A stretch of 64,000 bases of DNA from Streptomyces sp. NBC_01353. Its GTDB lineage: Bacteria; Actinomycetota; Actinomycetes; Streptomycetales; Streptomycetaceae. This document shows positions 1 through 64,000 of this stretch, in pieces. A model generated the notes under the pieces. It did no database searches. It saw nothing but the letters and a program-made list of their open reading frames with translations, and was not told where the DNA came from. The translations under genes were made by a program, and so were the position numbers. The first letter of the stretch is position 1. Each line of letters opens with the position of its first letter. The stretch spans positions 2,046,001 to 2,110,000 of the forward strand of contig NZ_CP108352.1 of assembly GCF_036237275.1 (NCBI RefSeq). Reading direction: 5' to 3'.

Positions 1-113
1 CGACCGACCTGGGCAACGTACCGATGGCGAAGGCCTTCGCCCGCGCGGGTTATGTGAACTTCGAGCGGCAGATCGACTTCGTGTGGGACACGCCGGGCGC
101 GGCCCAGTCCTGA
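1..113 (+). CDS. GNAT family N-acetyltransferase, C-terminal end only
   Basis: Only the last 36 codons are in the window; the frame starts at base 3 and stops with TGA at 111-113. The visible end (TDLGNVPMAKAFARAGY, then NFERQIDFVW) has the N..M...F...GY pattern that closes the acetyl-CoA-binding domain of Gcn5-related acetyltransferases. The substrate cannot be told. It ends 73 bases before the start preferred here for treZ, on the same strand. Confidence 0.6.
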   Translation, partial: TDLGNVPMAKAFARAGYVNFERQIDFVWDTPGAAQS

Positions 114-186
114 CTGCCAGGATGGACGCCGTAGTCGCTGTCGCTGTTGCCGTGGCGTGTCGTCCATCGACGAGGGGATCCGACCG

Positions 187-1938
187 GTGCTGTTCGAGGT
201 GTGGGCCCCGCAGGCCCGTGACCGGGTGACGCTGGAGCTGAACGGCACCGGGCAGCCCATGGAGCGGGACGCCGAGCGGGCCGGCTGGTGGACCGGGGTC
301 GCGGCGGCCGAGGACGGCGACCGCTACGGCTTCTCCCTGGACGGCGGTCCCGTACTGCCCGACCCTCGGTCCCGCCGCCAGCCGGACGGTCCGGACGGGC
401 TCAGCGCGGTCGTCGATCACTCCGCGTACGTCTGGTTCAACGAGTCGCCGCGGCTGCGGCTGCGCGCCGGGGTCCTGTACGAGCTCCACATCGGGACCTT
501 CACCCGCGACGGGACCCTGGACGCGGCGGCCGAGCGGCTCGGGGAGCTGGCGGGGCTCGGCATCACCCATGTGGAGCTGATGCCGCTCTGTCCTTTCCCG
601 GGGGTTCGCGGCTGGGGGTACGACGGCGTCGCGCCGTGGGCGGTCCATGAGCCGTACGGCGGGCCGACCGCGCTGAAGCGGTTCGTCGACACCGCGCACG
701 GCCTCGGGATGGGGGTGGTCCTGGACGTCGTCCACAACCATCTCGGCCCGTCCGGGAACCATCTGCCGTCCTTCGGCCCGTACTTCACCGACACGCACCA
801 CACGCCGTGGGGCGCGGCCGTGAACCTGGACGCGGCGGGTTCGGACGAGGTCCGCACGTATCTGGTGGACAGCGCGCTCGCCTGGCTCCAGGACTACCGG
901 ATCGACGGACTCCGTCTGGACGCCGTACACGCCCTGGTGGACGACCGGGCGCTGACGTTCCTGGAGGAGCTGAGCGAGGCGGTGGACGAGCTGGCGCGGG
1001 AGCAGGGCCGCCAGCACTTCCTGATCGCCGAGTCCGACCTCGCCGATCCTCGGACGACGAGCCCGCGCGTCTCGGGCGGTCTCGGCATCCACGCCCAGTG
1101 GAACGACGACTTCCACCACGCCCTGCACACCACGCTGACCGGTGAGTCCCAGGGCTACTACACCGACTTCGCGCGTGCCCCGCTGGCCGCGCTCGCCAAG
1201 ACGCTGACCCACGTCTTCTTCCACGACGGTACGTACTCGAGCTTCCGGGGCCGTCGCCACGGACGGCCGGTGGACCGGGTCCGTACCCCCGCTCACCGCT
1301 TCCTGGGGTACGCCCAGACGCACGACCAGATCGGGAACCGGGCGCTGGGCGACCGGCTCTCCGCGACCCTCTCCCCCGGCCTGCTCGCCTGCGCGGCGAC
1401 GCTCGTCCTGACCGGGCCCTCGGTCCCGATGCTCTTCATGGGCGAGGAGTGGGGCGCGAAGACGCCCTGGCAGTACTTCACCGACCACACGGACCCGGAG
1501 CTGGCGGAGGCGGTACGGCGGGGCAGGCGGCGGGAGTTCGCGGAGCACGGCTGGGCGGAGGAGGACATCCCCGATCCCCAGGAGCCCGCGACCCGGGACC
1601 GCTCCGTCCTGGACCGTACGGAGCGCGAACGAGCCCCGCACAACCGGCTGCTCGCCTGGCACCGCGAGCTGATCGCGCTGCGCCGTACCCTGCCGGACCT
1701 CACCGACCCGGACCTGGCCGCGGTCCGGGTCGCGTACGACGAGGAGGCCCGCTGGCTGGCGTTCCGTCGCGGGGTGCTGCGGATCGCGGTCAACCTGGGC
1801 AAGGAACCGGTGGAGATCCCGCTCGGCACGAACGGCCGTGACCGCGTCCTCGCCGCCTGGGAGCCGGTCGATGCCCCGGGCTCGGACGGCCTGCTGCGGC
1901 TGCCGGCGGAGTGCGCGGTGGTGCTGACGGACGGGTGA
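187..1938 (+). CDS. treZ: malto-oligosyltrehalose trehalohydrolase
   Basis: TreZ is a GH13 enzyme that cuts trehalose from maltooligosyl-trehalose made by TreY, the second step of the TreYZ route from glycogen or maltodextrin. The protein has an N-terminal beta-sandwich (MLFEVWAPQA), then the barrel with YELHIGTFT, DVVHNHLGPSGN, nucleophile D245 in GLRLDAVHAL, acid/base E282 in LIAESDL and D380 in QTHDQIGNR, and a C-terminal sheet domain. I chose the GTG at 187 because GAGGGG lies 9 bases upstream at 172-177 and the protein then begins at the conserved FEVWAP strand. A GTG at 157 would add ten residues without a ribosome binding site. The length of 583 residues is normal for the family. The partner treY is not in view. 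Confidence 0.93.
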   Translation: MLFEVWAPQARDRVTLELNGTGQPMERDAERAGWWTGVAAAEDGDRYGFSLDGGPVLPDPRSRRQPDGPDGLSAVVDHSAYVWFNESPRLRLRAGVLYELHIGTFTRDGTLDAAAERLGELAGLGITHVELMPLCPFPGVRGWGYDGVAPWAVHEPYGGPTALKRFVDTAHGLGMGVVLDVVHNHLGPSGNHLPSFGPYFTDTHHTPWGAAVNLDAAGSDEVRTYLVDSALAWLQDYRIDGLRLDAVHALVDDRALTFLEELSEAVDELAREQGRQHFLIAESDLADPRTTSPRVSGGLGIHAQWNDDFHHALHTTLTGESQGYYTDFARAPLAALAKTLTHVFFHDGTYSSFRGRRHGRPVDRVRTPAHRFLGYAQTHDQIGNRALGDRLSATLSPGLLACAATLVLTGPSVPMLFMGEEWGAKTPWQYFTDHTDPELAEAVRRGRRREFAEHGWAEEDIPDPQEPATRDRSVLDRTERERAPHNRLLAWHRELIALRRTLPDLTDPDLAAVRVAYDEEARWLAFRRGVLRIAVNLGKEPVEIPLGTNGRDRVLAAWEPVDAPGSDGLLRLPAECAVVLTDG

Positions 1939-2086
1939 GCCGGGCGGTTGGTGAGCCGGGCGGGGCGGAGCCCTGAGCCAATTGGATCATGATCCGGCCT
2001 GTCTGCGGCGCGAGCCCGCCGTCCCGTGGTGGGCTGTGGCCGGTGGGGGGCGTCCGGTACGTCGGCCTCCTCTCGGGGACTCGCAC

Positions 2087-2899
2087 ATGACCACGCTCGT
2101 CACCATCGCCGCCATGGCCGTCGCGCTCGCCGTCGGTCTGATCGCCAATCGGGTGCGGAGCAGACGCACCGCGGACGAGCAGGAGGACGCCGAAGCGTCC
2201 GTCAGCGATCTCATCAGCCCGCTGGAGACCCTCGCCGTGCTGCTCGTCGCGTTCGTCATCGTCGTCGCGGCCGAGTCGTTCGGCGCTGCCGGCGCCGCCG
2301 TCGCGACGGAGGCGCGGCGGGTCGACCAGCTCTACGAGGTGGCCGACTACGCGCCCGAGCCGCAGCGGCAGCGGCTGCAGGCCGCCTCGGTCTGTTACGC
2401 GCGGGCGATCCAGACCCATGAGTGGCCCGCGATGGAGAACGGCGGCGAGGCCTCGCCCCGCGCCTCCCAGTGGTCCACCGAGTTCCGCAGGTCGTTCAAG
2501 GAGCTCGCCCACCAGGAAGACGCCACCTTCGACGTGCTGGTACAGGCCGACGACGAGCGCTCCACGGCCCGGCACACCCGGCTCGGGGAGGCGACACCCG
2601 CGATCCCCACCGTCGTCTACTGGTTCATGGTCGTGTCGCTCGCCGCGACGGTCGGCGCCTTCGCCTTCGGCCTGCCCCGTAGACGGGGCCCTGCGCACCT
2701 TCTCCTGTTGTCGACCCTCGCGGTCCTGTTCACCGGCTCCCTGCTGCTGATCGAGGACATCGACCGGCCCTTCGACGGCCAGATCCGGGTCACGGGCGAC
2801 GCGATGCGGGGGACGGCGCAGGACATCTCCGAGGACTTCGCCGAGGACCACCCGGGGGCCGCGCTCCCCTGCGACGAGGGCGGCACACGCACCACCTGA
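2087..2899 (+). CDS. DUF4239 (bestrophin-like) integral membrane protein
   Basis: The 270-residue protein starts MTTLVTIAAMAVALAVGLIA, a first membrane segment. It has a second hydrophobic segment at about 45-65, a cytoplasmic helical region rich in charged residues, and two more segments near the C terminus (VYWFMVVSLAATVGAFAFGL and the LLLLSTLAVLFTGSLLLIED stretch). The motif LIEDIDRPFDG after the last segment is the signature I associate with DUF4239 proteins. No function is established. The gene could be read further upstream in the same frame, but that stretch lacks a membrane or ribosome-site signal. Its stop codon abuts the stop of the convergent aminopeptidase gene without a gap. Confidence 0.7.
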   Translation: MTTLVTIAAMAVALAVGLIANRVRSRRTADEQEDAEASVSDLISPLETLAVLLVAFVIVVAAESFGAAGAAVATEARRVDQLYEVADYAPEPQRQRLQAASVCYARAIQTHEWPAMENGGEASPRASQWSTEFRRSFKELAHQEDATFDVLVQADDERSTARHTRLGEATPAIPTVVYWFMVVSLAATVGAFAFGLPRRRGPAHLLLLSTLAVLFTGSLLLIEDIDRPFDGQIRVTGDAMRGTAQDISEDFAEDHPGAALPCDEGGTRTT

Positions 2900-4057
2900 T
2901 CACTCCACGATCGCCATCGCGTGCGGCGTGTTGTTGAAGCGGCGACCGCCGCCGGCACCGCTCTGGCCGTCCTCCGTCGCCGTGACGATGTCCTCGATGC
3001 GGACGCCGAAGCGGCCCGGGAGATAGACACCGGGCTCGATCGAGAAGCACATGCCCGGCACGATCGGCCGCTCCTCGCCCTCGATCATGTACGGGGGTTC
3101 GTGGGTGGTGACACCGATGCCGTGGCCGGTGCGGTGGATGAAGTACTCGCCGTAGCCCGCGTCCGTGATCACCTTGCGGGCCGCCCGGTCGACGTCCTGG
3201 CAGGCCACTCCGGGCCGGACGGCCTCGAAGCCGGCCTGCTGGGCCTCCCGCACCAGGTCGTGGACGCGCTGCTCCTCGGCCGTCGGCTCGCCGACATGGA
3301 CGGTACGGGTGGTGTCGGAGCCGTAACCGTGCTTGAGGCCGCCGAAGTCGAGGACGACCATGTCGCCGCGCTGGATGAGCCGGTCCCCCGCCTCGTGGTG
3401 CGGGTTCGCGCCGTTGGGGCCGGAGCCGACGACGGTGAAGTCGACCTGGGAGTGGCCGAAACGCATGAGCAGCGCGGCGAGGTCGGCCGCGACCTCGGTC
3501 TCCCGCCGGCCCGCGAACCGGACCTTCAGGATCTCGCCGTACGCCTGGTCGGCGGCGGCGCCCGCGGCCGCGATCCGCTCCAGTTCGTGCGCGTCCTTGA
3601 CCGCCCGCAGCATCGGCAGTGCCTCGGTCAGGGAGACGTACGAGGTGCCGGGCAGCTCCTTCTGCAGCCCGAGGAGGTGCATCGCCCAGGCGTTGTCGCT
3701 GACGCCGAAGAGCCCTTCGACGTCGAGGAGGGGTGCGGTGACCGTGTACGGGTCCTTGCCGTCGGTCCAGTCCCGCAGCCTGAGCGCGGCGGCGCCCGGG
3801 GCCTTCTCGGCGTCCGGGGCCTCCAGGGTCGGTACGACGAGGACCGGGTCCTGGCCGGCCGCGATGACGAGGACGGTGAGCCGCTCGGTGACCGCGGTCG
3901 GCTGATAGCCGGTCAGATAGACCAGGTCCGGGCCGGGCGCGACCAGGACGCCGGCGAGTCCGGCGTCGGCCGCCGACGCGGCGGCGCGCTCCATCCGGGC
4001 GCGGTAGTCCTCGGCCGTGAAAGGGGCGGGCGTACGGGACTCAGGCGTACTCGACAT
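2900..4057 (-). CDS. M24 aminopeptidase P family protein (Xaa-Pro peptidase)
   Basis: The 385-residue protein is a metallopeptidase expected to remove residues next to proline in the cytoplasm. The N-terminal creatinase-like domain (about 20-150) contains GPDLVYLTGYQP. The pita-bread catalytic domain carries all five metal ligands: D237 in LDFGG, D248 in GSDTTRT, H312 in RTGHGIG, E341 in SIEPGVY and E355 in RIEDIV. It therefore looks active, unlike the creatinase-type members that lack metal sites. It is the last of three minus-strand genes after a LysR regulator and a protein of unknown function, with a 39-base gap to the preceding gene. Confidence 0.9.
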   Translation of the reverse strand: MSSTPESRTPAPFTAEDYRARMERAAASAADAGLAGVLVAPGPDLVYLTGYQPTAVTERLTVLVIAAGQDPVLVVPTLEAPDAEKAPGAAALRLRDWTDGKDPYTVTAPLLDVEGLFGVSDNAWAMHLLGLQKELPGTSYVSLTEALPMLRAVKDAHELERIAAAGAAADQAYGEILKVRFAGRRETEVAADLAALLMRFGHSQVDFTVVGSGPNGANPHHEAGDRLIQRGDMVVLDFGGLKHGYGSDTTRTVHVGEPTAEEQRVHDLVREAQQAGFEAVRPGVACQDVDRAARKVITDAGYGEYFIHRTGHGIGVTTHEPPYMIEGEERPIVPGMCFSIEPGVYLPGRFGVRIEDIVTATEDGQSGAGGGRRFNNTPHAMAIVE

Positions 4058-4096
4058 GGGGTCATCCTGCCCGCCGGGCCCCCGGGACGCGACCGC

Positions 4097-5062
4097 TCAG
4101 CGCCGGTCCGGTCCCGGCCCCTGGGCGATGAGGCGTTCGAGCAGCTCGTGGAACTCCTCGCCGACGACGATCCGCAGCTCCCCGCCGTCCTCGTCCCGGT
4201 CGCTGAGCTGGGTGAGCGTGCCGCCGCGCCACCAGAAGACGTACGGGCTGATGGCACCGGGGGTGTCCTCGTAGCCGGAGGCGGCGAACGAGGCCATCGC
4301 ACCGAGCGCGGGCACGATCGTGGTGTCGCGGATCGGGTGGAAGGCGAGTTGGTGGCGGAACGGCATCGCCACCAGGGCTCCGTGCTCGCCGAGCGGCTGC
4401 CCGGTGACGCGCCGTACGACCGTGTCCAGGTCCAGGACGCGGCTCGCGGTGTAGAACGAGTCGCCGAGGATCACCTCGAAGCACATGCCGTCGGCGTCGC
4501 GTACCGTCTCGTGGCCCTCGACGGGCAGCCCGCGCAGGTTGGCGAGCGCCCGGTCCCGCAACCGGTCGACGTCGCCGAGCGGTTCAAGGGCCTCGTCGGT
4601 GAGCATCATGACGCTCTCCGGCAGGTCGAGGGCGAGGATCTCGTACAGTCCGGGCGCGACGCTCCGTGCGTAGCCGAAGGTCCCGGGGTCGATGCCCTCG
4701 CCGCTGACCACCCGGGGGTAGAGCTGGGCGCGGATCTGCTCGGGCGGGAGGGTGTCGAGCGCGGAGGGGCCGTCCATGGTGCGAAGCACGAGGCCGACAT
4801 GGCGGCGGATGAGCGCGGGCCAGGCGCGCGGTCCACGCCGGTCGTTGTGGCAGACGGCGGCGAGGTTGCCGAGACCGAACTTGCGGCCGTCGGCGTCGCT
4901 CACCAGGTCGGCGTAGACGGTGACTTCGAGACCGAGTTCGGCGAAGGCCTCGCGGACCCGACTGCGGAAGAGGGCGGCCTCGCGCTCGGAGAAGTACGAG
5001 AACTCGGGGTCCCTGGGCGCATCGTCACCGTCACGCTTGGGTCCTCGCCGGAACAACCCCAC
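4097..5062 (-). CDS. conserved hypothetical protein, 321 residues
   Basis: I do not recognise a characterised family. The protein is soluble, with no signal peptide or membrane segment. After a charged N terminus (FRRGPKRDGDD) it has mixed alpha/beta sequence including AALFRSRVREAFAELGLEVTV, GRKFGLGNLAAVCH and a YPRVVSGEGID stretch. The later part (LRDRALANLRGLPVEGHETV, GDSFYTASRVLDLD) recalls DUF1444/YtpQ-like proteins, but this is a weak impression. It sits between the LysR gene and the aminopeptidase gene on the same strand, 51 bases downstream of the LysR stop. Confidence 0.6.
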   Translation of the reverse strand: MGLFRRGPKRDGDDAPRDPEFSYFSEREAALFRSRVREAFAELGLEVTVYADLVSDADGRKFGLGNLAAVCHNDRRGPRAWPALIRRHVGLVLRTMDGPSALDTLPPEQIRAQLYPRVVSGEGIDPGTFGYARSVAPGLYEILALDLPESVMMLTDEALEPLGDVDRLRDRALANLRGLPVEGHETVRDADGMCFEVILGDSFYTASRVLDLDTVVRRVTGQPLGEHGALVAMPFRHQLAFHPIRDTTIVPALGAMASFAASGYEDTPGAISPYVFWWRGGTLTQLSDRDEDGGELRIVVGEEFHELLERLIAQGPGPDRR

Positions 5063-5113
5063 GTCCGCCCGCCTTCCGTCGCCTGGGGAACAGCCTAGGG
5101 GGTGTCGAGTGGA

Positions 5114-6016
5114 TCAGGTGGGGAGTCGCCAAGTCGACTCCGTGACCAGGAAGGCTGCCAACTCGGCGGCCGGTGAGCCGGGTTCGACGCCGGTGTGGAG
5201 GAGTTCGGTGCGGTGCACGAGGCGGGGCGCGCTCAGTGGTACGGCGACGGCGCCGGCGATCGCTCCGGCGAGGGAGACGGGCAGCAGCGTCAGGCCGTGG
5301 CCGACGGCGGCCAGCGCGCCGAGGGTGCGGGTGTCGGTGCCTTCGTAGAGCAGGGCGGTACGGAAGCCGTGGCCGGCGGGGCCGCCGTGCGCGGCGCGCA
5401 GCCCGTCGAGCGGGATACCGGCGTCGGGGGCGTCCAGCCAGCGCGCGTCGACGAGATCCGCGAGACGCAGTCCGGGGCGGCCGGCGAGCGGATGGCCGGC
5501 GGGCAGGACCACGGCGAGCGGCTCCTCGGCGACGCGCACGGCGGTGAGCGGGGCGACGTCGGGGAGCCGCAACGGGTCGCTGGGCGAGGCGAGTCCGTCG
5601 ACCAGACCGAGATCGGCGGCTCCGGTCGCGACGGCCGCCGGCACCTCGTCGCGGGGCAGGGTGCGCAGGGTGACGCCGGAGGCGGGAAGTGCGGCGAGCG
5701 TTCGGGGGTGCAGGGCGAGCGGGGCGATGGCGAGGGTCAGCGTCTCGCGGGGCGCGGCGGCGAAGCGGGCGAGGTCGGCGCGGGCGGCGTCGAGCCTCAG
5801 GAGGAGGGACCCGGCGTGTTCGAGCAGGCGCTCGCCCGCCGGGGTGGGGACGACGGGGCGGCGGCCGAGCAGCGGCAGTCCGAGGTCGTTCTCCAGGGCG
5901 GCGATGTGCTGGGAGACGGCGGACTGGGTGTAGCCGAGGTCGCGGGCGGCCTCGGAGAACGAGGCGAGCCGGGCGACGGTGACGTACGTACGGAGGAGGT
6001 GCGGGTCCATGGTCAT
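5114..6016 (-). CDS. LysR family transcriptional regulator
   Basis: The 300-residue protein has the usual LysR layout. A winged HTH spans residues 5-62 (LLRTYVTVARLASFSEAARD, then GYTQSAVSQHIAALENDLG), followed by a linker helix and a periplasmic-binding-protein-like effector domain (about 90-295). It is divergent from the amidotransferase gene at 6088, with 71 bases between them that contain a nested inverted repeat. By the usual LysR arrangement it probably controls that neighbour and itself. An internal ATG two codons later (MDPHLLRTYV) is an alternative start. The effector ligand is unknown. Confidence 0.9.
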   Translation of the reverse strand: MTMDPHLLRTYVTVARLASFSEAARDLGYTQSAVSQHIAALENDLGLPLLGRRPVVPTPAGERLLEHAGSLLLRLDAARADLARFAAAPRETLTLAIAPLALHPRTLAALPASGVTLRTLPRDEVPAAVATGAADLGLVDGLASPSDPLRLPDVAPLTAVRVAEEPLAVVLPAGHPLAGRPGLRLADLVDARWLDAPDAGIPLDGLRAAHGGPAGHGFRTALLYEGTDTRTLGALAAVGHGLTLLPVSLAGAIAGAVAVPLSAPRLVHRTELLHTGVEPGSPAAELAAFLVTESTWRLPT

Positions 6017-6020
6017 AAGT

Positions 6021-6061
6021 GTTCACGATGGAGAGTGCAGGAATCATCGTTGGACGTGAAC
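6021..6061. promoter_or_regulatory. nested inverted repeat between divergent LysR and amidotransferase genes
   Basis: GTTCACG (6021-6027) pairs with CGTGAAC (6055-6061), and inside it ACGATG (6025-6030) pairs with CATCGT (6045-6050), all centred on 6040-6041. LysR regulators bind such dyads in the shared control region of divergent genes. The site starts five bases upstream of the LysR start codon, so it could also mediate autoregulation. The assignment rests on symmetry and position only. Confidence 0.5.
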
Positions 6062-6087
6062 ATGGGCGGGCGAGCAGCATGGTCGGC

Positions 6088-6798
6088 ATGACGAAGACAT
6101 CCCGTATCGCCCTGATCGGCGACCGTTCCCCGCATGTGAAGTCCCATGTCCGCATCCCTCTGTTGCTGGAGGCGCTGGCCGAGCGCGACGGCCTCGTGCT
6201 CGACGCGTACTGGATCCCGACCGGGGATGCGGAGGCGCCCGGAGCGGTGAAGGGCTTCGACGCGGTGTGGGTGCTGCCGGGGAGTCCGTACGCGAGCGAG
6301 GCGGGCGCACTGGCGGCGATCCGCACGGCGCGGGAGGACGGGATTCCGTTCCTCGGCACGTGCGGGGGCTTCCAGCACGCGCTGCTCGAGTTCGCCCGCG
6401 ACGTCTGCGGTCTGAGCGGCGCCGCGCACGCCGAGAACGACCCGGCGGCGGCCGGCGACGACCTGCTGATCGCGCCGCTCGCCTGCTCCCTGGTCGGCCA
6501 TGAGGGGGCGGTGCGGGTGACACCGGGCTCGCTCGCGGAATCGGTGCTCGGCGCCGAGCGGACGACGGAGCGGTACCACTGCAACTACGGCCCGGACAGC
6601 CGCCATCTGGACACGTTGCGGGCCCACGGCCTGCGCTTCACGGGCGAGGACGACGAGGGCCAGGTCCGGATCGCGGAACTGCCCGGGCACCCGTTCTTCC
6701 TGGCGACGCTGTTCCAGCCGGAACTGGCGGGCGACGGCTCGCGCCCGCACCCGATCATCCGGGCGCTGGCGCGGGCGGCGACGGAGCGTGCGCGGTAG
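6088..6798 (+). CDS. CTP synthase C-terminal-like class I glutamine amidotransferase
   Basis: The 236-residue protein matches the glutaminase half of CTP synthase without the synthetase domain. It begins TKTSRIALIGDRSPHVKSHV and has LPGSPYASEAGALAAI and the nucleophile elbow FLGTCGGFQH with C92. A C-terminal FFLATLFQPEL sits where CTP synthase carries the H-x-E glutaminase residues, and the H is displaced (GHPFFLATLFQPE). In some bacteria the nucleophile of this family is selenocysteine; here it is an ordinary TGC codon. An upstream ATG at 6019 would run through the control dyad, so the ATG at 6088 is preferred. The substrate is unknown. It is probably controlled by the divergent LysR regulator. 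Confidence 0.8.
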   Translation: MTKTSRIALIGDRSPHVKSHVRIPLLLEALAERDGLVLDAYWIPTGDAEAPGAVKGFDAVWVLPGSPYASEAGALAAIRTAREDGIPFLGTCGGFQHALLEFARDVCGLSGAAHAENDPAAAGDDLLIAPLACSLVGHEGAVRVTPGSLAESVLGAERTTERYHCNYGPDSRHLDTLRAHGLRFTGEDDEGQVRIAELPGHPFFLATLFQPELAGDGSRPHPIIRALARAATERAR

Positions 6799-6854
6799 GG
6801 CGGCGCCGTCATGTGGGCAGGCCCCGTACCACAGGGCCTCGGACGGCGCCGCCC
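6798..6854. terminator. bidirectional stem-loop between convergent genes
   Basis: The arms GGGCGGCGCCGTC (6798-6810) and GACGGCGCCGCCC (6842-6854) are perfectly complementary over 13 bp. A second hairpin sits inside (AGGCCC 6819-6824 with GGGCCT 6834-6839). It lies between the ends of the amidotransferase and the poly-gamma-glutamate hydrolase genes and probably stops both transcripts. Confidence 0.7.
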
Positions 6855-6875
6855 GACGTGCGGACCGACCCCCGC

Positions 6876-7778
6876 CTACACGGCGTCGCGGCCGAGTTCG
6901 TGGCGGTCGACGGCTTCGCGTACGGCGTCGGCGAAGCCGTTCCAGAAGTGGGCCTCGTCGGCGGAGCCCTTGCCGGCGGTCGCCCTGCGGTCGACGGCGC
7001 TGCCGAAGGTGCCGAACATCGCCTTGCGCAGCTCGGTGGAGATCTCCAGCTGGGCGCCGGCTCCACTGCTCGTGCGGTTGACGATGTTCGCCGGATCGTC
7101 GCCGTTCAGCGGGGAGTCGACGCCCGCGACGACCACCTTCACGTCGAGCCGGGGATCGCTGTTTCCGGTGGTGAGCCCGTGTGTGGCGAAGGCGGATGCC
7201 AGGTTGCGCATCAGCCGCTGGTCGCGGCCGCCGATGAGGATCTGCTTGGCCGGGCCCGTCTCGGGGGCGAAGCCGTGCAGGGAGACGGCGTACAGGTTGT
7301 TGCCGCAGACGGCCAGGGCGGCCGGGTCGTCGCAGTGGGTCGAGGTGACGTGCAGGTCGCTGGACGAGGCCAGCCCCTCGAACATCCAGTAGTCGCGCTG
7401 CGGCACTCCGGGCACGGCCGCAGGGGCGGTTCCTGCGCCGGTGAGCGTGTAGCCGGCGATGGCGAGGCACAGCTCGCTGGTGCCCGCCTCGATGCCGCCG
7501 CCGTGCGGCGCGATGATCGCCGTACTGCGGACGGGCTCGCTCGTTCCGCTCGCGTTGTCGAGCAGTTCCGCCGGGGCGCCGCGACGGAAGCGGCGCATCC
7601 AGTGGACGCCCTCCTGGTAGGTGGCGCTGCTGTACAGCGCCGTGTTCGAGGGGAACTCGGCGGCGGAGGTGGCCGCGGCGGCGGTACTGCCGTTCCCCGC
7701 AAGGTCGTTGAGCAGGGGGAGGCCGGCGGCCGCGGCCGCCATGGAGGTCAGGATGGTGCGGCGACTGGTGGCGTTCAT
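6876..7778 (-). CDS. secreted poly-gamma-glutamate hydrolase family protein
   Basis: The 300-residue protein starts with a twin-arginine signal (SRRTILTSMAAAAAGLPLL, then an Ala-rich stretch ending near residue 40), so it is probably exported folded by Tat. The mature part has IIAPHGGGIEAGTSELC, the zinc-binding HGGxxE motif of the PF05908 poly-gamma-glutamate hydrolase family (B. subtilis YjqB, phage PghP). It also has VSLHGFAPETG and ILIGGRDQRL, where further ligands and the substrate site lie. It would cleave gamma-linked glutamate polymers outside the cell. It stands alone and is convergent with the amidotransferase gene. Confidence 0.85.
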   Translation of the reverse strand: MNATSRRTILTSMAAAAAGLPLLNDLAGNGSTAAAATSAAEFPSNTALYSSATYQEGVHWMRRFRRGAPAELLDNASGTSEPVRSTAIIAPHGGGIEAGTSELCLAIAGYTLTGAGTAPAAVPGVPQRDYWMFEGLASSSDLHVTSTHCDDPAALAVCGNNLYAVSLHGFAPETGPAKQILIGGRDQRLMRNLASAFATHGLTTGNSDPRLDVKVVVAGVDSPLNGDDPANIVNRTSSGAGAQLEISTELRKAMFGTFGSAVDRRATAGKGSADEAHFWNGFADAVREAVDRHELGRDAV

Positions 7779-7821
7779 GCGGTGATCATGTCCGATGGGC
7801 GGGGGACGGCTCCCGAGGGGG

Positions 7822-8448
7822 TCAGTTCATGGGTACGACGAGGTGGGCGCGGTGCCGGCCGCGGGCGACGAGCCGGGCGTTGGACTCGTCGGATTCCTGG
7901 ACCCAGCGCTCGGCGTGGGCGCGGTCCTTGCCGAAGCGGACATGGCGCTCGACGAGCCGGGGCACCCGGCGGCGGTCGTCGAGCTCCAGGTACCAGGCCT
8001 CGTCGAGGAGCGGCAGGACCGTGGCCCAGGTGCCCTCGTCGTGGAGCAGGTAGTTGCCCTCGGTGACCACGAGCGGGACGTCGGGGGCGACCGGTATCGC
8101 GCCGGCGACGGGCTCCTCCAGGGCCCGGTCGAAGGCCGGGGCGTAGACGGTGGTGCCGGGCTCGGGGGCGCGCAGGCGGGCGAGGAGCGCGGTGTACCCG
8201 GCGGCGTCGAAGGTGTCGGGCGCGCCCTTGCGCTGCTCGCGCCCGAGCCGCTCCAGCTCCCGTTGGGCGAGATGGAAGCCGTCCATCGGCACGAGGGCGG
8301 CGAGACCGTCGAGCCGGGCGACGAGTCGGGCAGCGAGCGTGGACTTCCCGGCTCCCGGAGCCCCGGCCAGCCCCAGGATCCGCCGCCGGCCGGGAACGGC
8401 GAGCAGCCGGGCGCGGGCGGTGAGCTCGGTCAGCGACTGGGCGTCCAT
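7822..8448 (-). CDS. nucleoside/nucleotide kinase family protein (PRK/uridine kinase-like)
   Basis: The 208-residue cytoplasmic P-loop kinase carries the Walker A motif LAGAPGAGKSTLAARL near the N terminus. It then has VPMDGFHLAQRELERLGR and KGAPDTFDAAGYTALL, which mark the pantothenate-kinase/uridine-kinase superfamily branch with unassigned substrates. PLVVTEGNYLLHDE is the second nucleotide-site strand, and DRRRVPRLVERHVRFGK contains the lid arginines. Starts at 8448 (MDAQSLTEL), 8457 or 8487 are possible; the first gives the cleanest N terminus. It is divergent from the VOC gene at 8505. I would not name a substrate. Confidence 0.78.
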   Translation of the reverse strand: MDAQSLTELTARARLLAVPGRRRILGLAGAPGAGKSTLAARLVARLDGLAALVPMDGFHLAQRELERLGREQRKGAPDTFDAAGYTALLARLRAPEPGTTVYAPAFDRALEEPVAGAIPVAPDVPLVVTEGNYLLHDEGTWATVLPLLDEAWYLELDDRRRVPRLVERHVRFGKDRAHAERWVQESDESNARLVARGRHRAHLVVPMN

Positions 8449-8504
8449 GGGGTGCATTCTCGCACCGTGTGGCGCCCTCGAAGTCATACGTATAACCTGA
8501 GCGC

Positions 8505-8897
8505 ATGTCCTCCATCGCTCTCGTCACCCTCGTCGTCCGTGACTACGACGAGGCCATCGCCTTCTACACCGACGCCCTCGGCTTCGGCCTCGTCGAGGAC
8601 ACGGATCGCGGCGACGGCTCCCGCTGGGTCGTCGTCCGCCCCGCGGGCGGCCCCGCCGGTACGGGCCTGCTGCTCGCCCGCGCGAAGGACGCCGCCCAGG
8701 AGTCCGCCGTCGGCGCCCAGACGGGCGGCCGCGTCGGCTTCTTCCTCCACACGGACGACTTCGCCCGCGACCACGCCCGGATGACGGCGGCCGGCGTCCG
8801 CTTCCTGGAGGCCCCCCGCCACGAGCCGTACGGCTCGGTCGCGGTCTTCGAGGACCTCTACGGCAACCGCTGGGACCTGCTGCAACCGGCGGCCTGA
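8505..8897 (+). CDS. VOC family (glyoxalase/bleomycin resistance-like) protein
   Basis: The 130-residue protein has two beta-alpha-beta-beta-beta modules typical of the vicinal oxygen chelate fold: LVTLVVRDYDEAIAFYTDALGF at the start and GFFLHTDDFARDHARMTAAG in the second half. It closes with AVFEDLYGNRWDLLQP, which supplies the last metal-ligand position. These proteins act on small molecules or bind antibiotics, and no substrate can be read here. It is divergently arranged with the kinase gene and has a short 5' region of under 60 bases. Confidence 0.85.
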   Translation: MSSIALVTLVVRDYDEAIAFYTDALGFGLVEDTDRGDGSRWVVVRPAGGPAGTGLLLARAKDAAQESAVGAQTGGRVGFFLHTDDFARDHARMTAAGVRFLEAPRHEPYGSVAVFEDLYGNRWDLLQPAA

Positions 8898-9055
8898 ACG
8901 GGGCGCGGGGCCTCTCCCGAGGTACGGAACCGCCAGGCCGCGGAAGACGTCATCCGGGCAAGGGCGCCGCATCAACCGCGAGGCTCTGAGCAGCCCGGAC
9001 CGCATCGTCCAGGTCAGGGGCGGCCGGCACACAGAAGGGGGGGCGGCACACCGGG

Positions 9056-9376
9056 GTGACGGATGTGCGCGAGGGACGGCGGGCGGGCGTTGCCGAGCGG
9101 GTCGGAGCCGTCGTCTGTGCCGGCGTCCTGGTCGTGGGCATCTCGTGACGGGCTACGTCCTCCTGGACCACCGAGCCGGACGGCTCCTGGGACCGGCAGG
9201 CCGTCACCGACTCGGGCTTCGCCGCGGGGTTCGGCCTGGCCCTGTCCGTGGTGACCGTGCTGCTGACGCTCTGGTTCGTGAAGGCGGAGTGGCTGCGGAT
9301 GTGGTGGTACGCGATCCCGGCGGCGGCCCCCGCCGCGGCGGTCCTGCGGCTGACGCTCCTGGCGCCCGAACTCTGA
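9056..9376 (+). pseudogene. small two-segment membrane protein gene broken by an in-frame TGA
   Basis: From the GTG at 9056 the frame reads a basic start and a hydrophobic segment (RVGAVVCAGVLVVGIS), then meets TGA at 9146-9148. The same frame continues with a plausible loop (TTEPDGSWDRQAVTDSGF), a second segment (AAGFGLALSVVTVLLTLWFV) and an end (LTLLAPEL) before TGA at 9374. Around the stop, the neighbouring frame from 9145 reads VTGYVLLD, which would complete the first membrane segment. This suggests a one-base deletion near 9144 and a compensating one-base insertion about 25 bases later. The intact protein would have about 106 residues. I do not recognise the family. A sequencing error is possible. 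Confidence 0.5.
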
Positions 9377-9406
9377 CAACGGTCGTGTGCCGCCGCGACA
9401 GCGGTC

Positions 9407-9447
9407 GCGTGCCGCCGCCCTGGAGATCCTCCCGGGCGGCGGCACGC
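9407..9447. terminator. stem-loop between convergent genes
   Basis: A perfect 14-bp stem (9407-9420 with 9434-9447; core GCCGCCGCCC with GGGCGGCGGC) encloses a 13-base loop. It lies between the end of the broken membrane-protein gene and the end of the TerD gene, which face each other. Confidence 0.75.
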
Positions 9448-9461
9448 ATGGCCTGCGGCGA

Positions 9462-10879
9462 TCAGCGCCTGGACCACCACGATCGGCCGGCCTGGGCCGT
9501 GCGGATGTCTGTCACGTTCGCAAGGCCGCCGCCGTCCGACGGCCGGCTGTGGGGCTCCACCCGCTTCAGGTAGGCCCGCCAGGGTCCGTCCGCCATCTCC
9601 AGCTGCACGACGACCGGGCCCTCGGGCAGGGGGACGGTCTCCCGCCGCTTGCCGATCTCGTTGACCACGTTCTCGTCCGTGGGCAAGCACGTGTAGTCGT
9701 CGTGACCCGCCAGCTCATAGAGGTTGACGATGAGGTTGTCGTCCCCGCGGTAGTGGATGGCGAGGTCGGCCGTGCCCGCGGTGTGCAGCAGAACGTCGGG
9801 GCCTCGGCACTCCACCTGCTCCTCCGTCAGGCGCGTCGCCGCCGCCAGCGGCAGCACCTGGAGCTGCCAGGGGGGCCCTCCGCCTTCAACCGGAGCCGCA
9901 GACGACCGTTCTCGGGGACCTGGGTGAGCACGCGGCCCCGGTAGTTCTCCTCGGTGCTGTTGACGAGGGTGTCCCCCTCCTTGTTGAACCGGGTGAGCGG
10001 CCACAGTCCGGTGTAACCGTCGCCCCGGATGGCGAGGTCGACGACGACCGGCCCCGGCGGGAGCCCCTCCACGGTGATCACGTCGTTGTCCCGACCGGTC
10101 TGTGTGTACGGCTCGAAGACCGCGCCGAACGTCCAGGCCCTCGCTTCCGCTCCCGCAGGAGCCGGTACGGGATGCGGCGGAAGCGGCTCGGACACCGGAG
10201 CCTGGGCGGCTGCCGGGACCTGGAACGGAACCGAGGCCGGGAGCGGAGCCGGGGCAGGCGCCGCCGGAGCCGGGACCTGGAACGGGACCGGCGCGGGCGC
10301 CGCCGCGGCCGGGGGCCGGAACGGGACCGGCGCGGCCGCCGCCGCGGCCGGGGGCCGGAACGGGACCGGCGCGGGCGCCGCCGGAGCCGGGGTGTTCTGT
10401 GCCACGTCCACCCCGTGGTCCGTCGCCAGGCCGTCGAGGCCGTTCAGGTAACCCTGGCCCATCGCACGGAACTTCCAGCCCCCCGCCCGCCGGTACAGCT
10501 CCGCGAGGACCATCGCGGTCTCACCACCCGCGTCGGTCACGTCGTACCGCGCGACCGACGTACCGTCCGGCGCGAACGCCTCCACGGACAGCCCGTTCAC
10601 GTCCCGCATCGCGCCGCTCTCCGTCGACCCGACCACGAGGACACGGGCGACCTCCCCCTCGACCGCGGTGAGGACCGTCTCCAGCCACACCGTGCCGTTC
10701 TCCTCCCCGAGCAGCCGTACGGCGCCTGACGGATGGACCGGAGCACCGTGGAACACCATGTCCCCGTCCCCCCGGACCCGACCCGTCTCCGTCAGGAGCA
10801 GCGCCGCGACATCCACCCCGTTCCGTACCGCGATCCGTAGCGGCACCGTCGGAACGAAGGCATTGCCTCCCTTGATCAT
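9462..10879 (-). pseudogene. two-domain TerD-family (tellurium/stress) protein with a frameshift
   Basis: The ATG at 10879 follows GGAGGGG and begins MIKGGNAFVPTVPLRIAV, a TerD-family calcium-binding stress domain (about 1-165). A Pro/Ala linker with repeats follows (about 170-265). The second beta-sandwich domain starts at WTFGAVFEPYTQTGRDND. The frame breaks at six G residues on the plus strand (9870-9875): upstream it reads LRLRLKAEGPP and then stops at 9827. Downstream the next frame continues WQLQVLPLAAATRLTEEQ through YRGDDNLIVNLYELAG to a stop at 9462. Four or seven bases in the run would restore a single protein of about 470 residues. It may be a real mutation, a sequencing error or slippage. 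Confidence 0.72.
10279..10395. repeat. three tandem 39-bp repeats in the TerD linker
   Basis: Three copies begin at 10279, 10318 and 10357, each starting GGAACGGGACCGG. On the coding strand each encodes a 13-residue unit (APVPFRPPAAAAA and close variants). Less regular copies with the PVPFQVPA theme flank them. The array forms a flexible linker between the two stress-protein domains and is prone to length change by recombination. Confidence 0.85.
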
Positions 10880-10989
10880 TTCCCCTCCCCGAAATCGATC
10901 ACCCATGGATCTTCCGATCACGTTGGCCCGTGAGACAAGGCTGACGTGCCGCGTTGTTAGGGTTGCGCGAGCGACGAGAGGCGGGGGCC

Positions 10990-11256
10990 ATGGCGATCGA
11001 CGCCCACTTGAAGGTGTCCGAGGACGATCTCACTCGGCCGGCGGACGACTTGGACGAGATGCAGCGTCATCTCGATGGTCAGGTAAGGCGGATGGACGGC
11101 ATCGTCGATCGCATCGAGGCCGGCTGGAAGGGCGACACGGGGAAGGCGCATCGCGCCCTACCCCGCCGCGCGCACCGCACCGCATCGCCCCCGCACCGCC
11201 CGCACCGCCCGCACCGCCCCCGCACCGGCCGGCCGGGCGCGGCGCGGCCCGTCTGA
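10990..11256 (+). pseudogene. truncated WXG100 (ESX) family protein
   Basis: The ATG at 10990 follows a GAGGCGGGGG ribosome site. The first 55 residues (MAIDAHLKVSEDDL, then DLDEMQRHLDGQVRRMDG and IEAGWKGDTGKAHRAL) look like the first helix and the W-x-G turn of a WXG100 secreted protein. The second helix expected after WKG is missing. Instead the frame runs into PHRPHRPHRPRTG, encoded by a 9-nt tandem repeat (CGCACCGCC, three copies at 11192-11218), and stops at 11256. The product cannot form the normal helical hairpin, so this is probably a remnant created by a deletion. It lies 38 bases upstream of benE. Confidence 0.5.
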
Positions 11257-11294
11257 ACCCCTCTTCTCCTCCTCCGGAACGAGCGCACCCCACC

Positions 11295-12536
11295 ATGGCC
11301 TTCACCCGACACCTGCGGTCCGCCGCGCCCCCCACCGCCGTTTCGGCCGGCTTTCTCGCCATGCTCATCGGTGTCACCAGCTCCGTGGCCGTCGTGTTCA
11401 CCGCCGCCAAGGCCGCGGGGGCCACCTCCGCGCAGCTCACCTCATGGGTCTTCGCGCTGGGCATAGGCATGGGCATCACCTGTATCGCCCTCTCCCTGCG
11501 CTACCGCGCGCCGATCGTGACGGCCTGGTCGACGCCGGGTGCCGCTCTGCTCGCCACCGGGCTGCAGGGGGTGACGATGGCGCAGGCCGTCGGGGCGTTC
11601 CTGCTGTCCGGCGTGCTGATCGTCATCAGTGGGGTCACCGGCTGGTTCGAGCGGATCATGAACCGGATTCCGGTCCCGCTCGCCTCCGCGCTGCTCGCCG
11701 GGGTGCTCCTCCAGTTCGGCACCGAACTGTTCACGCAGATGGAGCGGAACGGTCTGATCGCCGTCCCCATGTTCCTGGCGTATCTCGTGGGCAGGCGCTG
11801 GTTCCCCCGGTACTCGGTCGTCGTCGCGCTCGTCGCCGGGATCGCGGCGACCGCGTGGCAGGGTTCCTGGAAGCTGGACGGCTTCGAACTCACGCTGGCC
11901 GAACCGTCCTTCGTACGACCCGAGTTCAGCTGGCAGGTGCTCGTCGGTGTCGGTCTGCCGCTCTTCGCGGTGACGATGGCCTCGCAGAACCTGCCGGGGG
12001 TGGCCGTCCTGCGCAACGCCGGCTATTCGACGCCGATCTCGCCCCTCCTCACCTGGACGGGTACGGTCAACACCGTCCTCGCGCCCTTCGGTTGCTTCGG
12101 CCTGAACCTGGCCGCGATCACGGCGGCGATCTGCAGCGGCGAGGCCGCCCACCCCGACCCGCGCAAGCGCTGGGTCGCGGGTGTCTGGGCAGGCGTCTTC
12201 TACCTGCTGGTCGGCCTCTTCGGCGGAACGGTCGGCTGGCTCCTCACCGCGATGCCGCCGGCGCTGGTCCTGGGCATCGCGGGCATCGGTCTCCTCGGCA
12301 CCATCGGTAGCTCGCTCACCTCGGCGCTGCTGGACGACCGTCTCCGCGAGCCGGCCGTGGTGACGCTGCTCGCCACCGCGTCCGGCCTCACGCTCTTCGG
12401 TATCGGCTCGACGTTCTGGGGTCTGCTGGCGGGCGTCCTGACACTCGCGGTGGGCGACCTCGCCCGCCACAGGTCCGGGAAGCAGGCGGACCAGGAGCCG
12501 CACGCCGCCACCCCCGAGGAGGCGAAGAGCCACTGA
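11295..12536 (+). CDS. benE: benzoate/H+ symporter BenE family transporter
   Basis: The 413-residue integral membrane protein has about 12 segments. Motifs include VSAGFLAMLIGVTSS near the start, the PIVTAWSTPGAALLAT half-helix region, ASQNLPGVAVLRNAGY and FGCFGLNLAAITAAICSGEA, all characteristic of BenE proteins in the NCS2-related fold. The family takes up benzoate with protons; no aromatic catabolic gene lies nearby, so the true substrate is uncertain. The C terminus is a short charged tail. It is convergent with the quinone oxidoreductase gene, with three bases between the stops and no clear terminator. Confidence 0.88.
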   Translation: MAFTRHLRSAAPPTAVSAGFLAMLIGVTSSVAVVFTAAKAAGATSAQLTSWVFALGIGMGITCIALSLRYRAPIVTAWSTPGAALLATGLQGVTMAQAVGAFLLSGVLIVISGVTGWFERIMNRIPVPLASALLAGVLLQFGTELFTQMERNGLIAVPMFLAYLVGRRWFPRYSVVVALVAGIAATAWQGSWKLDGFELTLAEPSFVRPEFSWQVLVGVGLPLFAVTMASQNLPGVAVLRNAGYSTPISPLLTWTGTVNTVLAPFGCFGLNLAAITAAICSGEAAHPDPRKRWVAGVWAGVFYLLVGLFGGTVGWLLTAMPPALVLGIAGIGLLGTIGSSLTSALLDDRLREPAVVTLLATASGLTLFGIGSTFWGLLAGVLTLAVGDLARHRSGKQADQEPHAATPEEAKSH

Positions 12537-12539
12537 GCC

Positions 12540-13124
12540 TCAGAGCGACCGCGCCAGCTCCGCCGCCCGTGCGAGGTGCTCGTCCCTGAGGGTTGCCCAC
12601 TCCCCCGCGCGCGTGGCCGACCCACCCAGGACGACGAACTCGCTCGTCTTCGCGCGCGCGCCGATCCGGTCGGTGAGCATGACGGTCCTCATCGCCTCGT
12701 GACATCCCGACGCGTCGAGTTCGGCGACGGTGTACCCGGCCGTGCACAGCACCAGCGCCTTCCGCGCCACCGCGACCCCGGCCGGCTTGTACGCGAACCC
12801 GACCGTCCACACCCGGTCGAACCAGCCCTTGAGCCGCGCGGGGCAGTCGGCCCACCACACCGGATAGACGAACACCCACATGTCGGCGGCCGCGAGCCTG
12901 GCGTGCTCGGCGGCGACGTCGTCGGGAACGGCCGCTTCGGCACGGCGCCCGGACTCGCGCTCGTACTCGTCACGTGTGAGCTCCGATCGGAACCCGATCG
13001 CGTCGAGGTCCGAAACGGTGTGCGTATGTCCGCCCTCGACGAGCCCACCGATGAACGCGCCGAGCACCTCACGCGTGAAGCTCCGCTCACTCGGGTGCGC
13101 GTAGACGATGTGGACGTGGGTCAC
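12540..13124 (-). CDS. NAD(P)H-dependent flavodoxin-fold oxidoreductase (quinone reductase-like)
   Basis: The 194-residue protein has the NQO1/KefF-type flavodoxin fold: HIVYAHPSERSFTREVLGAF at the start, where FMN phosphate binds, VFVYPVWWADCPARLKGWFDRV, and KALVLCTAGYTVAELDASG. It probably reduces quinones or similar compounds with FMN. I chose GTG 13124 over an upstream ATG because GGAGGGA precedes it by 8 bases. This start overlaps the stop of the small Lsr2-like gene at GTGA, so the two are translationally coupled. It is the last gene of the murC-msrB-lsr2-like run. Confidence 0.83.
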   Translation of the reverse strand: MTHVHIVYAHPSERSFTREVLGAFIGGLVEGGHTHTVSDLDAIGFRSELTRDEYERESGRRAEAAVPDDVAAEHARLAAADMWVFVYPVWWADCPARLKGWFDRVWTVGFAYKPAGVAVARKALVLCTAGYTVAELDASGCHEAMRTVMLTDRIGARAKTSEFVVLGGSATRAGEWATLRDEHLARAAELARSL

Positions 13125-13225
13125 GATCTCTCTCCCTCCGCCTGCTGCCAGGCGTCCAGGATCTCGTGCGGGACGCGTCCGCGGTCGGGTACCTCGTAAC
13201 CGTTGGCTCGCGCCCACGTTCGCAC
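13121..13225 (-). CDS. 34-residue stand-alone Lsr2 C-terminal DNA-binding domain
   Basis: Reading from GTG 13225 gives MRTWARANGYEVPDRGRV then PHEILDAWQQAEGERS. This matches the C-terminal domain of the nucleoid protein Lsr2 (W-A-x-x-N-G-Y-x-V-x-x-R-G-R-V/I-P), which inserts an RGR motif into the minor groove of AT-rich DNA. The N-terminal dimerisation domain is absent: upstream the frame is open only back to a TGA inside the end of msrB, with no better start. The stop overlaps the GTG of the oxidoreductase gene. It could be a real small protein, a leader that couples translation, or the remnant of a longer gene. Confidence 0.6.
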   Translation of the reverse strand: MRTWARANGYEVPDRGRVPHEILDAWQQAEGERS

Positions 13226-13277
13226 GACCCGGGTACTGACGGATCGTCCGGTCAGTGCACTCGGGAGCCGCGTCCGG

Positions 13278-13688
13278 CTACGAATCCGATCCCGGCGTCA
13301 GCCGCAGCGAGATCGAGTTGATGCAGTAGCGCTGGTCAGTCGGCGTGGGGTAGCCCTCGCCCTCGAAGACATGGCCCAGGTGCGAGCCGCAGCGCGCGCA
13401 CCGCACCTCGGTGCGGAGCATGCCGTGCGAGCGGTCCTCGATCAGTTCGACGGCGGCGCTGTCCTTCGGGTCGAAGAAGGACGGCCAGCCGCAGTGCGAC
13501 TCGAACTTCTCGGTCGAGGTGAAGAGCTCGGCGTTGCACGCCCGACAGGAGTAGACGCCCTTGGTCGTGGTGTCGGTGTACTCACCCCGGAACGCGGGCT
13601 CGGTGCCCGCCTGGCGCAGTACCTGGTACTCCGCCGGGGTCAGCTCCGCACGCCACTGCTCGTCCGGCTTCTCGACGTCGTACGACAT
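13278..13688 (-). CDS. msrB: peptide-methionine (R)-S-oxide reductase
   Basis: MsrB reduces methionine-R-sulfoxide in oxidised proteins. The 136-residue protein has the structural zinc site as two CXXC pairs (CRAC near residue 50 and CARC near residue 97), the CGWPSFF substrate loop, and the catalytic cysteine in RYCINSISLRL near the C terminus. The ATG at 13688 is preferred over an upstream in-frame ATG because AGGGAG lies just before it and MSYDVEKPDEQW is a normal MsrB start. The gene begins 13 bases after the stop of murC and is evidently in its transcript. Confidence 0.93.
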   Translation of the reverse strand: MSYDVEKPDEQWRAELTPAEYQVLRQAGTEPAFRGEYTDTTTKGVYSCRACNAELFTSTEKFESHCGWPSFFDPKDSAAVELIEDRSHGMLRTEVRCARCGSHLGHVFEGEGYPTPTDQRYCINSISLRLTPGSDS

Positions 13689-13701
13689 GAGCTCTCTCCC
13701 T

Positions 13702-15093
13702 CTACTTCGACAGGTGGGCGAGGATCCGCGGTCCGAGGTCCGTGACGTCGCCCGCGCCCATCGTGAGAACGAGATCACCGGGCTTGGCCATTCCCGCGAT
13801 CACCTCCGGGACGGTCTCCTTGTCGTTCACGGCCGTCACGTCGGCGCCGGCGGCGCGGGCGGCCGTGATGATCAGCTCGCTGGTGATGCCCGGGATCGGG
13901 TCCTCGCGGGCCGGGTAGATGTCGAGGACCACGGAGGCGTCGGCGAGGGCCAGGGCGTCGCCCATCTCCTTGCCGAGCTCCTGGGTGCGGGAGAAGAGGT
14001 GGGGCTGGAAGACGACCAGGAGGCGCGAGGCTCCGGCCGCGCCGCGCATCGCCTCCAGGTCGGCGGTCATCTCGGTGGGGTGGTGCGCGTACGAGTCGAT
14101 GACCTGGACGCCCGCCGCCTCGCCCTTCAGCTGGAGGCGCCGGCCGACACCGGTGTACGCGGTGAGGGCGTGGGCCAGCTCGGCGGGGTCGATGCCGACG
14201 CGGGCGCCGGCGGCGAGTGCCGCGGCGGCGTTGTGGGCGTAGTGGCGACCGGGGACGGAGACGGTGAAGGTGTGCTCGACGCCGTCGAGGACGACCACGA
14301 CCTCGCTGGTCATGCCGTTCGGCACGATCGAGCGGATCCACACGTCGGAGGTCTCGGCCTCGCCGACGGTGACGACGTCCAGTCCCTCACGGTGCGCGAC
14401 CCGGGCGGCCAGCTCGCGGGCGCCGGAGTGCTCGCCGACGACCAGGGTGCCGCCGGGGCGGATCTTGGCGGCGAACGCCTCGAAGGACTCGTAGATCTCG
14501 TCCATCGACGCGTAGTTCGCGTGGTGGTCAAGCTCCACGTTGAGGACGATCGCGACCTCGGGGTCGTACTTCTGGAAGCTGCGGTCGCTCTCGTCGGCCT
14601 CGGCGACGAAGACCTCCCCCGCACCGTGGCGGGCGTTGGTGCCGGGGCCCGCGAGGTCGCCGCCGATGGCGTACGAGGGGTCCAGGCCGAGCTCGGTGAG
14701 GGCGACGGCCAGCATGGAGGTGGTCGTGGTCTTGCCGTGCGTCCCGGCGACGGCGATCGCGCGCAGGCCGTCCATGAGGGAGGCGAGGGCGTCGGAGCGG
14801 TGGACGACCGGGATGTCGAGCTCGGCGGCGCGGGCCAGCTCGGGGTTGTCGGCGCGGATGGCGCTGGAGACGACGACGGCGGTGGCGTCGTCGGCGAGGT
14901 GGGCGGATGCGTGCCCGATGTGGACGGTGACGCCGAGGGCGCGCAGCGCTTCGGCGGTCGCGGACTCCTTCGCGTCGCTGCCGGCCACCTTCGCCCCGCG
15001 CTGGGCGAGGATCTTCGCGATGCCCGACATTCCGGCACCGCCGATGCCGATGAAGTGCGGCCGTTCCATGGCGGCAGGGATGGCGGGTGCCAT
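13702..15093 (-). CDS. murC: UDP-N-acetylmuramate--L-alanine ligase
   Basis: MurC adds L-alanine to UDP-MurNAc with ATP, the first amino-acid step of peptidoglycan precursor synthesis in the cytoplasm. The 463-residue protein has the UDP-binding start FIGIGGAGMSGIAKILAQRG, the ATP P-loop AVAGTHGKTTTTSM, VLNVELDHHANY with metal-binding residues, and a C-terminal Rossmann-like domain with VDSYAHHPTEM-like sequence (VIDSYAHHPTEM). Length is normal. It heads the operon with msrB, away from the dcw cluster, as in other streptomycetes. A strong terminator lies upstream and separates it from the previous minus-strand gene. Confidence 0.96.
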   Translation of the reverse strand: MAPAIPAAMERPHFIGIGGAGMSGIAKILAQRGAKVAGSDAKESATAEALRALGVTVHIGHASAHLADDATAVVVSSAIRADNPELARAAELDIPVVHRSDALASLMDGLRAIAVAGTHGKTTTTSMLAVALTELGLDPSYAIGGDLAGPGTNARHGAGEVFVAEADESDRSFQKYDPEVAIVLNVELDHHANYASMDEIYESFEAFAAKIRPGGTLVVGEHSGARELAARVAHREGLDVVTVGEAETSDVWIRSIVPNGMTSEVVVVLDGVEHTFTVSVPGRHYAHNAAAALAAGARVGIDPAELAHALTAYTGVGRRLQLKGEAAGVQVIDSYAHHPTEMTADLEAMRGAAGASRLLVVFQPHLFSRTQELGKEMGDALALADASVVLDIYPAREDPIPGITSELIITAARAAGADVTAVNDKETVPEVIAGMAKPGDLVLTMGAGDVTDLGPRILAHLSK

Positions 15094-15146
15094 GCGGATC
15101 TCTCCCCGGGGTGCGACGTACAGGAGGGCCCCAGCCTAGTGGTTCG

Positions 15147-15185
15147 CCCGGACGGCCCCGGGCACCGCGCCCGGGGCCGTCCGGG
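15147..15185 (-). terminator. strong stem-loop after the 15195 gene
   Basis: The arms at 15147-15163 and 15169-15185 pair perfectly over 17 bp (core GGACGGCCCCGGGC), with a 5-base loop. It lies ten bases after the stop of the minus-strand gene at 15195 and upstream of murC. Confidence 0.8.
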
Positions 15186-15194
15186 CCGCCCCCG

Positions 15195-15665
15195 TCACTC
15201 GCTGTGCGCGAACAGCTTCAGGACCGGGACGCCGACCTTGTGGCGGGCCCGCGAGGCCCAGTCCCGGTGGAAGAACTCCTCCACGTAGTGCGGGGCCGTC
15301 AGGACGATCACCTCGTCGGCGTCCGACTCGTCGACGACGGACTTCATCTTGTCGAGGGGGTGGTCCTCGACCACCTGTCCGACCGCCTCGCAGCCGGCCT
15401 TCCGCAGGGCCCGGAGCGAGTACTCCAGGGCCTGCTCGGCGGGGACACGGGCCTCCTTGCCCTCCGGTTGGTCGCCCTCCTTGGCCGCTTCCTTCAGCTC
15501 GCCCATGGCGACGTCGTCGATGGCGCGCAGCAGTACATCGGCCTGGTCACCACGGGGCTGCATCAGCACGATGAAGGACACCACCTCTTCGCCGTGCAGG
15601 GTGGTGACGAATTCCACGTCGACGGACGTGAGGGGCTTCTCGATCATCAGAACGCTTGTGAACAC
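15195..15665 (-). CDS. conserved actinobacterial hypothetical protein, 156 residues
   Basis: From GTG 15665 the protein reads MFTSVLMIEKPLTSVDVEF, which I remember as the normal start of this streptomycete family; a longer upstream frame is not coding-like. It is a small soluble alpha/beta protein. The last part (SDADEVIVLTAPHYVEEFFH and then RDWASRARHKVGVPVLKLF) resembles the C-terminal strand-helix unit of universal stress proteins. Some databases label relatives as indole-3-glycerol phosphate synthase, but the motifs of that enzyme are absent. It lies between a ribD-like gene and murC on the same strand and is followed by a terminator. Confidence 0.7.
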   Translation of the reverse strand: MFTSVLMIEKPLTSVDVEFVTTLHGEEVVSFIVLMQPRGDQADVLLRAIDDVAMGELKEAAKEGDQPEGKEARVPAEQALEYSLRALRKAGCEAVGQVVEDHPLDKMKSVVDESDADEVIVLTAPHYVEEFFHRDWASRARHKVGVPVLKLFAHSE

Positions 15666-15771
15666 CTCAGGAGCCCTTCTGGGGAAACCATCCTTCCCCG
15701 TGCCCGCACGGGGTCTACGGGGGTAAGTGTGCCCAGCGGAAGCTAACCGGAACGACAAATTCCGCCGATTG

Positions 15772-16551
15772 TCAGATCCGACGGTAGCGGGTGAAAAGGA
15801 ACCCGGCCTCCTCCAGCACCGACGCCACGGCGAACCGTTTCGGGACGTCCACCGACGGGCCTCCCGCGATCCTCTGAGCGGTGCCCGCCGTCATCGTCGG
15901 CGACACCGTCAGGCACAGCTCGTCGAGCACGCCCGCCGCCACGAACTGGCCGAGCAGCCGGGGCCCGCCCTCGGTCAGCTGGCGCCGCAGCCCCCGCTTC
16001 GCGAGCGCCGCCTTCGCGCGGTCCGGCTCCACGCCGGGCCCGTCGCCGGCGATCACCACCTCCGCGCCTGCCCTGGTGGCCGCGTCCGCCCGGTCGGGGG
16101 GCGCCGCGGCCCCGGTCAGGACCAGCGTCGGCACCAGCGGCTCGGTGAACAGCGGAGCCGAGAAGTCCAGGTCCAGGGAGGCGCTGACCACCGCGATCAC
16201 CGGCGCGGGCCCCTGCCCTGCGGCCGCCCGGCGGGCCGCGAACGCGTCCCGGGCGCGGGCCGGCCGGTACCCCTCCTGGCGTACGGTCTGCGCCCCCACC
16301 ACGATCACGTCGGCCAGACCCCGCAGCGTGCCGAAGATCCGCATGTCGGTGTCGGAGGAGAGGGGCTGGGAGCGGCCTCCGTGCTGACCTGCCCCGTCGA
16401 GGGAGGAGACCATGTTGGCGCGCAGCCAGACATCCTCCGAGGGCAGCTCCGGGTACGCGTAGAGGTCGGCCAGCTCGTCGAGGGACCACTCCCGGTCCCC
16501 GGCGAGGGCATCGTCGGCTGTCATGTCCGTCACAGGGAACAGGCGTCGCAT
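15772..16551 (-). CDS. pyrimidine reductase family protein (RibD C-terminal-like)
   Basis: The 259-residue protein is a stand-alone RibD reductase domain with a DHFR-like fold, which in riboflavin synthesis reduces the ribosyl-aminopyrimidine with NADPH. Visible motifs are NMVSSLDGAGQHGGRSQPLS at the substrate strand, RIFGTLRGLADVIVVGAQTV, the glycine-rich TEGGPRLLGQFVAAGVLDE of the NADPH site and LCLTVSPTM. There is no deaminase domain and no riboflavin gene nearby, so it may act on a related pteridine or pyrimidine. It is divergent from zapE, with only 36 bases between the two starts. Confidence 0.85.
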   Translation of the reverse strand: MRRLFPVTDMTADDALAGDREWSLDELADLYAYPELPSEDVWLRANMVSSLDGAGQHGGRSQPLSSDTDMRIFGTLRGLADVIVVGAQTVRQEGYRPARARDAFAARRAAAGQGPAPVIAVVSASLDLDFSAPLFTEPLVPTLVLTGAAAPPDRADAATRAGAEVVIAGDGPGVEPDRAKAALAKRGLRRQLTEGGPRLLGQFVAAGVLDELCLTVSPTMTAGTAQRIAGGPSVDVPKRFAVASVLEEAGFLFTRYRRI

Positions 16552-16587
16552 CCTCGCAGTCTGACACGGCGCTTAGAGTGGGGAACT

Positions 16588-17703
16588 GTGTCGACCCGTG
16601 CCTCCCACACCTCCCGCGTCATAACCGAAGCCGCTTCCGTCGAAGCCGCTCCGGTCTCCCTCTGCGCCCGGGAGCCCCGTGTCCCCGCCGACCGGCTCGT
16701 CGCCGAGATGGTCCCGCCGCCGCGCTTCGACTCGGTGCGGTTCGACACCTACATCCCGGACCCGAACCAGCCCAGCCAGACCGACGCGGTCAAGGCCCTG
16801 AGCTCCTTCGCCGAGGGGCTCGGCGGTGCCCACGCCACCGGCGCCGGCAAGCGCCCGGTGCTCAGTCGCTGGTTCGCCAAGAAGCCCGCCGCCCCCACAG
16901 GTCCGCGCGGGATCTACCTCGACGGCGGCTACGGCGTCGGCAAGACCCACCTCCTCGCCTCCCTCTGGCACGCCACGCCCGCCGAGCCGGGGCTCAAGGC
17001 CTTCGGCACGTTCGTGGAGCTGACGAACCTCGTGGGTGCGCTGGGCTTCCAGCAGACGGTGCAGACGCTCAGCGGACACCGGCTGCTCTGTATCGACGAA
17101 TTCGAGCTGGACGACCCGGGCGACACCGTCCTCGTCTCCTCCCTGCTCAGCCGGCTCGTGGAGGCGGGCGTGGCGCTGGCCGCCACCTCCAACACGCTGC
17201 CGGGCAAGCTGGGCGAGGGCCGGTTCGCCGCCGCCGACTTCCTGCGCGAGATCCAGGGCCTCTCCGCCCACTTCCGGCCCCTGCGGATCGACGGCGAGGA
17301 CTACCGCCACCGCGGGCTGCCCGAGGCGCCCGCGCCGTACACCGAGGAACAGGTGACGAAGGCGGCGTACGCGACGCCGGGCTCCTCGCTCGACGACTTC
17401 CCGCACCTGCTCGACCACCTGGCCAAGGTCCACCCCAGCCGGTACGGCGCGCTGACCGACGGACTGTCCGCGGTCTGCCTCACCGACGTCCAGGCGGTCC
17501 CGGACCAGTCGACCGCGCTGCGGCTCGTGGTCCTCGCCGACCGGCTGTACGACCGCGAGGTCCCGGTGCTCGCCTCCGGTCTCCCCTTCGACCGGCTGTT
17601 CAGTGAAGAGATGCTGAAGGGCGGGTACCGGAAGAAGTACTTCCGGGCGATCTCCCGGCTCACCGCCCTGGCGCGCGACGCAAAGGGTCTGGTGGAGCAG
17701 TAG
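16588..17703 (+). CDS. zapE: cell division protein ZapE, AFG1-like AAA+ ATPase
   Basis: The 371-residue ATPase belongs to the AFG1/ZapE family, which in proteobacteria modulates the FtsZ ring and in mitochondria acts in protein quality control. It has Walker A GGYGVGKTHLLA, Walker B LLCIDEFELDDP, sensor ATSNTLPGKLGEGRF and the family ending SGGYRKKYFRAISRL-like (KGGYRKKYFRAISRL). The start GTG 16588 follows GTGGGGA. A TAGAGT element at 16574-16579 could be its -10 box, implying a very short leader. It is transcribed away from the RibD-like gene. Confidence 0.9.
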   Translation: MSTRASHTSRVITEAASVEAAPVSLCAREPRVPADRLVAEMVPPPRFDSVRFDTYIPDPNQPSQTDAVKALSSFAEGLGGAHATGAGKRPVLSRWFAKKPAAPTGPRGIYLDGGYGVGKTHLLASLWHATPAEPGLKAFGTFVELTNLVGALGFQQTVQTLSGHRLLCIDEFELDDPGDTVLVSSLLSRLVEAGVALAATSNTLPGKLGEGRFAAADFLREIQGLSAHFRPLRIDGEDYRHRGLPEAPAPYTEEQVTKAAYATPGSSLDDFPHLLDHLAKVHPSRYGALTDGLSAVCLTDVQAVPDQSTALRLVVLADRLYDREVPVLASGLPFDRLFSEEMLKGGYRKKYFRAISRLTALARDAKGLVEQ

Positions 17704-17737
17704 GTTGGGGGCCATACCCGATCGAAAGGGATTCATC

Positions 17738-18163
17738 ATGGCCGCAACCCGTTCCGCCCACGCCGTCTGGGAGGGCGACCTCCTCAAGGGCAAGGGCGTC
17801 GTCACCCTCGACTCCTCCGGCCTCGGCTCGTACGACGTCTCCTGGCCGGCCCGCACCGAGGAGCCGAACGGCAAGACCAGCCCCGAGGAGCTGATCGCCG
17901 CCGCGCACTCCTCCTGCTACTCGATGGCCTTCTCCAACATTCTGGCCAAGAACGACACCCCGCCGACCCGCCTGGAGACCAAGGCCGACGTCACCTTCGT
18001 GCCGGGCAAGGGCATCACGGGCAGCCACATCACCGTGCGCGGCGAGGTCCCGGGCCTGGACAAGGACAAGTTCCTCGAGCTGGCCGAGGACGCCAAGAAG
18101 AACTGCCCCGTCAGCCAGGCGCTCACCGGCACGACGATCACGCTGACCGCCGAACTCGCCTGA
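17738..18163 (+). CDS. OsmC family peroxiredoxin
   Basis: The 141-residue protein belongs to the OsmC/Ohr family of thiol peroxidases, which reduce organic hydroperoxides in the cytoplasm. Both catalytic cysteines are present: one in AAHSSCYSMAFSNIL and one in DAKKNCPVSQALTG. The remaining sequence shows the usual beta-sheet start (RSAHAVWEGDLLKGKG) and GKTSPEELIAAAHS. The ATG at 17738 follows AAAGGG. It is 34 bases downstream of zapE on the same strand and may be co-transcribed with it. Confidence 0.92.
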   Translation: MAATRSAHAVWEGDLLKGKGVVTLDSSGLGSYDVSWPARTEEPNGKTSPEELIAAAHSSCYSMAFSNILAKNDTPPTRLETKADVTFVPGKGITGSHITVRGEVPGLDKDKFLELAEDAKKNCPVSQALTGTTITLTAELA

Positions 18164-18289
18164 TCTCTCACGCCACATGAGGCCGTTGTGGCCCGCATGG
18201 TTCACCTGTCACCACAGTGCGTGATACACACATGCGGGTCACACGTCACATCACACACCTGTCCGCCAACAGGAAAAGTGGGTTGCCTC

Positions 18290-19648
18290 ATGTCCGCAAC
18301 ACGACGTCAGATCCTGTCCCGCACCGGCGCGTCCGTCGCCGGCATCGCCTTCGCGGGTGCCTTCTCCGAACTCTTCGCCGGTACGGCGGCCGCTCGCGGT
18401 CACGCCGGCTACGGCCCGCTGATCCCCGACCCGGCCGGGCTCCTCGACCTCCCCAAGGGCTTCCGCTACAAGGTCCTCTCCCGCCAGGGCGATCCCCTCC
18501 GCTCCGGTGAGGGCCTCGTCCCCAGCAACTTCGACGGCATGGCCGCCTTCGCCGGCCGCCGGGGCCGCGTCCATCTGGTCCGCAACCATGAGAACCGGGT
18601 CACCGGCAAGATCGGCGTCCCTACCGTGGAAGGCCTGACGTACGACCCCGCCGCCAAGGGCGGCTGTACGGCGATCGAGTTGGACGGCCGCGGCAACGTC
18701 CTCGGCGAGCGCGTCGCCATCGCCGGCACCGCGGTCAACTGCGCGGGTGGGCCCACTCCTTGGGGCACGTGGCTGACCTGCGAGGAGACCGAGGACAAGG
18801 CCGGGACCAACGGCTGTACCAAGGACCACGGCTTCATCTTCGAGGTCGACGGCGCCGACCCGCACCGCACCGGAGCCGTACCGCTGACCGCCATGGGCCG
18901 CTTCCAGCACGAGGCGATCGCCGTCGACCCGCACAGCGGGATCGTGTACGAGACGGAGGACGCGTTCGAGCGGCCCTTCGGGCTCTTCTACCGCTTCCTG
19001 CCGGAGAAGCCGCTGGGCGGCCACGGCTCACTGCGCGCGGGCGGGGCCCTGGAGGCGATGCGCGTGCCGGGCGTCCCCGACCTCTCCGTGGTCCAGGAGA
19101 CGGGGGCGAGCTTCGACGGCGTCGAGTGGGTCCCCGTACCGGATCCGCTGGCGGTCGAAACGCCCATCAGACTCCAGGACTTCGGGCCGAAGGGCATCAC
19201 GCACGCGCAGAAGCTGGAGGGCTGCTACTGGGGCGGGCGGGCCGTGTACTTCGTCTCGTCCTTCGCCCGCGCCAAGGACGGCTCGGCGGCCACCCACTAC
19301 GGCCAGGTGTGGAAGTACGAGCCGCACCGGCGCCGCCTCACGCTCGTCGTCGTCTTCGGCCCGAGCACCGACATCCAGCTGCCCGGGGAGTCGCCGGACA
19401 ACATCTGCCTCGCCCCGAGCGGCGGTCTGATGGTCAGCGAGGACGGCGAAGGCGGCCAGCACGTCTACGGGGTGAGCCGGAAGGGCGAGGTGTACGCGGT
19501 CGCCCGAGGGGCGCAGAACATCGGGACCCCGGAGGCCCCGGAGTGGGGCGAGTTCGCGGGCGTCACGTTCTCGCCGGACGGGCGGACGATGTACGTCAAC
19601 TGCTACACCCCGGGGACGACGTTCGCGGTGACGGGCCCGTGGTGCTGA
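18290..19648 (+). CDS. exported PhoX-like (DUF839) phosphatase family protein
   Basis: The 452-residue protein starts with a Tat signal (RRQILSRTGASVAGIAFAGA, cleavage near residue 35). The mature part is a DUF839/PhoX-type beta-propeller with FDGMAAFAGRRGRVHLVRNHE, WGTWLTCEETE, RFQHEAIAVDPHSGIVYETE and PDNICLAPSGGLMVSEDGE. PhoX enzymes are calcium/iron alkaline phosphatases with acidic metal ligands in such loops. The match is clear at family level, but activity is not proven. The upstream 126 bases carry CAC-rich sequence. PPK2 follows on the same strand, which suggests a phosphate theme. Confidence 0.82.
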   Translation: MSATRRQILSRTGASVAGIAFAGAFSELFAGTAAARGHAGYGPLIPDPAGLLDLPKGFRYKVLSRQGDPLRSGEGLVPSNFDGMAAFAGRRGRVHLVRNHENRVTGKIGVPTVEGLTYDPAAKGGCTAIELDGRGNVLGERVAIAGTAVNCAGGPTPWGTWLTCEETEDKAGTNGCTKDHGFIFEVDGADPHRTGAVPLTAMGRFQHEAIAVDPHSGIVYETEDAFERPFGLFYRFLPEKPLGGHGSLRAGGALEAMRVPGVPDLSVVQETGASFDGVEWVPVPDPLAVETPIRLQDFGPKGITHAQKLEGCYWGGRAVYFVSSFARAKDGSAATHYGQVWKYEPHRRRLTLVVVFGPSTDIQLPGESPDNICLAPSGGLMVSEDGEGGQHVYGVSRKGEVYAVARGAQNIGTPEAPEWGEFAGVTFSPDGRTMYVNCYTPGTTFAVTGPWC

Positions 19649-19734
19649 CGTAGGCCATCGCCACACCGTTCGCGGGTCCGTCGATTCCGTCGCAGGATCG
19701 GGAGGAGGCGAGCGACGGACCCGAAGGGGCGCAG

Positions 19735-20655
19735 ATGGCGAAGAAGGAAGAGAAGAAGGACGGGAAGGCGGCCAAGGGGTCCGGGAAGAAGCGGCCGCGG
19801 ACCCCGCCGGTGCGGTCCGCGGCCCTGCGGGAGCTGCTGCGCCTTCCCGTCGGCAAGCCGGTCGACCTCTCCTCGCACTCGGCCTCGGACATCCCGGCCG
19901 GCCCGGCCGGCAAGGCGGCCGGGATCGAGGCCACCACACGTCTGGCCCCACGCCTCGCCGAGCTCCAGGAGCGCCTCTACGCGGCGAGCACGGCCGGCGA
20001 CCGGCGCCGGCTGCTGCTCGTGCTCCAGGGCATGGACACCAGCGGCAAAGGCGGCACGGTCAAACATGTGATCGGCTACTTCAACCCGTCCGGCTGCCGG
20101 ATCCGGGCCTTCAAGGCGCCCACGACGGAGGAACGGCGCCACCCCTTCCTCTGGCGGATCAGCCGGGCCCTGCCGGTGCCGGGCGAGATCGGCATCTTCG
20201 ACCGCTCGCACTACGAGGACGTGCTCATCACCCGCGTTCGCGACCTGGTCCCCCGGCGCGACCTCGGCCGCCGCTACGGCCAGATCAACCGCTGGGAGGA
20301 GTCCCTCGCGGACGACGGTGTCACGATCGTCAAGGTCTTCCTGCACATCTCGTACGAGGAGCAGCGCGCGCGGCTCCTGGAGCGGCTCGACAACCCGGAC
20401 AAGCACTGGAAGTTCAACGCGGGCGACATCGAGGAGCGGGCGCTGTGGCCCGCGTACCAGCATGCGTACGAGCTGGCGCTGGAGCGCTGCTCCACGCCGG
20501 AGGCACCGTGGTACGTGGTCCCCGCCGACCGTAAGTGGTACCGCAACTGGGCCATCAGCACGCTGCTCCTGGAACACCTGGAGGCGCTGGATCCGCGGTA
20601 CCCGCCGGGCGACTTCGACGTGACCGAGAGCCGTAGGCGGCTGCTCGCTTCCTGA
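19735..20655 (+). CDS. ppk2: polyphosphate kinase 2 family protein
   Basis: PPK2 enzymes transfer phosphate between polyphosphate and nucleotides. The 306-residue protein has a Lys-rich N-terminal extension (MAKKEEKKDGKAAKGSGKKR). The P-loop LLVLQGMDTSGKGGTVKHV and the Walker B-like GEIGIFDRSHYEDVLITRVR follow. The lid region has FLHISYEEQRARLLERLDNP and KHWKFNAGDIEER, and the end is APWYVVPADRKWYRNWA. A single domain of this size suggests class I or III, so it may favour ADP or also accept AMP. It follows the PhoX-like gene and precedes a deacetylase, all on the plus strand. Confidence 0.9.
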   Translation: MAKKEEKKDGKAAKGSGKKRPRTPPVRSAALRELLRLPVGKPVDLSSHSASDIPAGPAGKAAGIEATTRLAPRLAELQERLYAASTAGDRRRLLLVLQGMDTSGKGGTVKHVIGYFNPSGCRIRAFKAPTTEERRHPFLWRISRALPVPGEIGIFDRSHYEDVLITRVRDLVPRRDLGRRYGQINRWEESLADDGVTIVKVFLHISYEEQRARLLERLDNPDKHWKFNAGDIEERALWPAYQHAYELALERCSTPEAPWYVVPADRKWYRNWAISTLLLEHLEALDPRYPPGDFDVTESRRRLLAS

Positions 20656-20672
20656 TCGGTTAGTTTCCGTGG

Positions 20673-21575
20673 GTGACCATTTCTGTACGAAGAATGTCGG
20701 CTCTCGCTCTGCTGGGCGCCGTTCTTGTCGGCTGTGGCGGGGGCACGGCCGACACGTCGATGGCTCCTGACGCCCCGTCCACCGCGCCGAGCACGGCGGT
20801 GGGCAAGGCGCCGAGCGCTAGCGCCGCGGCCGGCCCGGCGACGGTGCGCAAGGCGCCGCCCACCATGGCGCCCGGCCCTGAGGGGCTCACTCCGGTGTTC
20901 GAGCGGGCCCCCAGGGGCAAGGACAAGGGCAGGGACAAGGTCGTCGCGCTGACCTTCGACGCCGACATGACGGCCGACCAGGGGCCGCGTGCGGCCGACG
21001 GGGAACGCTTCGACAATCCGGCGCTGATCGCGACGCTGCGGCGGCTCAAGGTCGACTCGACGGTCTTCATGACCGGCCGCTGGGCCGAGGAGTACCCGGA
21101 CCAGGCGCGCTCCATCGGCACCGATCCCCGCTTCGAGATCGCCAACCACTCGTACAGCCACTACGCCTTCGCCTCGCCCTGCTACGGACTGCCGACGGTC
21201 GCGAAGCAGAACATGGCCAAGGACGTCCGGCGCGCCTTCGAGGCGTTCCGCAAGGCCGGGGCACGCAATGTGGTGCCGTACTTCCGCTTCCCCGGCGGCT
21301 GCTACGACGACGACGCGCTACGCGCGCTCGCCCCCGCGAAGGTCACGGCGGTGCAGTGGGACGTGGTGAGCGGCGACGCCTTCGCCAAAGACGGCGACGC
21401 GGTGGCCGAGCAGGTCCTGGACGGTGTGAAGCCCGGCTCGCTCGTGGTCATGCACTGCACCCGCAGTGCCGCCCCGGTCACGGAACGGGCGATCCGCCGG
21501 ATCGTCCCGGAACTGCGGGCCAGGGGCTACCGCTTCGTCAAGGTCTCGGAACTGATGGCGGAGCGGGCGCCCTAG
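20673..21575 (+). CDS. polysaccharide deacetylase (NodB) lipoprotein
   Basis: The 300-residue protein has a lipobox (LLGAVLVGCGG, Cys near residue 21) and a Ser/Ala/Pro-rich spacer, so it should be anchored outside the membrane. The NodB domain shows VALTFDADMTADQGP, where the second aspartate position binds metal, EIANHSYSH with the two metal histidines, YFRFPGGCYDD, and SLVVMHCTRSA near the end. It probably deacetylates cell-wall or surface sugars. The loop between the aspartates is longer than in NodB itself. GTG at 20673 starts 17 bases after the PPK2 stop, so co-transcription is likely. Confidence 0.87.
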   Translation: MTISVRRMSALALLGAVLVGCGGGTADTSMAPDAPSTAPSTAVGKAPSASAAAGPATVRKAPPTMAPGPEGLTPVFERAPRGKDKGRDKVVALTFDADMTADQGPRAADGERFDNPALIATLRRLKVDSTVFMTGRWAEEYPDQARSIGTDPRFEIANHSYSHYAFASPCYGLPTVAKQNMAKDVRRAFEAFRKAGARNVVPYFRFPGGCYDDDALRALAPAKVTAVQWDVVSGDAFAKDGDAVAEQVLDGVKPGSLVVMHCTRSAAPVTERAIRRIVPELRARGYRFVKVSELMAERAP

Positions 21576-21638
21576 GCCGCGATGTTACGGAGGTCCGCGA
21601 CGACCTCCCGCTGGCGCATGTGACGTTGCGTCACCAAC

Positions 21639-21824
21639 CTATCCCGAGCAGGCCGTTCGCTGTGCTTCGTGCCATTCGCAGACCGGGCAGAGGGTGATCC
21701 CCCGGGTCGACTCCGGGTACTCGGTCGACTTCCGGCACAACACACACTCGGCGTACGGCCCTTCGGCGGGCGTCGTCGCCGCCGTCACCTTGGTGGGCTC
21801 GCAGTACGACGTGTCCTCGTCCAT
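21639..21824 (-). CDS. small zinc-ribbon-like protein, 61 residues
   Basis: From ATG 21824 the protein reads MDEDTSYCEPTKVTAATTPA then EGPYAECVLCRKSTEYPEST and GITLCPVCEWHEAQ. The CVLC and CPVC pairs, 17 residues apart, form a likely zinc ribbon, with an extra cysteine at position 8. No function is known. It lies between the deacetylase gene and the ABC permease gene and is convergent with the former. An ATG six codons upstream is possible but less likely. Confidence 0.65.
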   Translation of the reverse strand: MDEDTSYCEPTKVTAATTPAEGPYAECVLCRKSTEYPESTRGITLCPVCEWHEAQRTACSG

Positions 21825-21838
21825 GCTTGCGAGGGTAC

Positions 21839-22489
21839 TCACTCCCGCCAGGCCGTGGCCCTCGTGCTCACGGCCGCCGCGGCACCGGCGAGGAGCAGGG
21901 CGCCCGCGAGGGCGAGCCAGGGCATCGTGACGGTCGCGGTGCGGGAGCCGGTGATCAGGCCCTGCACCGCGTACTGCGCCGGTGAGCCGGTCGTCACGAG
22001 CGCGAGGAGCGAGCCGAGGACAAGCGCGGCGAGCGACCAGCCACGGGATCGGACGAGCGGCCGGGTGGTGAGCGCGCCCACGGCGGCGCCCGTCAGGACA
22101 CAGACCGCGGTCGCGAGGAGGCCCGAGGTCCCGGCCTCGGACGGGTCGACCCGGCGGAGGTCGCTCACCGCCGTCACCCCGAGGACGGCGACGACGCCGA
22201 GGAGCGCCGCGCAGGCCACGGCGGCCAGGACCGCAGCGAGGTGCGCACGTCCCCGTCCGGCCGCGGCGGCCACGACGTTCCGCGCGGCGGACGGTTCCTG
22301 GGTGAGGCAGATGCGTACCACCCAGGCGGTGACAGGGAGCAGCGCGGCGGCGGCGTACCCGAGGGCGCCGAGCACGGGCTCCCCGGTCTGCACACCGACG
22401 CCGAGGAACACCGCGTACAGCAGCAGGGGTGCGAGCCAGCGCTGGGAGCGCAGCAGCAGGTCGGTCTGATAGCGCAGCAGTGCGGTCAT
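21839..22489 (-). CDS. ABC transporter permease, 216 residues
   Basis: The protein has six predicted membrane segments and begins MTALLRYQTDLLLRSQRWLA, typical of short ABC-2-like permeases. Hydrophobic stretches include APLLLYAVFLGVGVQ, LGYAAAALLPVTAWVV, AAVLAAVACAALLGVVAVLG and LALAGALLLAGAAAAV. Its ATG overlaps the stop of the ATPase gene as ATGA, so the two are coupled and should form one transporter. The substrate is unknown. The reading frame is open far upstream, but that part is only the shadow of the ATPase gene. Confidence 0.75.
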   Translation of the reverse strand: MTALLRYQTDLLLRSQRWLAPLLLYAVFLGVGVQTGEPVLGALGYAAAALLPVTAWVVRICLTQEPSAARNVVAAAAGRGRAHLAAVLAAVACAALLGVVAVLGVTAVSDLRRVDPSEAGTSGLLATAVCVLTGAAVGALTTRPLVRSRGWSLAALVLGSLLALVTTGSPAQYAVQGLITGSRTATVTMPWLALAGALLLAGAAAAVSTRATAWRE

Positions 22490-23310
22490 ACCCGGACGCC
22501 CTCGGTGCTCAGCTCGTGGATGTGCCAGGAGGCGTCGAGCAGCGCTCGGAGCAGTCCGTCGGAGGGCGCCGCGTCGACCTCGTACACCGTCGTGCCGTCG
22601 GATCCCTGCTCGTACGAGGGCGAACCCGGCAGCCCCTCGGGGAGCGGGCGGCCGCCGGACACCACGATGCGCACGCGGGTCCGCATGTCGTCGTCGCGTC
22701 GCGGACTCCCTGGCCGAACCCGTCCCGCCTCCACCGTGAACTCGGCGTCGGCCTCGCCCGCGAGCCGCCGCGGGTCGTGGTCGACGAAGACGACCGTGCC
22801 GCCCGCCGCGACCCGCTCGCGGACGGCCCGGTCCAGCTCGTGGCGTGCGCCGGTGTCGAGGCCCGTCCACGCCTCGTCGAGGACCAGCAGGTCCGGGGCG
22901 GCGAGCAGCGCCTGGGCGACGGCGACCTTCTGGCTGGTGCCCTTGGAGAGTTCGGCGAGCGGGGTGTCCGCGAAGGCCCTGGCACCGAACCGCTCCAGCC
23001 ACTCCCCCGCCGCCGCTTCCGCCCGGCCGAGCCCCTGGACGCGCCCGAGGTGGGTCAGATAGCCGCGCGCGGTGAAGGGCAGGGCGACCGGGAAGCGCTC
23101 GGGGACGTACGCCGTGCGCCGGGGCCGGCCGGTGATCCGGCCCTCGGTCGGTGCGTCGATGCCCGCGAGGAGCCGGAGCAGCGTCGACTTGCCGGTGCCG
23201 TTGGTGCCCGTGATCCGGACGAGGGCACCGGCGGGCACGCCGAAGGCGACCTCGCGCAGCACCCACGGTCCGCGCAGGCCGTAACGGCGCCCCACCCGTT
23301 CCAGGTTCAG
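22486..23310 (-). CDS. ABC transporter ATP-binding protein
   Basis: The ATPase has Walker A RITGTNGTGKSTLLRLLAG, the signature LSKGTSQKVAVAQALL, Walker B LLVLDEAWTGLD and H-loop VVFVDHDPRRL. The start is unusual. The first ABC strand (LNLERVGRRYG) requires a CTG at 23310, which overlaps the TGA of the upstream AIM24 gene as CTGA. The first ordinary start is GTG 23295, which would cut that strand. An extended open frame upstream has no coding character. About 100 extra residues follow the ATPase core (from MRTRVRIVVSGGRPLPEG). The pair with the downstream permease is a two-gene transporter. Confidence 0.82.
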   Translation of the reverse strand: MNLERVGRRYGLRGPWVLREVAFGVPAGALVRITGTNGTGKSTLLRLLAGIDAPTEGRITGRPRRTAYVPERFPVALPFTARGYLTHLGRVQGLGRAEAAAGEWLERFGARAFADTPLAELSKGTSQKVAVAQALLAAPDLLVLDEAWTGLDTGARHELDRAVRERVAAGGTVVFVDHDPRRLAGEADAEFTVEAGRVRPGSPRRDDDMRTRVRIVVSGGRPLPEGLPGSPSYEQGSDGTTVYEVDAAPSDGLLRALLDASWHIHELSTEGVRV

Positions 23311-23981
23311 TTCGACGTCTTCTGCGGAGTGAGCTCGCTCGGCCGGACGATGACGAAGCCCTCGCCGTCCAGCCTCAACTGGACCGCCTCGCCCGAGCCG
23401 CCGCGGATCATCGAGCCGACGGACTGCGAGCGATGCAGCGAGGTGCGCAGCTGCTCGCTCCAGCCGACGACCGCGTCGGTGTCGACGCACACCGGGGCCT
23501 GCGCGGTGACGGGGATGACGATCGGGGTGCCCTCACACATCAGGGCGATCTTGCCGTAGCCGCTGAAGACGCTGTTGAAGAGACCGCCGCCGGTCATGCC
23601 GGCGCCCTTCACCGTCCTGATCTCGTAGCTGAGGGTGGAGTCGAAGCAGAGCACGTTGCGGCCGTTCACGGTGAGCGCGTCGTTCTGCTCGACCTCGACG
23701 ATGAAGCAGTTCTGCGCCTCGTGCGCGAACCAGGCCTCGCCCTGGCCGCGGACAGCCATCAGCGCCAGGCCCTCGCCGGTGACGGCGCGCTTGAGCATCC
23801 CGCCGATGCCCTGGCCCTTGCGCTCGAACTGGAGGTCGCCGCGGAAGGCGATCATCGATCCCTGGCGCGCCTGCATCTCTCCGTTGACGGCGTACTTGAC
23901 GCACTTGGCGTTCTGCAGGCTCATGCCCGGGAACGTCGCGGTCTCGGCAAGGTGTTCGCTGGCAAAAAGATCGCTCTTCAT
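23307..23981 (-). CDS. AIM24 family protein (DUF124)
   Basis: The 224-residue protein belongs to the AIM24/DUF124 family of beta-helical proteins, whose bacterial role is unclear. It reads MKSDLFASEHLAETATFPGM at the start, then QARQGSMIAFRGDLQFERKG, GMLKRAVTGEGLALMAVRGQ, and SGYGKIALMCEGTPIVIPVT with a glycine-rich turn. The ATG at 23981 has AGG nine bases upstream; an ATG three codons earlier sits too close to it. The next gene (ABC ATPase) overlaps its stop, so the three genes form an operon. It is divergent from the PTH2 gene. Confidence 0.85.
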   Translation of the reverse strand: MKSDLFASEHLAETATFPGMSLQNAKCVKYAVNGEMQARQGSMIAFRGDLQFERKGQGIGGMLKRAVTGEGLALMAVRGQGEAWFAHEAQNCFIVEVEQNDALTVNGRNVLCFDSTLSYEIRTVKGAGMTGGGLFNSVFSGYGKIALMCEGTPIVIPVTAQAPVCVDTDAVVGWSEQLRTSLHRSQSVGSMIRGGSGEAVQLRLDGEGFVIVRPSELTPQKTSN

Positions 23982-24052
23982 GAAGGGCATCCTGTCCCGG
24001 AACCTCCGATTCCGACAAGAAGCGCCTCTGCGAGCGGTGGCAGACTTGCCGG

Positions 24053-24748
24053 GTGAGCAGCAACGAAACCGATGTCCGCGATGAGAAGCCGCAATTCGTC
24101 CTCCCGCTGGTGGTGCGGATCGAGAAGGCCGAGCCCCCGGCCCGTACCGACGCCCTGGAGACGGCCGCTCGCGCCGTCCTGACGATCCTCGCCGACGAGC
24201 GCGCGCACGGCGACGGCGAGTGGGCGCAGGCCATGACCGACTGGCAGGACGCCCGGATCCGCAAGGTCGTGCGCCGGGCGCGCGGCGCGGAGTGGCGGCG
24301 CGCGCAGGCGCTCCCGGGGATCACGATGACGGGTGAGGCCGCGGAGGTACGGGTGTTCCCACCGGTCCCGCTGGACGGCTGGCCCAAGGAGCTGGCCAAG
24401 CTCCAGGTGTCGGGCACCGACCTGGAGGACCCGGCCGCGCCCGGCGCGCCGAGGCCCGGGGCGGCGCTGCTGTGGCTCAACCCGGATCTGGACATGTCCG
24501 CGGGCAAGGCGATGGCCCAGGCGGGGCACGGGGCGCAGCTGGCGTGGTGGGAGATGGCGGAGGCGGACCGCAAGGCGTGGCGCGAGGCCGGTTTCCCGCT
24601 GGCCGTGCGGACGGCCGATCCGGCGCGCTGGGCGGAGCTGACGACGGGCGGTCTGCCGGTGGTGCGGGACGCCGGATTCACGGAGATCGCGCCCGGTTCG
24701 TGCACGGTCGTGTCCGAATTCCCCGTGCTCGTTTCGAACGACGACTGA
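24053..24748 (+). CDS. peptidyl-tRNA hydrolase, Pth2-type, with N-terminal extension
   Basis: The C-terminal half (about 120-231) matches the archaeal/eukaryotic-type Pth2 fold: LLWLNPDLDMSAGKAMAQAG, HGAQLAWWEMAEADRKAW and LPVVRDAGFTEIAPGSCTVV. Pth2 releases tRNA from peptidyl-tRNA. The first 115 residues are extra; they contain a short strand (VLPLVVRIEKAEPPART) and helices (ALETAARAVLTILADE, WAQAMTDWQDARIRKVVRRA). Streptomycetes also have a canonical Pth1, so this is probably a second or specialised enzyme. It starts with GTG 24053, divergent from AIM24. Confidence 0.8.
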   Translation: MSSNETDVRDEKPQFVLPLVVRIEKAEPPARTDALETAARAVLTILADERAHGDGEWAQAMTDWQDARIRKVVRRARGAEWRRAQALPGITMTGEAAEVRVFPPVPLDGWPKELAKLQVSGTDLEDPAAPGAPRPGAALLWLNPDLDMSAGKAMAQAGHGAQLAWWEMAEADRKAWREAGFPLAVRTADPARWAELTTGGLPVVRDAGFTEIAPGSCTVVSEFPVLVSNDD

Positions 24749-24859
24749 ACACGCCCGTCCCGTAGTACGTATCTCCCGATACCGCCAAGTGGGTTGAACG
24801 GAAGCGTCCTTACCGGTTCAGTCTGCGGTGACCGAAATTTCGAACGTACGGGAGACACC

Positions 24860-25615
24860 TTGTCGCTACGCGTCAACGGGACGGCCCTCATCATCGCGGC
24901 GCTCGTCGCCACGGTCGGCGCGCTCGCCTTCCCCGTCTGGTCCTACGCCGACCGCTCCGGAACCGGCCAGGCGAATCTGAACGCGGCGAGCGTGGCCACC
25001 CAGTGGGGGCCGCTGTCCGCCACGGACCGGGACTTCCTGGTCAAGGTGAGGCTGGCCGGTCTCTGGGAGCTCCCGGCCGGCCAGCAGGCCATCGAACGTG
25101 CCCCGAGCCGGGCGATGGTGGAGTGCGGCGACCACCTCGTCGTCGGCCACACGGACCTGGACCGACGGGCCCGGGACGTGGCGGCCAAGCTCGGCGTCGA
25201 GCTGCCGAACCAGCCGACCGAGCAGCAGCAGGGGTGGCTTCGGGAGCTGACGGCGTCGCGCGGGGAGGAGTACGAGCGGAAGTTCGCGAACCTGCTGCGC
25301 AACGCGCACGGCAAGGTGTTCGCGCTGATCGCGGAGGTCCGGCACACCACGCGCAACGCGCTGATACGGCAGCTGGCGAGCGACGCCAACCAGACGGTGC
25401 TCGACCACATCACCATGCTGGAGGCGACCGGGATGGTCGATCACGACGCGCTGGCGAACGAGGCGGCGGGCCGGAAGACGTCCCCGCCGACCGGTCCGCC
25501 GGTCGTGCCGTCGCCGGCGGTGCCCTCGCCCGTGGTGCCCTCGGGGACGGACCAGTCGTTCACGTCGCGCCCGGCGCCGGAGGCGGGGATCGTGACGCCG
25601 CACTCGATGCCGTAG
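24860..25615 (+). CDS. secreted DUF4142 family protein
   Basis: I place the start at TTG 24860, five bases after GGAGA, because it gives LSLRVNGTALIIAALVATVG then ALAFPVWSYA, a signal or anchor segment. The DUF4142 part follows (about 45-200): WGPLSATDRDFLVKVRLAGL, ELPAGQQAIERAPSRAMVEC, LGVELPNQPTEQQQGWLREL and LRNAHGKVFALIAEVRHTTR. This all-alpha ferritin-like family is often extracytoplasmic and of unknown role. The last 45 residues are Pro/Ser-rich. The perfect palindrome CGAAATTTCG lies at 24833-24842, just upstream. Confidence 0.72.
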   Translation: MSLRVNGTALIIAALVATVGALAFPVWSYADRSGTGQANLNAASVATQWGPLSATDRDFLVKVRLAGLWELPAGQQAIERAPSRAMVECGDHLVVGHTDLDRRARDVAAKLGVELPNQPTEQQQGWLRELTASRGEEYERKFANLLRNAHGKVFALIAEVRHTTRNALIRQLASDANQTVLDHITMLEATGMVDHDALANEAAGRKTSPPTGPPVVPSPAVPSPVVPSGTDQSFTSRPAPEAGIVTPHSMP

Positions 25616-25711
25616 CGCCGCCGGAACCTCAAATCAACCTCTGAACGTCCCTCCGACTGGATTCGAACGTCTCCGGCCGGGCCATCAGCTGGGGGACTGA
25701 AGGAGGGGGAC

Positions 25712-27484
25712 ATGAAGGAACGCAGCACGGCACTCGGCACGACGCCCGGCACAGGACTCGACTCCGCGCTCCGCACGGCGCTCGGGATCGGCATCGGCTG
25801 GCGGCCGGAGATCGCGGACGCGGTGGAGGCGCTGCCCGGCATCGACTGGGTGGAGGTCGTCGCGGAGAACGTGTGCGCCGGCCACCTCCCCGAGTCGCTG
25901 AAGCGGCTTCGGGCGCGCGGGGTCACGGTCGTGCCGCACGGGGTCTCGCTGGGCCTCGGCGGCGCGGACCGGCCGGACGCGGGGCGGCTGGCGGAGCTGG
26001 CGGCGAAGGCGGAGGCGCTGGGGGCTCCGCTGGTGACGGAGCACATCGCCTTCGTACGGGCCGGGGGCGCGCTGACCGCGACGCCGGTCCTGGAGGCGGG
26101 GCACCTGCTGCCGGTGCCGCGGACCTGGGACGCGCTGGACGTGCTGTGCGAGAACGTCCGGATCGCGCAGGACGCGCTGCCGGTGCCGCTGGCGCTGGAG
26201 AACATCGCGGCGCTGATCTCGTGGCCTGGCGAGGAGCTGACGGAGGGCCAGTTCCTGGCGGAGCTGGTGGAGCGTACGGGGGTACGGCTCCTGATCGACG
26301 TGGCGAACCTCCACACCAACCACGTCAACCGCGGCGAGTCCCCGTCGAAGGCCCTCGCCGAACTCCCGGTCGAGGCGATCGCGTACGTCCATGTCGCGGG
26401 CGGCCTCGAACGCGACGGCGTCTGGCACGACACCCACGCCCACCCGGTCCCCGAGCCGGTCCTCGACATCCTCTCGGACCTGGCGTCGAGGACCTCCCCA
26501 CCGGGCGTCCTGCTGGAACGGGACGACCACTTCCCGCCCACGGAGGAACTGGCGTCGGAACTGACGGCGATCCGGGAACGGTTGACCGGGGCGGTCGGCA
26601 GGGCGGGGGCGGCGTCGGCAGGGACCGGGGCGATGCCCGCCAGGGCCGGAACGGCTTCAGCCGACGCCGGAACGGCTTCAGCCGAGGCCAGGACGACGTC
26701 CGCCGGGGGCGGAACGGCTTCCGTCAACGCCCGGACGACGTCCCCTGAGGCCGGGGCGGGGTCCCCCGCAGGCCGGGCGGCGGTCGCCGCGGGCAGCGTG
26801 CCGGCGGTCGTCGCGGGCAGCGTGTCGGCGGGCTCCGGGATCGAGCGCCCGCTGCTCATAGGCGCGGGTGCGCGGGTCTCCGGCGGCCCGATGCCGCAGC
26901 CGCAGACAACGGGCGCGCACGAGCACGGCGATGCCGTCGCCGAGCCGCTCGGCACCCCGGCGCAGCCGACCGAGGGCGGCGTCCGGGGACTCGCCCCGGG
27001 TTCACCCCACGCAGCGGGCCTGCCCGGGGCGGAAAGCAGCCAGCTCCCGTCCCGGCCGGTCGAGGCTCGTCCGGAGCGGGCTCGTGGGCGGGTCGCCCTG
27101 GCGCAGGCTGCGCTGTTGTCCGCGCTCGTCGCGGGGACTCCCGCGCCCGAGGGGTTCGACACGCGGCGGCTCGGTGTGCAGAGTCGGGCGCTCGTCGGCA
27201 AGCGGGCCGAGGTGATCGCCAAGATCGCGCCCGAGCTGCCCGAGATCCTCGGGGACGGCTACCGCCGCGCGTTCTTCGCGTACGCCAGAACCCGCCCCAT
27301 GTCCGGCGGCTACCGCCGCGACGCTCTCGCCTTCGTCGAGAGCCTGCTCGTCGCCGGCCGCCCCGAGGACCCCGACGCGCGGCGCCGGCTCACCCGGTGG
27401 TGGCAGGACCGCACCGACACGCGTCCGCCCAACCGGGCGACCCGGCTGATCCGCGCCGCCCGCGCCACACTCGTACGAAAGTGA
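25712..27484 (+). CDS. DUF692/MNIO multinuclear iron oxidase with repeat linker and C-terminal domain
   Basis: The 590-residue protein has three parts. The DUF692 TIM barrel (about 20-290) is of the family that includes MbnB, TglH and ChrH, iron enzymes that oxidise cysteines in peptides. All expected metal and site residues are visible: H76 (PHGVSL), E110/H111 (TEHIAF), E163 (LENIA), D196, N199, H201 (DVANLHTNH), H227 (YVHVAGG), D240 and H242 (DTHAHP) and E269 (LLERDD). A low-complexity linker (about 300-450) includes six heptad repeats. A C-terminal helical domain of about 125 residues ends the protein. ATG 25712 follows GGAGGGGG. The next gene starts 7 bases after the stop, so the pair is coupled. 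Confidence 0.88.
26645..26770. repeat. six 21-bp tandem repeats in the MNIO linker
   Basis: Six consecutive 21-base units starting at 26645 encode heptads of the form [35 protein letters not shown] and A-G-A-G-S-P-A. The first two differ by one base. They occupy residues 312-353, between the oxidase barrel and the C-terminal domain, and are likely to vary in number between strains. Confidence 0.8.
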
Positions 27485-27491
27485 GGGCCGC

Positions 27492-28553
27492 ATGAACCTC
27501 CTCGCCCTGATCGTCTGGGCCGCCGTCCTCGTCACCCTCGGCATGACGATCGCCCACGTCCGCGCCGCCCGTGCCGACCACGGCGGCTCCGTCCACGACC
27601 TCGCCGAGGCCGCCTTCCTCCTCGGCGGCCCGCCCCGCGTCGTGGACACGGCCCTGGCGACCCTGCACGCCGAGGGACTGATCGGGGTCGGCGGTCCCGG
27701 CCTCGTCGTCGTGCTCCGCCCCGACCTGCGGGCCCGGGACCATGTCGGCCGTGCCGTCCTGGAGCAGCTCGCGGCCGCCCCCAGCGGCGCCCTGCACGAG
27801 CTGCGCCTCGCGGTGATGCGCGGCCCCGCCGTCCAGGAGATCGGCGACGGCCTGGCCGCGCGCGGCATGATGGTGGCCCCCGAGGACCGGCTGACCGGCA
27901 AGCGGTGGTGCCTCGCCCTGGGCTTCGGCTCGTTCGGCCTGCTCGTCGTCTCGATCGCCCTGTCCGTGGGCGTCGCACGCGAACCCTTCGAGGTGCCGTT
28001 CTTCTTCAAGGTGGTGCCCGTCCTCTTCGCGGGCATCATCGTCGCCCTCGTCTGCGGCGCGTACAACGCCGGGCGGACGACCCTGGCCGGCCGCCGCGCG
28101 GCCGCCGAGTACCGGGCGGCCCATGTCTACTTCCCCGACGCCGCGCACCAGGTCGGGCTGCGCGGACTGCGCGCCGTACCCGACACGGAGCTGCGGACCC
28201 AGCTGATCGCGGCGGCCCGGATGCCCAGGCCGTCCATGACGCACACCTCCTCCAACACCGCCACCACGGACGCGTTCACGCTCGCGGCCCTGCACTGGTG
28301 CGCGGGCACTCCCGGCAGTCCGGGCGGCTGCGGCGGCGCTTCCGGAGGAACGGGAGGCGGGGTCGACAGCGGTGTCGGCGGCGGGGGCTGTTCCGCGAGC
28401 GCCTGCTCGAGTGGGGGCGGAGGCGGTGGCAGCGGTTCCGGCTGCGGCAGCTCCGGCGGTGGCGGATCCAGCTGCGGAAGCTCCAGCAGTGGCGGCAGCT
28501 CCTGCTCCAGCAGCAGCAGTAGTTCCAGCTGCGGAGGCGGTTCCAGCGGCTGA
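27492..28553 (+). CDS. TIGR04222 domain membrane protein with Cys/Gly/Ser tail
   Basis: The 353-residue protein has an N-terminal membrane segment (LLALIVWAAVLVTLGMTIAH). A cytoplasmic region contains LAEAAFLLGGPPRVVDTALA and ALHELRLAVMRGPAVQEIGD. Two further segments follow at about 140-195 (LALGFGSFGLLVVSIALSVG; VVPVLFAGIIVALVCGAY), then a helical stretch (YFPDAAHQVGLRGLRAVPD). From residue 268 to the end lies an 86-residue tail of Gly, Ser and eight Cys (270, 280, 300, 305, 318, 328, 338, 347). This matches the TIGR04222 architecture known from streptomycetes, of unknown function. It follows the MNIO oxidase gene by 7 bases, so its cysteines are the obvious candidate substrate. Confidence 0.85.
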   Translation: MNLLALIVWAAVLVTLGMTIAHVRAARADHGGSVHDLAEAAFLLGGPPRVVDTALATLHAEGLIGVGGPGLVVVLRPDLRARDHVGRAVLEQLAAAPSGALHELRLAVMRGPAVQEIGDGLAARGMMVAPEDRLTGKRWCLALGFGSFGLLVVSIALSVGVAREPFEVPFFFKVVPVLFAGIIVALVCGAYNAGRTTLAGRRAAAEYRAAHVYFPDAAHQVGLRGLRAVPDTELRTQLIAAARMPRPSMTHTSSNTATTDAFTLAALHWCAGTPGSPGGCGGASGGTGGGVDSGVGGGGCSASACSSGGGGGGSGSGCGSSGGGGSSCGSSSSGGSSCSSSSSSSSCGGGSSG

Positions 28554-28606
28554 CCGGGTTGTTGCTCCCGACACGCCCGGAAGGTCCTTTACACGACCCG
28601 CGCCGC

Positions 28607-30277
28607 GTGCCGACGATCACCGGCGTGAAAGCCCTCGTGCTGTCCGGAGTCGTCGGCTCGCTCGTGCTGACCTCCCTCGCCGCCCCGCCCGGCCGGGCCC
28701 TTGACGCCCCGCCCTCCGAGGCGCGCGGCACCCTGCTCGCGGCCCGCCGCGCCGCGGCCGAGGGCATCCGCTTCACCACCTGCCCTGCGGAGGAGAAGCT
28801 GCCGCCGCACGTCACGTGCGGCACCGTCCGGGTCCCCCTCGACTACGCGGACCCGGACGGGGCCTCGATCCCACTCACCGTGAGCCGGGTCGAGGCCTCG
28901 GGCCCGGCCGCCGACCGCCAGGGCGCGCTCGTCCACAACCCCGGCGGCCCCGGCGCCTCCTCGACGTACTTCCCCCTGACCGCGGAACTCCCCGCCTGGA
29001 AGCGGATCTCCGCCGCGTACGACCTGGTCGGCTACGCCCCGCGCGGGGTCGGCCGCTCGGCTCCCGTGTCCTGCCAGGACCCCGCCGACCATGTCACGGG
29101 CCCCACTCCGGCGCCCACCCACCCCTCGGAGGTCTTCAAACGGGAGCGGATCGCCCGCGCGAAGACGTACGCCCAGGGCTGCGCCATCCGCACGGGCACC
29201 GCCCTGCGGCACTACCACTCGCTGAACAACGCCCGTGATCTGGAGGTGCTGCGCGCGGCGCTCGGCGAGCCGAAGCTGACGTACATGGGCGCCTCGTACG
29301 GCACGTACTTCGGGGCGCTGTACGCGACGCTCTTCCCGCACCGGGTGCGCCGGATGGTCTTCGACGCGCCCGTCAACCCTGCGCCGCGCCAGATCTGGTA
29401 CGTCAACAACCTCGACCAGTCGCCCGCGTTCGAGCGCCGCTGGGCCGACTTCCGTACCTGGGCCGCCGAGCACGACAAGGTGTACGGCCTCGGCACCACG
29501 GCGCAGGAGGTCCAGGCGAGTTACGAGAAGGTCCGCGTCGAACTCGCGGCGAGCCCGGCGGGCGGAAAGGTCGGACAGGGGCAGCTGCACGCGGCGATGC
29601 TCGACGTGGGCTACCACGACGGCTTCTGGGCGCTGCGGGCCACCGCGCTGTCGCGGTATCTGAAGGGTGATCCGAAGCCGTTGATCGAGCAGGCAGCCCC
29701 GGCACGGGAGCCGTCCCCGGACGACGGGAACGGAAGGGCGGTCTACACGGCGGTGGAGTGCAACGACGCTCCCTGGCCGGAGGACTTCGCCGTCTGGGAC
29801 CGGGACAACACCCGGCTCGCGAAGCTCGCCCCGTTCGAGACCTGGGACAACGCCTGGATGAACCTGCCGTGCGCGTACTGGAAGGCGCCGCGGCAGAAGC
29901 CGCTGGACGTGCGGACCGGTCCGGGCGTGTTGCCGCCGGTGCTGATCCTGGCCGCCGAGCGCGACGCGGCCACGCCGTACGAAGGGGCGCTCGAACTGCA
30001 ACGCAGGCTGTGGGGGTCCGCCCTGGTGACCGAGCGGGACGCCGGTACGCACGGCATCGGGGGTGGCCCGAACGCCTGCGTCAACGGGCACCTGGAGACG
30101 TATCTCCTGACCGGCGCCGTGCCCGGAAAGACGCCGGTGCGGCGCGCATCGTGCGCGCCGCACCCGGAGCCGGACCCGGTGTCGCTGGAGCGGCGTGCGG
30201 AACTCCGTCCGCCGTCTGATCTTCCGGGTCAAGGGGTGACGGCCCGACCGGTCGCCGGGCCGTCACCGAGTTCGTAG
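28607..30277 (+). CDS. secreted alpha/beta hydrolase, tripeptidyl aminopeptidase-like
   Basis: From GTG 28607 the protein has 556 residues and a signal peptide (VKALVLSGVVGSLVLTSLAA, cleavage near PGRALDA); GTG 28625 is an equally good start. The alpha/beta hydrolase core shows the oxyanion region VHNPGGPGASST, the nucleophile elbow MGASYGTYFGAL, the acid in ILAAERDAATPYEGAL and the histidine in AGTHGIGGG. The C-terminal part is the TAP-like domain found in S. lividans tripeptidyl aminopeptidase. It probably trims N-terminal peptides outside the cell. It follows the TIGR04222 gene by about 50 bases but is a separate family. Confidence 0.86.
   Translation: MPTITGVKALVLSGVVGSLVLTSLAAPPGRALDAPPSEARGTLLAARRAAAEGIRFTTCPAEEKLPPHVTCGTVRVPLDYADPDGASIPLTVSRVEASGPAADRQGALVHNPGGPGASSTYFPLTAELPAWKRISAAYDLVGYAPRGVGRSAPVSCQDPADHVTGPTPAPTHPSEVFKRERIARAKTYAQGCAIRTGTALRHYHSLNNARDLEVLRAALGEPKLTYMGASYGTYFGALYATLFPHRVRRMVFDAPVNPAPRQIWYVNNLDQSPAFERRWADFRTWAAEHDKVYGLGTTAQEVQASYEKVRVELAASPAGGKVGQGQLHAAMLDVGYHDGFWALRATALSRYLKGDPKPLIEQAAPAREPSPDDGNGRAVYTAVECNDAPWPEDFAVWDRDNTRLAKLAPFETWDNAWMNLPCAYWKAPRQKPLDVRTGPGVLPPVLILAAERDAATPYEGALELQRRLWGSALVTERDAGTHGIGGGPNACVNGHLETYLLTGAVPGKTPVRRASCAPHPEPDPVSLERRAELRPPSDLPGQGVTARPVAGPSPSS
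30235..30267. terminator. stem-loop at the convergent hydrolase/hemQ boundary
   Basis: GGTGACGGCCC (30235-30245) pairs with GGGCCGTCACC (30257-30267) around an 11-base loop. It lies inside the last codons of the hydrolase gene and 16 bases beyond the hemQ stop on the minus strand, so it probably ends hemG-hemQ transcription. Confidence 0.6.
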
Positions 30278-30282
30278 GGCCG

Positions 30283-30996
30283 TCAGGCCAGGCCCGCCAC
30301 CAGGTCCGCCACGGAGCGGCGGCGGCCGGTGTAGAACGGGACCTCCTCGCGGACGTGCATCCGCGCCTCGGACGCACGCAGGTGGCGCATGAGGTCGACG
30401 ATGCGGTGCAGCTCGTCGGCCTCGAAGGCGAGGATCCACTCGTAGTCGCCGAGCGAGAACGAGGCGACCGTGTTGGCGCGGACGTCGGGGTAGCCGCGAG
30501 CCATCTTGCCGTGGTCCGCGAGCATCCGGCGGCGGTCCTCGTCCGGCAGCAGGTACCAGTCGTAGGAGCGCACGAAGGGGTAGACGCTCACGTAGTCGCG
30601 GGGCGTCTCGTCGGCCAGGAAGGCCGGGATGTGCGACTTGTTGAACTCGGCGGGGCGGTGCAGCGCCATGTTCGACCAGACCGGCTCGAGGGCGCGGCCC
30701 AGCTTGGTGCGGCGGAAGAGGTTGTACGCGTCCTGGAGCTCGTCGCTCGTCTCGGCGTGCCACCAGATCATGACATCGGCGTCGGCGCGCAGACCGGAGA
30801 GGTCGTACGTGCCGCGGATGGTGATGTCCTTGGCGGCGAGCTGGTCGAACAGCTCCTGGACCTCGTCGGCGTAGCCGGCGCGGTCCTCGGGCAGGTTGTC
30901 GCGCAGCTTGAACACAGACCACAGGGTGTAGCGGATGACCTCGTTGAGGTCCTTCGCCTTCTTACCGGCGTTCGGGATCTTTTCGGGCGCACTCAT
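30283..30996 (-). CDS. hemQ: coproheme decarboxylase HemQ (chlorite dismutase family)
   Basis: HemQ removes two carboxyl groups from iron-coproporphyrin to give heme b, the last step of the coproporphyrin-dependent pathway of actinobacteria and firmicutes. The 237-residue protein has the double ferredoxin-like fold with [20 protein letters not shown], the catalytic tyrosine Y139 in [15 protein letters not shown] and the proximal heme ligand H162 in [13 protein letters not shown]. It lacks the arginine pattern of true chlorite dismutases. The ATG lies 17 bases downstream of hemG, so the two form an operon. Confidence 0.93.
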
Positions 30997-31013
30997 ACGC
31001 CTATTCTCGCCCG

Positions 31014-32510
31014 TCACGGACAGTGCCCTGCACCAGGGTGGGTGGTTTCCGACGTGGCGATGATCTCGTCCGCGATCTCGTCGGCCGCGCGGTGGCCCGA
31101 GGCGATACAGGCGGGGATGCCGACACCCTCGTACACGGCCCCGGCGAGGCGCAGTCCGGGCAGCTCGGCGACGGCCTCGCGGATGCGGGCGACGCGGGCG
31201 AGGTGGCCGACGGGGTACTGCGGGAGGCCGTCGGTCCAGCGGGTGACGGTGGTCGCGACGGGGCGGGCGGTCAGACCGGCGGCGGCGCCGAGGTCCTTGA
31301 GCGAGGCCTCGACGAGGTCGGCGTCGTCGCGGAGGATCTGCTCCTCCTCGCCGTAGCGGCCGACGGAGGTGCGCAGCACGAAGAGGTCGGGGGCGGCGTC
31401 GGAGACCCACTGCCACTTCTGGCTGGAGAAGGTGGACGCCTTGATGGTGTGCCCGTCGACGGGGGGCACGAGGAACCCGGACCCGGGCAGCCCCTGGACG
31501 TCGGAGCGGCGGAAGGCGAGGGTGACGAGGGCCATGGAGGCGTACTCGACGGCTCCGAGCTCGCCGGCGGCCCGGGGCGCCTCGTGGCCGAGCAGCTCGG
31601 CGGCGGCCCAGGCGGGGGTGGCGAGGACGACCGCGTCGGCGACGATGCTGCGCCCCCCGGCGACGACGCGCCACCGGGTGGCGGCCGGGGGAACCGCGCC
31701 CTCCGCAGCGGCCGGGAAGCCCGGCGACGCCGGCATCCGGCGGAGTTCCGTCACTGGGGCGTGCGTCAGGATCTCGCCGCCCGCCGCGTGGATCGCCGCG
31801 GCGACCGCGGTGGGCAGGGTGCCGATGCCCCCCTCGATGCCCATGAAGGCGGAGCCTCCGAGACCGGTGGCCGCGCCCGCCGTGTCCGACGGGGTCGCGG
31901 CGCCCGCCCGCTGGACGGTGTGGACGGCCTCGGTGAGCGTGGCGTGGGTACGGGCTGCGGCGAAGAGGGCGGGGACGGCGGCCCGCATCGAGATCCGGTA
32001 GGCGTCGCCCGCGTAGACCCCGCCGAGCAGCGGCTCGACCAGCCGGTCGACGACCTCGTGGCCCATCCGGTCGGCGACGTACGCGCCGATGGCGATGTCC
32101 TCGCCGATCTCGGCCGGGGGCAGTTGGCGGTCCCGCTCGACCCGGCGCACCCCCTCCTCGGAGAGGAGGTCGGCGAGGGCCGCGGCGTCGCCGGGGACGC
32201 CCATGACGTGCCCCTTGGGCATCGGGCGCAGCGTTCCGCGGCTCCACACGGACGCGGTGGTCGTGGCGGGCGGGCGGAGCCGGTCGCCGAGGCCGACGGT
32301 GCGGGCCAGCGCCACCGCCTCGGGGCGGCGGGCCAGCAGCGACTCGGCCCCGAGGTCGACGGGGGCGCCGGCGATCTCTCCGGCGAGCAGCTTGCCGCCG
32401 ACCCGGTCGCCTCCTTCGAGCAGCGTCACCCGTGCTCCGGCGGACAGCAGCCGGTGGGCGGCGGCGAGGCCGGCGATGCCGCCTCCGACTACGACAACGT
32501 GCGCGTTCAT
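31014..32510 (-). CDS. hemG: coproporphyrinogen III / protoporphyrinogen oxidase
   Basis: The 498-residue FAD enzyme oxidises coproporphyrinogen III to coproporphyrin III in actinobacteria (also called HemY or CgoX). It begins with the dinucleotide motif [19 protein letters not shown] and a second FAD contact [33 protein letters not shown] and [20 protein letters not shown] line the substrate cavity, and the end has [20 protein letters not shown]. It is followed directly by hemQ, which uses the product after iron insertion. The ferrochelatase gene is not in the window. A hairpin (CGTTCC 32529-32534, GGAACG 32541-32546) lies in the upstream divergent region. Confidence 0.93.
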
Positions 32511-32637
32511 GGCTCCACTCTCTCAAAACCCGTTCCGAGGCCGGAACGTGACCGCTTCGCTACCGCCCGAGGGCAACCCGCGCCCCCTCCCCGTACGTCG
32601 AACCGGCAACACTCACCACCACCCCAGGGGGGATCCC

Positions 32638-33639
32638 ATGCGCGGAGTGCGAGGAGCACGAAGAGCGGCCGTGGCGCTGCTGACGGTGTCGTTGGCGCTG
32701 ACCGGCTGCGCCGGAGGAGCGTCGGACAGCGGCGCCGACAGCAAGGGGCTGAGCGCGGCGCAGCCCGCCGAGGGCGCCGAGGGCGCGGCGGATCGGGGCT
32801 ACGCGTCGGACACCGCAAGTGGCTTGGACAAGGCGGCGGCGACCCCGGAGAAGCCCGTCGGCGTACCCCGTCAGCAGCACGTGATCCGTACCGCCGAGCT
32901 GAGTGTGGAGGTCGAGGACGCGTCCAAGGCGCTGGCCACCGCCCGTCGGGTCATCGAGGGCGCGGGCGGCCAGGTCGCCAACGAGTCGACCGAGCGGATC
33001 GACGACACGCACATGACCTCGCGGATCGTACTGCGGGTGCCGCAGGACCGGTACGCGTCGGTGCTCGGCGAGCTGGCGGGCACCGGCAGGCTGCTGTCCC
33101 GGAAGGCGGACGCGAAGGACGTCACCGAGCAGGTGGTGGACGTGGAGAGCCGGATCGCCACCCAGCGGGCGAGCGTCGACCGGGTGCGCGCGCTGATGAA
33201 CCGCGCGGAGAAGCTGAGCGATGTGGTCACCCTGGAGGGTGAGCTGAGCCGTCGTCAGGCGGATCTGGAGTCGCTGCTGGCTCAGCAGGCGTCGCTGAAG
33301 GACCGTACGACGATGGCGACGATCACCCTCGAACTCACCGAGAAGGAGACGGAGAAGGCGTCGGAGTCCGAGGACCGTCCGGGCTTCCTGGACGCTCTCG
33401 CGGGCGGCTGGAGCGCACTGGTGACGGCGCTGGCCTGGGTCGTGATCGTGCTGGCGGCGGTCGCGCCGTGGCTGGCGGTGGCCCTCGCCCTGTACCTGCT
33501 GTGGCGGATGCTCGTCCGACCGCGGCTGCGGCGTCGCGCGACCGGCGCACCGGCAGAGGCGGGACCGGCGCAGGCGGTACCGGCTCAGGCCGTACCCGCG
33601 AAGGCACCGGCGCAGGGACCTGACACATCCACGGACTGA
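32638..33639 (+). CDS. DUF4349 lipoprotein with C-terminal membrane anchor
   Basis: The 333-residue protein has a lipobox (LTVSLALTGCAGG). After a variable spacer come RQQHVIRTAELSVEVED, VIEGAGGQVANESTER and VDVESRIATQRASVDRVRAL, with a coiled coil (LEGELSRRQADLESLLAQQA), TIT-type strands and a membrane segment (TALAWVVIVLAAVAPWLAVA) before a basic, Ala/Pro-rich tail. This is the DUF4349 layout. The family includes bacterial cell-envelope proteins of unknown role. The ATG at 32638 follows GGGGGGA. It is divergent from hemG. Confidence 0.82.
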   Translation: MRGVRGARRAAVALLTVSLALTGCAGGASDSGADSKGLSAAQPAEGAEGAADRGYASDTASGLDKAAATPEKPVGVPRQQHVIRTAELSVEVEDASKALATARRVIEGAGGQVANESTERIDDTHMTSRIVLRVPQDRYASVLGELAGTGRLLSRKADAKDVTEQVVDVESRIATQRASVDRVRALMNRAEKLSDVVTLEGELSRRQADLESLLAQQASLKDRTTMATITLELTEKETEKASESEDRPGFLDALAGGWSALVTALAWVVIVLAAVAPWLAVALALYLLWRMLVRPRLRRRATGAPAEAGPAQAVPAQAVPAKAPAQGPDTSTD

Positions 33640-33666
33640 ACCACCGGGCCGACGTAGCGTGTTCGT

Positions 33667-35079
33667 ATGAGCGAACGACTGGTGGTCATCGGCGGCGATG
33701 CGGCGGGCATGTCCGCCGCATCGCAGGCACGCAGGCTCAAGACGCCCGGGGAGCTGGAGATCGTCGCCTTCGAGCGCGGTCACTTCACCTCGTACTCGGC
33801 CTGCGGCATCCCGTACTGGGTCGGCGGCGACGTCGAGGAGCGCGACGAGCTGATCGCGCGCACCCCCGAGGAGCATCGGGCGCGCGACATCGATCTGCGG
33901 ATGCGGACCGAGGTGACCGAGCTGGACGTGCCGGGGCAGCGGGTGCGGACGCGGGACCTGGAGTCGGGCACGGAGGCCTGGACGGGCTTCGACAAGCTGG
34001 TGATCGCGACCGGCGCCCGGCCGCTGCGGCCGCAGCTGCCGGGGATCGACGCTCCGGGGGTGCACGGGGTGCAGACGCTGGACGACGGGCAGGCGCTGCT
34101 CGACTCGCTGGAGCGTACGGAGGGCCGGCGCGCGGTGGTCGTGGGCGCGGGGTACATCGGCGTGGAGATGGCCGAGGCCCTGCTGAACAGAGGCTACGAG
34201 GTGACGGTGCTCAACCGGGGCGAGCAGCCGATGGCGACGCTCGACCCCGACATGGGACGCCTGGTCCACCGGGTGATGGACGGTCTCGGCATCCGGACGG
34301 TCGGCTCCTCGGCGGTCACGAAGATCCTCACGGGCGATGGGGGTACCCCTCTGCTCGAGCGCAGCCGAGAGCTCGGGGGAGGCCGGGTCCGGGCGGTGGC
34401 GACGGAGGACGCCGAGTACCCGGCGGACGTGGTGGTCCTCGGGATGGGCGTGGTCCCGGAGACGACCCTGGCGCGGGCGGCCGGGCTGCCGCTCGGGACG
34501 TACGGCGGTCTGCTCACCGATCTCGCGATGCGGGTGCGGGGGCACGAGAACATCTGGGCGGGCGGCGACTGTGTCGAGGTGCTCGACCTGGTCTCGGGCC
34601 GCGAGCGGCACATCGCGCTGGGCACGCACGCCAACAAGCACGGGCAGGTCATCGGCTCGAACGTGGGCGGCGGCTACGCCACGTTCCCGGGTGTGGTCGG
34701 CACGGCGGTGTCGAAGGTGTGCGACCTGGAGATCGCGCGCACCGGTCTGCGGGAGAAGGACGCCCGCGAGGTCGGACTGCGGTACGTGACGGTGACGATC
34801 GAGTCGACCAGCCGGGCGGGCTACTACCCGGGCGCGGCGCCGATGACGGTGAAGATGCTCGCGGAACGGCGTACGGGCCGGCTGCTCGGGGTGCAGATCG
34901 TGGGCCGTGAGGGCGCGGCGAAGCGGGTGGACATCGCGGCGGTGGCGTTGACGGCCGGGATGACGGTCGAGCAGATGACGGCCCTGGACCTGGGGTACGC
35001 GCCGCCGTTCTCGCCGGTGTGGGATCCGGTGCTGATCGCGGCGCGCAAGGCGATGGCCGCCGTTCGGGCGGAAGGCTGA
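33667..35079 (+). CDS. FAD-dependent CoA-disulfide reductase-like oxidoreductase
   Basis: The 470-residue flavoprotein has the N-terminal FAD motif LVVIGGDAAGMSAASQARRL and the redox cysteine in TSYSACGIPYWVGG, near residue 43, as in CoA-disulfide reductase and NADH oxidase. The NAD site is VVVGAGYIGVEMAEAL, followed by ENIWAGGDCVE and the dimerisation domain (from VGTAVSKVCDLEIART). It may keep low-molecular thiols reduced. Residues encoded by 34338-34382 (GGTPLLERSRELGGG) interrupt the expected strand between LTGD and RVRAVATED and come from an inserted genomic repeat. The frame stays open. Confidence 0.88.
   Translation: MSERLVVIGGDAAGMSAASQARRLKTPGELEIVAFERGHFTSYSACGIPYWVGGDVEERDELIARTPEEHRARDIDLRMRTEVTELDVPGQRVRTRDLESGTEAWTGFDKLVIATGARPLRPQLPGIDAPGVHGVQTLDDGQALLDSLERTEGRRAVVVGAGYIGVEMAEALLNRGYEVTVLNRGEQPMATLDPDMGRLVHRVMDGLGIRTVGSSAVTKILTGDGGTPLLERSRELGGGRVRAVATEDAEYPADVVVLGMGVVPETTLARAAGLPLGTYGGLLTDLAMRVRGHENIWAGGDCVEVLDLVSGRERHIALGTHANKHGQVIGSNVGGGYATFPGVVGTAVSKVCDLEIARTGLREKDAREVGLRYVTVTIESTSRAGYYPGAAPMTVKMLAERRTGRLLGVQIVGREGAAKRVDIAAVALTAGMTVEQMTALDLGYAPPFSPVWDPVLIAARKAMAAVRAEG
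34338..34382. repeat. streptomycete interspersed repeat inserted in frame
   Basis: The 45 bases begin TGGGGGTACCCC, continue through CTGCTCGAGCGCAGCCGAGA and end GGGGGAGG, with an imperfect hairpin (CCCC/GGGG, CTCG/CGAG). I recognise it as a short element found very often in Streptomyces genomes, usually between genes. Here it lies inside the flavoprotein gene and, being 15 codons long, keeps the frame. The identification is from memory; copy number in this genome is unknown. Confidence 0.7.
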
Positions 35080-35136
35080 CCTGACCGGACCACGACACAT
35101 GGTGACGGGTTGCGGCCATCCGGGCACCATGCGTCA

Positions 35137-35152
35137 CTGATCACATGATCAG
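35137..35152. promoter_or_regulatory. palindrome over the start codon of the RTX-like gene
   Basis: CTGATCA (35137-35143) and TGATCAG (35146-35152) are inverted repeats separated by CA. The ATG at 35145-35147 lies at the centre. No Shine-Dalgarno sequence precedes it. It could be an operator, or a hairpin that hides the start codon. Confidence 0.4.
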
Positions 35153-35567
35153 ACACGCTGTGCGAGCGCTCTGCGCCGCCTCACTCCTGATAGCCCCGCT
35201 CGCCCTGAGCACCCCCGCCCACGCGGTCAGCTGCACGGTCAACGGCACCCCCGTCTCCGGCTCGGTCGTCAACGGAACGGCGGGCTCCGACTTCATCCGC
35301 TGTGACGGGCCCGCGTCCTTCAACGCCGTCCAGGGCCTGGGCGGTAACGACAACATCGTCATCACCAGCGCCGCCGCCGGCCTCGTCGCCGGTGGCGACG
35401 GCCACGACTTCATCACGGTGGACGCCGGGGTCACGTCGGGCGGCGCGGTCACCGGCAACGCGGGCAGTGACTTCATCCGCGTCGGCCCCAACGCCGGTGT
35501 CGTCGACGGCGGACTCGGGTTCGACTTCTGCCGGGTCGCCTCAGGCAACCCTCCCGTCAACTGCTAG
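35145..35567 (+). CDS. small secreted protein with RTX-like glycine/aspartate repeats
   Basis: The 140-residue protein has a clear signal peptide (RALCAASLLIAPLALSTPAH, cleavage after AHA near residue 27). The mature 113 residues consist of five imperfect units of about 18-20 residues: VNGTAGSDFIRCDG, VQGLGGNDNIVITS, VAGGDGHDFITVDA, VTGNAGSDFIRVGP and VDGGLGFDFCRVAS. These resemble hemolysin-type calcium-binding nonapeptide repeats (GGxGxDxxx) that form a beta-roll. Four cysteines (two near each end) could form disulfides. No enzyme domain is present. It may be a small calcium-binding or surface protein. Confidence 0.7.
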   Translation: MIRHAVRALCAASLLIAPLALSTPAHAVSCTVNGTPVSGSVVNGTAGSDFIRCDGPASFNAVQGLGGNDNIVITSAAAGLVAGGDGHDFITVDAGVTSGGAVTGNAGSDFIRVGPNAGVVDGGLGFDFCRVASGNPPVNC

Positions 35568-35579
35568 CCCGACTTCCGC

Positions 35580-35615
35580 CCGCTGTGCGCCGCCGGGACC
35601 GGCGGCGCACAGCGG
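35580..35615. terminator. bidirectional terminator between convergent genes
   Basis: CCGCTGTGCGCCGCCG (35580-35595) pairs with CGGCGGCGCACAGCGG (35600-35615), a perfect 16-bp stem with a GGAC loop. It lies between the end of the RTX-like gene and the end of hemE. Confidence 0.85.
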
Positions 35616-35628
35616 CGCGCGGCCACGG

Positions 35629-36705
35629 TCAGACGGCCGTCTTGGTGTGGACGTACTCCACCAGGCGCGTCAGGGCGTCCGGGTCGGTCGTCGGCAGCAC
35701 ACCGTGGCCCAGGTTGAAGACATGCCCCTCGAGGCCCTTCGCGGCGGCCAGGACCTCGTCCGTCTTGGCCTCGACGGCCTCCCGGGTGGAGAACAGCACG
35801 GCCGGGTCCAGGTTGCCCTGGAGCGCCTTGCCGGGGCCGACGCGGCGGGCGGCCTCGTCCATCGGGACGCGCCAGTCGACGCCGACGACGTCCGCGCCCG
35901 CCTCGCCCATGAGGCCGAGCAGCTCACCCGTACCGACGCCGAAGTGGATCCGCGGGACGCCGTACGAGGCGACCGCGTCGAAGACCTTCACGGAGGCGGG
36001 CATCACCGAGCGCCGGTAGTCGGCGGGGGCCAGCGCGCCGACCCAGGAGTCGAAGAGCTGGACGGCGGAGGCGCCGGCCTCGATCTGGACCTTGAGGAAG
36101 GCCGAGGTGATCTCGGCGAGGCGGTCGAGCAGATCGGCCCACAGCTGCGGGTCGCCGTACATCAGCGCCTTGGTGTGCTCGTGGTTGCGGGACGGACCGC
36201 CCTCCACGAGGTAGCTCGCGAGGGTGAAAGGCGCGCCGGCGAATCCGATGAGGGGCGTGGAGCCCAGCTCGCCGGTGAGCATCCCGATGGCCTCGGTGAC
36301 GTAGTGGACGTCCTCCGGGGTCAGGTCGCGCAGCCGGTCCAGGTCGGCGCGGGTGCGGATCGGGTCGGCGACGACCGGGCCGACGCCCGGCTTGATGTCG
36401 AGGTCGATGCCGATGGCCTTGAGCGGGACGACGATGTCGCTGAAGTAGATCGCCGCGTCCACCTTGTGGCGGCGCACGGGCTGCAGCGTGATCTCGGTGA
36501 CCAGCTCGGGCCGCATGCAGGACTCGAGCATCGGGATGCCCTCGCGGACCTTCAGGTACTCGGGCAGCGAGCGCCCCGCCTGCCGCATGAACCAGACAGG
36601 CGTGTGCGGCACGGCCTCGCGCCGGCACGCCTTGAGGAACGCGGAGTCGTACGTCTGCGGCTGGTGCTTCGTCTGCTGGCCCACGGGGCTGTCATTGGCA
36701 CTCAC
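35629..36705 (-). CDS. hemE: uroporphyrinogen decarboxylase
   Basis: HemE decarboxylates the four acetate side chains of uroporphyrinogen III to coproporphyrinogen III, the substrate of HemG nearby. The 358-residue protein has the substrate-binding [19 protein letters not shown] with the invariant arginines. It also has [20 protein letters not shown] with the catalytic aspartate, [36 protein letters not shown] and [13 protein letters not shown]. Length is normal. It is divergent from the DUF3000 gene and lies 3 kb from hemG-hemQ, separated by three plus-strand genes. Confidence 0.96.
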
Positions 36706-36796
36706 GCCCAGAATCTTCGCATGTGGCGGGAAGCCGCTCGTCCGGGCCGGGTGTCCCTACCTGCGCGAGGCCCCCATTCCGCCTACTCTTCCCCGC

Positions 36797-37489
36797 ATGG
36801 CTGCGGCTCAGGGACATTTTTCCGATCATTCCGACGGCGACGAACAGGCGGGCGACACGGCGGGCAAAACGGAGACGAACCCGCTGCCGCCCGCTTTCCG
36901 GCGGGCGGTCGAGGCACTGCGTTCGGCCCGGCTGCGGCCGGAGGTCGAGATCGACCCGACCCGGCCGCCGCAGCGGCTCGCTCCGTACTCGTACGCGCTG
37001 GAAGCGGCGGTCGTGGACGGCGAGGAGGATCTGGCCGACGGCCGGCTGGTCCTGCTGCACGATCCGGACGGGCACGACGCCTGGAAGGGCACGTTCCGGC
37101 TGGTGACGCTGGTACGGGCGGAGCTGGAGCCGGAGATGGCGTCGGACCCGCTGCTGCCGGAGGTCTGCTGGTCCTGGCTGACCGGAGCGCTGGAGGCGCG
37201 GGGTCTGCCGTACGGAGAGGCGAGCGGTACGGTCACCCAGGCGGGCTCGCACTACTTCGGTGGGCTCGCCGAGCGCCGTCCCGCGACCCAGATCGAGATC
37301 CGGGCCTCGTGGACGCCGCAGGAGGGCCTGGGGGGCGTGCCCGACACGGCGGCGCACCTGACGGCCTGGTGCGATCTGCTCTGTCAGATCGCGGGTCTGC
37401 CGCCGACCGCACCCGATCCGGGGGCGGGGACGATCTCGGGTGCGGGGGTCGTCTCGCTGCCTCAGCGCAGGGGTCCGCAGCAGCCGTAG
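36797..37489 (+). CDS. DUF3000 family protein
   Basis: The 230-residue soluble protein belongs to an actinobacteria-specific family of unknown function. An acidic N terminus (SDHSDGDEQAGDTAGK) is followed by LPPAFRRAVEALRSARLRPE, QRLAPYSYALEAAVVDGEED, GRLVLLHDPDGHDAWKGTFR, EVCWSWLTGALEARGLPY and TAWCDLLCQIAGLPP. The gene sits beside hemE, as in other streptomycetes, and the orphan response regulator follows it on the same strand. I cannot assign a role. Confidence 0.85.
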   Translation: MAAAQGHFSDHSDGDEQAGDTAGKTETNPLPPAFRRAVEALRSARLRPEVEIDPTRPPQRLAPYSYALEAAVVDGEEDLADGRLVLLHDPDGHDAWKGTFRLVTLVRAELEPEMASDPLLPEVCWSWLTGALEARGLPYGEASGTVTQAGSHYFGGLAERRPATQIEIRASWTPQEGLGGVPDTAAHLTAWCDLLCQIAGLPPTAPDPGAGTISGAGVVSLPQRRGPQQP

Positions 37490-37701
37490 CGACGCCTCCG
37501 GGATCGTTCCGGACGGAGGCTCACTCGTAGGATGATCGATCACGCGTCCGAATTGCCCGAATTGTTACTCACCAAATCGTGATCTTTCCCTAAAGGCGGG
37601 CGCCCGAGCTGCCGAAGGAGTCATTGACCCCTTCACCGCACGGGTTCGCCCCCGGCTTCTTCCCCGAGCCGGCTCCGTCCCGCATCTCCCCAGGAGGCCG
37701 T

Positions 37702-38367
37702 GTGTCCGTTCTCCTCGAGCAGCCCGCAAGCCTGGTCGCCTACCGCCCGAACAAGCCGACGGCCATGGTCGTCGTGGCCGACCCGCGCGTCCGCTCCACC
37801 GTCACCCGCCACCTGTGGGCCCTCGGAGTACGTGACGTCATCGAGGCGTCGTCCATCGCTGAGGCCCGTCCCCGCGTCGGCAACCCCCGCGACATCTGCG
37901 TGGCCGACGTCCACCTCCCCGACGGCAGCGGCCTCACGCTGCTGTCCGAAACCCGCGCGGCGGGCTGGCCCAACGGCCTCGCCCTCTCCGCGGCCGACGA
38001 CATCGGCGCCGTGCGCAACGCACTGGCCGGTGGCGTCAAGGGCTACGTCGTCACCGGTACGCGTACGAACATCGGGCACCCCACCCGCCCCGGCGCCGCC
38101 CCCATCGGCTCCGCGGCCGCCCGCCTCGGCCACCGCCGCCCCCCGGGTGCCCCGAGCCACCCGGGCGGCTACCGCGAGCTCTCCGGCCGTGAGGTCGAGG
38201 TGCTCCGGCTGGTCGCCGAGGGTCAGTCGAACAAGGCCATCGGCGTCTCGATGGGCCTGTCCGCGCTGACCGTGAAGAGCCACCTCGCCCGGATCGCGCG
38301 CAAGCTCGGCACGGGTGACCGGGCCGGCATGGTCGCGGTGGCGCTGCGCACCGGGATCATCCACTGA
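37702..38367 (+). CDS. orphan LuxR-type response regulator
   Basis: The 221-residue protein has a receiver domain (about 15-120; TAMVVVADPRVRSTVTRHLW, phosphoacceptor candidate D69 in CVADVHLPDGSGL, GGVKGYVVTG). A spacer and a LuxR HTH follow (about 150-215; LSGREVEVLRLVAEGQSNKA, LTVKSHLARIARKLGTGDRA). Only one acidic residue of the usual N-terminal acidic pair is visible (VVVADPRV), and no kinase gene is near, so control by phosphorylation is doubtful. GTG 37702 follows AGGAGG (37692-37697); an earlier in-frame start lacks such a site. The long 212-base 5' region suggests separate transcription. Confidence 0.85.
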   Translation: MSVLLEQPASLVAYRPNKPTAMVVVADPRVRSTVTRHLWALGVRDVIEASSIAEARPRVGNPRDICVADVHLPDGSGLTLLSETRAAGWPNGLALSAADDIGAVRNALAGGVKGYVVTGTRTNIGHPTRPGAAPIGSAAARLGHRRPPGAPSHPGGYRELSGREVEVLRLVAEGQSNKAIGVSMGLSALTVKSHLARIARKLGTGDRAGMVAVALRTGIIH

Positions 38368-38468
38368 CCCGAGCAGGCCGTCCCGGACCGGAATCGGACC
38401 GGAATCGGGCCCCGGACGAGCCGCGTCACCGGGCCCGCAGCGATCCCTGAACGGTTGACGAAAGATCG

Positions 38469-38502
38469 GCGCCTGTCGACGGAACGTTCCGTCGACAGGC
38501 GC
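38469..38502. terminator. 34-bp perfect palindrome between response regulator and rnd
   Basis: Two 17-base arms (5' arm GCGCCTGTCGACGGAAC) meet with no spacer at 38485/38486, giving perfect symmetry over 34 bp; in RNA it would be a 15-bp stem with an ACGT loop. It lies 102 bases after the regulator stop and 26 bases before rnd. A terminator is most likely, but its perfection and closeness to rnd also fit an operator. Confidence 0.65.
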
Positions 38503-38528
38503 TTGCCGTTCACAGATACCCTTGACAC

Positions 38529-39812
38529 GTGACCGACGCCCAAGAGACCGCAGCAGACACAGCACTGCGAACCACCGGGGGCGCTCCCCCGGACGACGAC
38601 GTCCCTGCGAACGGGCTGCCGATCCCCTTGCTGGAGCCCCGCGAGGGCATGCCGCCCGTCGTCGAGACCGACGAGGCGCTCGCCGAAGTGATCGCCGCCT
38701 TCGCCGCGGGCCGCGGCCCCGTCGCCGTCGACGCCGAGCGCGCCTCCGGCTACCGCTACGGGCAGCGCGCCTATCTCGTCCAGCTCCGCCGCGAGGGCGC
38801 GGGCACCGCGCTCGTCGACCCCGTGGGCTGCCCCGATCTGTCCGGACTCGGCGAAGCGCTCGCCGGGACCGAGTGGATCCTGCACGCGGCCACCCAGGAC
38901 CTGCCGTGCCTGCGCGACATAGGCATGGTGCCGACCCGGCTGTTCGACACCGAGCTGGCCGGCCGGCTCGCGGGCTTCCCGCGGGTCGGGCTCGGGGCGA
39001 TGGTCGAGTCCGTCCTCGGCTACGCCCTGGAGAAGGGGCACTCCGCGGTGGACTGGTCCACCCGCCCGCTGCCCGAGCCCTGGCTCCGGTACGCCGCGCT
39101 GGACGTCGAGCTGCTCGTCGACCTGCGTGACGCACTGGAGAAGGAGCTCGACCGCCAGGGCAAGCTGGAGTGGGCCCACCAGGAGTTCGACGCGATCGCC
39201 TCGGCCCCGCCCGCGCCGCCGCGCAAGGACCCGTGGCGCCGGACCTCCGGGATGCACAAGGTGCGGCGCCGGCGCCAGATGGCGGTCGTACGGGAGCTGT
39301 GGACGGCCCGTGACCGGATCGCGCAGCGGCGGGACGTCTCGCCGGGCAAGGTGCTCAGCGACACCGCGATCGTGGAGGCGGCGCTCGCGGTGCCCACGAA
39401 CGTGGCCGCGCTGACCGCGCTGCCGGGCTTCGGGCACCGCATGGGCCGACGCCAGCTGGAACAGTGGCAGACGGCCGTGGACCGCGCGAAGGCCCTTCCG
39501 GACAACGAGCTCCCCCAGCCCGGCCAGCCGGTCGCGGGCCCCCCGCCGCCCCGCGCCTGGGCGGACAAGGACCCGGCGGCGGCCGCCCGCCTGTCGGCGG
39601 CCCGCGCGGCGGTCTCGGCCCTCGCGGAGGAGCTGAACCTCCCCCAGGAGAACCTGATCACCCCGGACACGGTCCGCCGCGTCTGCTGGGAGCCCCCGTC
39701 CCCGGGCACGCCCGACACGGTCGAGGCTGCCCTCACGGGCTACGGCGCCCGCCCGTGGCAGGTCGAACTGGTGACCCCGCTCCTGGTGACGGCCCTGACG
39801 GCAACGGCGTAA
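38529..39812 (+). CDS. rnd: ribonuclease D (DEDD exonuclease with HRDC domain)
   Basis: The 427-residue protein is a 3'-5' exoribonuclease of the DEDDy class that acts in tRNA and stable-RNA maturation. Exo I is GPVAVDAERASGYRYGQRAY (D-x-E), Exo II HAATQDLPCLRDIGM, and Exo III WLRYAALDVELLVDL with the Tyr and Asp. A first HRDC domain follows (MHKVRRRRQMAVVRELWTAR, DVSPGKVLSDTAIVEAA) and a degenerate C-terminal helical domain. GTG 38529 is the start. A short Asp/Pro-rich N-terminal extension precedes the nuclease. Confidence 0.92.
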   Translation: MTDAQETAADTALRTTGGAPPDDDVPANGLPIPLLEPREGMPPVVETDEALAEVIAAFAAGRGPVAVDAERASGYRYGQRAYLVQLRREGAGTALVDPVGCPDLSGLGEALAGTEWILHAATQDLPCLRDIGMVPTRLFDTELAGRLAGFPRVGLGAMVESVLGYALEKGHSAVDWSTRPLPEPWLRYAALDVELLVDLRDALEKELDRQGKLEWAHQEFDAIASAPPAPPRKDPWRRTSGMHKVRRRRQMAVVRELWTARDRIAQRRDVSPGKVLSDTAIVEAALAVPTNVAALTALPGFGHRMGRRQLEQWQTAVDRAKALPDNELPQPGQPVAGPPPPRAWADKDPAAAARLSAARAAVSALAEELNLPQENLITPDTVRRVCWEPPSPGTPDTVEAALTGYGARPWQVELVTPLLVTALTATA

Positions 39813-39834
39813 CCGCCTCTCGCCGTGTTCTCCC

Positions 39835-39865
39835 CGAAGCCCCCGGCACGCCGCCGGGGGCTTCG
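39835..39865 (+). terminator. rnd terminator
   Basis: CGAAGCCCCCGGC (39835-39847) pairs perfectly with GCCGGGGGCTTCG (39853-39865) around a 5-base loop, 22 bases after the rnd stop. Confidence 0.85.
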
Positions 39866-39923
39866 GCGTACCCTCCCCGCAGTGTGACCTTCACCGCTCC
39901 GGCCCCCGGGGCTGGGCAGCATG

Positions 39924-39939
39924 GTTACCCGCAAGTAGC
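39924..39939. promoter_or_regulatory. candidate TetR-type operator upstream of fadAB
   Basis: GTTAC (39924-39928) and GTAGC (39935-39939) form an imperfect dyad (GTTACCCGCAAGTAGC, one mismatch) about 75 bases upstream of the thiolase start. Similar GTTAC/GTAAC dyads are bound by TetR-type regulators of fatty-acid genes in actinobacteria. A 12-bp perfect palindrome, AAGCGCGCGCTT, lies at 39951-39962. Neither is proven. Confidence 0.35.
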
Positions 39940-40010
39940 ATGGGGGGAGCAAGCGCGCGCTTAGTCGCGTGCCGCAGCAGTGCCATCCCGCACCCTGGAG
40001 GAGAGCCATC

Positions 40011-41225
40011 GTGCCTCGTACCGTCAGGGACGTCGTCTTCGTCGACGGCGTCCGCACCCCGTTCGGCAAGGCGGGCCCGAAGGGCATCTACCACGAGACC
40101 CGCGCCGACGATCTCGTCGTGAAGGCCATCCGGGAGCTGCTGCGCCGCAACCCCGGCCTCGACCCCGCGAAGATCGACGAGGTCGCCATCGCCGCGACCA
40201 CGCAGATCGGTGACCAGGGTCTGACCCTCGGCCGCACCGCCGGCATCCTCGCCGGTCTGCCGCAGTCCGTCCCGGGCTACTCCATCGACCGCATGTGCGC
40301 CGGTGCCCTCACCGCCGTCACCTCGGTCGCCGGCTCCATCGCGTTCGGCGCCTACGACGCCGTCATCGCCGGTGGCGTCGAGCACATGGGCCGCCACCCC
40401 ATGGGCGAGGGCGTCGACCCGAACCCGCGGTTCGTGAGCGAGAAGCTGGTCGACGAGTCCGCCCTGTTCATGGGCATGACCGCCGAGAACCTGCACGACC
40501 GCTACCCGAGCATCACCAAGCAGCGCGCCGACGAGTACGCCGTGCGCTCGCAGGAGAAGGCCGCCAAGGCGTACGCCGACGGCAAGATCCAGCAGGACCT
40601 GGTGCCGATCTCGGTCCGCCGCACCAACGCCGAGGCCGGCGAGACCGGCTGGGGCCTGGTCACCGCCGACGAGCCGATGCGCCCGGGCACCACCCTGGAG
40701 TCGCTGGCGAGCCTGAAGACGCCGTTCCGCGTCCACGGCAACGTCACCGCCGGTAACGCGGCCGGTCTCAACGACGGCGCCACCGCCTCGATCATCGCCT
40801 CCGAGGACTTCGCCCGCGAGAACAACCTCCCGGTGAAGATGCGCCTCGTCTCGTACGCCTTCGCCGGCGTCGAGCCCGAGGTCATGGGCTACGGCCCGAT
40901 CCCCGCGACGGAGAAGGCGCTCGCCCAGGCCGGTCTCTCGATCGAGGACATCGACCTCTTCGAGATCAACGAGGCCTTCGCGGTCCAGGTCCTGGCGTTC
41001 CTGGAGCACTACGGCATCGCCGACGACGACGCCCGCGTCAACCAGTACGGCGGCGCCATCGCCTACGGTCACCCGCTCGCCTCCTCCGGCGTCCGTCTCA
41101 TGACGCAGCTGGCCCGCCAGTTCGAGGAGAACCCGCAGGTCCGTTACGGCCTCAACACGATGTGCGTCGGCTTCGGCATGGGCGCGACCGTCATCTGGGA
41201 GAACCCCCACTGGGAGGGCAAGTGA
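40011..41225 (+). CDS. fadA: acetyl-CoA C-acyltransferase (thiolase), beta-oxidation
   Basis: The thiolase cleaves 3-ketoacyl-CoA with CoA in fatty-acid degradation. The 404-residue protein has the nucleophile cysteine in SIDRMCAGALTAVTSVAGS, the NEAFAVQVLAFLEHY motif, GGAIAYGHPLASSGVRL with the catalytic histidine, and the second cysteine in GLNTMCVGFGMGA. GTG 40011 follows GGAGGAGA by 7 bases. The stop overlaps the GTG of the next gene as GTGA, and the two encode the alpha and beta parts of the beta-oxidation complex. This matches the streptomycete fadA-fadB arrangement. Confidence 0.94.
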   Translation: MPRTVRDVVFVDGVRTPFGKAGPKGIYHETRADDLVVKAIRELLRRNPGLDPAKIDEVAIAATTQIGDQGLTLGRTAGILAGLPQSVPGYSIDRMCAGALTAVTSVAGSIAFGAYDAVIAGGVEHMGRHPMGEGVDPNPRFVSEKLVDESALFMGMTAENLHDRYPSITKQRADEYAVRSQEKAAKAYADGKIQQDLVPISVRRTNAEAGETGWGLVTADEPMRPGTTLESLASLKTPFRVHGNVTAGNAAGLNDGATASIIASEDFARENNLPVKMRLVSYAFAGVEPEVMGYGPIPATEKALAQAGLSIEDIDLFEINEAFAVQVLAFLEHYGIADDDARVNQYGGAIAYGHPLASSGVRLMTQLARQFEENPQVRYGLNTMCVGFGMGATVIWENPHWEGK

Positions 41226-43351
41226 GCACCACCGCCGAGCTTCTGAAGGGTGCGGCCGAGCTGTTCCCGGACGAGGTCGTCACCAGCGCCCACGTACGGC
41301 ACTTCGAACTGCCCGCGGGTGCGGGCCGGTTCGCGCTGATCACGCTGGACAACGGCTTCGACCACACCAAGCCGACCACCTTCGGTCCGCAGTCCCTGGC
41401 GAACCTCAACACGGCGATCGACCAGGTCGAGGCCGAGGCCGCCAACGGTGAGATCGTCGGCGTCGGTGTCACCGGCAAGCCGTTCATCTTCGCGGTGGGC
41501 GCCGACCTCAAGGGCGTCGAGCTGCTCAAGCAGCACTCCGACGCGCTCGCCATCGGCAAGGGCGGCCACGACGTCTTCAAGCGTCTGTCCGCGCTGGCCG
41601 TGCCGACCTTCGCGTACTACAACGGCGCGGCGATGGGCGGCGGTGTCGAGGTCGGTCTGCACTGCACCTACCGCACCGTCTCCAAGGCCCTGCCGGCCTT
41701 CTCGCTGCCCGAGGTCTTCCTCGGTCTGGTCCCCGGCTGGGGCGGCTGCACGATCCTGCCGAACCTGATCGGTGCCGACAAGGCCGTCACGGTCATCATC
41801 GAGAACTCGCTGAACCAGAACCGTCAGCTCAAGGGCAAGCAGGTCTTCGAGCTCGGCATCGCCGACGCGATCTTCGAGGGCGCGGACTTCCTGGAGCAGT
41901 CGCTGATCTGGACCGCCTCGGTCCTCAACGGCTCGGTCACGGTGGAGCGTCCGGAGATCGACCGCGGTGAGGGCTGGGACCAGGCCGTCGCCAAGGGCCG
42001 GTTCATCGCCGACTCCAAGGTGCACGGCGCTGCCCCGGCCGCGTACCGCGCCCTGGACATCATCGAGGCGTCCAAGGACGGCGACCTGCAGAAGGGCTTC
42101 GCAGCCGAGGACCAGGCCCTCGCGGACCTGATCATGGGCGGCGAGCTGCGCTCGGGCATCTACGCCTTCAACCTGGTGCAGAAGCGCGGCAAGCGCCCGG
42201 CCGGTGCCCCGGACAAGTCGCTGGCCCGCCCGGTCACCAAGGTCGGTGTCGTCGGCGCCGGTCTGATGGCCTCCCAGCTCGCGCTGCTCTTCCTGCGCCG
42301 CCTCGAGGTGCCGGTCGTCCTGACCGACATCGACCAGGAGCGCGTCGACAAGGGTGTGGGCTACGTCCACGCCGAGATCGAGAAGCTGCTCGGCAAGGGC
42401 CGGATCAACCAGGACAAGGCCAACCGTCTCAAGGGCCTGGTCTCCGGTGTCCTGGACAAGGCCGCCGGCTTCGCGGACGCGGACTTCATCATCGAGGCCG
42501 TGTTCGAGGAGATGTCCGTCAAGCAGAAGGTGTTCGCGGAGGTCGAGGCGGTCGCCCCGGCGCACGCGATCCTCGCCACCAACACCTCCTCGCTCTCGGT
42601 GTCGGAGATGGCCTCCAAGCTCCAGCACCCGGAGCGCGTGGTCGGCTTCCACTTCTTCAACCCGGTCGCGATCCTTCCGCTCCTGGAGATCGTGCGCGGC
42701 GAGAAGACGGACGACGCCTCCCTCGCGACCGCGTTCGGTGTCGCGAAGAAGCTGAAGAAGACCGCGGTCCTCACCAAGGACGCCCCGGCGTTCGTCGTGA
42801 ACCGCATCCTGACCCGCTTCATGGGCGAGATCCAGAACGTCATCGACGAGGGCACCTCGGTCGAGACCGCCGAGAAGGCCATCGAGCCGCTCGGTCTGCC
42901 GATGTCGCCGCTGGTCCTCCTGGAGCTCGTCGGCCCGGCGATCGGTCTGCACGTCTCCGAGACCTTGAACCGCGCCTTCCCGGAGCGCTTCACCGTCTCC
43001 CCGAACCTGGCGGCCGTGGTCAAGGCCGGCAAGCGCGGCTTCTACACGTACGACTCCGGCAAGCCGGAGCTGGACCCCGAGGTCGCCGCCCTCCTGGTGC
43101 AGGGCGACTCCGTCCTGACGGAGGAGCAGGTCCGCGACCGCGTCCTGGACGCGGTGGCGCAGGAGATCGGCCTGATGCTGGAGGAGGGTGTCGTCGCCGA
43201 GGCGCAGGACATCGACCTCTGCCTGATCACGGGCGCGGGCTGGCCCTTCCACCTGGGCGGCATCACGCCGTACCTGGACCGTGAGGGCGTCTCCCAGCGG
43301 GTGAACGGCAAGCCGTTCCTCGCGCAGGGCGTGGCGAGCGTCCCCGCGTAA
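41222..43351 (+). CDS. fadB: 3-hydroxyacyl-CoA dehydrogenase / enoyl-CoA hydratase fusion
   Basis: The 709-residue protein hydrates enoyl-CoA and oxidises 3-hydroxyacyl-CoA. The N-terminal crotonase domain (about 1-300) has GVGVTGKPFIFAVGADLKGV (oxyanion hole), YYNGAAMGGGVEVGLHCTY and LPEVFLGLVPGWGGCTILPN. The dehydrogenase part has the NAD motif VGVVGAGLMASQLALLFLRR, LATNTSSLSVSEMA, VGFHFFNPVAILPLLEIV with the catalytic histidine, and DAPAFVVNRILTRFMGEIQN. Two C-terminal HAD helical domains complete it. It is coupled to fadA and followed by a strong terminator. Confidence 0.95.
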   Translation: MSTTAELLKGAAELFPDEVVTSAHVRHFELPAGAGRFALITLDNGFDHTKPTTFGPQSLANLNTAIDQVEAEAANGEIVGVGVTGKPFIFAVGADLKGVELLKQHSDALAIGKGGHDVFKRLSALAVPTFAYYNGAAMGGGVEVGLHCTYRTVSKALPAFSLPEVFLGLVPGWGGCTILPNLIGADKAVTVIIENSLNQNRQLKGKQVFELGIADAIFEGADFLEQSLIWTASVLNGSVTVERPEIDRGEGWDQAVAKGRFIADSKVHGAAPAAYRALDIIEASKDGDLQKGFAAEDQALADLIMGGELRSGIYAFNLVQKRGKRPAGAPDKSLARPVTKVGVVGAGLMASQLALLFLRRLEVPVVLTDIDQERVDKGVGYVHAEIEKLLGKGRINQDKANRLKGLVSGVLDKAAGFADADFIIEAVFEEMSVKQKVFAEVEAVAPAHAILATNTSSLSVSEMASKLQHPERVVGFHFFNPVAILPLLEIVRGEKTDDASLATAFGVAKKLKKTAVLTKDAPAFVVNRILTRFMGEIQNVIDEGTSVETAEKAIEPLGLPMSPLVLLELVGPAIGLHVSETLNRAFPERFTVSPNLAAVVKAGKRGFYTYDSGKPELDPEVAALLVQGDSVLTEEQVRDRVLDAVAQEIGLMLEEGVVAEAQDIDLCLITGAGWPFHLGGITPYLDREGVSQRVNGKPFLAQGVASVPA

Positions 43352-43364
43352 CGACGCGACAGGC

Positions 43365-43407
43365 GACTGCCGGTGGTGGCACCCCTCGGGTGCTGCCACC
43401 GGCAGTC
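43365..43407 (+). terminator. fadAB operon terminator
   Basis: A 20-base arm (43365-43384, starting GACTGCCGGTGG) pairs with 43388-43407 (ending CCACCGGCAGTC), with one mismatch and one wobble and a 3-base loop. It lies 13 bases after the fadB stop. Confidence 0.85.
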
Positions 43408-43520
43408 GTCGTTCCACGGCGTCGTTTCGCACGGCACCACGCGTCAACCGGGCGAACTCGTACGCCAGTCCGACCGTTTGCCTATACTGCACGGCCTACG
43501 GAGCAGAGGACTGAGGCAGG

Positions 43521-44612
43521 ATGACCCAGGACATACCCACGCCGGAATCCGGCAGCGATTCCGACGGCTCCCCCTCGCGTTCGCGCAGGGCGCCGAAGCG
43601 CAGGCGGCGGACCGGACGGATCGTCCTGCTGACGCTGCTCGTCCTCCTCCTCGCCGCCGGCGGCGCCGTGTACGGGATGTACTCGAGCATCGACGGCAAC
43701 ATCAAGGCCGTGGACCTCGACAAGGAACTCGGGGACGACCGGCCGCAGAAGCCGGTGGCCGCCGGCCAGAACCTGCTCGTGCTCGGTTCGGACTCGCGGG
43801 CCGGGGCCAACGCGGCGCTCGACGGGGGCAAGGTGTCCGGCGCCCGGTCGGACACCGCTCTGGTGGTCCACATACCCGAGGGCCGGACGAAGGCCGTCGC
43901 GATCAGCATTCCCCGCGACACCCTGGTGTCCCGGCCCGAGTGCCCGCGGAAGGGCGGCGGCACCACGCCCTCCGCCGAGCGCGTCATGTTCAACTCGGTC
44001 TACGCCCAGCACGGTCCGGCCTGTGTGGTGAAGACCGTCGAGAAGATGTCGGGCGTGCGGCTCGACCACTATCTGGAAATCGACTTCTCCGGGTTCAAGG
44101 ACCTCGTCGACGCCATCGGCGGCGTCACCGTCGACCTCGACCAGCCCATCAGGAACGGCGCGGCCGGACTCGACCTCGCCGCCGGTCCGCAGAAGCTGGA
44201 CGGCACCCAGTCCCTCGCCTTCGTACGGACCCGGTACGGCGTCGGAGACGGCAGCGACCTCGGCCGCATAGGCAACCAGCAGAAGTTCCTGATGGCGCTG
44301 CTCACCGAGATCAAGAAGCAGGACCTGCTGGGCAGCCCGGCCAAGACCTACAAGATCGCCGACTCCGCGACCAAGGCGCTCACCACGGACTCGGGACTGG
44401 ATTCGCTGACGGCCCTGAGCGATTTCGCTCAGTCGATGAACGGTGTGAACCCGAGCAGCATGGAGACGATCATGCTGCCCGTTGCGTACGACAAGAAGGA
44501 CCCGAACCGCGTGGTGGCCCACGAGCCGAACGCGTCGCAGCTGTGGAAGGCGATCCGGCAGGACTCCCCGATCCCCGAGTCGGCGAAGAAGTCCCGCGCG
44601 ACCGGCGGCTGA
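43521..44612 (+). CDS. LytR-CpsA-Psr (LCP) family cell-wall ligase
   Basis: LCP proteins attach teichoic acids or other polymers from lipid carriers to peptidoglycan. The 363-residue protein has a short Arg-rich cytoplasmic part, one membrane segment (GRIVLLTLLVLLLAAGGAVY), and the extracellular LCP domain. Visible motifs are LLVLGSDSRAG, GARSDTALVVHIPEGRTKAV and AISIPRDTLVSRPECP with the catalytic arginine. Further on are FSGFKDLVDAIGGVTVDLD, SLAFVRTRYGVGDGSDLGR and IGNQQKFLMALLTEI. No C-terminal LytR_C domain is present. It stands with its own 5' region after the fadB terminator. Confidence 0.92.
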   Translation: MTQDIPTPESGSDSDGSPSRSRRAPKRRRRTGRIVLLTLLVLLLAAGGAVYGMYSSIDGNIKAVDLDKELGDDRPQKPVAAGQNLLVLGSDSRAGANAALDGGKVSGARSDTALVVHIPEGRTKAVAISIPRDTLVSRPECPRKGGGTTPSAERVMFNSVYAQHGPACVVKTVEKMSGVRLDHYLEIDFSGFKDLVDAIGGVTVDLDQPIRNGAAGLDLAAGPQKLDGTQSLAFVRTRYGVGDGSDLGRIGNQQKFLMALLTEIKKQDLLGSPAKTYKIADSATKALTTDSGLDSLTALSDFAQSMNGVNPSSMETIMLPVAYDKKDPNRVVAHEPNASQLWKAIRQDSPIPESAKKSRATGG

Positions 44613-44624
44613 CATCCTGTCCGC

Positions 44625-44996
44625 ATGGACCTGGAACTGCCCCTGCTGATCGTCGACGGCGCCAACGTGGTGGGCTCGGTACCCGACGGCTGGTGGCGGG
44701 ACCGGCGTGCGGCGGCCGAGCGGCTGCGGGACCGGCTCGCGGCCGCGGGCGGGCCGGAGGGTGGCCCCTTCGAGATCGTGCTGGTCGTCGAGGGCCGGGC
44801 CCGCGGCGTGGAGTCCGTGCCCCGCGTACGGGTCGAGGAGGCGCCGGGCAGCGGCGACGACCTCATCGTGGACCTGGCCCGGAACGCGAGCGGTCGGCCG
44901 TGCCTGGTGGTCACGGCCGACCGTGAACTGCGCCGGCGGGTGGGCGAGCACGGGGCCCGTTGCGTGGGCCCCCGCGCCCTTCCGGAGACGGCCTAG
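44625..44996 (+). CDS. NYN/PIN-like domain protein, 123 residues
   Basis: The small protein resembles YacP-type NYN domains, a PIN-like metal-dependent ribonuclease fold. Acidic residues occur at the right places: LLIVDGANVVGS at the start, SGDDLIVDLARNA in the middle and LVVTADRELRRRVGEHGARC near the end. Relatives are sometimes labelled NTP pyrophosphohydrolase. The RNA target, if any, is unknown. It starts 12 bases after the LCP gene and its last codons overlap the end of the convergent permease gene by four bases. Confidence 0.75.
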   Translation: MDLELPLLIVDGANVVGSVPDGWWRDRRAAAERLRDRLAAAGGPEGGPFEIVLVVEGRARGVESVPRVRVEEAPGSGDDLIVDLARNASGRPCLVVTADRELRRRVGEHGARCVGPRALPETA

Positions 44997-46507
44997 TAGA
45001 GCGCGTCCTTGCCCGCCCTGCCCAGGCGGCTGTGGGAGCGGCCGTACAGGAAGTACACGACGATGCCGATGGCCATCCAGACCGCGAAGCGGAACCAGGT
45101 CTCGCCCGGCAGGTTGAGCATCAGCCAGACCGACGCGGCGATGGACAGGATCGGGAGCGCCGGCACCCACGGCGTACGGAAGGCGCGGTGCAGGTCGGGG
45201 CGGGTCCGGCGCAGCACCATCACGCCGAAGGCAACGACGACGAAGGCGAAGAGCGTGCCGATGTTCACCAGGGTCGCGAGCTCGTTGATGCTGGTGAAGC
45301 CGGCCACGATCGCGATGATCACGCCGAGCAGGATGGTCGGCCGGTACGGCGTCCTGAAGCGCGGGTGCGTGACGGAGAAGAAGCGGGGCAGCAGTCCGTC
45401 GCGGCTCATCGCGAAGAACACCCGGGTCTGGCCGAGCAGCAGGATCAGACAGACGGTGGTGAGGCCGACGGCGGCGCCGAAGCTGATCACGCCGGCGTAG
45501 AAGGGGTGTCCGACGGCCTTGAAGGCGTCGGCGAGCGGTGCGCTCACGGACAGCTCGGTGTAGTGCTGCATACCCGTCACGACCAGCGCGACGGCGACGT
45601 AGAGCACCGTGCAGATGAGGAGCGAGCCGAGGATGCCGCGCGGCATGTCACGCTGCGGGAGCTTGGTCTCCTCGGCGGCGGTGGCGACCACGTCGAAGCC
45701 GATGAAGGCGAAGAAGACGACGGAGGCTGCGGTGAAGATGCCCATGACGCCGAAGTTGGTGGCCTCGTACCCGAAGATCGTCTGGACCAACGGGGCGTCC
45801 CAGGCCGATCCGCCGCCGGGCGGGGTGACCGCGTCGGGGATGAAGGGGTCGTAGTTGTCGCCCACGATGAAGAAGAGACCCGCGATGATCACGATCATGA
45901 CGACCGTGACCTTGATGGCCACGACGATCGCGGTGATGCGGGCGGACAGCTTCATGCCCAGGACGAGGACCACGGTCAGTACCAGGACCAGCAGGAAGGC
46001 CAGGATGTCGAAGGTGCCGTTGGGCACGTCGGGCCCTTGCAACGAGGCCGGTAGATGCCAGTCCACGTTGTCCATCAGGGAGCGTACGTAGCCGGACCAG
46101 CCCACCGCGACGACGGCCGTGCCGAGCGCGAACTCCAGGACGAGGTCCCAGCCGATGATCCAGGCCGGGAGTTCGCCGATGGAGGCGTACGCGAAGGTGT
46201 AGGCCGAACCGGCGACGGGGACCGTCGAGGCGAACTCGGCGTAGCACAGGGCCGCGAGCGCGCAGACGATGCCGGCCGCGACGAAGGCCAGTGCGGTGGC
46301 CGGTCCCGCGTTCTCCTTGGCCACCTTGCCGGTGAGCACGAAGATGCCGGTGCCGATGATGACGCCGACGCCGAAGACCATCAGGTCCCAGGCGGAGAGC
46401 GATTTCTTGAGCGCGTGCTCGGGCTCCTCGGTGTCCCGGATCGACTGCTCGACCGTTTTCGTCCGGAACATTCCGGACGACCTGCTTGGCTGCTGGTCCG
46501 TACTCAC
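44993..46507 (-). CDS. APC family cationic amino acid permease
   Basis: The 504-residue transporter has about 12-14 membrane segments. The first segment carries the APC substrate motif SAWDLMVFGVGVIIGTGIFV, followed by AGIVCALAALCYAEFASTVP and GSAYTFAYASIGELPAWIIG. Later come FFAFIGFDVVATAAEETKLP and RDMPRGILGSLLICTVLYVA, which place it with the CAT-type (cationic amino acid) branch. The N terminus (SIRDTEEPEHALKKSLSA) is typical of that group. The substrate is probably a basic amino acid, by family only. It is convergent with the NYN gene and 151 bases downstream of dxs on the same strand. Confidence 0.88.
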   Translation of the reverse strand: MSTDQQPSRSSGMFRTKTVEQSIRDTEEPEHALKKSLSAWDLMVFGVGVIIGTGIFVLTGKVAKENAGPATALAFVAAGIVCALAALCYAEFASTVPVAGSAYTFAYASIGELPAWIIGWDLVLEFALGTAVVAVGWSGYVRSLMDNVDWHLPASLQGPDVPNGTFDILAFLLVLVLTVVLVLGMKLSARITAIVVAIKVTVVMIVIIAGLFFIVGDNYDPFIPDAVTPPGGGSAWDAPLVQTIFGYEATNFGVMGIFTAASVVFFAFIGFDVVATAAEETKLPQRDMPRGILGSLLICTVLYVAVALVVTGMQHYTELSVSAPLADAFKAVGHPFYAGVISFGAAVGLTTVCLILLLGQTRVFFAMSRDGLLPRFFSVTHPRFRTPYRPTILLGVIIAIVAGFTSINELATLVNIGTLFAFVVVAFGVMVLRRTRPDLHRAFRTPWVPALPILSIAASVWLMLNLPGETWFRFAVWMAIGIVVYFLYGRSHSRLGRAGKDALY

Positions 46508-46594
46508 CGTCGTACCTCCGTGCCGTCAGTTCCAGCACCCATGATCGAGACCCCGAAGGGGTGGCGCCTGTCGAGGGAACGGAGTTCACACGAA

Positions 46595-46635
46595 TGGGCC
46601 GGTCGGCCACCCCGTGGAGTGGTCCGACCGGCCCA
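46595..46635 (-). terminator. dxs terminator
   Basis: TGGGCCGGTCGG (46595-46606) pairs with CCGACCGGCCCA (46624-46635); the stem extends inward by CCAC/GTGG with a bulge. It begins 23 bases after the dxs stop on the minus strand. Confidence 0.75.
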
Positions 46636-46658
46636 ATGGTGACGCACGGTGACGACGG

Positions 46659-48578
46659 TCAGTCGCGGGCGGGCTCCACGGCCCGGCTGCTCTCCTCGTA
46701 CCTGACGTCGAGGCGCGAGACGAGGCCGGTGACCTGGCGGGCGATGTCCGGGGCGGTCAGACCGATCTCGGCCATCACCTCGGCGCGCGAGGCGTGGTCG
46801 AGGAAGCGCGGCGGGATGCCGAAGTCGCGCAGCGGTACGTCCACACCGGCGTCACGCAGGGCCTGGGCGACGGCCGAGCCGACACCGCCGACCCGGCTGT
46901 TGTCCTCGACGGTGACGACGACCCGGTGCTCCTCGGCGAGCGGGGCGAGCGCCTCGTCGACCGGCTTGACCCAGCGGGGGTCGACGACGGTGGTGGAGAT
47001 GCCCTGCTTGTCGAGGAGGTCGGCGATCTCCAGGCACATCGGCGCGAGCGCGCCGACCGAGACCAGGAGGACGTCGGGCCTGTCGGTGCCCGGCTCGCGG
47101 AGCACGTCCATGCCACCGATGCGGCGCAGGGCCGGTACGGCGGGTCCGACGGCGCCCTTGGAGAAGCGCACGACGGTCGGCGCGTCGGAGACCTCGACGG
47201 CCTCGCGCAGCTGGGCGCGGACCTGGTCGGCGTCGCGCGGCGCGGCGAGCCTGAGGCCGGGGACGACCTGAAGGATCGACATGTCCCACATGCCGTTGTG
47301 GGAGGCGCCGTCCGTACCGGTGACGCCGGCCCGGTCCAGGACGAAGGTGACACCGCACTTGTGCAGGGCCACGTCCATCAGGACCTGGTCGAAGGCGCGG
47401 TTGAGGAAGGTCGCGTAGACCGCGAAGACGGGGTGGAGTCCGCCGGTGGCCAGGCCGGCCGCGGAGACCGCGGCGTGCTGCTCGGCGATGCCGACGTCGT
47501 ACACCCGCTCGGGGAATTCCTTGGCGAACTTGTCGAGGCCGACGGGCTGGAGCATGGCCGCGGTGATCGCGACGATGTCCTGGCGCTCCTTGCCGAGCTC
47601 GACCATCTCCTGCGCGAAGACGCCGGTCCAGTCGGCTCCGGAGGAGGAGATCGGCAGGCCGGTGTCGGGGTGGATCTTGCCGACGGCGTGGAAGCGGTCG
47701 GCCTCGTCCTGGAGGGCGGGCTGGTAGCCGCGGCCCTTCTCCGTGAGGCAGTGGACGATCACCGGGCCGCCGAAGCGCTTGGCACGCGTCAGGGCGGACT
47801 CCAGGGCCTCGATGTCGTGGCCGTCGATCGGACCGACGTACTTCAGGCCGAGGTCCTCGAACATGCCCTGCGGGGCGATGAAGTCCTTCAGGCCCTTCTT
47901 GGCGCCGTGCAGGGTCTCGTAGAGCGGCTTCCCGACGACGGGGGTGCGCTCCAGGATGTCCTTGCCGCGGGCGAGGAAGCGCTCGTAGCCGTCGGTGGTA
48001 CGGAGCGTGGCCAGGTGGTTGGCGAGGCCGCCGATCGTGGGCGCGTACGAGCGCTCGTTGTCGTTGACGACGATGACCAGCGGGCGGTCCTTGGCGGCGG
48101 CGATGTTGTTCAGCGCCTCCCAGGCCATGCCGCCCGTGAGGGCTCCGTCGCCGATCACGGCGACGACGTGGTCGTCCTTCTTCAGGACCTCGTTGGCCTT
48201 GGCGAGGCCGTCGGCCCAGCCGAGGACGGTCGAGGCGTGCGAGTTCTCGATGACGTCGTGCTCGGACTCGGCCTGAGCGGGGTAGCCGGACAGGCCGCCC
48301 TTCATCTTGAGCCTGGAGAAGTCCTGGCGGCCCGTGAGCAGCTTGTGGACATAGCTCTGGTGGCCGGTGTCCCAGAGGACCTTGTCCTTCGGGGAGTCGA
48401 ACACCCGGTGCAGGGCGATGGTCAGCTCGACCACACCGAGGTTGGGACCGAGGTGGCCGCCGGTCTTGGAGACGGCGTCCACGAGAAACGTCCTGATCTC
48501 CGCGGCCAGCTGGTCCAGCTGTTCCGGGGAGAGCCGGTCCAGATCGCGCGGTCCCCTGATACGGGTCAGCAATGCCAC
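46659..48578 (-). CDS. dxs: 1-deoxy-D-xylulose-5-phosphate synthase
   Basis: DXS condenses pyruvate and glyceraldehyde 3-phosphate with thiamine diphosphate, the entry step of the MEP isoprenoid pathway. The 639-residue protein has [20 protein letters not shown] at the start, the ThDP motif [20 protein letters not shown] (GDG...N), [37 protein letters not shown] with the catalytic Glu, and [21 protein letters not shown] 48578 follows AAGGAGG. A streptomycete normally has a second dxs elsewhere. It lies downstream of the xyl operon but is separated from it by a terminator. Confidence 0.96.
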
Positions 48579-48730
48579 CCGTGCCTCCTTGCCATTGAGC
48601 TGGTCGAGCTTGCCGATTTGTCGAGTCTAATGTTCCGCCCCCGACCGTGGTCATCGGGCGGCGGGTTGCGCGTCACGCGTGTGGCCGACACACCGCTGAG
48701 CGTACGGGCGGTGCACAGGGCCAGACGCAG

Positions 48731-48766
48731 CAGTGCCCGGCGCCGGTTCTCCGGCGCCGAGCACTG
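48731..48766 (-). terminator. xylFGH operon terminator
   Basis: CAGTGC plus CGGCGCCGG (48731-48746) pairs with CCGGCGCCG plus GCACTG (48751-48766); there is one mismatched pair and a TTCT loop. It lies 18 bases beyond the permease stop. Confidence 0.8.
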
Positions 48767-48784
48767 TGGAGTACGTAACAAAGG

Positions 48785-50122
48785 CTACGCGCGACCCGCT
48801 GTCTTCTGGGTCCTCCGCGAGACCGAGTCGATCACGACCGCGGCGAGGAGCACCGCGCCGGTGATCATGAACTGGATCTCGTTGGCCATTCCGATCATGT
48901 TCAGGCCCTGCTGGATCGACTGGATGACGATCATTCCAAGGAGTGCCGACCAGACCTTGCCGCGGCCGCCGAAGAGGCTGGTGCCGCCGATCACGGCAGC
49001 CGCGATGACCAGCATCAGCGTGTTGCCGCTGCCGAGGCTCTTGGTGGCGCCGCCGGAGAGGCTGGCCACGAAGAGGCCGCCGAAGGCGGCGAGCATTCCG
49101 GAGAGGCCGAAGACCATGATCCGGATCCGGTCGACGTTGATGCCCGCGCGGCGGGCGGCCTCGGCGTTGCCGCCGACCGCGAAGACCTTGCGGCCGAACA
49201 GCGTGCGGCGGGCGACGAAGTCCGCGATCACCAGGACGGCGAGGAAGAGGACCAGGGCCAGCGGCAGACCGCGGGCGCCCTCGGGCTCGTTCAGGACGTA
49301 CGCGACGACGAAGCAGAGGATCGCGACGACGGCCGTGCGGAGCACGATCTCGCTGGTGGGGCGGGACGGCAGCGCCGCGGCCTTGCGACGCTTGGCGTCG
49401 AGGAGCAGCGAGCCGGCGTAGGCGAGGACCGCCACGAGGGCCAGGCCGTACGCGGCGGCCTTGTCCTCGAAGTAGTACGCCGTGAGGTTCTCCACGATCG
49501 AGCCGGTGGGGGCGTTGATCGAGCCCTCCTTGCCCATCAGCCAGATCTGCAGGCCGCTCCAGCCGAGGAAGCCGGCGAGGGTGACCACGAAGGCCGGGAC
49601 GCCGATCTTGGCGAAGAAGAAGCCGTGGAGCAGGCCGATGAGGAGGCCGGAGGCGACGGCGATGACGACCGAGAGCAGGTCGTTCATGCCGTTGGTGACG
49701 TTGAGCACGGCCCAGACGGCGGCGCCGACGCCGGCGACCGAGCCCATCGACAGGTCGATCTCGCCCAGGATGAGGACGAAGACGATGCCGACGGCCATGA
49801 TGCCGAGGCCGGAGGAGTAGACCGCGATGTTGGCGACGGAACTCGCCGAGAGGAAGTTGCTGTTCTGGACCTGGAAGACGATCGCGATGACGATCAGGCC
49901 CAGGACGACGGGCAGGGAGCCGAGCTCGCCGCCGCGGATCTTGCGGTTGAACTCGGTCCAGTAGCCCTTGAGGCCCTGCTCGCGGACCAGCAGGCGCGGG
50001 TCGACGGCGGGGATCGGGGCGGCGGAGGCCTCGACGGGGGCGGCCTGGGCGGGCACGGCGGCCTCGGGCGCCGCGGTGCCGGTGCTCTCGGGCGTCTCGG
50101 GGGTCTTGGCGAGGTCGCTCAC
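48785..50122 (-). CDS. xylH: sugar (xylose-type) ABC transporter permease
   Basis: The 445-residue permease belongs to the CUT2/XylH group, which imports monosaccharides such as xylose. After an Ala/Pro-rich cytoplasmic extension of about 60 residues there are ten or more segments, including LPVVLGLIVIAIVFQVQNSN, GIMAVGIVFVLILGEIDLSM with the conserved GEIDLS, VAVASGLLIGLLHGFFFAKI-like sequence, and RIRIMVFGLSGMLAAFGGLF. The Ala-rich extension is unusual beside short-tailed relatives. GTG 50122 overlaps the ATPase stop as GTGA. The assignment to xylose rests on the order of genes known from S. coelicolor. Confidence 0.9.
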   Translation of the reverse strand: MSDLAKTPETPESTGTAAPEAAVPAQAAPVEASAAPIPAVDPRLLVREQGLKGYWTEFNRKIRGGELGSLPVVLGLIVIAIVFQVQNSNFLSASSVANIAVYSSGLGIMAVGIVFVLILGEIDLSMGSVAGVGAAVWAVLNVTNGMNDLLSVVIAVASGLLIGLLHGFFFAKIGVPAFVVTLAGFLGWSGLQIWLMGKEGSINAPTGSIVENLTAYYFEDKAAAYGLALVAVLAYAGSLLLDAKRRKAAALPSRPTSEIVLRTAVVAILCFVVAYVLNEPEGARGLPLALVLFLAVLVIADFVARRTLFGRKVFAVGGNAEAARRAGINVDRIRIMVFGLSGMLAAFGGLFVASLSGGATKSLGSGNTLMLVIAAAVIGGTSLFGGRGKVWSALLGMIVIQSIQQGLNMIGMANEIQFMITGAVLLAAVVIDSVSRRTQKTAGRA

Positions 50123-50916
50123 TTCGCGTCCTCCTTCGTGGCCGTGGCCGAGGCCGTACGGGCCTGCCGACGGGTCACGGCGTTGTCCGTGGCACCGGTG
50201 ATGGCGGCGATGATCGTCTCGTGGGTGGTGTCCTTGACGTCGAAGACACCGTTGTTGCGGCCCAGCCGGAGGACCGCGACCTTGTCCGCGACGGCGCGGA
50301 CGTCGGCCATGTTGTGGCTGATGAGGATGACTCCGTGGCCGCGCTCGCGCAGCCGCTCCACGAGGTCGAGCACCTGTGCGGTCTGTTCGACGCCGAGTGC
50401 GGCGGTGGGCTCGTCCAGGATGACGATCTTGGGGTCGCCGATCAGGGCGCGGGCGATGGCCACGACCTGACGCTGACCGCCGGAGAGCGCCGCGACGGGG
50501 ATACGGACCGACGGAATGCGAATGGACAGGGTGTCCAAGAGCTCCTTGGCACGCTTCTCCATCGCGATCTCGTCGAGGACGGACGCGGAGCGGAGCTCGC
50601 TGCCGAGGAAGAGGTTGGCGACGACGTCGAGGTTGTCGCAGAGCGCCAGGTCCTGGTAGACGGTGGCGACCCCGAGGTTCTGGGCGTCGTGGGGCTTGGT
50701 GATCTGGACGGGGTTGCCGTCCCACTCGATGACGCCCTCGTCGATCGGGTGAACGCCCGAGATCGTCTTGACGAGGGTCGACTTGCCGGCGCCGTTGTCG
50801 CCGACCAGGGCGACGACCTCACCGGCGTGGATCTCCAGTTCTACGTCGGTGAGCACCTGGACGGCGCCGAACCGCTTGGAGACTCCGCGCAACGCCAGCA
50901 CGGGCGTAGCGGACAC
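50119..50916 (-). CDS. xylG: sugar ABC transporter ATP-binding protein (single domain)
   Basis: The 265-residue ATPase has Walker A VALVGDNGAGKSTLVKTISG, Q-loop YQDLALCDNL, signature VAALSGGQRQVVAIARALIG, Walker B IVILDEPTAALG and H-loop VILISHNMADV. It has one nucleotide-binding domain, while E. coli-type XylG and RbsA have two fused domains of about 500 residues; the subunit should work as a homodimer. GTG 50916 is chosen because AAGGAG lies nine bases upstream; an ATG nine bases earlier sits directly on that sequence. A strong stem-loop precedes it after xylF. Confidence 0.92.
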   Translation of the reverse strand: MSATPVLALRGVSKRFGAVQVLTDVELEIHAGEVVALVGDNGAGKSTLVKTISGVHPIDEGVIEWDGNPVQITKPHDAQNLGVATVYQDLALCDNLDVVANLFLGSELRSASVLDEIAMEKRAKELLDTLSIRIPSVRIPVAALSGGQRQVVAIARALIGDPKIVILDEPTAALGVEQTAQVLDLVERLRERGHGVILISHNMADVRAVADKVAVLRLGRNNGVFDVKDTTHETIIAAITGATDNAVTRRQARTASATATKEDAK

Positions 50917-50989
50917 GTGAATCATCTCCTTCGCCGCCTGACCGGCGGGGATGGTGGTGCGAAGAGCACAGAGGGGGGCTGTGAGAGGA

Positions 50990-51044
50990 GTCCGGCGCCC
51001 CGCCCCCGCTTGCGGGGCGTTGAACGGGGCGGGGTGCGCCGGAC
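50990..51044 (-). terminator. intercistronic stem-loop between xylF and xylG
   Basis: GTCCGGCG plus CCCCGCCCC (from 50990) pairs with GGGGCGGGG plus CGCCGGAC (to 51044) with a 2-base bulge, and the loop contains a second small hairpin. It lies 60 bases after the binding-protein stop. Such stems often stop part of the transcription and protect the binding-protein mRNA, so that more binding protein than membrane components is made. Confidence 0.65.
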
Positions 51045-51105
51045 CGGACCGGGGGCCGCTTCGAAGGAGGTCAGTGGGTCCGAAGGGCCGTACCGGCAGC
51101 GGGTG

Positions 51106-52206
51106 TTACTTGATGCCCGCCGCCTCGCAGGCCGCCTTGTACTCGGCGGTGCAGATGTCGGCGGCCTTGTAGACGCCGTCCTTGATGATCGTTCCGGCGA
51201 TGTCGCCCTTGGTGACCACCTGCGCGTCGTACAGCTTCGCCGGGATGTCCTTGAACTCACCGGTCAGGCTGGTGACCTTGGTGGGAACCAGGTCGTCGAT
51301 CTTCTCGCCCTTGAGAAGGCGGACCGCGATCTCGGCGGTGGTCTCGGCCTCCGGCTTGATCTGCTTGTAGATCGTGAAGGCCTGCTCGTCCTTCAGGATC
51401 CGCTGGAGACCGGCGAGCTCGGCGTCCTGGCCGCCGACCGGGACCTTGATGCCCTGCTTGGAGAGGGCGGTGATGATGCCGCCGGCCATGCCGTCGTTGG
51501 CCGAGTAGACGCCCTGGAAGCCGTCCTTGCCCAGCGAGTCGATGGCGGCACCCATCTTCTTGTTGGCCTCGTCGGGGGACCAGTCCGGGATGTCCTGCTC
51601 GTAGACGACCTTCTTGACGCCGCCGTCGAGGACGCTGTGGGCGCCCTTCTTGAACAGCGGGGCGTTCGGGTCGGTCGGCGAGCCGTTGATCATGACAACG
51701 TTGGCGTCCTTGGCCTTGTCGCCGAGCGCCTTCACGAGGCCCTCGCCCTGCAGGCGGCCGATCTTCTCGTTGTCGTAGCTGACGTAGGCGGAGATCGGGC
51801 CCTCGGCCAGACGGTCGTACGCGACGACCTTGACGCCCTTCTTCTCGGCCTGCTGGACCCAGGACTTGGTGGCCTTGTAGTCGACCGAGTCCAGGATGAT
51901 GACCTTCACGCCCTGCGTGACCAGCGCGTCGAACTGCTTCTTCTGCGTCTCGGTGTCCTGCGCGGCGTTGTTGTACTTGACCTCGCAGTCCGAGCAGAGG
52001 GCCTTGATCTTGTCCTCGATGATCGGCCGGTCGAAGGTCTCGTAACGCGTGGTCTTGTTCTCCGGCAGCAGCAGACCGATGGTCTTGCTGTCGGCGCCGC
52101 TGCCGTTGCCCGAGTCACTGTCGCCCGCCTTGCCACAGGCGGCGACGGAGAGAGCCATGGAAACCGCGGCCGTGCCTATGACGATGCGACGCGTCAATGC
52201 GTTCAT
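51106..52206 (-). CDS. xylF: sugar (xylose-type) ABC transporter binding lipoprotein
   Basis: The 366-residue protein has a lipobox (TAAVSMALSVAACGKAG), so it is anchored outside the membrane. The mature part is a type I periplasmic-binding protein of the XylF/RbsB group: TIGLLLPENKTTRYETFDRP, GVKVIILDSVDYKATKSWVQ, VVAYDRLAEGPISAYVSYDN, NVVMINGSPTDPNAPLFKKG, GVYSANDGMAGGIITALSKQ and VPVGGQDAELAGLQRILKDE. Alternative upstream starts lack a ribosome site; ATG 52206 has GGAGG ten bases before. It heads the xylFGH operon and lies directly downstream of the ROK regulator gene. Confidence 0.92.
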   Translation of the reverse strand: MNALTRRIVIGTAAVSMALSVAACGKAGDSDSGNGSGADSKTIGLLLPENKTTRYETFDRPIIEDKIKALCSDCEVKYNNAAQDTETQKKQFDALVTQGVKVIILDSVDYKATKSWVQQAEKKGVKVVAYDRLAEGPISAYVSYDNEKIGRLQGEGLVKALGDKAKDANVVMINGSPTDPNAPLFKKGAHSVLDGGVKKVVYEQDIPDWSPDEANKKMGAAIDSLGKDGFQGVYSANDGMAGGIITALSKQGIKVPVGGQDAELAGLQRILKDEQAFTIYKQIKPEAETTAEIAVRLLKGEKIDDLVPTKVTSLTGEFKDIPAKLYDAQVVTKGDIAGTIIKDGVYKAADICTAEYKAACEAAGIK

Positions 52207-52281
52207 GTGGGGTTGCCTCCCTGACGAGGCCGCGACATTGCGGCCGAGGTGGCTGGAAGTCAACTCGGCCACAACCCCGAC

Positions 52282-52294
52282 GTCAAGGAGTAAA
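52282..52294 (-). promoter_or_regulatory. candidate Rok7B7 binding site upstream of xylF
   Basis: On the minus strand the bases read TTTACTCCTTGAC. This fits every position of the Rok7B7 consensus as I remember it from S. coelicolor work (TTKAMKHSTTSAV), which was reported upstream of xylFGH. It is 76 bases upstream of the xylF start and includes a TTGAC that could be a -35 element. The consensus is from memory and should be checked. Confidence 0.6.
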
Positions 52295-52307
52295 TCCTTA
52301 ACGAGAT

Positions 52308-52329
52308 GACAACGGTGCCATCCGTTATC
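52308..52329. promoter_or_regulatory. inverted repeat at the rok stop, upstream of xylF
   Basis: GACAACGG (52308-52315) and CCGTTATC (52322-52329) are near-perfect inverted repeats (one mismatch) around TGCCAT. The site overlaps the stop codon of the ROK gene and lies upstream of xylF. It resembles LacI/ROK-type operators and shares GACAACG with the palindrome upstream of the GH92 gene. Confidence 0.4.
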
Positions 52330-53564
52330 TAAGTGAAGGCAGGACGAGAGGCCGGGGCGGCAGCGGGAGCGGTGCCGGGAAGGGCACCCTCCAACAGGGT
52401 CGAATCGCCCATTTCGCTCAGCGCGAGGGCCAGTGCGCCCAGCACTTCGGCCCGTCCGCCGAGTGCCCCGGGGGCCAGCGACAGCTGGCGCGCGGCGCTG
52501 GGGATGGCATAGCGCGAGACGGAGTCGCGGATCGGCGCGAGCACCAGCTCACCGGCCTCCGCGAGGTCGCCCCCGAGGATCACCCGGCTGGGGTTCAGCA
52601 GGTTGCAGAGGTTGGCGACACCGCTGCCGATGTGGCGGCCCACGTCGGCGATCACACGCCGGCAGCCCGGGTCGCCCTCGCGCGCCAGCTGGACGACCCG
52701 TTCCATCGTCAGATCGGGGCCGTGGCCGGGCTGGAGCAGCGGCAGGACGTACCGGGCGGCGGTGAAGGTCTCCAGGCAGCCGCGGTTGCCGCAGCGGCAG
52801 ACCGGGCCCGATTCGTCGATCGTGATGTGCCCGATCTCCCCTGCGGTGCCTCCGGGGCCGCGGTAGACCCGTCCGTCGATGACGAGGCCCGCTCCGACGC
52901 CGCTGGCGACCTTGATGTAGGCCAGGTCCTTGACCCCGCGGCCGCTGCCCCAGACGAGCTCGCCGAGCGCGCCGAGATTGGCGTCGTTGTCGACGTACAC
53001 GGGCACGCCGAGCCGGCCGGAGAGCTCGTCGGCCGGGTTGATCCCGCTCCAGCCCGGCAGGATCGAGGTGGAGCCGAGCGTGCCGGAGGAGACGTCGATC
53101 GGCCCCGGTACGCCGAGGCCGACGCCGACGACCTTGTCCCGGCCGATGCCGGTGGCCTGGATCAGCCGTGTGACCAGTCGTTCCGCCCGGTCGAAGCCCT
53201 CTGCGGAGGAGGCGTCGACATCGAGCGGCTCGGACTCCTCGGCGAGGACCTGGTGGGCGAGGTTGCCGACGGCGACCCGCAGGTGCGTATGGCCGAAGTC
53301 GACGCCGATGACGATGCCCGCGTCGCCGGAGAGCGAGACGCTGCGGGCCCGGCGCCCGCCCGCGGAGGTGGGGGTGACCTCGACGGTCCCGCCGTCCTTC
53401 AACTCCCGCACGATGTTGGAGACCGTGGCGGCGGACAGCCCGGTCGCCCGGGCGATCTCCGCCTGGGTGAGCGAGCCGGCCATGCGTACCGCACGGACGA
53501 CCCGTTCGAGATTGGCCCTGTGCAGAGATGTCTGCGACCCCGGAGTCTCCATCGACTCATCCAC
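52329..53564 (-). CDS. rok7B7: ROK family transcriptional regulator, Rok7B7-like
   Basis: The 411-residue protein has an N-terminal winged HTH (about 12-75; LTQAEIARATGLSAATVSNI). The ROK sugar-kinase-like domain follows, with GIVIGVDFGHTHLRVAVGNL, VVGVGLGVPGPID, VYVDNDANLGALGELVWGSG and GTAGEIGHITIDESGPVC. The zinc site is CRCGNRGCLETF, close to the ROK CxCGxxGCxE motif. Position between ngcEFG and xylFGH matches Rok7B7 of S. coelicolor, which controls xylose transport and affects carbon repression and antibiotic production. The whole ATP/sugar site seems present, so ligand sensing is likely. Confidence 0.9.
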   Translation of the reverse strand: MDESMETPGSQTSLHRANLERVVRAVRMAGSLTQAEIARATGLSAATVSNIVRELKDGGTVEVTPTSAGGRRARSVSLSGDAGIVIGVDFGHTHLRVAVGNLAHQVLAEESEPLDVDASSAEGFDRAERLVTRLIQATGIGRDKVVGVGLGVPGPIDVSSGTLGSTSILPGWSGINPADELSGRLGVPVYVDNDANLGALGELVWGSGRGVKDLAYIKVASGVGAGLVIDGRVYRGPGGTAGEIGHITIDESGPVCRCGNRGCLETFTAARYVLPLLQPGHGPDLTMERVVQLAREGDPGCRRVIADVGRHIGSGVANLCNLLNPSRVILGGDLAEAGELVLAPIRDSVSRYAIPSAARQLSLAPGALGGRAEVLGALALALSEMGDSTLLEGALPGTAPAAAPASRPAFT

Positions 53565-53577
53565 TCCCGCCTGCGAT

Positions 53578-53597
53578 GGACGGCGCGTGCGCCGTCC
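53578..53597. promoter_or_regulatory. palindrome in the rok leader
   Basis: GGACGGCGC (53578-53586) and GCGCCGTCC (53589-53597) are perfect 9-base inverted repeats with a GT centre, 14 bases upstream of the ROK start. In RNA it would be a tight hairpin next to the ribosome site; in DNA it could be an autoregulatory operator. Apart from this palindrome and the ngc terminator, I see no gene between 53565 and 53827. Confidence 0.4.
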
Positions 53598-53775
53598 CCG
53601 GCCGGGGCCACGCCAATGGGACCCCGGCTACTTCTCCAACTTGTGAACTCTAAGATGAGCCTTTCGGCCTGTCCCCCGTCAAGACCTGAGCGCGAGCGGG
53701 CTCGAATGAGCCCCGCCGCCACGGCGTCCCCGGCCTGACACCGCGGCTACCCCCGGACACCCGGCCCGACACGGC

Positions 53776-53809
53776 CGAGGCCCCGGCGGGATGTCCCGCC
53801 GGGGCCTCG
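53776..53809 (-). terminator. ngcEFG operon terminator
   Basis: CGAGGCCCCGGCGGG (53776-53790) pairs perfectly with CCCGCCGGGGCCTCG (53795-53809) with an ATGT loop, 18 bases beyond the ngcG stop on the minus strand. Confidence 0.88.
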
Positions 53810-53827
53810 CTCGTGGGTGTGGGTGGG

Positions 53828-54751
53828 CTACTTCAGCGCCCCGGCGGTGAGGCCGGACTGCACCTGCCGCTGGAAGATCGTGTACACGACGAGCACGGGC
53901 AGCATGGCGATCATCATGCCGGCCATGAGGGCGCCCCAGTCGTTCTCGTACCCCTGCTGCAGCGCGATCATCGCGAGCCCCTGCGTCAGGACGTACTTGT
54001 CCTCCTGCTGATTGAGCACCATCGGCAGCAGGTACTGGTTCCACTGGCCCAGGAAGTTGAAGATGCCGATGCTGATCAGGCCGGGCTTGGCCATCGGCAC
54101 CATCACCTGGAAGAACGTGCGTGTGTGCGAGGCACCGTCGATCATCGCCGCCTCCGCCACCGAGGTCGGCAGCGTGCGGAAGAACGCCGTCATGAAGAAG
54201 ACGGTGAACGGCAGCGAGTACGCGATGTAGACCAGGATCAGGCCGTGGTACGTCGCGAGGAGCGAGCTGCCCGGGAAGTCCCGCAGCACGAAGAAGAGCG
54301 GGATCACCAGCATGAAGACCGGGAACGACATGCCCGCCACGAACAGGTAGTAGATGAACCTGTTGCCGGGGAAGGTGAAGCGGGCCAGGACGTACGCGGC
54401 CATCGAGCCGAGCACCATGGTGCCGATGACGGAGCCGCCGACCACGATGACGGTGTTGATGAAGTACTGACCCATGTTCGCGTCGTTCCACGCGTTGGAC
54501 CAGTTCTCCCAGTGCAGGACGGTCGGCAGGCCCCACGGGTCGGTGAGGATGCCGTTGCTGTCCTTGAAGGCGCTCCACAGCACCCAGAGCAGCGGGACGC
54601 CCACCATGAGGCCCCAGACGATCAGGATGCCGTGGGAGAAGACGTTGAGGACGCCGCCTTCGGAGGTGCGGCCGGTCGTCGGCCCGAGCTTCTTGGTGAC
54701 GGTGGCGGGCGTCGCGTCCGGCGCCAGCTTCTCGATCTCTTCGGTCGTCAT
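53828..54751 (-). CDS. ngcG: carbohydrate ABC transporter permease, NgcG-like
   Basis: The 307-residue permease belongs to the CUT1 (MalG) family: six membrane segments after a polar N terminus. The coupling-helix EAA motif reads TSVAEAAMIDGASHTRTFFQ, followed by MVPMAKPGLISIGIFNFLGQ WNQ. It works with the NgcF-like partner upstream and the lipoprotein NgcE. The operon has no ATPase, as in streptomycete sugar transporters that share MsiK. The identification with the N-acetylglucosamine/chitobiose transporter NgcEFG comes from gene order beside rok7B7. A terminator follows. Confidence 0.85.
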   Translation of the reverse strand: MTTEEIEKLAPDATPATVTKKLGPTTGRTSEGGVLNVFSHGILIVWGLMVGVPLLWVLWSAFKDSNGILTDPWGLPTVLHWENWSNAWNDANMGQYFINTVIVVGGSVIGTMVLGSMAAYVLARFTFPGNRFIYYLFVAGMSFPVFMLVIPLFFVLRDFPGSSLLATYHGLILVYIAYSLPFTVFFMTAFFRTLPTSVAEAAMIDGASHTRTFFQVMVPMAKPGLISIGIFNFLGQWNQYLLPMVLNQQEDKYVLTQGLAMIALQQGYENDWGALMAGMMIAMLPVLVVYTIFQRQVQSGLTAGALK

Positions 54752-54762
54752 CCGCCGTACCC

Positions 54763-55686
54763 CTAGTACTCGATCCGCTCACGGCGCGCGAAGCGCATCG
54801 TGAGCACTGCGAAGGTCATCGTGACAATGAGCATCGCGATGCCCATGGCGGAGGCGTAGCCGAACTGGCTGTCGCGGAAGGCCGTCAGATAGAGCCTCAG
54901 CGGCATGACGTCCGTGGCACCGTCCGGGCCGCCCATGTTCACCGACATGATCTGGACCAGGGCGAAGGCGTCGAGCGCGATGATGCCCATGTACACCCAG
55001 CCGGTCTGGACCGTGTCCCACAGCAGCGGCAGGGTGATCTTGAAGAAGGTGTGGAAGCGGTTGGCCCCGTCGAGCAGGGCCGCTTCGTAGATGTCCCGGG
55101 GGATGGAGGCCATCGCCGCGGAGAAGAGCACCACGAAGAAGCCGACGTGGCCCCAGACCATGACCGCGCTGATGCACCACAGCGCGAGGCTCTTCTCGCC
55201 CAGCCAGGAGTTCTGCAGGCTGTCCAGGCCCACCGCGCCGAGCAGCGAGTTGAGCATTCCGTCCTGCGGGTCCGGGTTGTAGATGTTGAACCAGATGACG
55301 GCGACGATCGTGATCGAGATGACCTGCGGGAAGAAGAAGACGAACTTGTACATCTTCGAGCCCGCCACACCGGTGACGACCTCGTTCCTCCTGCGCCGGC
55401 CGCCGACATTCAGCATGAAGGCGAAGAAGAGGCCGAGACCGAGCGTGACCACCGGGACCAGCGCCAGCATGTAGATGTTGTGGCGCAGTGCGTTCCAGAA
55501 GTCGTCGCTGTCCCAGAGCTTCTGGAAGTTGTCCAGGCCGACGAACTCGGCCGTTCCCACGAGCCCGGACCAGTCGGTCATCGAGATCTGGAACGCCTGG
55601 ACGAACGGCGAGATCACGAAGAGCGCGTAAATGATCAGAGGCAGGGCCAGGAAGCCCACGATGAATCGGTATTTGCCGTGTTGCAT
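54763..55686 (-). CDS. ngcF: carbohydrate ABC transporter permease, NgcF-like
   Basis: The 307-residue CUT1 (MalF-type) permease has six segments, starting YRFIVGFLALPLIIYALFVI. It carries the EAA loop IPRDIYEAALLDGANRFHTF with FKITLPLLWDTVQTGWVYMG. A basic insertion after the second segment (NVGGRRRRNEVVTG) is unusual for the family. It lies 11 bases upstream of ngcG and 42 bases downstream of ngcE, all on the minus strand, so the three are one operon. Confidence 0.85.
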   Translation of the reverse strand: MQHGKYRFIVGFLALPLIIYALFVISPFVQAFQISMTDWSGLVGTAEFVGLDNFQKLWDSDDFWNALRHNIYMLALVPVVTLGLGLFFAFMLNVGGRRRRNEVVTGVAGSKMYKFVFFFPQVISITIVAVIWFNIYNPDPQDGMLNSLLGAVGLDSLQNSWLGEKSLALWCISAVMVWGHVGFFVVLFSAAMASIPRDIYEAALLDGANRFHTFFKITLPLLWDTVQTGWVYMGIIALDAFALVQIMSVNMGGPDGATDVMPLRLYLTAFRDSQFGYASAMGIAMLIVTMTFAVLTMRFARRERIEY

Positions 55687-55728
55687 GGTGCTCCCCGGCC
55701 CTTCCCCTCTTTGTACTGGATCAGCAGG

Positions 55729-57174
55729 TCAGGCGGTGCGCTTGAACTTGGCGACGGAGCTGTCCTTGGCCACCTTGTCGCATTCCTCCTGGGTCTTCCT
55801 GATCCAGTCGGCCGCCTTCAGCTCGCCGGCGAGCAGCTGGCCCGTCAGGCCACCGATCTTCTCGTCCGTGAGCGCCGGGTACCACTCCTGCAGCTGAAGG
55901 CTGATCAGGTTGGTGCCGGCCTCCTTGAAGACCTTGCTGGCGGAGGCGAGGCCGGGCGAGAGCGTCATGCCCTCGGTGGCGTCCATGACACAGGTCAGGG
56001 ACTTCACCTTGGTCGCGAAGTTCTGCGCGTGCTTCTTCGAGAGCATGATGCGCAGCAGCTCCATGCCGCCGGCCGGGTTCTTGCCCTTGGCCGAGACCAG
56101 GTACGGCTCGCTCGGCTCGGCGCGCAGGGTGCCGTGCGGCATCTTGTCGCCGGTGCCGTCGAAGAGGGCGCCGACCGCCATGGCGAAGTCGGCGGGGGTG
56201 GTCGGGGCGGCCTCGTTCTCGACCCAGGAGCCGTTCGGGATGAAGACGGCCTTGCCCTTGTTCCAGGCGGTCTGCGACTGGATGTGGGTCAGGCCCTGGC
56301 TGCCTTCGAGGAAGTACTTCTTGGCCGCCAGCTCCTCGTAGTGCTCGACGACCTCCTTGACCGCGTCGTTGCCGGTCCAGGCGTTGGGCTCGAGGTTGTC
56401 GATCGCGATCCACTTCTCCATGCCGCCGATCTTGGCGATCTGCGCGAAGAGGTTGAAGTGGACGTAGTACGGGAACTTGCCGGCGTACGTCCAGGGGGCG
56501 ATGCCGGCCTTCTTGATCTCGCCGCAGAGCGTGACCATCTCGTCGAGGGTCTTGGGGTACGCCCAGCCCTTGGACTCGAGCAGCTTCTGCGAGTACCAGG
56601 TGCCGTAGATCGTGAAGGCGTAGTACAGCACGTCGAACTTGTCGCCGTGCTTTCCCTTCTCGATGGTGCTCGGGTGGATCGTGTCCCGGATCTTCTTGGC
56701 CGGGTCGTCCATGGAGGCGGCGTCGAGGAGCAGGCCCAGGTCCTGGAGCTGGCCCTGGGTGGAGAGCTTGTTCATGTCCAGGTGGTCGGCACCGGAGTTG
56801 TCGATGACGTCCGGCGGGTTGCCGCCCGCGAAGCGCGGCGTCAGCTTGGGGCCGACCTGCTGGGTGCCCGTGTGCTTGACCTCGGCACCGTACGTGGCCT
56901 TGTAGTCGGCCTCCGCGTCCTTGGCGTACTGGTCGCCCAGGCCGCCCTTGAAGATGAACGCTTCGAGCGGGGCGCCCTGCTTCACGCCGAGCGGGTTCTT
57001 CGCGGTCTTCTCGCCGCCGGCGGCCTTCGGCCCCTGGTCGCCGCCACCGCCACCGGTGGCGCACGCGGACAGGAAGCTCATCGTCGGCACCGAGATCAGA
57101 CCGAGAGCGGCGGAGCGCTTGATCAGATCGCGGCGGCCGGGGCCTTCGTGGTTGTGCGCGGAGGTGGATCCCAT
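55729..57174 (-). CDS. ngcE: chitobiose/N-acetylglucosamine-type binding lipoprotein, NgcE-like
   Basis: The 481-residue protein has a twin-arginine plus lipobox signal (GRRDLIKRSAALGLISVPTM then SFLSACATGG), so it may be exported folded and lipidated. The mature part is a large CUT1 solute-binding protein: EAFIFKGGLGDQYAKDAEAD, PRFAGGNPPDVIDNSGADHL, YAFTIYGTWYSQKLLESKGW, GIAPWTYAGKFPYYVHFNLF and FIPNGSWVENEAAP. ATG 57174 has GAGGA seven bases upstream; the TTG two codons earlier is less likely. In S. coelicolor the homologue binds N,N'-diacetylchitobiose, as far as I remember. It heads ngcEFG and is divergent from the GH92 gene. Confidence 0.85.
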   Translation of the reverse strand: MGSTSAHNHEGPGRRDLIKRSAALGLISVPTMSFLSACATGGGGGDQGPKAAGGEKTAKNPLGVKQGAPLEAFIFKGGLGDQYAKDAEADYKATYGAEVKHTGTQQVGPKLTPRFAGGNPPDVIDNSGADHLDMNKLSTQGQLQDLGLLLDAASMDDPAKKIRDTIHPSTIEKGKHGDKFDVLYYAFTIYGTWYSQKLLESKGWAYPKTLDEMVTLCGEIKKAGIAPWTYAGKFPYYVHFNLFAQIAKIGGMEKWIAIDNLEPNAWTGNDAVKEVVEHYEELAAKKYFLEGSQGLTHIQSQTAWNKGKAVFIPNGSWVENEAAPTTPADFAMAVGALFDGTGDKMPHGTLRAEPSEPYLVSAKGKNPAGGMELLRIMLSKKHAQNFATKVKSLTCVMDATEGMTLSPGLASASKVFKEAGTNLISLQLQEWYPALTDEKIGGLTGQLLAGELKAADWIRKTQEECDKVAKDSSVAKFKRTA

Positions 57175-57554
57175 GCTCAAGTCCTCGCCTTCATTCAGGA
57201 CTCAGGCGGTGTACCGGTCGCCCGTTATCTGCTCGCCAAGGCGAAGGGCCCCGCCACCGCATTCGAATGCAGCTTGGGTCGTACAGGCGTCGTGCCGCCG
57301 TGTGAGTGGTACGACGGGTTGGACGCCGACAGGTATAGTCCACTTCCCTTCAACTGAGCAAGATCGAAAGCAGGTTTGAGCGGCAGTCTTTCCCGAGTTG
57401 AGACCTCGGGGATATCCCCGCTGTATCTGTACCGTTTCATCCCTCGACTTGTCGTCAACACCCTTGACACCATCGGCCACTTGGCCCCCTACTGGATTTG
57501 CTTCATTCGGATGACAACGTTGTCTAGATCCAGTGGCAGGAGCGGCGACACGGC
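57175..57554. promoter_or_regulatory. 380-bp divergent control region between ngcE and GH92
   Basis: No gene is visible here. The region is less GC-rich than its surroundings and should contain both promoters. On the ngcE side, the minus strand at 57330-57345 reads AAGTGGACTATACCTG, a loose match to DasR-type sites (AGTGG...ACC). An inverted CGTCGT/ACGACG pair lies around 57290-57317. On the GH92 side lies a 12-bp palindrome (next entry). A TTGACACC at 57461-57468 could be a -35 element for the GH92 gene. Confidence 0.5.
57513..57524. promoter_or_regulatory. palindromic operator GACAACGTTGTC upstream of GH92
   Basis: The perfect 12-bp palindrome GACAACGTTGTC lies 31 bases upstream of the GH92 start. 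It has the CG-centred symmetry of LacI-family operators, where a repressor would block the promoter. No LacI gene is in the window; the ROK regulator is the nearest candidate, or a distant repressor. Confidence 0.55.
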
Positions 57555-60500
57555 ATGGAGCCCAGAATTCGCACCCGATCAGGGTCCAGAAACCACCCCC
57601 TCACAGCCGCCGCCCTGGTGGCCGCGTCGGCATTGGTACTGGGCTCGGTGCCCTCGGTGGCACAGGCACTTCCCGGCCAAACGGACACACGCGCACAGGA
57701 GTTCACCACCTCCTTCGAAGCCGACGAAAATCAACCCACCTGGCGCAACACGGTGGAGGTCGGAGCGGACGGCGCCAAACGGACATCAGGGGTCGACGGC
57801 GGCTTCGCGAGCGGGATACCGGGCAATGTCACCGACAGGGTGACGGAGCTGCGGGCCAGCGGCGAGAACGCGGGCGCGGGCGAGACCAAGGAGAACCTGG
57901 TCGACCTTCAGCCCGGCACGAAATGGCTGGTTTTCGAGCCGACCGCCTGGATCGAGTTCGACCTCGACGAGCCGGTCAAGGTGGTGACCTACGCGCTGAC
58001 TTCGGCGAACGACGCCGCCGAGCGCGACCCCCGCGACTGGACGCTCCAGGGCTCGGCGGACGGCAAGGAGTGGAAGGTCCTCGACACCCGGGAGGGCCAG
58101 ACCTTCGCCAAGCGCTTCGAGACGAGGACGTACGACCTCGCCAACGACACGGCGTACGCCCACTACCGCCTGGAGGTCACGAAGAACGGCGGCGCGGGAC
58201 TCACCCAACTGGCGGACGTTCAGTTCTCGAACGGGGACACCTCGACCCCCGTCCCCGAGGAGATGCGCAGCCAGGTCGACCGAGGCCCCGGCGGCTCCCC
58301 CACCGCCAAGGCCAACGCCGGCTTCACCGGCAAGCGGGCGCTGCGCTACGCCGGCACGCACAAGGCAGACGGCCGGGCGTACTCGTACAACAAGATCTTC
58401 GACGTGGACACCCGGATCGCCCGGGACACCGAGCTGTCGTACCGGGTCTTCCCGTCCCTGCCGGAGACGGACCTCAACTACCCCGCCACGAACGTGTCGG
58501 TGGACCTGGCCTTCACCGACGGCACCTATCTGAGTGATCTGCGGGCCGTCGACTCCCACGGCGGGCTCCTGACCCCGCAGGGTCAGGGCGCCGCCAAGCG
58601 GCTCTACGTCAACCAGTGGAACCAGGTGAGCTCCCGGATCGGCGCGGTCGCGGCCGGCAGGACCGTCGACCGGATCCTGGTCGCGTACGACTCCCCCAAG
58701 GGGCCGGCGAAGTTCCAGGGCTGGATCGACGACGTCGCTCTGAAGGCGAAGGCCCCCGAGAAGCGTCTCGACCGGCTCTCGGACTACGCCTCCACGACCC
58801 GCGGCACGAACTCCAGCGGTTCGTTCTCGCGCGGCAACACCTTCCCCGCGACCGCTGTCCCGCATGGCTTCAACTTCTGGACGCCGGTGACCAACGCGGC
58901 CTCCAAGAGTTGGCTGTACGAGTACGCGCGCGCCAACAACGCGGACAACCTGCCCGCCGTGCAGGCGTTCGCCGTCAGTCATGAGCCGAGTCCCTGGATG
59001 GGCGACCGGCAGACCTTCCAGGTGATGCCCTCGGCGGCGGCCGGCACTCCGGCGACGGACCGGGTCGGGCGCGCCCTGGCCTTCCGCCACGAGAAGGAGA
59101 CGGCGAAGCCGCACCTGTACGGCGTCACCTTCGAGAACGGCCTGAAGGCAGAGATCACCCCCACGGATCACGCGGCGATGATGCGCTTCACCTATCCGGG
59201 TGAGGACGCGAGCGTCGTCTTCGACAACGTCACCGAGGAGGGCGGGCTGACCCTCGACCCGGCGACGAGCTCCTTCACCGGCTTCTCCGACGTCAAGAGC
59301 GGGCTTTCGACCGGCGCCAGCAGGATGTTCGTGTACGGCGTCTTCGACGCGCCGGTCACCGGCTCCGCGGCGCAGGGCGTGAAGGGCCACCTCCGCTTCG
59401 ACGCGGGCGCCGACCGCACGATCACCCTCCGGATCGCGACCTCGCTGATCTCCGTGGACCAGGCGAAGGCCAACCTCGCCGGCGAGATCCGCGAGGGCAC
59501 CCGCTTCGAGCAGGTCAGGGGCCGGGCGCAGGACGCCTGGGACCGGATCCTGGAGCGGGTGGAGGTCGAGGGCGCGACCTACGACCAGCTGGTGACGCTC
59601 TACTCCAGCCTCTACCGGCTCTACCTCTACCCCAACTCCGGTTTCGAGAAGGTCGGCGGGAAGAACCAGTACGCCAGCCCGTTCTCCCCCATGACGGGCC
59701 CGGACACCCCGACCCGCACCGGAGCGAAGATCGTCGACGGGGAGGTGTACGTCAACAACGGCTTCTGGGACACCTATCGCACGACGTGGCCTGCGTACTC
59801 CTTCCTCACCCCGAACAAGGCCGGTGAGCTGGTCGACGGCTTCGTGCAGCAGTACAAGGACGGCGGCTGGATCTCCCGCTGGTCCTCCCCCGGCTACGCC
59901 GACCTGATGACCGGCACCTCCTCGGACGTGGCGTTCGCCGACGCGTTCGTCAAGGGCGTGGACTTCGACGCCGAGGCGGCGTACGAGGCGGCGCTCAAGA
60001 ACGCGACGGTCGTGCCGCCGAGCCGGGGCGTGGGCCGCAAGGGCATGGAGACCTCTCCCTTCCTCGGCTATGCGTCGACCGAGACCCACGAGGGCCTGTC
60101 CTGGTCGCTGGAGGGCTATCTCAACGACTACGGCATCGCGAAGATGGCGCAGGCGCTGCACAAGAAGACGGGCAAGAAGCGGTACCAGGAGGAGGCGACG
60201 TACTTCCTCTCCCGCGCCCAGAGCTACGTCTCCCTCTTCGACTCCCAGGCCGGCTTCTTCCAGGGCCGTGACCTGAAGGGCGACTGGCGGGTGCCCTCGG
60301 CGCAGTACGACCCGCGGATCTGGGGGTACGACTACACCGAGACCAACGGCTGGGGCTACGCCTTCACGGCCCCGCAGGACTCGCGCGGCCTCGCCCGGTT
60401 GTACGGCGGCCGCAAGGGCCTCGGGCAGAAGCTGGACACGTACTTCTCCACTCCGGAGACCGCGAGCCCCGAGTTCGTCGGCTCGTACGGCAGCGTCATC

Positions 60501-61373
60501 CACGAGATGACCGAGGCCCGGGACGTCCGGATGGGCATGTACGGGCACTCCAACCAGGTCGCCCACCACGTCCCGTACATGTACAACGCGGCCGGGCAGC
60601 CCTGGAAGACGCAGGAGAAGGTCCGCGAGGTGCTGTCCCGGCTGTACACCGGCAGCGAGATCGGGCAGGGCTACCACGGTGACGAGGACAACGGCGAGCA
60701 GTCCGCCTGGTATCTCTTCTCCGCGCTCGGCTTCTATCCGCTGGTGATGGGCAGCGGGGAGTACGCGATCGGCTCGCCGCTGTTCAGCAAGGTGACGGTC
60801 CGTATGGACAACGGCCGCAAGCTGGTCGTCGAGGCGCCGCGCAACAGCGCGAAGAACATGTACGTCCAGGGTGTGAAGGTCGACGGCCGGCAGTGGAACT
60901 CCACCGCGCTGCCGCACGAGCTGCTCGCCAAGGGCGGCACGCTGACGTTCGAGATGGGTCCGAGGCCCTCGGCGTGGGGCACGGGCGCGAACGCGGGCCC
61001 GGTCTCGGTCACCCCGGAGGGCAAGGCTCCCTCGCCTCGCACGGACGCGATCACCGGCGTCGGGCCGCTCTTCGACAACACCTCGGCCACGGAAGGCGCC
61101 GTCGCCACCGTGGACCTGCCGGTGGCGAAGCCGGTCCGGGCCGTCCAGTACACGCTGACCACGTCCGTACGGGACAAGGCGCCGGCCGGCTGGGTCCTCC
61201 AGGGCTCGACCGACGGCACCACCTGGAAGGACCTGGACCGGCGCGCGGGCGAGTCGTTCGCCTGGGACCGGCAGACCCGGGTCTTCTCGGTCGCCGCATC
61301 GGGCTCGTACGCGAAGTACCGGCTCGTGGCCGCCGCACCGGGCACGCTCGCGGAGGTCGAACTGCTCGGTTAG
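57555..61373 (+). CDS. secreted GH92 alpha-mannosidase with discoidin-like domains
   Basis: The 1272-residue protein has a signal peptide (LTAAALVAASALVLGSVPSV, cleavage after AQA). An F5/8 type C-like domain follows (about 60-230; WIEFDLDEPVKVVTYALTSA, RDWTLQGSADGKEWKVLDTR), then a second sandwich (about 240-400). The GH92 catalytic part (about 420-1140) has GFNFWTPVTNAASKSWLYEY, NNGFWDTYRTTWPAYSFLTP, ETHEGLSWSLEGYLNDYGIA, VIHEMTEARDVRMGMYGHSN and YHGDEDNGEQSAWYLFSALG, with the acidic base pair and calcium residues. A last F5/8-like domain closes it. GH92 enzymes are calcium-dependent exo-alpha-mannosidases acting on N-glycans or mannans. It is divergent from ngcEFG. Confidence 0.92.
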   Translation: MEPRIRTRSGSRNHPLTAAALVAASALVLGSVPSVAQALPGQTDTRAQEFTTSFEADENQPTWRNTVEVGADGAKRTSGVDGGFASGIPGNVTDRVTELRASGENAGAGETKENLVDLQPGTKWLVFEPTAWIEFDLDEPVKVVTYALTSANDAAERDPRDWTLQGSADGKEWKVLDTREGQTFAKRFETRTYDLANDTAYAHYRLEVTKNGGAGLTQLADVQFSNGDTSTPVPEEMRSQVDRGPGGSPTAKANAGFTGKRALRYAGTHKADGRAYSYNKIFDVDTRIARDTELSYRVFPSLPETDLNYPATNVSVDLAFTDGTYLSDLRAVDSHGGLLTPQGQGAAKRLYVNQWNQVSSRIGAVAAGRTVDRILVAYDSPKGPAKFQGWIDDVALKAKAPEKRLDRLSDYASTTRGTNSSGSFSRGNTFPATAVPHGFNFWTPVTNAASKSWLYEYARANNADNLPAVQAFAVSHEPSPWMGDRQTFQVMPSAAAGTPATDRVGRALAFRHEKETAKPHLYGVTFENGLKAEITPTDHAAMMRFTYPGEDASVVFDNVTEEGGLTLDPATSSFTGFSDVKSGLSTGASRMFVYGVFDAPVTGSAAQGVKGHLRFDAGADRTITLRIATSLISVDQAKANLAGEIREGTRFEQVRGRAQDAWDRILERVEVEGATYDQLVTLYSSLYRLYLYPNSGFEKVGGKNQYASPFSPMTGPDTPTRTGAKIVDGEVYVNNGFWDTYRTTWPAYSFLTPNKAGELVDGFVQQYKDGGWISRWSSPGYADLMTGTSSDVAFADAFVKGVDFDAEAAYEAALKNATVVPPSRGVGRKGMETSPFLGYASTETHEGLSWSLEGYLNDYGIAKMAQALHKKTGKKRYQEEATYFLSRAQSYVSLFDSQAGFFQGRDLKGDWRVPSAQYDPRIWGYDYTETNGWGYAFTAPQDSRGLARLYGGRKGLGQKLDTYFSTPETASPEFVGSYGSVIHEMTEARDVRMGMYGHSNQVAHHVPYMYNAAGQPWKTQEKVREVLSRLYTGSEIGQGYHGDEDNGEQSAWYLFSALGFYPLVMGSGEYAIGSPLFSKVTVRMDNGRKLVVEAPRNSAKNMYVQGVKVDGRQWNSTALPHELLAKGGTLTFEMGPRPSAWGTGANAGPVSVTPEGKAPSPRTDAITGVGPLFDNTSATEGAVATVDLPVAKPVRAVQYTLTTSVRDKAPAGWVLQGSTDGTTWKDLDRRAGESFAWDRQTRVFSVAASGSYAKYRLVAAAPGTLAEVELLG

Positions 61374-61392
61374 CCGAGGCGTGAACGCGAGA

Positions 61393-61424
61393 GGGCCGCA
61401 CTCCCCGTGAGGGGGGTGCGGCCC
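61393..61424. terminator. bidirectional terminator between GH92 and aconitase genes
   Basis: GGGCCGCACTCCCC (61393-61406) pairs with GGGGGGTGCGGCCC (61411-61424) with one wobble and a GTGA loop, followed by a short T-rich stretch. It lies between the two convergent stops. Confidence 0.85.
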
Positions 61425-61443
61425 TTCGCTGCTACCGGATCCT

Positions 61444-64000
<2,557 letters not shown>

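Follow-up and report, generated by a model that had tools for sequence, protein, structure and literature searches.

MNIOs have so far been characterised on peptides, and in most of the systems studied the partner is a separate subunit that is required for both activity and substrate binding. In the oxazolin (HvfB-HvfC) and bufferin (BufB-BufC) systems, an MNIO and a DUF2063-type partner modify several cysteines in one substrate, a small peptide carrying a Sec signal, and the MbnB-MbnC system of methanobactin likewise combines a small peptide precursor with a separate partner. HvfB and HvfC are separate proteins in nature; an engineered HvfB-HvfC fusion was highly active, whereas the separate proteins, when mixed, were not (PMC13419390). 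MovX and ChrH (PMC13419390, PMC12452194) are MNIOs that lack a separate partner and carry an additional domain; this domain is of the RRE/winged-helix type in MovX and has no assigned function in ChrH, and the substrates of both enzymes are peptides.

The closest described loci are those of Antoine 2025 (PMC12452194). In that article, MNIO genes were found to be preceded by genes for more than 1000 Cys-containing proteins without a Sec signal, of which 40% belong to TIGR04222, and subsets of this family were proposed to be MNIO substrates by way of their Cys-rich C-terminal tails. Its Table 2 contains 13 loci ordered peptidyl-tRNA hydrolase (adjamnio-II), MNIO, TIGR04222; in the same work, one third of the genomes with TIGR04222 had no MNIO, many MNIO-TIGR04222 loci appeared to lack a partner gene, and the low-complexity regions of TIGR04222 proteins were predicted to lie in the periplasm. 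Among the papers searched, TIGR04222 otherwise occurs in a 2016 Pseudonocardia genome paper, with a single mention. Because the MNIO-TIGR04222 pairing and the idea of the tail as a substrate were both presented in Antoine 2025, neither is new; what is added here is an apparently fused partner, a predicted cytoplasmic topology and a clade of MNIOs without a Cys-tailed protein.

The window analysed here, a stretch of 64,000 nt, comes from the 8.57 Mb genome of Streptomyces sp. NBC_01353, in which a single MNIO was found; the genes from PTH2 to TIGR04222 and their domains lie on its forward strand. Its gene order, PTH2-DUF4142-MNIO-TIGR04222, is the published set plus an intervening DUF4142 gene. 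The PTH2-domain protein (peptidyl-tRNA hydrolase-like; 24053..24748; PF01981, E 1.1e-8) is a frequent MNIO neighbour and fits the published adjamnio-II order, and the DUF4142 protein (24794..25615; PF13628, E 2.2e-18), whose true start perhaps lies further in, is a frequent neighbour as well. The locus resembles those of Antoine 2025 (PMC12452194) in its two families, its Cys-rich Ser/Gly tail and its gene order with a peptidyl-tRNA hydrolase. Two heme genes, hemQ and hemY, were also noted nearby (30283-32510; HemQ_actino, 364.8 bits; protoporphyrinogen oxidase), and hemY-like frames lie downstream at many of the 60 Streptomyces loci described below.

The oxidase gene (25712..27484) encodes 590 residues (PF05114, E 3.2e-78), and its assignment to MNIO/DUF692 in the initial annotation is borne out by a PF05114 match of 263 bits, against a cut-off of 25, over the catalytic domain (residues 25-289; 25784..26578). 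The best NCBIfam model is MNIO_BufB, with 180.8 bits below its equivalog cut-off of 310, and the other equivalog scores also fall below their cut-offs (HvfB 144.5/360, ApyH 108.8/400, ChrH 38.9/600 and MbnB 30.1/325), so that the protein is an MNIO that falls short of each of these named types. All ten letters that had been expected to be iron ligands are present; nine of them (H76, H111, E163, D196, N199, H227, D240, H242 and E269), which we take to be iron binders as in the rest of the family, are invariant in 93/93 aligned MNIOs (the short MNIO of L238 was left out of this count and of the tree), whereas position 201 varies among relatives (H/Y/W/R) and for that reason is probably not a metal ligand. 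The nearest solved sequences are 8hci/8hi7, 3bww and MbnB in 7dz9, 8hi7 being named as the TglH-TglI entry in PMC12452194. In addition, bufferin-type MNIOs (357-371 bits) beside a true DUF2063 gene were observed in a few actinobacterial genomes, at loci L034, L035, L036 and L126 (genomes G099, G090, G031 and G526).

After the catalytic domain, the chain continues through a low-complexity linker rich in Ala, Gly, Ser and Thr, with no Cys in its translation and no family match (26579..27064), into a C-terminal helical domain (27065..27481), which looks like a DUF2063/MbnC-like MNIO partner (PME-type 2 like) in one chain with the MNIO. No partner such as MbnC had been visible to the initial annotation, a statement overturned by this partner-like domain fused at the C-terminus of the oxidase. 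The domain is not DUF2063 proper (PME-type 1): at E values up to 1, PF09836 does not match the domain of the window, whose sole Pfam match is GCS2 under the cut-off (E 0.0058), and DUF2063 matched 3 of 17 relatives (best E 2.8e-4). The profile of the domain was aligned to that of the bufferin-locus DUF2063 with E 5.8e-4 for the largest alignment and 0.011 and 0.0046 for two others, whereas two control profiles gave 0.51 and 0.26. Both Foldseek and the second alignment place MbnC first for this domain; the partner fold is a prediction, and a relation in fold to the known partners NGO1945, TglI and MbnC is possible. Among 94 MNIOs, the partner is fused in 62, encoded by a separate neighbouring gene in 27 and found in neither form in 5, so that 27 of the 32 unfused MNIOs have a homologous separate protein encoded directly alongside. 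The putative combination of an MNIO with a DUF2063-type partner is shared with HvfB-HvfC and BufB-BufC, and the fused layout without a separate partner with MovX and ChrH, although the extra domain of MovX is not DUF2063-like. Compared with the Antoine 2025 loci, many of which were described as apparently partnerless (PMC12452194), a fused or separate partner accompanies 78 of the 79 MNIOs with TIGR04222 in the fetched locus.

The next ATG (27492) follows the end of the oxidase frame (27484) after 7 bases, as had been noted, and opens a gene for a 353-residue membrane protein (27492..28553). Its earlier assignment to TIGR04222 was confirmed (NCBIfam, 127.1 bits, cut-off 43, with the model spanning residues 8-230), and a collection scan returned a named relative from Streptomyces sp. 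Je 1-79 with 69% identity in the best segment. The protein of the window has no Pfam match; the Pfam family most often touched by TIGR04222 proteins is DUF2207_C (11/52, best E 0.0046), a sub-threshold similarity to DUF2207 membrane proteins, for which we know of no link to MNIOs. An AlphaFold2 model (mean pLDDT 77.9) contains three long helices with a winged-helix-like domain between them and a disordered tail. The predicted transmembrane helices comprise residues 2-26 (27495..27569), 130-161 (27879..27974) and 170-193 (27999..28070), and the winged-helix-like domain between the first two (residues 37-123; 27600..27860), for which two of the 52 relatives give an HTH_20 match (best E 4.9e-5), is predicted from the charge pattern to be cytoplasmic.

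The tail, the proposed substrate, occupies residues 268-353 (28293..28550) and consists of 86 residues, including 36 Gly, 29 Ser and 8 Cys, with a WCA motif near its start. The cysteines are at positions 270, 280, 300, 305, 318, 328, 338 and 347, the last four being spaced 10, 10 and 9 residues apart, in agreement with the initial annotation. Conservation of these cysteines, which had been suggested as a check, was found: of the 52 relatives in the alignment, all preselected for at least three tail Cys, 47, 49 and 49 have Cys in columns 318, 328 and 347, which argues against a chance pattern. Within the genus, a WC(A/G) motif opens the Cys-rich tail in 27/27 fused loci and in 0/7 with an unfused oxidase (L220 was left out of the fusion count), a link that is not significant, with about three changes of each character, and the motif is missing from six fused loci outside the genus. 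With 353 residues and three predicted membrane helices, the candidate substrate is not small, in contrast to bufferin precursors with their Sec signal.

The co-occurrence of the two families was computed in two samples. An MNIO was found in 114 of 121 sampled Streptomyces genomes. Among 246 genomes sampled across the class, both families were present in 45, MNIO only in 6, TIGR04222 only (over the cut-off) in 19 and neither in 176, and with the same genus removed (224 genomes) the respective numbers were 27, 4, 19 and 174; the class-wide tests ignore relatedness, and the TIGR04222 counts are lower bounds, with 21 (same genus) and 11 (class-wide) candidates scored per genome. The association is thus real beyond this genome, 45 of the 51 class-wide MNIO genomes having both families. 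The initial annotation had held that many genomes with one gene only would speak against its reading, and here the outcome was mixed: 11 of the 114 same-genus MNIO genomes gave no TIGR04222 match (four of these were re-searched, with up to 71 candidates scored, and stayed empty) and 27 of 60 same-genus MNIO loci had no Cys-tailed protein, yet both families occur together in the 45 class-wide genomes. An exclusive coupling of enzyme and tail is not borne out at the same 27 loci.

Cys-rich tails were most frequent next to the oxidase, with at least three tail Cys in 55 of 65 TIGR04222 proteins adjoining an MNIO (frames within 650 nt), 2 of 33 at MNIO loci but more than 650 nt away, 12 of 25 whose genome carries its MNIO at another site and 2 of 12 from genomes in which no MNIO was detected (two ORFs running off contigs were left out of these counts). 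The link between tail and adjacency was not significant once relatedness was taken into account (134 of 137 rows, with the same two ORFs and a short domain dropped), because there are few independent contrasts. In G396, G406 and G492, which belong to one other genus, a Cys-tailed TIGR04222 and an MNIO with a partner are found at different loci, and the second TIGR04222 of the present genome (L002), which is distant from the sole MNIO, ends in a Gly tail that contains no Cys. Tandem Cys-tailed TIGR04222 genes (7 and 8 tail Cys) were observed at L181:3871-6327, after an unfused MNIO with a separate partner.

The 60 same-genus MNIO loci, derived from 59 genomes (the first 59 of the 114 matching genomes, within G001-G063), include 33 with a Cys-tailed TIGR04222, 23 with only a Cys-less short-tailed one and 4 with none. 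Except for L170, which is separate, all tail-less MNIOs (26 of 27) form one clade (support 99/92), comprising 23 loci with only a tail-less TIGR04222 and 3 with none. The metal-site residues are kept equally with and without a Cys tail, variation being confined to position 201, and the median MNIO dN/dS (Nei-Gojobori) is 0.121 in the tail-less clade (26 sequences, 325 pairs), indicating that the oxidase is maintained by purifying selection, and 0.218 in the 34 with a tail (557 pairs). No reading frame at the tail-less loci, of which L161, L164 and L178 are among those cut by contig ends, has a Cys/Gly/Ser tail (at least four Cys in the last 60 residues; 0/27), as against 22/22 in a positive control drawn from the 33 tailed loci. 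A renewed TIGR04222 search of the 27 tail-less genomes, with up to 71 candidates scored in each, gave no match in four, and the unlinked copies in these genomes, all of them inspected, carry 0-2 Cys in the tail, the exceptions being those of G009 (3) and G027 (4); a weak match with an internal stop codon (L322), which has six Cys after the stop and no Gly/Ser tail, was not counted, and L323 was left out. In most of this clade, the oxidase appears to work without any findable Cys-tailed TIGR04222, and since it is kept there with an intact metal site and under purifying selection, it probably has another substrate in these Streptomyces. Of all the observations, this clade argues most strongly against a closed pairing of enzyme and tail, and it also offers the best way towards a second substrate.

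Several further features of these loci were observed. The tail-less TIGR04222 paralogues (38 in L149-L208, e.g., L155:5493-6296) have three near-invariant Cys (35, 35 and 37 of 38) in hydrophobic stretches that align with the predicted membrane helices, with CxxxC in the first and one Cys in the last, and the paralogue of L260 and L261 (near-identical, from MNIO-less genomes) lacks the second of the three. Such a paralogue might act as a partner in metal handling or as a further substrate, and it is possible that its cysteines form an intramembrane metal site. DUF4142 often precedes the MNIO in Cys-tailed loci, as in the window, and follows it in the tail-less clade (L155, L207, L208 and others); it is present on both sides at the tail-less loci L158, L161, L171 and L186, and there are exceptions to the order (e.g., L150 and L182). 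Inspection by eye also revealed short conserved DNA in the gap between MNIO and DUF4142, which is promoter- or regulator-like for DUF4142 (L155, L194, L208, L160, L149, L186, L171 and L161).

The positive-inside rule was used to orient the membrane protein. Across 52 relatives, the flanks that an outside N-terminus would place in the cytoplasm have a Lys and Arg density of 0.193 and the other flanks one of 0.022, and the former are the richer in 50 of the 52; because this pattern fits the rule with the N-terminus outside, the Cys tail seems to face the cytoplasm. If this is right, enzyme and tail would share one compartment and export would not be needed. This placement disagrees with the periplasmic one predicted in Antoine 2025 (PMC12452194), which would favour a modified tail on the outer side of the membrane that serves, as bufferins do, as an exported metal buffer; the charge pattern points inside, however, and the winged-helix-like domain is predicted on the same side as the tail, so we consider such an external buffer improbable. 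We read the locus as an actinobacterial MNIO-TIGR04222 module, in which the oxidase would be a natural one-chain enzyme composed of an MNIO barrel, a flexible linker and a DUF2063/MbnC-like partner domain, and the three-helix membrane protein, with its N-terminus outside, would hold its winged-helix-like domain and tail in the cytoplasm together with the enzyme. A role of the tail as an MNIO substrate is plausible and has been put forward in the literature before; from the known systems we infer that several of its cysteines may be oxidised to groups analogous to thiooxazole or oxazolone/thioamide, and that the product would be a membrane-tethered, uncleaved, probably copper-binding tail. In our judgement, the slightly favoured reading is that a single-chain MNIO-partner enzyme oxidises the tail cysteines on the inner side of the membrane and so produces a tethered tail that binds metal. 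More tentative, and short of an even chance, is the full scenario, in which the cytoplasmic tail is modified in place, with no leader, export or cleavage, to become a tethered metal-binding organ, while the sister clade, in which the tail is absent, uses another substrate.

The tail-less clade bears most directly on a different arrangement, in which the main substrate of the MNIO is another, unlinked peptide or protein and TIGR04222 serves as an anchor, sensor or metal-handling partner whose tail binds metal unmodified. The well-supported group of 26 MNIOs, the persistence of the metal site and of purifying selection where Cys/Gly/Ser-tailed frames are missing, and the four genomes that gave no TIGR04222 match all speak in its favour. 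It accounts less well for the strong class-wide co-occurrence and for Cys-rich tails that mostly adjoin an MNIO, and no alternative substrate was found; we regard an unlinked main substrate as unlikely, though less so than the external buffer. It could also be argued that the neighbourhood has no functional meaning, and that widespread Streptomyces genes happen to lie beside the heme genes hemQ and hemY, the tail being low-complexity drift. Recurring synteny at the locus (PTH2, DUF4142, TAP hydrolase and hemY) fits such an account, but outside the genus the pair occurs in reverse order, with TIGR04222 first, where the window neighbour genes searched for were not found beside it except for one ABC-like frame in L241, and this, together with the conserved Cys columns of the tail, makes a chance neighbourhood very improbable.

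The presence of an MNIO in 114 of 121 sampled genomes places the enzyme close to a core function in a much-used genus. As weakly bound partners are a practical obstacle in the MNIO family, the apparent natural fusion would offer a one-gene construct, and the tail-less clade supplies a natural contrast by which the true substrate could be sought. A membrane-protein substrate, if true, would bring proteins retained by the cell within the reach of MNIO chemistry.
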